Virus record (IMG/VR): IMGVR_UViG_3300006931_000261
Span: 1-23,366 of that record
Origin: a virus
DNA: 23,366 nt
Reading direction: 5' to 3' (one strand)
Shown here in pieces: positions 1-23,366 of the stretch (within the stretch, counting starts at the first letter, position 1; every line of letters begins with the position of its first letter). The position numbers and the translations under genes are program-made. A model generated the notes under the pieces. It ran no database searches, was not told the origin of the DNA, and worked only from the letters and a program-made list of their open reading frames with translations.

Positions 1-477
1 AACGTGAACGCGCAGATCGCGACGGACGCCGCGACGTGGAAGCGCAAGCAGGAGATCGAGACCGAGATCCAGGCGCTGAACAAGCGAACGAAGGATCTGA
101 GCGACGAGATCGAGCGTGTCGACGGCGACAAGTCCGCGATCCTCACCAGCGCCAAGCTGCCCGTTGATGGGCTGAGCGTCGACGCGAATGGCGTCGTGCT
201 GAACGGCGCGCCGCTCGTGCAGGCCAGCGGCGCCGAGAAGCTGCGCGTGGCGCTCGGCCTCGCGGTCGCGGCCAACCCGAACCTGCGCGACGTGTGGATC
301 CGCGACGGCGCGCTACTCGACGACGACAGCCTGAAGGCGGTGGTCGAGCAGGCGAGCGCGGCCGGGGTGCGCGTGTGGATCGAGCGCGTCGGCGATCGCG
401 ACCCGGGCGCGATCATCATCAAGGACGGAACAGTCGCGGCAGCTGCGCCGAGCGCGCAGGGTTCGCTACCGCTGTGA
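1..477 (+). CDS. C-terminal part of an SMC/RecF-like ATPase (5' partial)
   Basis: The reading frame is open at the left edge, so the N-terminus with the Walker A motif should lie outside the window. The GTG at 4 is probably not the true start. The visible part begins with a charged heptad-like coiled coil (about residues 10-45, rich in E, K and R). It continues with the C-terminal half of an ABC/SMC-type ATPase: an ASGAEKLRV segment in the place of the signature motif, then IRDGALLDDDSL resembling Walker B plus D-loop, and a closing VWIERVG strand. Phage proteins of this type act in DNA recombination or replication in the cytoplasm. The family assignment rests on these motifs only. The downstream gene overlaps its stop codon (GTGA), so the two are probably cotranscribed and translationally coupled. 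Confidence 0.7.
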   Translation, partial: NVNAQIATDAATWKRKQEIETEIQALNKRTKDLSDEIERVDGDKSAILTSAKLPVDGLSVDANGVVLNGAPLVQASGAEKLRVALGLAVAANPNLRDVWIRDGALLDDDSLKAVVEQASAAGVRVWIERVGDRDPGAIIIKDGTVAAAAPSAQGSLPL

Positions 478-860
478 GCGTTGCGACGACGCTCCGCAAG
501 CTGGCCAAGCAGCGCCGCGCGATCGCATTGCCTCGACTGCAGCACCTGCTGCACTGGTCGACGTGGCACGCGCTGCGGCCGATGTCCGGCGTGCCGTGGA
601 CAGCGCACGCCGAGGCCGAGGCGATCAGCCGCATCACGCGATCGATCTGCGATCTCGCCAACCGCGGCGCGTTCATCTACTTCGGGATCATGAGCGCGCT
701 CGATCTCGGGCCGCTGCCGATCGCGCTTCGCTACATCGATCTCGAAGGGTCGGTCGCGCTCGAGGTCGAGCCGGTCGCGGACGTGATCCTGCGCGGCGGT
801 GCGCGCGGGCTCGGATGGCTCGCATCCGGCGAGCTGTCGATCGACGATCTATCGCGCTGA
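474..860 (+). CDS. Hypothetical protein, 128 aa
   Basis: I do not recognise this protein. The GTG start at 474 overlaps the upstream TGA stop in a GTGA junction, the commonest gene junction in this window, which supports this start over more upstream ones in the same frame. The N-terminus is basic and probably helical (several K and R in the first 20 residues). The centre holds a Trp-rich stretch around HWSTWHALRPMSGVPW. The C-terminal half is acidic and hydrophobic and ends in ELSIDDLSR. There is no signal peptide and no clear metal site. Coupling to the SMC/RecF-like ATPase suggests, but does not prove, a role in phage DNA metabolism. Confidence 0.6.
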   Translation: MSVATTLRKLAKQRRAIALPRLQHLLHWSTWHALRPMSGVPWTAHAEAEAISRITRSICDLANRGAFIYFGIMSALDLGPLPIALRYIDLEGSVALEVEPVADVILRGGARGLGWLASGELSIDDLSR

Positions 861-968
861 GCTCACACGCGCTAGCGTCGTAATTGGCGGCGCGGACTGG
901 TGGTGTCCCCAAGTTCTCCTGCGGGATGCTGCTGTTCGTGCCGCCCTCGTTTCGCGACCGCACCCGGT

Positions 969-980
969 TATTATCAGGGC
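969..980 (+). promoter_or_regulatory. Possible -10 element directly upstream of the GTG at 981
   Basis: TATTAT at 969-974 matches five of six positions of the sigma-70 -10 consensus. It lies six nucleotides before the GTG at 981, the same geometry as the leaderless promoters at 8769 and 8615. No good -35 hexamer is found 16-18 nt upstream, so this is weak. The rest of the gap from 861 to 968 shows no gene or clear structure. Confidence 0.25.
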
Positions 981-1526
981 GTGGGCGAGCACAGCGAGTT
1001 CCGATGTAACGACTGCCGCCACTCGCAGGTGCCGAATATCCCGGTGCTCGCCGAGCTGCTGATCGGCCCGCGCTGGTGGGCGCCGACCGCCGGCATCGTC
1101 GACGCACAGGCGTGCGCGGTCATTCACCTCACCCGCAAGGGAGGCTTCTGCCATCGCCACGCGGCGTTGGTCGGCGACCTGTTCGCGCTCGCGATCCGAA
1201 CAGAGGCGGCGCGAAGACACCTCCTCCCTGGTACGGTTGAAGTTAGACACGTGCAGATCACCGCTGAGCCATTCGAGCAGCTGTCCGCTCCGAGCGCCCG
1301 GCGTCACGGTCTGCCGCTGGTCGACCGCGTGCGCGCGTTCGTGAACGGGTCCCAGCTCGCCGCCGTGGTCGAGCTCGACCTAGACACCCGGCGCGCGCGG
1401 ATCACGTTCCAGCTGCACGAGGGTCAGAGTATGACGGGCATCGAGTCCGAGCGGCTGGTTCACACATCCGCCGCCGAGCTCGTCGCCACGCTCCGCGATC
1501 GCAAGACAGCAGATCGGACCGGGTAA
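981..1526 (+). CDS. Hypothetical protein with Cys/His cluster, 181 aa
   Basis: Not recognised. An upstream in-frame GTG at 900 would add 27 residues (SSPAGCCCSCR...) of unlikely composition. I prefer the GTG at 981 because a TATTAT element lies six nucleotides before it. From that start there is a CxxC pair (C9, C12), then C45 and a CHRH group (C57, H58, H60), which could bind one zinc ion. The C-terminal half reads like a beta-rich domain (ELDLDTRRARITFQL). Its stop codon overlaps the ATG of the next gene by one base (TAATG), tying it to the terminase genes, so a packaging-related or regulatory DNA-binding role is possible. That is inference from position. Confidence 0.55.
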   Translation: MGEHSEFRCNDCRHSQVPNIPVLAELLIGPRWWAPTAGIVDAQACAVIHLTRKGGFCHRHAALVGDLFALAIRTEAARRHLLPGTVEVRHVQITAEPFEQLSAPSARRHGLPLVDRVRAFVNGSQLAAVVELDLDTRRARITFQLHEGQSMTGIESERLVHTSAAELVATLRDRKTADRTG

Positions 1527-2116
1527 TGGCCAAGGCCCGCGCCGACGTGATCGAGGTGCGCCAGCGGGTCGCGATGGTGCGATCGCTGATCGCCCAAGGC
1601 ACTGCCGTCGACGTGATCATCGACTGGTGCACGACCGAGATGCAGGCCGACCCTGCGCGCGGGATCCAGGCCAAGCCGTGGAAGGTCTCGCGCCAGATGG
1701 CGCGCAACTACATCAACCGCGCCCTTGAGTCGATGGACGCCGAGGTCGGCAAGCAGACCAAGGCCCGCAAGACGGCGCGCAACCGGGCGATGATCACGAT
1801 GATCATCCAGAAGGCGCTGGCCAACGGGACGCCCGCCGCGCTCGCCGTCGCGCTCAAGGGCGCCGATCAGCTGTGCAAGATCGACGGCAGCTACGACCCC
1901 AGCCAGCTCGGCCCGATCGGCGGCATCGTCCCCGCGACCCCCGAGGAAGCGGTCAACCTGATCGAGCATGCGCACGCGACCCTCGAGCTCGCACGCGCGC
2001 GCGGCGCGATCGCGGCACTGCCAGCCGGCAAGCCGCCGGCCGTGATTGATATCGAGACCGACGACGGCGACGACACCGCCGACGAGGTCGACGAGCACGA
2101 CGATGCTGCAAACTGA
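1526..2116 (+). CDS. terS: Putative terminase small subunit, 196 aa
   Basis: The call rests mainly on position: it sits immediately before and overlaps the large terminase gene. Small subunits recognise the packaging site on phage DNA and load it onto the large subunit. The protein is of usual length for the family. It has a basic N-terminal helical domain, with a likely helix-turn-helix around PWKVSRQMARNYINRA (about residues 52-67), a charged helical middle and a very acidic C-terminal tail (DIETDDGDDTADEVDEHDD) typical of proteins that dock to a partner. The ATG at 1526 overlaps the preceding TAA. Sequence identity to known small terminases could not be tested, so another DNA-binding protein remains possible. 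Confidence 0.65.
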   Translation: MAKARADVIEVRQRVAMVRSLIAQGTAVDVIIDWCTTEMQADPARGIQAKPWKVSRQMARNYINRALESMDAEVGKQTKARKTARNRAMITMIIQKALANGTPAALAVALKGADQLCKIDGSYDPSQLGPIGGIVPATPEEAVNLIEHAHATLELARARGAIAALPAGKPPAVIDIETDDGDDTADEVDEHDDAAN

Positions 2117-3593
2117 CGCGAAGCTCGCGCAGGCGGCGTCGACGCTGGCGCCGGCGATGGAGTCGCTCGCGCTCGCCGCACGAAACGATCCGGCGGTGTT
2201 CTGCCAGTTCGTGCTTCGCGACGAGCAGACCGGGCTACCGATCCGCCTCGCGGACGTTCACGTCGAGTGGCACGACATCCTGACGAAGCACGAGCGCGCC
2301 GTGATCTGGTCGGCGACCGAGCTCGGCAAGACCGCGCAGATATCCGTCGGGCGCGCGTTGTACGAGATCGGCAAGAACCCCAACATCCGCATGCTGATCG
2401 TTTCTGCGTCGAGCGGGAACGCAAAGAAGATCGTCAAGGCGATCAAGCAGTACATCGAGCAGAGCGTCGAGTTTCGGATGGTGTTCCCGCACGTCGTGCC
2501 GGATAAGTCCGACACTACTGGGCGCTGGCGCGAGGACAGCTTCATCGTTCAGCGCACGACGCGATCGAAGGATCCGACGGTGCAGGCCGTCGGCTTCGGC
2601 GGTCAGGTGCTCGGCGCTCGCCTCGATCTGATCATCGCCGACGACTACCTCACGCCGGAGAACACGCACAGCGATGCGATGCGTGACAAGTCGTACGGGT
2701 GGCTGAAGTCCGTGATCGAGGGTCGCAAGACGTCAGTCGGCCGCCTCTGGTTCATCGGCAACGCGTGGCACCTCGACGACGCCATGCACCGCTACGCGAC
2801 GGAGCCGCAGACCTTCCACAAGAAGTTCCCGGTGCGCGACGAGGCGACCGGCAAGAGCGTGTGGCCGGAAGTCTGGCCGGAGACGCGCATCGACAAAGAG
2901 ATCGAGAACCGCGGACCGATCGAGTCACGCCGTTCGATGTTCTGCGACCCGGTCAGTGACGCCGAGCGGCGCTTCAAGGCGGACTACATCCTCAAGGCGC
3001 TGGCGCTCGGCAACGGCCTCGAGATGGCGTGGGCGCTGTCGATTGTGCCTAGCGGCTACCGCACGATCACCGGCGTCGATCTCGCGGTGACGAAGCGCGA
3101 CGCATCCGACGAGACCGCGCTCACCACGATCGCCGTCGACGAGAAAACAGAGACCAGGCAGGTGCTCGACATCACCGCCGGCAAGTTCGACGGCCCCGAG
3201 ATCGTCGACAAGATCGTCGAGATCCATAACCGCTACCACTCGATCGTGATCGTCGAGTCGAACGCGGCGCAAGCGTATATCAAGCAGTTCGTGAACCGCG
3301 ACACCGCGGTCCCGATCAAGGCGCACTTCACCGGCCGCAACAAAGTCGATCCGAGCTTCGGCATCGAGTCGCTGGCCGTCGAGATGTCGGCCGGCAAGTG
3401 GGTGTTCCCGAACCACGGCGGGACGCTGACCGGACGCATGGACCTTGAGCTCAAAAAGCTGATCAACGAGTGTCTGCGCTACGACCCCAAGAGCCACACC
3501 GGCGACCGTCTGATCTCGCTATGGCTCGCCCGCGAAGGAGCTCGCAAGGCGTTCGGCCTCGCCGGCGTGGGCAAGCGGCGCCGCCGCACCTAA
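2103..3593 (+). CDS. terL: Terminase large subunit (packaging ATPase-nuclease), 496 aa
   Basis: Motor and nuclease that translocates and cuts phage DNA at the portal during packaging. The ATPase domain (about 1-240) has a Walker A-like SATELGKT at 70-77, Walker B LDLIIADD at 174-181, and a coupling motif IGN at 218-220. The RNase H-like nuclease domain has candidate metal ligands at D326 (GVDLA), E385 (IVIVES) and D468 (TGDRL). The length fits the family. The Walker A box starts with Ser rather than Gly or Ala. The frame is open upstream from 2046, but the ATG at 2103, inside the end of the small-subunit gene (14 nt overlap), is the natural start. The C-terminus is very basic (KRRRRT). Confidence 0.93.
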   Translation: MLQTDAKLAQAASTLAPAMESLALAARNDPAVFCQFVLRDEQTGLPIRLADVHVEWHDILTKHERAVIWSATELGKTAQISVGRALYEIGKNPNIRMLIVSASSGNAKKIVKAIKQYIEQSVEFRMVFPHVVPDKSDTTGRWREDSFIVQRTTRSKDPTVQAVGFGGQVLGARLDLIIADDYLTPENTHSDAMRDKSYGWLKSVIEGRKTSVGRLWFIGNAWHLDDAMHRYATEPQTFHKKFPVRDEATGKSVWPEVWPETRIDKEIENRGPIESRRSMFCDPVSDAERRFKADYILKALALGNGLEMAWALSIVPSGYRTITGVDLAVTKRDASDETALTTIAVDEKTETRQVLDITAGKFDGPEIVDKIVEIHNRYHSIVIVESNAAQAYIKQFVNRDTAVPIKAHFTGRNKVDPSFGIESLAVEMSAGKWVFPNHGGTLTGRMDLELKKLINECLRYDPKSHTGDRLISLWLAREGARKAFGLAGVGKRRRRT

Positions 3594-3594
3594 C

Positions 3595-3600
3595 CCTTGT
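3595..3600 (+). promoter_or_regulatory. CCTTGT box A upstream of the portal gene
   Basis: CCTTGT begins two bases after the terminase stop codon and 38 nt before the portal ATG. It sits inside a small inverted repeat (CCCT-TGT-AGGG, 3594-3604). The same hexamer occurs in five other late intergenic gaps (12325, 15029, 17601, 19150, 22505), so it is a candidate late-promoter element or RNA signal. Confidence 0.45.
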
Positions 3601-3638
3601 AGGGCAGCGGACCGCGGGCGATCCTCTCACGCAGTCGC

Positions 3639-5624
3639 ATGGCCGAGCTCAAGTACGGACCGGGGAATGCCTTCAGGGCTGGTGTTCAGCTGCACGATCA
3701 GCAGCTCGAACGCATCGCCCGGATGGCGATGACGCCGCGGCAACTCGAGCTCAACCGCTGTTGGGCGTTCTACTTCACCGAGCAATACGCTGCGCGCTCG
3801 ACGTCGTGGGACGGCCGGCCGGTGATGTCGGACATCGAGCGCGACATGATCGCGCGCAACACGGTGCTGCCGCCGGGGTTCTACGATCCAGGCGGCAAGC
3901 TCGACGACATGCCGCTGAGCATGCGCAAGCCGACGGCGCCGTACCACCTGGTGCGCGTCGTCGTGAACCGGTTCACCGGTCTGCTGTTCTCGGCGAAGAT
4001 GCACCCGACGATCCGCATCGCCGGCATGCCTCAGCTGCAGGAGTGGGTCGAGGCGCTGATCAAGTCGGCGCGCCTGTGGATCCGCCTCGCGTACGCGCGC
4101 ACGTTCGGCGGCGCGATGGGCGCGGTGATGGTCACGTTCCGGTTCCGCAACGGCAAGCCGGTGATCGAGGTCCACGATCCGCGCTGGTGCACGCCGCACA
4201 TCGTCGACCGCTCCACGGGTGAAGTCGACGCGCTCGAGATCCGGTACATGTATCCGGTCGAGGAGCGTGACGACAAAGGGATCCTGCGCCAGAACCTGTA
4301 CTGGTACCGCCGCACGATCGACGCCACGCAGGACGTGCTTTTCAAGCCGGCACCGGTCGGCGACGGCGACGAACCGACGTGGGAAGTGCAGGAAGTCGTC
4401 GCGCACAACTTCGGCGAGTTCCCCGGCGTGTGGATCCGCAACTCGCAGACCGAGGAAATCGACGGCGAGCCGGACTGCCACGGCGAATACGACACGCAGG
4501 AAGCGATCGATCGGCTGCTCTCGCAGGCCGACCAGGGCGCCGTCGAGAATTGCGATCCGACGCTGCTGCTCGTGTCGGACGAGCTCAAGGTTACCGAGCT
4601 CAAGAAAGGATCGCGCAACGCGATCAAGGTCGAGAAAGGCGGCAGCGGCGAGTACCTTGAAATGAGCGGCGCCGGCGTCGAGACCGCCCTCAAGGTGATC
4701 GAGGTCCACCGCCGCAACTTCCTCGAAGTCGTGCAGTGCATTCTCGACAACGAAGCCACCGACGGCACGATGACGGCGACCGAGATCGAGCGCCGATATT
4801 CGTCGATGCACGAGCGCGGCGATTTGTTCCGCGAGCAGTACGGCGAGCTCGGGATCAAGCCGCTGCTCGGCAAGATCATCCGCGCCGTGGTCGCGATGCG
4901 GACGAACGGACCGATCGATCCGGCGACGAACCTGCGCCTCGTGCCGCAGGTGTCGCTACCGCCTGGCCTCGACGAGAAAACCGGGACGCCAGTCGAGCGC
5001 GAGGTGCCGCCTGATCTCGCCAGCTTCACCGACGACATGATCGAGCTCACGTGGCCGGAGTGGATCAAGCGCGGACCGACGGACGCGAACGCAGCCGCGC
5101 AAGCCGTCGCTACGGCGGTGTCCGGCAAGGCGCTCGACCTCGAGAGCGCGATGCAGTACATCGCGCCGTACTTCAACATCGACGATCCGGCCGCAGCGAT
5201 CGCGCGCCTGCAGACCGAGAGCGGGCTGCTCGATCAGCAGCTGATGGGTCAGCTGCAGCAGGCGCAGCAGCCGACGGCAGCGCCTCAGCCGGAACCGACG
5301 GCCGCCGAGAAGGCGATGGCGAGCATGGGCCCGCAGGCCGCCGAGAAGGCCCAGGACGCCGCGCTCAACGGTGCGCAGGTGACCGCCGCCGTCGCGATCC
5401 TGACCGGCGTGGCCGACAAGTCGCTGGCGCCCGAGGCCGCGAAGCTGATGCTCGTGCAGTTCTTCCAGATGCCGATCGAGGTTGCGTCCGCGATCATTGA
5501 TGCCCAGGTCGCGAAGGCAGTGCCGCCGGCCGCGCCCGCACCGTTCGGGGCGCCGCCGGGCAGTACGCCACCGGCCGGTCCGCCGAGCTCGCCACCACCG
5601 CCACCGCACATGCCGCCCCGGTGA
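3639..5624 (+). CDS. Portal protein, 661 aa
   Basis: Forms the dodecameric ring at the capsid vertex through which DNA enters and leaves; it docks the terminase and the neck. The gene follows the large terminase directly. The protein has the expected look: an N-terminal mixed region, a central part with WIRLAYARTFGGAMGAVMVTF and DPRWCTPHIVD, then a long helical stem with TMTATEIERRYSSMHERGDLF near residues 375-395. The portal core ends around residue 520. The last 130 or so residues are a Q/A/P-rich extension ending in a proline-rich tail, unusually long for a portal. The ATG at 3639 lacks a strong ribosome-binding site. Confidence 0.85.
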   Translation: MAELKYGPGNAFRAGVQLHDQQLERIARMAMTPRQLELNRCWAFYFTEQYAARSTSWDGRPVMSDIERDMIARNTVLPPGFYDPGGKLDDMPLSMRKPTAPYHLVRVVVNRFTGLLFSAKMHPTIRIAGMPQLQEWVEALIKSARLWIRLAYARTFGGAMGAVMVTFRFRNGKPVIEVHDPRWCTPHIVDRSTGEVDALEIRYMYPVEERDDKGILRQNLYWYRRTIDATQDVLFKPAPVGDGDEPTWEVQEVVAHNFGEFPGVWIRNSQTEEIDGEPDCHGEYDTQEAIDRLLSQADQGAVENCDPTLLLVSDELKVTELKKGSRNAIKVEKGGSGEYLEMSGAGVETALKVIEVHRRNFLEVVQCILDNEATDGTMTATEIERRYSSMHERGDLFREQYGELGIKPLLGKIIRAVVAMRTNGPIDPATNLRLVPQVSLPPGLDEKTGTPVEREVPPDLASFTDDMIELTWPEWIKRGPTDANAAAQAVATAVSGKALDLESAMQYIAPYFNIDDPAAAIARLQTESGLLDQQLMGQLQQAQQPTAAPQPEPTAAEKAMASMGPQAAEKAQDAALNGAQVTAAVAILTGVADKSLAPEAAKLMLVQFFQMPIEVASAIIDAQVAKAVPPAAPAPFGAPPGSTPPAGPPSSPPPPPHMPPR

Positions 5625-5627
5625 TCC

Positions 5628-5813
5628 ATGGGCGAGCGCGTGATCCAGACCTATCGCGTGCCGGTCATGTCCGGGCGCTCGGCCGTGCTCGAGGTCGAGG
5701 TCGTCGAGGACGAACCGCCGAAGCGCTGGCGGTTGAAGCTCGCGCTGCTGCTGATCCGCTGGGCCGGCAGACTCGCACGCGTGCGCGTCCGCGTTGAAAA
5801 CCAGATCAGCTGA
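5628..5813 (+). CDS. Small basic hypothetical protein, 61 aa
   Basis: A short frame starting three bases after the portal stop and ending at the convergent junction with the methyltransferase, with 8 nt of overlap at the 3' ends. The first half is beta-like with an acidic stretch (LEVEVVEDEPP). The second half is a strongly amphipathic, Arg-rich helix (LKLALLLIRWAGRLARVRVRV) that might be membrane-associated. Tight spacing to the portal and non-random composition support a real gene. No family is recognised. It could be a small virion or lysis-related protein, but nothing proves this. Confidence 0.5.
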   Translation: MGERVIQTYRVPVMSGRSAVLEVEVVEDEPPKRWRLKLALLLIRWAGRLARVRVRVENQIS

Positions 5814-6714
5814 TCGCGTTCGCGACGGCGTGCACGACGCCCTTTGCGACGAGTGGAGGCACGGCGTTGCCGAGTCCCTTGATGCAATCCTCGCGGGTCG
5901 CATCGGCTGGCCACGCGTAGCTGTCGCGGAAACTCATGGCGCGCGCGTGCTCGCGGATCGACAGCGACCGATAGCGATCACCGTCGACAATCACCCACTG
6001 ATCCTTCGTGGTGATCGTACGGATCGGTTGGTCGAGCGGGACGCCGGGGTGACCGGTGACGTGCTGCGAGAGAAAGCGCCGGCCCCAGTTCGCGCGAGCT
6101 TTCGCGAACCGCGCGCGAGCATTCGGCGACGCCATCGTGGTCGGGCGCCATGTACCCGCGTCGAGCTCGATGCACGGTCCGATCGGTGGCTCGACGGTGA
6201 CCGCCGGCAGCTCGATCGCCGTCGGCTTGCGCGTCGCGAGGATGATCAGGCGATGCCGGCGCTGCGGGACACCGAAGGCGGTGGCGTGCGCGTCGTGCTC
6301 GGTCACGTGGTAGCCGAGTCGAACGAGCGCCTCACGCCACACCGGAAACAGCAGCCACCGACGGAACGCCGGGACGTTCTCGATCACGATCGCGGCCGGG
6401 GTGGTCGCCTCGGCGCAGTCGATCACGGCCCACGCGGTCGCCCGATCGGCGTCATGCTTGACCGTGCGGATCGGCTGCGATGCCGTCGAATGCCCCTGAC
6501 ACGCGGGCGATGCGAGCAGCAGATCGAACCGCGGCAGCCGAGTGAAGTCAGCCTGCCGAAGATCCTGGCAGACGTGCGCAGTGCGCGGGTGGTTGCGGGC
6601 GTGCGCCTCGACGGCAAGCGGCCAGTGGTTCGCCGCCCACACGACGTCGACGCCAGCGAGCTCGGCGCCCTCGGTGAAACCGCCCCAACCTGCGAACAGG
6701 TTGACGGCCTTCAC
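5806..6714 (-). CDS. DNA (cytosine-5-)-methyltransferase, 302 aa
   Basis: Transfers a methyl group from S-adenosylmethionine to carbon 5 of cytosine in DNA. The C5-methyltransferase motifs appear in order: motif I FAGWGGFTEG (7-16), motif IV SPACQGHS with catalytic C72, motif VI IENV (111-114), motif VIII QRRHR (151-155), motif IX RTITT (232-236) and motif X GNAVPPLVA (282-290). The residue before the catalytic Cys is Ala instead of the usual Pro. The region between motifs VIII and IX is short, so the target-recognition domain is compact. The GTG at 6714 overlaps the TGA of the upstream gene (GTGA); longer frames upstream run through that gene. No restriction enzyme is adjacent, so self-protection or a base-modification role is more likely than a restriction pair. 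Confidence 0.93.
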   Translation of the reverse strand: MKAVNLFAGWGGFTEGAELAGVDVVWAANHWPLAVEAHARNHPRTAHVCQDLRQADFTRLPRFDLLLASPACQGHSTASQPIRTVKHDADRATAWAVIDCAEATTPAAIVIENVPAFRRWLLFPVWREALVRLGYHVTEHDAHATAFGVPQRRHRLIILATRKPTAIELPAVTVEPPIGPCIELDAGTWRPTTMASPNARARFAKARANWGRRFLSQHVTGHPGVPLDQPIRTITTKDQWVIVDGDRYRSLSIREHARAMSFRDSYAWPADATREDCIKGLGNAVPPLVAKGVVHAVANAIS

Positions 6715-7316
6715 GCTTCCACCTCGTCGACACCGTCGCCGATCGCGAGAGCGTCGCGCGAGATCTGCGTTGCCGCAGCCGCGTCGAGGTCGCCGTTCGC
6801 GATCCGTTCGAGCGCAGCCTCGAAGGCCGGCATACGCGACAGACGCGCCATCAGCTGCGGAACGTCGCCGCCCTTCCCCTCGGCGCGCACACGCATGCCG
6901 CCGGCATCGAGCGACCGGCCGCCGGCAGCGAGGCGCCAGCGACCATCGGAACCGCCGCCGCTGTCCGGGACGCCGCGACGGGTCACCCAGATCGATCCGC
7001 AGTTGTCGCACTTGTCCCAGCCGCGCAGCTTGAGGCCGCCGCACGTGGTGCCCACGATCGTGTCGTCGAACCGGAGCGGGCCGCCGCAGTCGCCGCAGCG
7101 GACGAGTCGACCGTCCGCGTCGCGCGCGTCAGCATAGAAGCCGCAGCCCGGGCCACCGTTGACCGAGCAGATCCAGCGGTCGGCATCCTGCAGCGTCGGA
7201 TCGATCGGCTCGCCATTGAGGCGCGCCACGAGCACGCCCGTGCACTGTGACGAGTCGATGCCGCAACCACACGGCGGTGCCGCGGCGCGCGCGGGTTTCT
7301 TCGTTTTCTTGGCCAT
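6711..7316 (-). CDS. Cysteine-rich zinc-ribbon-like protein, 201 aa
   Basis: No family is recognised. After a basic start (MAKKTKKPAR) the first half carries ten cysteines (C16, C18, C25, C50, C58, C74, C77, C92, C103, C106), including CxC and two CxxC pairs (CGDC, CDNC). Two zinc ribbons or an iron-sulfur site are the likely readings. A Gly-rich linker leads to a helical C-terminus (about 150-201). The gene starts two bases after the Mom-like stop (TGA-CC-ATG) and its own stop overlaps the methyltransferase start, so all three should be made together. By context it could be a DNA-binding or redox partner in modification; Mu com, which controls mom translation, is also a small zinc-binding protein, but the order and size differ here. 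Confidence 0.7.
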   Translation of the reverse strand: MAKKTKKPARAAAPPCGCGIDSSQCTGVLVARLNGEPIDPTLQDADRWICSVNGGPGCGFYADARDADGRLVRCGDCGGPLRFDDTIVGTTCGGLKLRGWDKCDNCGSIWVTRRGVPDSGGGSDGRWRLAAGGRSLDAGGMRVRAEGKGGDVPQLMARLSRMPAFEAALERIANGDLDAAAATQISRDALAIGDGVDEVEA

Positions 7317-7318
7317 GG

Positions 7319-8161
7319 TCAGGCGTTCTCCTTGGGGTAGCTCAGACGGGTAACAGGCAGCACCTCGCGCCGACGGCGGCGATCGAGGCACCAGAGATAG
7401 CGGTGGTTGCCGCGGTGACGCATCGACTGCGTTAGCTCGGCGCGCCAGCGCTTGAGCCACGCGAGCGCGTCTTCGTCGGGATCGAGCGGCGTCGCGCCCC
7501 AGCGTTCGAGCTGATCGATCGCGCTGTCGTCGCCGCGCTCGCCGCGCACGAGCTTGCCGCTGGTGCGGTTGCTGAGCACCGTGCCGTCCGGGAAGATCCG
7601 CAGCGTCGAGTCGTTCGTCTTGCCGACGTACTGCGCGTTCAGCGCCTGGTAGACGATGCCGAGGTGGCCACGGAACACGAGGCCGCGTGGCGTGATCCGC
7701 GGCTGCGGATCGGCGCAGCTCTCGACCGCGACCACCGGGCGGCGCGGCGTGCCATCCTTGCGGAACGGTCGGTACAGCTTCGGCATCGCGAGGAGCTCGA
7801 AGCAACGGGCGACGAACCAGCTCTCGCCGTTGCCGGGCACGCGATCGCGCAGGACCAGACGGCCGAGCGTGACGGCTTCCTTCATCGTGAGATCGGTGTG
7901 GCCCCAGACCTTGTTGTGCGCGTTCACGCTCGCGCCGGGACCGAACAGAGCGACGCCCTCAAGCTCGCCGCGGTAGTACAGGCCGAACCGGTGCGCGGTC
8001 GAGCTCGCCTCCTTGGCGTAGTGATGCTCGCGCACGAACGCGCGCGCCTCGTCGTCGGACGCGATCGGTGCCACCTCGTAGTCCGAGGTCTTGATCAGCT
8101 CGCCGGCCGGGCGGCGTTTCTCGCGGCCACCCTCCCAACGCTGGCAGGTTTCGACGATCAC
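7319..8161 (-). CDS. Mom-like DNA-modification protein (GNAT-fold), 280 aa
   Basis: Resembles Mu Mom and related phage acyltransferase-fold enzymes that modify DNA bases to block restriction. Visible segments are EARAFVREHHYAKE (38-51) with a His-Tyr pair, FGLYYRGELEGVALFG (59-74), LGRLVLRD (99-106), an NGES segment (111-114), and RGHLGIVYQALN with QYVG (164-180). These match the family layout from memory; no alignment was run. The frame is open well upstream, but the GTG at 8161 follows an AGGAGG ribosome-binding site by seven bases and overlaps the preceding TGA. The C-terminal 60 residues are basic (RHRGNHRYLWCLDRRRRR), which could bind DNA. Product chemistry and target base are unknown. 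Confidence 0.75.
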   Translation of the reverse strand: MIVETCQRWEGGREKRRPAGELIKTSDYEVAPIASDDEARAFVREHHYAKEASSTAHRFGLYYRGELEGVALFGPGASVNAHNKVWGHTDLTMKEAVTLGRLVLRDRVPGNGESWFVARCFELLAMPKLYRPFRKDGTPRRPVVAVESCADPQPRITPRGLVFRGHLGIVYQALNAQYVGKTNDSTLRIFPDGTVLSNRTSGKLVRGERGDDSAIDQLERWGATPLDPDEDALAWLKRWRAELTQSMRHRGNHRYLWCLDRRRRREVLPVTRLSYPKENA

Positions 8162-8607
8162 GAGCACACCTCCTGGCGGGCCATCGTCTCTCGCGCCGGG
8201 CGAGCGCGCAGCGTGCGGAAGTGGTTGCCGACCGAGCGCGCCGCACGGGCGAGCGCCGCGCGATGGATCTCGCTGCGCGTGCGCTCGCGACGCGGGCGGC
8301 GCACAGCGTTGCGAAACTTGAGGCCCAGCTGGTTCATCGCGTCGAGAAAGCAATTCGCGTAGAGCACGCGGATCTTGCCGAGCTTGAGGCCGCCGGTGCG
8401 GACCACGACGCGGATTTCGCCGCGGCCGTAGTTCGCTTCCCAGTCCATGCAGACGATCGCCTCGCCGTTGTTCCAGGTCCACACCTGGGTGGCGGTGAAG
8501 CCGTATTGCTTCTGCCACTCGGCCTTCAGGCCATCGGTAACGGCCGACATATCGCAGCCGCGCGAGTAGACCGCCAGGACCTTGCCGCCGTTCGTGTTCG
8601 CTTCCAT
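8158..8607 (-). CDS. Hypothetical protein leading the modification operon, 149 aa
   Basis: Not recognised. The N-terminal two thirds look like a compact alpha/beta domain (KVLAVYSRG, ATQVWTWNNGEAIVCMDWE, GEIRVVVRTG, KIRVLYANCFLDAMNQLG). The last 50 residues are a very Arg-rich helical tail that could contact nucleic acid. In-frame ATGs lie upstream at 8661, 8637 and 8631, but they fall within or before the promoter. The ATG at 8607, seven bases after the -10 element, should be the first codon of a leaderless mRNA. The stop overlaps the Mom-like start. Being first in the operon, it may regulate or assist the modification enzymes. Confidence 0.65.
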   Translation of the reverse strand: MEANTNGGKVLAVYSRGCDMSAVTDGLKAEWQKQYGFTATQVWTWNNGEAIVCMDWEANYGRGEIRVVVRTGGLKLGKIRVLYANCFLDAMNQLGLKFRNAVRRPRRERTRSEIHRAALARAARSVGNHFRTLRARPARETMARQEVCS

Positions 8608-8644
8608 GCTTCTAACAATACGCACGAGCATGCGCATCGTCAAG
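8596..8644. repeat. Left arm of inverted repeat: promoter plus first codons
   Basis: Read on the minus strand, this arm holds CTTGACG, a 17-nt spacer, TATTGT and the codons ATGGAAGCGAAC. It matches the plus-strand arm at 8745-8792 at about 41 of 49 positions by hand alignment. The arms are separated by 100 nt. Confidence 0.7.
8608..8643 (-). promoter_or_regulatory. Leaderless promoter of the modification operon
   Basis: On the minus strand the -35 is TTGACG (8643-8638), the spacer is exactly 17 nt and the -10 is TATTGT (8620-8615). Transcription should begin near 8608, one base before the ATG at 8607, leaving no room for a ribosome-binding site. The spacer carries the palindrome ATGCGCAT next to the -35, a possible operator. 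Confidence 0.7.
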
Positions 8645-8744
8645 TCTGATAAATCGTCCATGGTTTCGCGTTGATTTGTGTATGGTCACGCAAGTAACCG
8701 GAACAAAACCGGGATAGAATCGACCATCGTGCACACGAAAGACG

Positions 8745-8792
8745 CTTGACGATGCGCACGGTCGTGCGTATCTTTAGGGCATGGAAACGAAC
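8745..8792. repeat. Right arm of inverted repeat: promoter plus first codons
   Basis: Plus-strand arm beginning CTTGACG and ending in the codons ATGGAAACGAAC, mirroring 8596-8644. The copies differ mainly in the middle of the spacer, the last bases of the -10 and one base of length before the ATG. The two downstream proteins share only their first residues (MEAN and METN). Confidence 0.7.
8746..8780 (+). promoter_or_regulatory. Leaderless promoter of the early plus-strand genes
   Basis: The -35 TTGACG (8746-8751), a 17-nt spacer and the -10 TATCTT (8769-8774) place the transcription start on the A of the ATG at 8781. The spacer contains CGCACG-GT-CGTGCG, a perfect 6+6 inverted repeat around two bases, which is a good operator candidate. 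The promoter is divergent from the one at 8608-8643. Confidence 0.75.
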
Positions 8793-9035
8793 AACCCCGC
8801 CCGCAAGTACCGCACGATCGTGAAGTCTCGCGCCTGCGAAAACTTCGGCGCGGTCAACTACTCGATCACCGACACCATCACCGAGATCCCCGGCGGCCTG
8901 CGCGTCGAGACCCACACGCTGGGCACCTGCGAGGGCGAGCGCGTCGACCAGCGCGCGTCGAAGGAGCACGCGGGCGCGACGATCGAGCGCGCCGAAGCCT
9001 ACCGCCTCTCGCACGGCTACACCCGCATCGCCTAA
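8781..9035 (+). CDS. Small hypothetical early protein, 84 aa
   Basis: First gene of the rightward non-structural block. The ATG coincides with the predicted transcription start of the promoter at 8746-8780, so the mRNA should be leaderless. The protein is small, soluble and beta-like in the middle (YSITDTITEIPGGLRVETHTLGTC), with a helical C-terminus rich in E, R and A. It has two cysteines and no known motif. Strong promoter consensus and position suggest early expression. Function is unknown; takeover of the host or regulation of the divergent modification operon are both compatible. Confidence 0.65.
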   Translation: METNNPARKYRTIVKSRACENFGAVNYSITDTITEIPGGLRVETHTLGTCEGERVDQRASKEHAGATIERAEAYRLSHGYTRIA

Positions 9036-9059
9036 CCCCACGAGCTCAAGGAGAACACC

Positions 9060-9293
9060 ATGGCACACCCGATCGGCACCGTCGTCGCGTTCGAGTTCAC
9101 CGCGTTCCGCGCGACCACCTCGGAGCCCTACATCCGCAAGAGCGGCAAGGGCGTCGTGATCGATGATCAGAACTACAGCGTGTGGCCCTGCCCGGGCTAC
9201 TCGATCCGCGTCACCGAGTCGCCCGACTACAAGGCCGGCGAGGTCGTGGGCGTCGCCCCGATCAACGTCCGCAAGATCGGCGGCGCGTCGTGA
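9060..9293 (+). CDS. Small hypothetical protein, SH3-like fold possible, 77 aa
   Basis: The ATG at 9060 follows an AAGGAG ribosome-binding site (9049-9054) by five bases, one of the clearest in the window. The sequence is almost entirely short strands (GTVVAFEFTAF, GKGVVIDDQNYSVW, YSIRVTES, GEVVGVAPINVRKI), consistent with a small SH3-like or related beta-barrel; this is inference from pattern. No catalytic residues stand out. Its TGA overlaps the GTG of the next gene, so the two are likely translated together. Confidence 0.65.
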   Translation: MAHPIGTVVAFEFTAFRATTSEPYIRKSGKGVVIDDQNYSVWPCPGYSIRVTESPDYKAGEVVGVAPINVRKIGGAS

Positions 9294-9706
9294 GTCTGCA
9301 GTCGAGGTTCCGAATCGGCCAGCGCGTGAAGTACCGCACGCGCACGGACGGCGAGTGGCGCGACGCCAAAGTGGTCGCATTCTCGCCGGGCGGCAACTAC
9401 GTGCACGTGAGCACGGATGCGACTGCTGGCGCGATGGCGCTCAGCGAGGCGCAGGCGCGCAAGCAGCTGCTCGCACCGGGCGAGGACCCGGTGCTCGTTC
9501 AGCTCACGGACAAGCAGCGCGAGCTCTTCGAGCGTGCTCGCGGCGGCGCCTACTACATCGCCGGATCGGACGTGCGCACAGCTCGCGCGCTCGCGGCTAT
9601 TGGGCTGGTCGAGCTCGAGGACAACGGCTTCATGTCTCAGGACGGAAGCGGGCGCAGCGACGGCGAACGGTGGGGCATCAAGCTCAAGCTGCGAGGTGGA
9701 TCGTGA
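9290..9706 (+). CDS. Hypothetical protein with SH3-like N-terminus, 138 aa
   Basis: Starts at the GTG at 9290 in a GTGA overlap and ends in another with the next gene. The N-terminal 45 residues (FRIGQRVKYRTR...WRDAKVVAFSPGGNYVHVS) look like a Tudor or SH3-like barrel. The C-terminal part (about 65-138) reads as a small winged-helix-like unit: helix LTDKQRELFERARGG, then helix VRTARALAAIGLVELED and strands ending in GIKLKLRG. A DNA- or protein-binding regulator is a reasonable guess, but no family was identified. Confidence 0.6.
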   Translation: MSLQSRFRIGQRVKYRTRTDGEWRDAKVVAFSPGGNYVHVSTDATAGAMALSEAQARKQLLAPGEDPVLVQLTDKQRELFERARGGAYYIAGSDVRTARALAAIGLVELEDNGFMSQDGSGRSDGERWGIKLKLRGGS

Positions 9707-10185
9707 TTCGGCTACCGATCGACAAGTACAAGATCGGCGAGGTTGTCGTGGTCTGGAACCAGGACACGCTGCGCCACTGTCTCGCGGTTGTCGTCGAGAA
9801 AACCAAGGACGCGCTGCGCGTCGATATCCCGATCGTTGACACCGACGAGGTCAAGACGGAAACGATCGCCAAAAAGAACGCGATCACGGACATCGCGCGT
9901 GTCACCGACGAGGACCGCAAGCTCGCAAGCTGGCTCGAGGTCGTGCACCGCGGTCTCTGCGCCGAGGAGGACAAGCGCGATCCAGATCGCAGGTCGCGAG
10001 GCGACGACGTCGTCGGGTGTCTGGGAAATGCGCGCAGGAACCTCGCCGACGCGCACGTGCTCCTAACCGGCTGGCCGATCTATGCCGCGTCCCTCGCGCA
10101 GTACGCGAACGCGTGGAAGGCGATCACGCGCTACTTCGAGGCGAGGCCGCAGCTCAAACGGATCCAGATCGAGCGCAACCAATGA
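9703..10185 (+). CDS. Hypothetical protein with SH3-like N-terminus, 160 aa
   Basis: GTG start at 9703, overlapping the preceding TGA. The first 75 residues are strand-rich (IDKYKIGEVVVVWNQDTLRHCLAVVVEKTKD), again reminiscent of a small barrel. The remainder is helical, with a polar stretch (EEDKRDPDRRSRGDD, about 107-121) followed by helices ending in KRIQIERNQ. It is the third gene in a row with such an N-terminus, which hints at a shared origin or a complex. No known family. After it comes a 109-nt gap with a promoter. Confidence 0.6.
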   Translation: MIRLPIDKYKIGEVVVVWNQDTLRHCLAVVVEKTKDALRVDIPIVDTDEVKTETIAKKNAITDIARVTDEDRKLASWLEVVHRGLCAEEDKRDPDRRSRGDDVVGCLGNARRNLADAHVLLTGWPIYAASLAQYANAWKAITRYFEARPQLKRIQIERNQ

Positions 10186-10257
10186 CGCGCGCCCATGCGC
10201 CGTCTGGCGCGCAATTGTCTGCGGATATCTGGCACGTGGCCGCGCGCACGGGTAGGT

Positions 10258-10294
10258 GTTGACATGCTGCGCGACCATGCGCATAGTGTCAACC
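10258..10294 (+). promoter_or_regulatory. Leaderless promoter with flanking inverted repeat
   Basis: The -35 is TTGACA (10259-10264), a perfect consensus; the spacer is 17 nt and the -10 is CATAGT (10282-10287). The start point should fall at about 10294, one base before the ATG at 10295. GTTGACA (10258-10264) and TGTCAAC (10287-10293) form a perfect 7-bp inverted repeat enclosing the core promoter. ATGCGCAT (10277-10284) overlaps the -10 and matches the motif in the divergent promoters. Both are operator candidates. Confidence 0.7.
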
Positions 10295-10648
10295 ATGGGC
10301 ACGACGATTCACATCCAGGGCGCGATCGATCGCCAGGTCCCCGATCCGGCGCTGACCAGCGACCCGACGCGGACCTTCCTTGGCATGATCACGGCCAGCT
10401 GGAACTACGACGGCCCCCGCTCGGCGATGGCAGCGGTGATCAAGGTCGCGACGGGTGGCGGTATGGTGACGGGCTGGGGCCCGCACGTGCTGTGCCTGCG
10501 CTGGGTCGGCGATCCGCCGATGGTCGAGGTCGCGCAGGCGGTCTACGACGCGCTCCGCGATCGGGGCCCAACGCCAGGTCCGATCTCGATGGCAGTCGTG
10601 ACCACGGCGCAGGGCCCAGAGCTCGCGAGCTACCGCCGCGCGGGCTGA
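10295..10648 (+). CDS. Hypothetical protein under its own leaderless promoter, 117 aa
   Basis: Not recognised. The ATG at 10295 lies directly behind the promoter at 10258-10294. The protein is a small alpha/beta type with a Gly-rich centre (VIKVATGGGMVTGWGPHVLCLRW) and a helix EVAQAVYDALRDRG. There is no helix-turn-helix that I can point to, although a gene under such an operator-rich promoter could be autoregulatory. The following gene starts two bases after its stop (TGA-CC-ATG), so it leads an operon with the metalloprotease and the ribbon-helix-helix proteins. Confidence 0.6.
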   Translation: MGTTIHIQGAIDRQVPDPALTSDPTRTFLGMITASWNYDGPRSAMAAVIKVATGGGMVTGWGPHVLCLRWVGDPPMVEVAQAVYDALRDRGPTPGPISMAVVTTAQGPELASYRRAG

Positions 10649-10650
10649 CC

Positions 10651-11202
10651 ATGACGCAGCAGATCGAGTACCCGGAGCCGTGGCTCCGCGCTTGGGCCAT
10701 CGTGCTCGAGAACGCGCCCGGCGACACGCCACCGCCACGGGTCGACGTTGTGCACGTGCGCCGCACTAACCGCGTGGGAGCGTACGGCAAGTACGATCCG
10801 CGCCGGCATGCGGTCGTGGTCTACGCCGACGAAGATCGTGCCGAAGCGCTCGGCACGCTGATCCATGAGCTCGCGCACGCGTGGGCGCCGGACGAGAAAG
10901 GGCACCACGGCCCAGCCTGGCAGCGGACGTTCTGCGACCTTTTCGCGTGGCTCACCGATTTCGAGATCGCGCTCGACAAGCTGCCGGAGAAAGCGCGCAA
11001 CCTCGTCGACGCCGTGAAGGCATCGCAGCGCGTTAGCAACCGCCTCTGCTCGTGCATCCTCGACGTGCTCGTCGTGAACAAACTGCGCGAGCTCGACCCG
11101 ATGATCTGGCATCGCCTCAACCCCGACGGAAGTCCCCGCGCGGTCGAGATGAAGCTGGGAAGTAAACGCTACGCCGTAGCGCTAGGAGAACCGACGCCAT
11201 GA
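10651..11202 (+). CDS. SprT-like zinc metalloprotease, 183 aa
   Basis: The segment TLIHELAHAW has the HExxH motif (H72, E73, H76), followed nine residues later by HHGPAW (H85, H86). An HG..W/F element after HExxH is typical of SprT/Spartan-like domains, which bind zinc and in eukaryotes digest DNA-protein crosslinks. The domain occupies about residues 35-100; the C-terminal part is helical with a CSC pair and no clear zinc ribbon. Phages often carry small SprT-like proteins of unknown substrate. The start ATG follows the previous stop by two bases, and its own stop overlaps the next ATG. Confidence 0.7.
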   Translation: MTQQIEYPEPWLRAWAIVLENAPGDTPPPRVDVVHVRRTNRVGAYGKYDPRRHAVVVYADEDRAEALGTLIHELAHAWAPDEKGHHGPAWQRTFCDLFAWLTDFEIALDKLPEKARNLVDAVKASQRVSNRLCSCILDVLVVNKLRELDPMIWHRLNPDGSPRAVEMKLGSKRYAVALGEPTP

Positions 11203-11483
11203 CCCGCAAGAAACTCGACGAGAACGAAAAGACACGCATCCAGGTGGTTGCGTCTCGCAAGCAGGCCGAGATCCTCGACGACGCCGCGAAAGCAGCCGGC
11301 GCGTCCGATCGCTCGGTGTGGATCCTCGCGCACGCGCTCAAGGCCGCGCACGCGCAGGACGCGAACAGCGCCCCGCTCGTGATCTCCGGCGAGCTCGCCG
11401 ACAAGCTGCGCAGCGAAGCCGCGCGCCAGGGCGTCAACGCCGAGCAGGTGCTTCAGCAATTCCTCCTGACGGCGGGCGCGTAA
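11199..11483 (+). CDS. Ribbon-helix-helix-like protein with two repeats, 94 aa
   Basis: Two similar halves each read as strand-helix-helix. The first is TRIQVVASRKQAEILDDAAKAAG followed by a second helix. The second is LVISGELADKLRSEAARQG followed by VNAEQVLQQFLL. This fits the Arc/CopG-type ribbon-helix-helix fold, where a pair of strands reads the DNA major groove; two copies in one chain could act as a single-chain dimer. The assignment is from pattern only. The ATGA overlap with the metalloprotease stop fixes the start. Together with the next gene it may form a small repressor set acting on the operator-like motifs at 8620-8640 and 10258-10293. Confidence 0.55.
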   Translation: MTRKKLDENEKTRIQVVASRKQAEILDDAAKAAGASDRSVWILAHALKAAHAQDANSAPLVISGELADKLRSEAARQGVNAEQVLQQFLLTAGA

Positions 11484-11485
11484 CC

Positions 11486-11683
11486 ATGGCGCTCAAACAA
11501 AGCCGCCGATCAGTCTCGTTCAACCGCGGGCTGTACGATCGCGCGAAGGAGTTTTGTCACGCGCGCGGCGTCCCGCTGGCGCAGTTTGCGGAGAAGGCTG
11601 TCCAGCGAGCTCTCGAGGACGCCGAGCGCGAAGAGTCGAACAACCAGCTCGGTCAGCCCGTGGCGCCGTCCGCGACCGGCTGA
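11486..11683 (+). CDS. Ribbon-helix-helix protein, 65 aa
   Basis: A compact basic strand-helix-helix sequence: strand RRSVSFN, helix RGLYDRAKEFCHARG, turn, and helix PLAQFAEKAVQRALED, followed by a polar tail. This closely follows Arc/CopG-like regulators, in which the N-terminal strand contacts DNA. The ATG lies two bases after the upstream stop (TAA-CC-ATG), in translational coupling with the double ribbon-helix-helix gene. The frame is open upstream to 11318 but that part runs through the previous gene. It is probably a DNA-binding regulator of phage transcription; the target is unknown. Confidence 0.7.
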   Translation: MALKQSRRSVSFNRGLYDRAKEFCHARGVPLAQFAEKAVQRALEDAEREESNNQLGQPVAPSATG

Positions 11684-11709
11684 TAGCGTGGGGCATGGAG
11701 GACATCACC

Positions 11710-12324
11710 ATGCTCAAGCCATCGATGATCAGGCCGCGCAGTTCGTTCGCATCCGTGCTCGGCATTGTGTTCGCGGTTCTTTGCTTCGGCGCCACCGTCG
11801 GAGTCGGGACGTATCGCCTGCTGCAGCCGTACGCTGAACAGCACGACCACCCGGCCGCGACCGCGACGCGCAGCGCAGGCGCGAACAACACGATCAACGC
11901 CAGTGGCAGCTCGAGGAACTACGCGATCTACACGCCGGCCGCGCCGTCCGACTACTACGCGCCGCGCCTGATCGATGCAAACGGGCAGGCGTGCTTCGCG
12001 CACATCGACGGCGGGCACGGTCTCACCGGCGACATCGGCTTGAGCTCGTACGCTGGCGCGTGCCGCCTCGTGTTCGGATGGCAGGCGCCCGAGCAATATC
12101 AGTGCGTGTTCGATGTCGGCATCGTCGACCCCGCAACGATCGCGAGCGTCGACCGGACCGGGTTCTATTTCTCGTTCCAGCCGTCGAACGCGTTGCGCCA
12201 CATCCGATACAGCTGCACCCAGGTCGAGCCGGTCCATCTGAACACCTCGCCGTTTCTGGTCAACGGCAACACGACGCTCGGCGACGCGGTCACGACGAGC
12301 GGCATCTACGACGTCAGTCGCTGA
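11710..12324 (+). CDS. Membrane-anchored extracytoplasmic protein, 204 aa
   Basis: The ATG at 11710 is preceded by GGAGGA (11698-11703) at good spacing, which decides it over the ATG at 11695. The basic N-terminus (MLKPSMIRPR) and one hydrophobic segment at about 13-36 (FASVLGIVFAVLCFGATVGVG) predict an N-in/C-out anchor. The outer domain starts with a Thr/Asn/Ser-rich linker and carries four cysteines with aromatic strands, consistent with a disulfide-bonded fold outside the cytoplasm. Last gene before the structural block resumes. Superinfection exclusion is one possibility and a virion or lysis-associated role another; nothing decides. Confidence 0.6.
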   Translation: MLKPSMIRPRSSFASVLGIVFAVLCFGATVGVGTYRLLQPYAEQHDHPAATATRSAGANNTINASGSSRNYAIYTPAAPSDYYAPRLIDANGQACFAHIDGGHGLTGDIGLSSYAGACRLVFGWQAPEQYQCVFDVGIVDPATIASVDRTGFYFSFQPSNALRHIRYSCTQVEPVHLNTSPFLVNGNTTLGDAVTTSGIYDVSR

Positions 12325-12330
12325 CCTTGT
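12325..12330 (+). promoter_or_regulatory. CCTTGT box B
   Basis: CCTTGT starts directly after a TGA stop and 32 nt before the ATG at 12363. The first 11 bases (CCTTGTGCGCT) are identical to those of the box upstream of the major capsid gene at 17601. It marks the point where late genes resume after the non-structural block. Confidence 0.45.
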
Positions 12331-12362
12331 GCGCTCTCCTCGCCGCCGCGAGGATCGAGCGC

Positions 12363-12752
12363 ATGGCCGCCGACAACCCGATCATCCACAGCAAAAAGCT
12401 TTGGGACGGTCGCACGACCGCGATGGAGCTCCACCGCAAGCTCGCGTGGAAGAATCACCCCTGCGACGGCTGCGGTGCCAAGGACGTCTCCCTGCGGGTG
12501 CAGACGTTCGTGCTGCTCTCGGACATGTCGCTGGACACTCGGCTCGCGATCGAGTTCCAGGTGTCGATCAAAAAGCTGAACCTCGCGCGCTTGGCCGGCG
12601 GGCAGGCGGTGCGCACCGGAGTGCAGCACGCGTGTCCGCGTTGCGCCCCCGCCCTCGAGCGCGCGGCAGCTCGCGGGCCGAGCTACGCGATCGTCGACTT
12701 CGACCGGGGTCCCGGCGAAGACAAGCCGGTGATCCAGGTGGTCGGCGGCTGA
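12363..12752 (+). CDS. Hypothetical protein with two Cys pairs, 129 aa
   Basis: Carries CDGCG near residue 34 and CPRC near residue 92, a spaced pair of CxxC knuckles that could together hold a zinc ion. Between them lies an alpha/beta stretch (VSLRVQTFVLLSDMSLDTRLAIEFQVSIKKLNLARL). There is no obvious enzyme motif. It is the first gene of the resumed late block, upstream of the Mu gpF-like head gene, so a capsid-assembly or nucleic-acid-binding role is possible. The ATG has no strong ribosome-binding site. Confidence 0.6.
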   Translation: MAADNPIIHSKKLWDGRTTAMELHRKLAWKNHPCDGCGAKDVSLRVQTFVLLSDMSLDTRLAIEFQVSIKKLNLARLAGGQAVRTGVQHACPRCAPALERAAARGPSYAIVDFDRGPGEDKPVIQVVGG

Positions 12753-12754
12753 TC

Positions 12755-12892
12755 GTGGCGTGGCACCACGTCGAGACCGACGAGCGCCACCGCAAGGTCT
12801 GGATCGTGTGGCGCTGCGGTCTCTGCAAGCGGCTGGCGGTCACCGAGTACGGGCCGCCGCAGAGCCTGTGCGTGTGCATGAGGAAACAGTGA
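12755..12892 (+). CDS. Mini-protein with two Cys pairs, 45 aa
   Basis: A 45-residue frame starting at a GTG two bases after the previous stop and ending one base before the next start. It contains CGLC (about 21-24) and CVC (about 39-41), enough for a single zinc ribbon, with aromatic residues WHH and WIVWR. The tight fit between neighbours and the conserved-looking cysteine pattern support a real gene despite its size. It echoes the Cys pairs of the preceding protein; the two may work together or be a split gene. Function unknown. Confidence 0.55.
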   Translation: MAWHHVETDERHRKVWIVWRCGLCKRLAVTEYGPPQSLCVCMRKQ

Positions 12893-12893
12893 C

Positions 12894-20176: not shown

Positions 20177-20740
20177 GTGGCCTGCGGCTGTTCCACGGGC
20201 TGCACGGGCGCATGCGAGGGCGGCAGCTTCGCCACCCGCGGCATCGCCGGCAGTGCGGGCGCGCGCCTCTCGAGCATGTGGGACCGCGCGCGCGACATGA
20301 AGGTCCGCGCCGGCCTGCGGCCGTACGAAGTCGCGATCGTCCGAGCTCGGGCCTCGAGCGCGCGCCGGCGAGGCGATGGACCGAACGAGATCGTCGGCGA
20401 GTGGAAGATCCTGCCAGTGCCCAAGGTCGGCGATCTGACCTCGATCACGGACATCGTTAGCGCCGACCAGGTGCGCGAGATGGGCGTGATCGTGCTGTCG
20501 GAAATCTCGCTCTGCTACAGCGAGAACGTCCTACTCGGACGCGGGCCCGAGGGTCGATCCATCCCGCCGGACGAGATCGTGTTCTATGAGATCCGTGCGC
20601 TCGACCGCGCCGGCAACGTCACGAGCGCGCGCCGGTTCACGCCGAGCTCGCCGCCGTACGCCGACTACGAGCGCGCGCAGTGGACGATCAGCCTGACGCG
20701 CGCGCACCACGATCGCGATCGCAACGGAGTGCTGCGGTGA
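20177..20740 (+). CDS. Hypothetical neck-region protein with Cys-rich N-terminus, 187 aa
   Basis: Starts with a dense cysteine and glycine run (ACGCSTGCTGACEGG: four Cys within 13 residues), odd for a phage structural protein and reminiscent of a metal knuckle. A helical segment follows (LSSMWDRARDMKVRAGLRPYEVAIVRARASSARRR), then a strand-rich domain (EWKILPVPKVGDLTSI, MGVIVLSEISLCYSENVLLGRG, DEIVFYEIRALDRAGN). Joined to its neighbours by TAA-CCC-GTG upstream and GTGA downstream. Position suggests a neck or head-closure role. No family is recognised. Confidence 0.55.
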   Translation: MACGCSTGCTGACEGGSFATRGIAGSAGARLSSMWDRARDMKVRAGLRPYEVAIVRARASSARRRGDGPNEIVGEWKILPVPKVGDLTSITDIVSADQVREMGVIVLSEISLCYSENVLLGRGPEGRSIPPDEIVFYEIRALDRAGNVTSARRFTPSSPPYADYERAQWTISLTRAHHDRDRNGVLR

Positions 20741-21054
20741 AGGCGATCGTGGTGCTCGCGATCGCGGCGTGCACGCGACCGGCGACGGTTGTGATCCGTG
20801 AGCCGGTGAGCGCGCGCGAGCAGATGATCCGTGTTCCGGTGCCGTGTATCCAGACAGCGCCACCGCCTGAACCGGTCGACTGGTGCGAGGGCTGCCCGCT
20901 GCCGAGCGGAATCCACGGGACCGTGATCAACTGTGACGGCTTGAGCTGGGAGGACTGCAACGAGATCACGAATGCGGCGTGGTCCGACTACGGCAAGGAG
21001 CTCAGCGTCTGGGTCAAAACGAACGCGTGGCCGCGCTGCCAGGATCTTCGCTGA
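20737..21054 (+). CDS. Putative lipoprotein, 105 aa
   Basis: The GTG at 20737 overlaps the preceding TGA. The N-terminus reads M-K-A-I-V-V-L-A-I-A-A-C: one basic residue, a short hydrophobic core and a lipobox IAAC with C12, so the mature protein would be lipid-anchored in a membrane. The signal is shorter than usual. An alternative GTG at 20680 would give a longer, Arg-rich n-region. The mature part is small, Pro-rich at first (APPPEPVDW) and has five further cysteines, suggesting disulfides outside the cytoplasm. Outer spanins are small lipoproteins of this kind, but they normally sit in lysis cassettes, not in the neck genes. Confidence 0.5.
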   Translation: MKAIVVLAIAACTRPATVVIREPVSAREQMIRVPVPCIQTAPPPEPVDWCEGCPLPSGIHGTVINCDGLSWEDCNEITNAAWSDYGKELSVWVKTNAWPRCQDLR

Positions 21055-21755
21055 TGGCCGTCCTGCGAATGAACTCGAAGGAGTTCGCGCAGTATCACCG
21101 CCGGCTAGCGAACTCGTTCAAGCCGACGCTGCTGCGCGGCATCCGATCCGGTGCACAGCGCGCGGTCCAGTTTCTCGTCGAGCAGACCCGACTCGCGCCA
21201 CCGGCGAACCCGGCGGGCAAGGGAACCGGAGGCGCCGTCAACACGGGTGCGTTCATCCGCGAGTGGCGATCGATGGCGACGAGCGACGGCGCGGTCGTGA
21301 TCAACCGCAAGCCGTACGGACCAATCATCGAGGACGGCCGCCGCGCGGGCGCGAGGATGCCGCCCAAGCAGGCGATCGTCGAGTGGATCAAGCGCCGGCT
21401 GCTGACCGCGGCGCCGAAGAAAAAGGCCGGCAAGAAGGGTCCGCGCACGATCTCGGATAAGCAGCGCGAGCTCGCCGATCGCAAGCGCCTCGAGCAGCAG
21501 AAGCGCCGGTTGCTCGACGGAGAGCGGCACGGACCCAAGCCGCCGCCTCAGTACGGGCCGAAGCAACGCAGCAAGCACGCCGTCGCGCTCGACAAACAGG
21601 CCGACCGCCTGAGCTGGGTCATTCGCCGGGCGATCGCGCGTCGCGGTCTGATCGGTCGCAAGATTATGACGAGCGACACATCTCAGCGCGCGATCCAGGA
21701 CATGGTACGCAAGGAGATGATCCACGAGATCGACAGGGAGCTCGCGAAGAAATGA
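21054..21755 (+). CDS. HK97 gp10-like head-tail joining protein, 233 aa
   Basis: The N-terminal 110 residues follow the gp10-like tail-completion pattern: a helix (GIRSGAQRAVQFLVEQTRLAPPANP), a turn with TGAFIREWRSM, strand GAVVINRKPYGPIIEDGRRAG and helix PPKQAIVEWIKRRL. Such proteins sit at the neck and join capsid to tail. An unusual Lys/Arg-rich insertion (about 120-195, with KKKAGKKG and EQQKRR) precedes a C-terminal helix ending in EIDRELAKK; it might contact DNA. Starts at TGATG, overlapping the lipoprotein stop by one base, and overlaps the next ATG by four. Confidence 0.65.
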   Translation: MAVLRMNSKEFAQYHRRLANSFKPTLLRGIRSGAQRAVQFLVEQTRLAPPANPAGKGTGGAVNTGAFIREWRSMATSDGAVVINRKPYGPIIEDGRRAGARMPPKQAIVEWIKRRLLTAAPKKKAGKKGPRTISDKQRELADRKRLEQQKRRLLDGERHGPKPPPQYGPKQRSKHAVALDKQADRLSWVIRRAIARRGLIGRKIMTSDTSQRAIQDMVRKEMIHEIDRELAKK

Positions 21756-22495
21756 CGACCACCTGCGATGACAACACCGAGGCCCGCGAGCTGCCCGAGC
21801 TCGCCGACGGCCCAGACGTGATCACGCCGACGGTCGACGATGCGATCCTCGTGACGAACCCGACCGCGAAGTACGACCGCACGCCGACCGCGGACATCGA
21901 CGTGCACACCGCGATCACGAACGGCATCGCGGGCTATCTGATGCAGCTCGAGTCTGCGATCGACGGGCGATCCACGCGGTTCACGTGGGTCACCGCCGAC
22001 TGGGCCGATCAGTCGGACGGGTCGCGCGGATACCCTGCGGCCGCGGTGTACTCCACCGAGGTCGGCCGATACGAGACCGGATCCGGCATGGGCAAGACCG
22101 AGGCGGTGCAGATTCCCGGCGTCGCGATCAAGGATCCGACCGACGTGGCCGCGCTAGCGTGCGCCGGCATGTACAACCTCGACGAGCTGACGGTCGAGGT
22201 GATGTGCACCGACAAGGTGATGCGCGCCGGCGTGCGTCGCATGCTGGAAAATGCGTTTTCGCCCGTGCAATGGATGCAGGGGTTCCGGCTGGTGCTGCCC
22301 CGCTACCACAACGCGATCTCGACATTCCTGGCCCTGAGCTGCCAGATGCCCGATAGCGAGCAGACGGCGCTCGTCGGACTGCGCCCGCTCGCGTTCAAGC
22401 TGCGAGCTCGCTGCCCGGTCTATCGCGTCCATCATCTGCCGATCGCTCGGCCGATGGCGCTGCGGACTGAGGGCGGCGACCCGGCCGCACGCTAG
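21752..22495 (+). CDS. Putative tail terminator or tail-completion protein, 247 aa
   Basis: Not recognised by motif. It lies between the gp10-like gene and the tail sheath, the usual place of the tail terminator, which caps the tail tube in contractile phages. The protein has an acidic, disordered N-terminus (about 1-45), then mixed alpha/beta sequence (IDVHTAITNGIAGYLMQLESAID, TRFTWVTADWADQS, EVGRYETGSGMGKTEAVQIPG, EVMCTDKVMRAGVRRMLENAF, FRLVLPRYHNAISTFLALSC). The N-terminal tail makes it longer than typical terminators. ATGA overlap with the previous gene. The segment GSGMGKTE looks like a P-loop but lacks the rest of an ATPase. Confidence 0.5.
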   Translation: MTTTCDDNTEARELPELADGPDVITPTVDDAILVTNPTAKYDRTPTADIDVHTAITNGIAGYLMQLESAIDGRSTRFTWVTADWADQSDGSRGYPAAAVYSTEVGRYETGSGMGKTEAVQIPGVAIKDPTDVAALACAGMYNLDELTVEVMCTDKVMRAGVRRMLENAFSPVQWMQGFRLVLPRYHNAISTFLALSCQMPDSEQTALVGLRPLAFKLRARCPVYRVHHLPIARPMALRTEGGDPAAR

Positions 22496-22504
22496 ACCCC
22501 AGAT

Positions 22505-22510
22505 CCTTGT
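22505..22510 (+). promoter_or_regulatory. CCTTGT box F upstream of the tail sheath
   Basis: CCTTGT lies 47 nt before the sheath ATG. It sits in the loop of a short inverted repeat, ACCCC (22496-22500) and GGGGT (22514-22518). GATAGCG follows at 22528-22534, in the region where a -10 element might lie. Confidence 0.45.
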
Positions 22511-22557
22511 ACGGGGGTGTTCAGCGCGATAGCGTCTGATTACCACGCGGAGGATCC

Positions 22558-23366
22558 ATGTCTGGCTTCATTCGTCGCTTTAGCGATTTCCCCAGCCTCG
22601 AGACCCTCCGAGAGATCGAAGGCGTCGTCACTGTCGATCAGAACGCACCGGGCACGATCAACGGCATCAGTGCCGGCGTCGCGTGTCTCGTCGGCGAGTT
22701 CGCCGATGTGAGCTACGGCGTGAGCGTCGACGCGAACGGCGTCGTCACGACCAACCCGAACCCGGTCGAGGTCTACAGCGGTCAAGACCTGATCAATAAG
22801 GTCGGCGGATTCGACGCCACGATCGGCGAGTTCGGCGGCGACGGCGGCAACGGCTGGTTGGAGCTCAAGAACAAGTCGTTCTCGCGCCTCGTCGTCGTGC
22901 CGATCAACCTCGCGAGCGGTCGCGGCGGTCGTGTGTTCCGCAAGCTGCCGACGAACAAGAGCGCGACCGAGCCGACTCCGGTGGTCCCCATCGTGGGCGC
23001 TACCGTCGTCGCAGGCCGTGAGTTCAAGAGCGGCGCGAACCGCGTCCGCCTCGCGGCGCGTGTGCAGTTCGCAGAGACACCGCAGTTCGCGCAGGGCGTC
23101 GACGGCTCGGTGACGAATGCCGGCGGCGCGGCGGCGTTCCAGGCGTTCAACGCCGCGGGCGGTGCATTCACGACGATCCAGCGCCCAGACGGCACACAGG
23201 GCGCGAAGGTCGGCGACATCCTGGTGCTCGGCCAGATCGGCGGCGCAGCCGGTCTCGGTGCTAACGCGGACACGTATCGCGTTCGCGCGGTGACGAGCGC
23301 GACCGTGCTGTCCGTCGAGAAGATGGACGGCACCACGTTCGACTGGACCACTGCGGCGTCGCTGCC
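22558..23366 (+). CDS. Tail sheath protein, N-terminal part (3' partial)
   Basis: The frame stays open from the ATG at 22558 to the right edge (269 codons and two bases). GCGGAGGA precedes the ATG at good spacing. The visible part looks like a contractile sheath N-terminus: GVVTVDQNAPGTINGISAGVACLVGEFADV, the EVYSGQDLINKVGGFDATIGEFGG segment, then FSRLVVVPINLASG and RVFRKLPTNKSATEP, before a beta-rich insertion. Sheath subunits polymerise around the tail tube and contract to drive it through the host envelope. This gene classes the phage as a myovirus type. The catalytic-free, strand-rich pattern also occurs in phage-like injection systems, but the packaging genes here favour a true phage. 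Confidence 0.8.
   Translation, partial: MSGFIRRFSDFPSLETLREIEGVVTVDQNAPGTINGISAGVACLVGEFADVSYGVSVDANGVVTTNPNPVEVYSGQDLINKVGGFDATIGEFGGDGGNGWLELKNKSFSRLVVVPINLASGRGGRVFRKLPTNKSATEPTPVVPIVGATVVAGREFKSGANRVRLAARVQFAETPQFAQGVDGSVTNAGGAAAFQAFNAAGGAFTTIQRPDGTQGAKVGDILVLGQIGGAAGLGANADTYRVRAVTSATVLSVEKMDGTTFDWTTAASL

Follow-up and report, generated by a model that had tools for sequence, protein, structure and literature searches.

The Mom protein of phage Mu adds a carbamoylmethyl group to N6 of adenine, and expression of the mom gene depends on Dam methylation by the host. To our knowledge, work on Mom has been confined almost entirely to Mu. In the Mom systems of jumbo phages, Mom is fused to a nuclease domain (PMC7824862), and the 7-deazaguanine modification of phage DNA uses DpdA/QueD genes (PMC6884629). 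No published pairing of a phage Mom with a C5-cytosine methyltransferase was found in the literature searched, outside which fell a key Mom-neighbourhood study. Here we describe a four-gene phage cassette that contains such a pair and is best read as a new arrangement of known enzymes.

Genome context and organization of the cassette

The window analyzed in this study is the whole IMG/VR record IMGVR_UViG_3300006931_000261 (23,366 bases, G+C content of 67%), whose last gene runs past the right end. PHROG matches identified its TerL, portal, head-morphogenesis, and major-head genes, and the phage carrying the cassette is a tailed phage. A DNA-level comparison of the window with phages gave no match. 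A terminase scan placed relatives of the window terminase in two kin phages, G085 (68% identity, contig of 87.5 kb) and G082 (64% identity, contig of 92 kb), which suggests that the window represents part of a larger phage, probably one of ~90 kb. The cassette and its surroundings comprise the following features.

3639-5813, plus strand: left boundary, consisting of the portal protein gene (3639-5624; phrog_64, 1e-5) and a conserved gene of 61 aa (5628-5813); synteny with both G082 and G085
5806-6714, minus strand: C5-cytosine DNA methyltransferase, 302 aa (PF00145, TIGR00675, motifs)
6711-7316, minus strand: 201-aa ten-cysteine protein with CxxCG...CxxCG zinc-ribbon-like spacing (cysteine spacing)
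7319-8161, minus strand: Mom-family DNA modification enzyme, 280 aa, with a GTG start and a GTGA overlap with P0001 (PF25680, phrog_1384, fold)
8158-8607, minus strand: P0001, a 149-aa protein encoded by the first cassette gene (relative in kin phage G082)
8615-8643, minus strand: putative sigma-70 promoter of the cassette, TTGACG-17-TATTGT, 7 nt ahead of the first ATG
8746-8774, plus strand: divergent putative promoter, TTGACG-17-TATCTT, for the plus-strand gene at 8781 (sigma-70-like sequence)
11199-14705, plus strand: right boundary, consisting of a conserved 94-aa gene (11199-11483) and the head-morphogenesis gene (12894-14705); syntenic in kin phages

The four minus-strand ORFs that the initial annotation had recognized, running from 8607 down to 5806, were all open. 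The raw sequence also confirmed how they had been described as joined: two of the junctions, at 8161 and 6714, are GTGA overlaps, and the third, at 7319/7316, reads TGA-CC-ATG and leaves a two-base gap. In all four genes, G+C was 0.83-0.89 at the third and 0.49-0.59 at the second codon position. This is a coding pattern, and the cassette genes are therefore not chance ORFs of a sequence with 67% G+C.

Two sigma-70-like sites were found in the region, compared with 0.1 expected, and each stops 6-7 nt short of a start codon, a closeness which suggests that the transcripts are of the leaderless type. Judging from these sites, the cassette, which is oriented against the structural genes, has a putative promoter of its own.

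The Mom enzyme

The 280-aa protein, for which a Mom-like GNAT fold had been proposed from the sequence, matched PF25680 with an E-value of 9e-23 (bit score of 81.4, above the cut-off of 27.1; profile positions 2-202 of 202) and also matched phrog_1384. An AlphaFold model built from ten homologues had a pLDDT of 84.7. The initial annotation had named a structure search placing this protein outside the Mom/GNAT family as the result that would speak against its proposal. We ran this search, and the best PDB match of the model was Mu Mom (8bv8, E-value of 4.5e-10), followed mostly by GNAT acetyltransferases. The title of the PDB entry 8bv8 describes an inactive S124A mutant of Mu Mom, which is there termed a methylcarbamoylase; wild-type Mu Mom has a serine at position 124. 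Ser114 of the window protein falls on Ser124 of Mu in both the profile alignment and the multiple alignment, and this position holds serine or threonine in all 18 aligned Moms. Furthermore, His47-Tyr48, Arg101, Asn111, Asp151, Tyr171, and Asn175 are invariant in the aligned Moms. By its profile match, modelled fold, and active-site alignment, the 280-aa protein is thus a genuine Mom with the GNAT-type Mom fold, as had been predicted.

The C5-cytosine methyltransferase

The 302-aa protein, a C5-METHYLTRANSFERASE, matched PF00145 (2.8e-39) and scored 114.6 bits against TIGR00675 (cut-off of 100.65), and the identity originally given to it was borne out. We recognized motif I (LFAGWGG, SAM-binding), motif IV (SPACQGHS, with Cys72), motif VI (ENV), motif VIII (QRRxR), and GNAV. 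Motif IV reads PACQ, with alanine where the usual PCQ has proline before the catalytic cysteine. This reading is invariant in nine aligned sequences and is therefore a family trait and no sign of damage; the other motifs are invariant or almost so among the aligned relatives. The protein is a C5-cytosine methyltransferase by family, and since motif IV reads PACQ instead of the usual PCQ, C5 activity is probable but short of certain.

We also considered whether close relatives of this enzyme generally travel with Mom, which was rejected because Mom was present in only one of the 80 records holding such a relative. In addition, large C5-methyltransferase frames of 658-820 aa were observed in large phages with or without Mom (G081, G082, G083, and G085).

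The 201-aa and 149-aa proteins

The 201-aa protein has ten cysteines and two CxxCG knuckles with zinc-ribbon spacing, and by this spacing looks zinc-ribbon-like. It had no significant match in Pfam, PHROG, NCBIfam, or PDB, and no relative was found by tblastn against phages or in the viral scans. A model from the single sequence had a pLDDT of 38.7 and was unusable. Since it does not resemble Mu Com, it was rejected as a Com protein. Various small proteins that carry CxxC knuckles are often present near Mom in these phages, so the ten cysteines give no special clue.

The 149-aa protein has one relative, which was found via terminase kinship in the kin phage G082 (37% identity over 134 aa, 1e-15); tblastn against phages and the viral scans gave nothing else. 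This relative lies in the same genomic interval and in the same orientation, with no Mom or C5 enzyme beside it.

Recurrence of the Mom/C5 pair

Profile scans gave 80 viral Mom loci, and at least 462 Mom loci were confirmed. A C5 gene (PF00145) was located within 3 kb of Mom on the same strand in 13 records including the window (12 distinct records; G119 and G120 are near-copies). The gaps between the two genes were measured to the profile match and are therefore upper limits. The Mom and C5 genes overlap by 4 bases in L139 and are separated by two bases in L135 and L155, and the C5 gene is found on either side of Mom, depending on the record. The C5 partners form several subfamilies, with 58% identity between those of the window and L007, 48-60% within another group, and 23-37% between groups. 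The paired Moms are scattered on the Mom tree, on which many forks are weak, with 11 label changes for the 11 paired rows, at least four of them forced by well-supported branches. The several C5 subfamilies and the scatter of paired Moms indicate that the pair was assembled, or one of its partners exchanged, several times.

In L007 the order is C5 gene, 57-aa gene, and Mom gene, and a GTGA overlap is present. The terminases of the L007 and L002 phages are not kin to that of the window; kinship as the cause of the shared pair was therefore rejected, and the L007 pair was not inherited with the same structural genes.

Absence of any recurring gene neighbourhood among relatives had been named beforehand as evidence against the initial proposal. 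We found that the Mom/C5 pair does recur in other phages. The larger neighbourhood fared differently: in the collections searched, the four-gene order was not seen outside the window, and the 201-aa protein had no relative.

Several other neighbours of Mom were observed. In L002, a D12-class adenine methyltransferase gene (L002:10801-11784) starts at the end of the Mom gene, whose product is 65% identical to the window Mom. In a Bryobacteraceae MAG, the gene immediately upstream of Mom is PAPS-reductase-like (L089:8860-10041). In L007, a 283-aa gene (L007:7826-8674) upstream of the C5/Mom pair is weakly similar to phrog_15826 (DpdA-like), and its relatives are found near Mom in L180 and L176.

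The pairing could reflect chance or the general clustering of phage genes, if Mom and the C5 enzyme were unrelated accessory genes in an insertion-tolerant region. This would agree with the lack of a conserved four-gene order, with the frequent occurrence of the C5 enzyme family in phages without Mom, and with the nearest relatives of the window Mom (L002, L083, and L129), none of which has a C5 gene within 3 kb. However, when the contigs of at least 25 kb that carry both genes were considered, the two genes lay within 3 kb of each other in 8 of 23 pairs compared with 1.7 expected (P ~1e-4) under a uniform-placement null that ignores the clustering of phage genes of the same function. Moreover, all 13 pairs within 3 kb are on the same strand, and separate pairings occurred repeatedly. 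Such clustering is an unlikely explanation, albeit the best surviving of the alternatives.

Proposed independent marks on two bases

Among 110 Mom-neighbour proteins, Pfam matches were to C5 (6), N6/N4 (5), and D12 (4) methyltransferases, DpdA (3), PAPS reductase (2), ArdA (1), and Tad4 (1), a tally that counts neighbours and not independent events. ArdA and Tad4 are anti-defence proteins. The partners of Mom thus target cytosine, adenine, or guanine. If a single base were modified in sequential steps, one kind of partner would be expected, so this variety favors independent stacked marks.

From its gene content and layout, the cassette is probably a separately promoted anti-restriction unit that puts two independent marks on DNA. 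Mom would modify adenines at N6 with its group, which in Mu is carbamoylmethyl, and cytosines would be methylated by the C5 enzyme at a target sequence of its own. The two enzymes would act independently, and the DNA would thus be shielded from enzymes recognizing either of the two bases. The zinc-ribbon-like 201-aa protein and the 149-aa protein would be accessory, with roles in regulation or DNA targeting, and not catalytic. The unit lies in the portal-to-head interval, where kin phages have different modification genes or lack a cassette of this kind.

An anti-restriction role had initially been argued from the lack of an adjacent restriction enzyme, and both points stand. No cassette protein matches a restriction nuclease, no cognate endonuclease beside the methyltransferase was found among the cassette proteins, and the matched flanking genes are the portal and other phage genes. 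The sole nuclease-type signal was a weak partial match of Mom to a homing-endonuclease PHROG (E-value of 0.003). Anti-restriction remains the likeliest role.

Alternatively, methylation by the adjacent methyltransferase might control expression of a toxic mom gene, much as Dam methylation by the host does in Mu, and a methyltransferase does adjoin Mom in many phages. However, the C5 gene lies downstream of mom in the window operon and upstream in the operons of others, and with both genes in one operon the C5 enzyme would gate its own transcript. We consider this regulatory link distinctly improbable.

Least probable of all is a coupled pathway in which Mom prefers 5-methylcytosine sites or builds a larger modification on the methylated cytosine itself: tight operons do recur, with the C5 gene ending a few bases from Mom in L135, L139, and L155, but the partners are non-orthologous and sometimes adenine methyltransferases or DpdA, the active-site residues match those of Mu Mom, an adenine enzyme, and no hydroxylase, carbamoyltransferase, or glycosyltransferase was seen among the Pfam and PHROG matches of the cassette. 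Enzymes building on 5-methyl- or 5-hydroxymethyl-cytosine were likewise absent from the cassette, in a window that probably covers only part of the phage genome. The sequential hypermodification that had been suggested gains nothing from our results, since Mom partners vary (C5, N6/N4, D12, and DpdA) and Mu Mom acts on adenine. There is a slim chance that Mom and its C5 partner are coupled, with one mark licensing the other or serving as its substrate, which would represent a modification or a doubly marked site not described before. Two independent marks remain our preferred reading.

The portal-to-head interval in kin phages

The left-boundary genes of the window show 59-60% identity to those of kin phages (tblastn). 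In G082, the same interval spans ~14 kb and contains a cassette on the minus strand that includes the relative of the 149-aa protein, a DUF4942 gene, QueD (TIGR03367 above cut-off), and a phrog_15826 gene whose relatives are annotated as DpdA-like transglycosylases. With respect to the structural genes, this cassette (L119:9425-16768, G082:C1) is encoded on the opposite strand. A search of the kin phages for QueC, G082 included, found none. By that test, we rejected the possibility that G082 encodes a complete 7-deazaguanine pathway; the remaining steps would need to come from the host. G082 has its own Mom at a different place, beside an SNF2-type helicase. Gene calling in G085 yielded no minus-strand cassette in the stretch from the portal to the 94-aa gene.

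Three further observations concern these phages. The SNF2-type helicase of G082 (L083:10789-12537), directly after the Mom gene, resembles DpdE/ZorD. In G085, a methyltransferase-like gene (L113:14665-15444) lies beyond the 94-aa gene and before the head gene, with several families just below the Pfam cut-offs. In the window, a SprT-like metallopeptidase signal at 10348-11202 was just below the Pfam cut-off.

Modules for DNA modification may be swapped at the portal-to-head interval, and whole DNA-modification pathways may be exchanged there together with the 149-aa protein; with three phages only, this reading stays a lead. The interval offers a natural comparison of modification strategies within one phage lineage, in which other members carry a 7-deazaguanine-type cassette or no minus-strand cassette.

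Comparison with known systems

The window cassette resembles the com-mom operon of Mu in the Mom fold, the active-site Ser/Thr, the conserved His-Tyr, Asn, Asp, and Tyr residues, the presence of a small cysteine-rich gene beside mom, and the likely anti-restriction role. However, Mu Com is a 62-aa protein encoded upstream of mom by an overlapping gene, whereas the cysteine-rich gene of the window encodes 201 aa, lies downstream, and has no detectable similarity to Com; no Com-like zinc protein gene overlaps the start of mom in the window. The window cassette also adds a C5-methyltransferase and the 149-aa gene. Mom-based DNA marking is shared with the jumbo-phage systems, but the window cassette has neither a nuclease domain nor a nuclease gene. 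Compared with the 7-deazaguanine systems, the chemistry differs, with guanine as the modified base and not adenine or cytosine, and the window holds no DpdA/QueD genes. The two are alike in role and, in G082, in the genomic interval and the P0001 relative. The C5 enzyme shares its catalytic motifs, its size, and the lack of an adjacent endonuclease with the solitary C5-cytosine methyltransferases of phages (PF00145; phrog_116), and differs from them in its PACQ motif IV and its operon pairing with Mom. With this recurring and repeatedly assembled Mom/C5 operon, it can be tested whether phages combine marks on more than one kind of base and so overcome several restriction systems at the same time.
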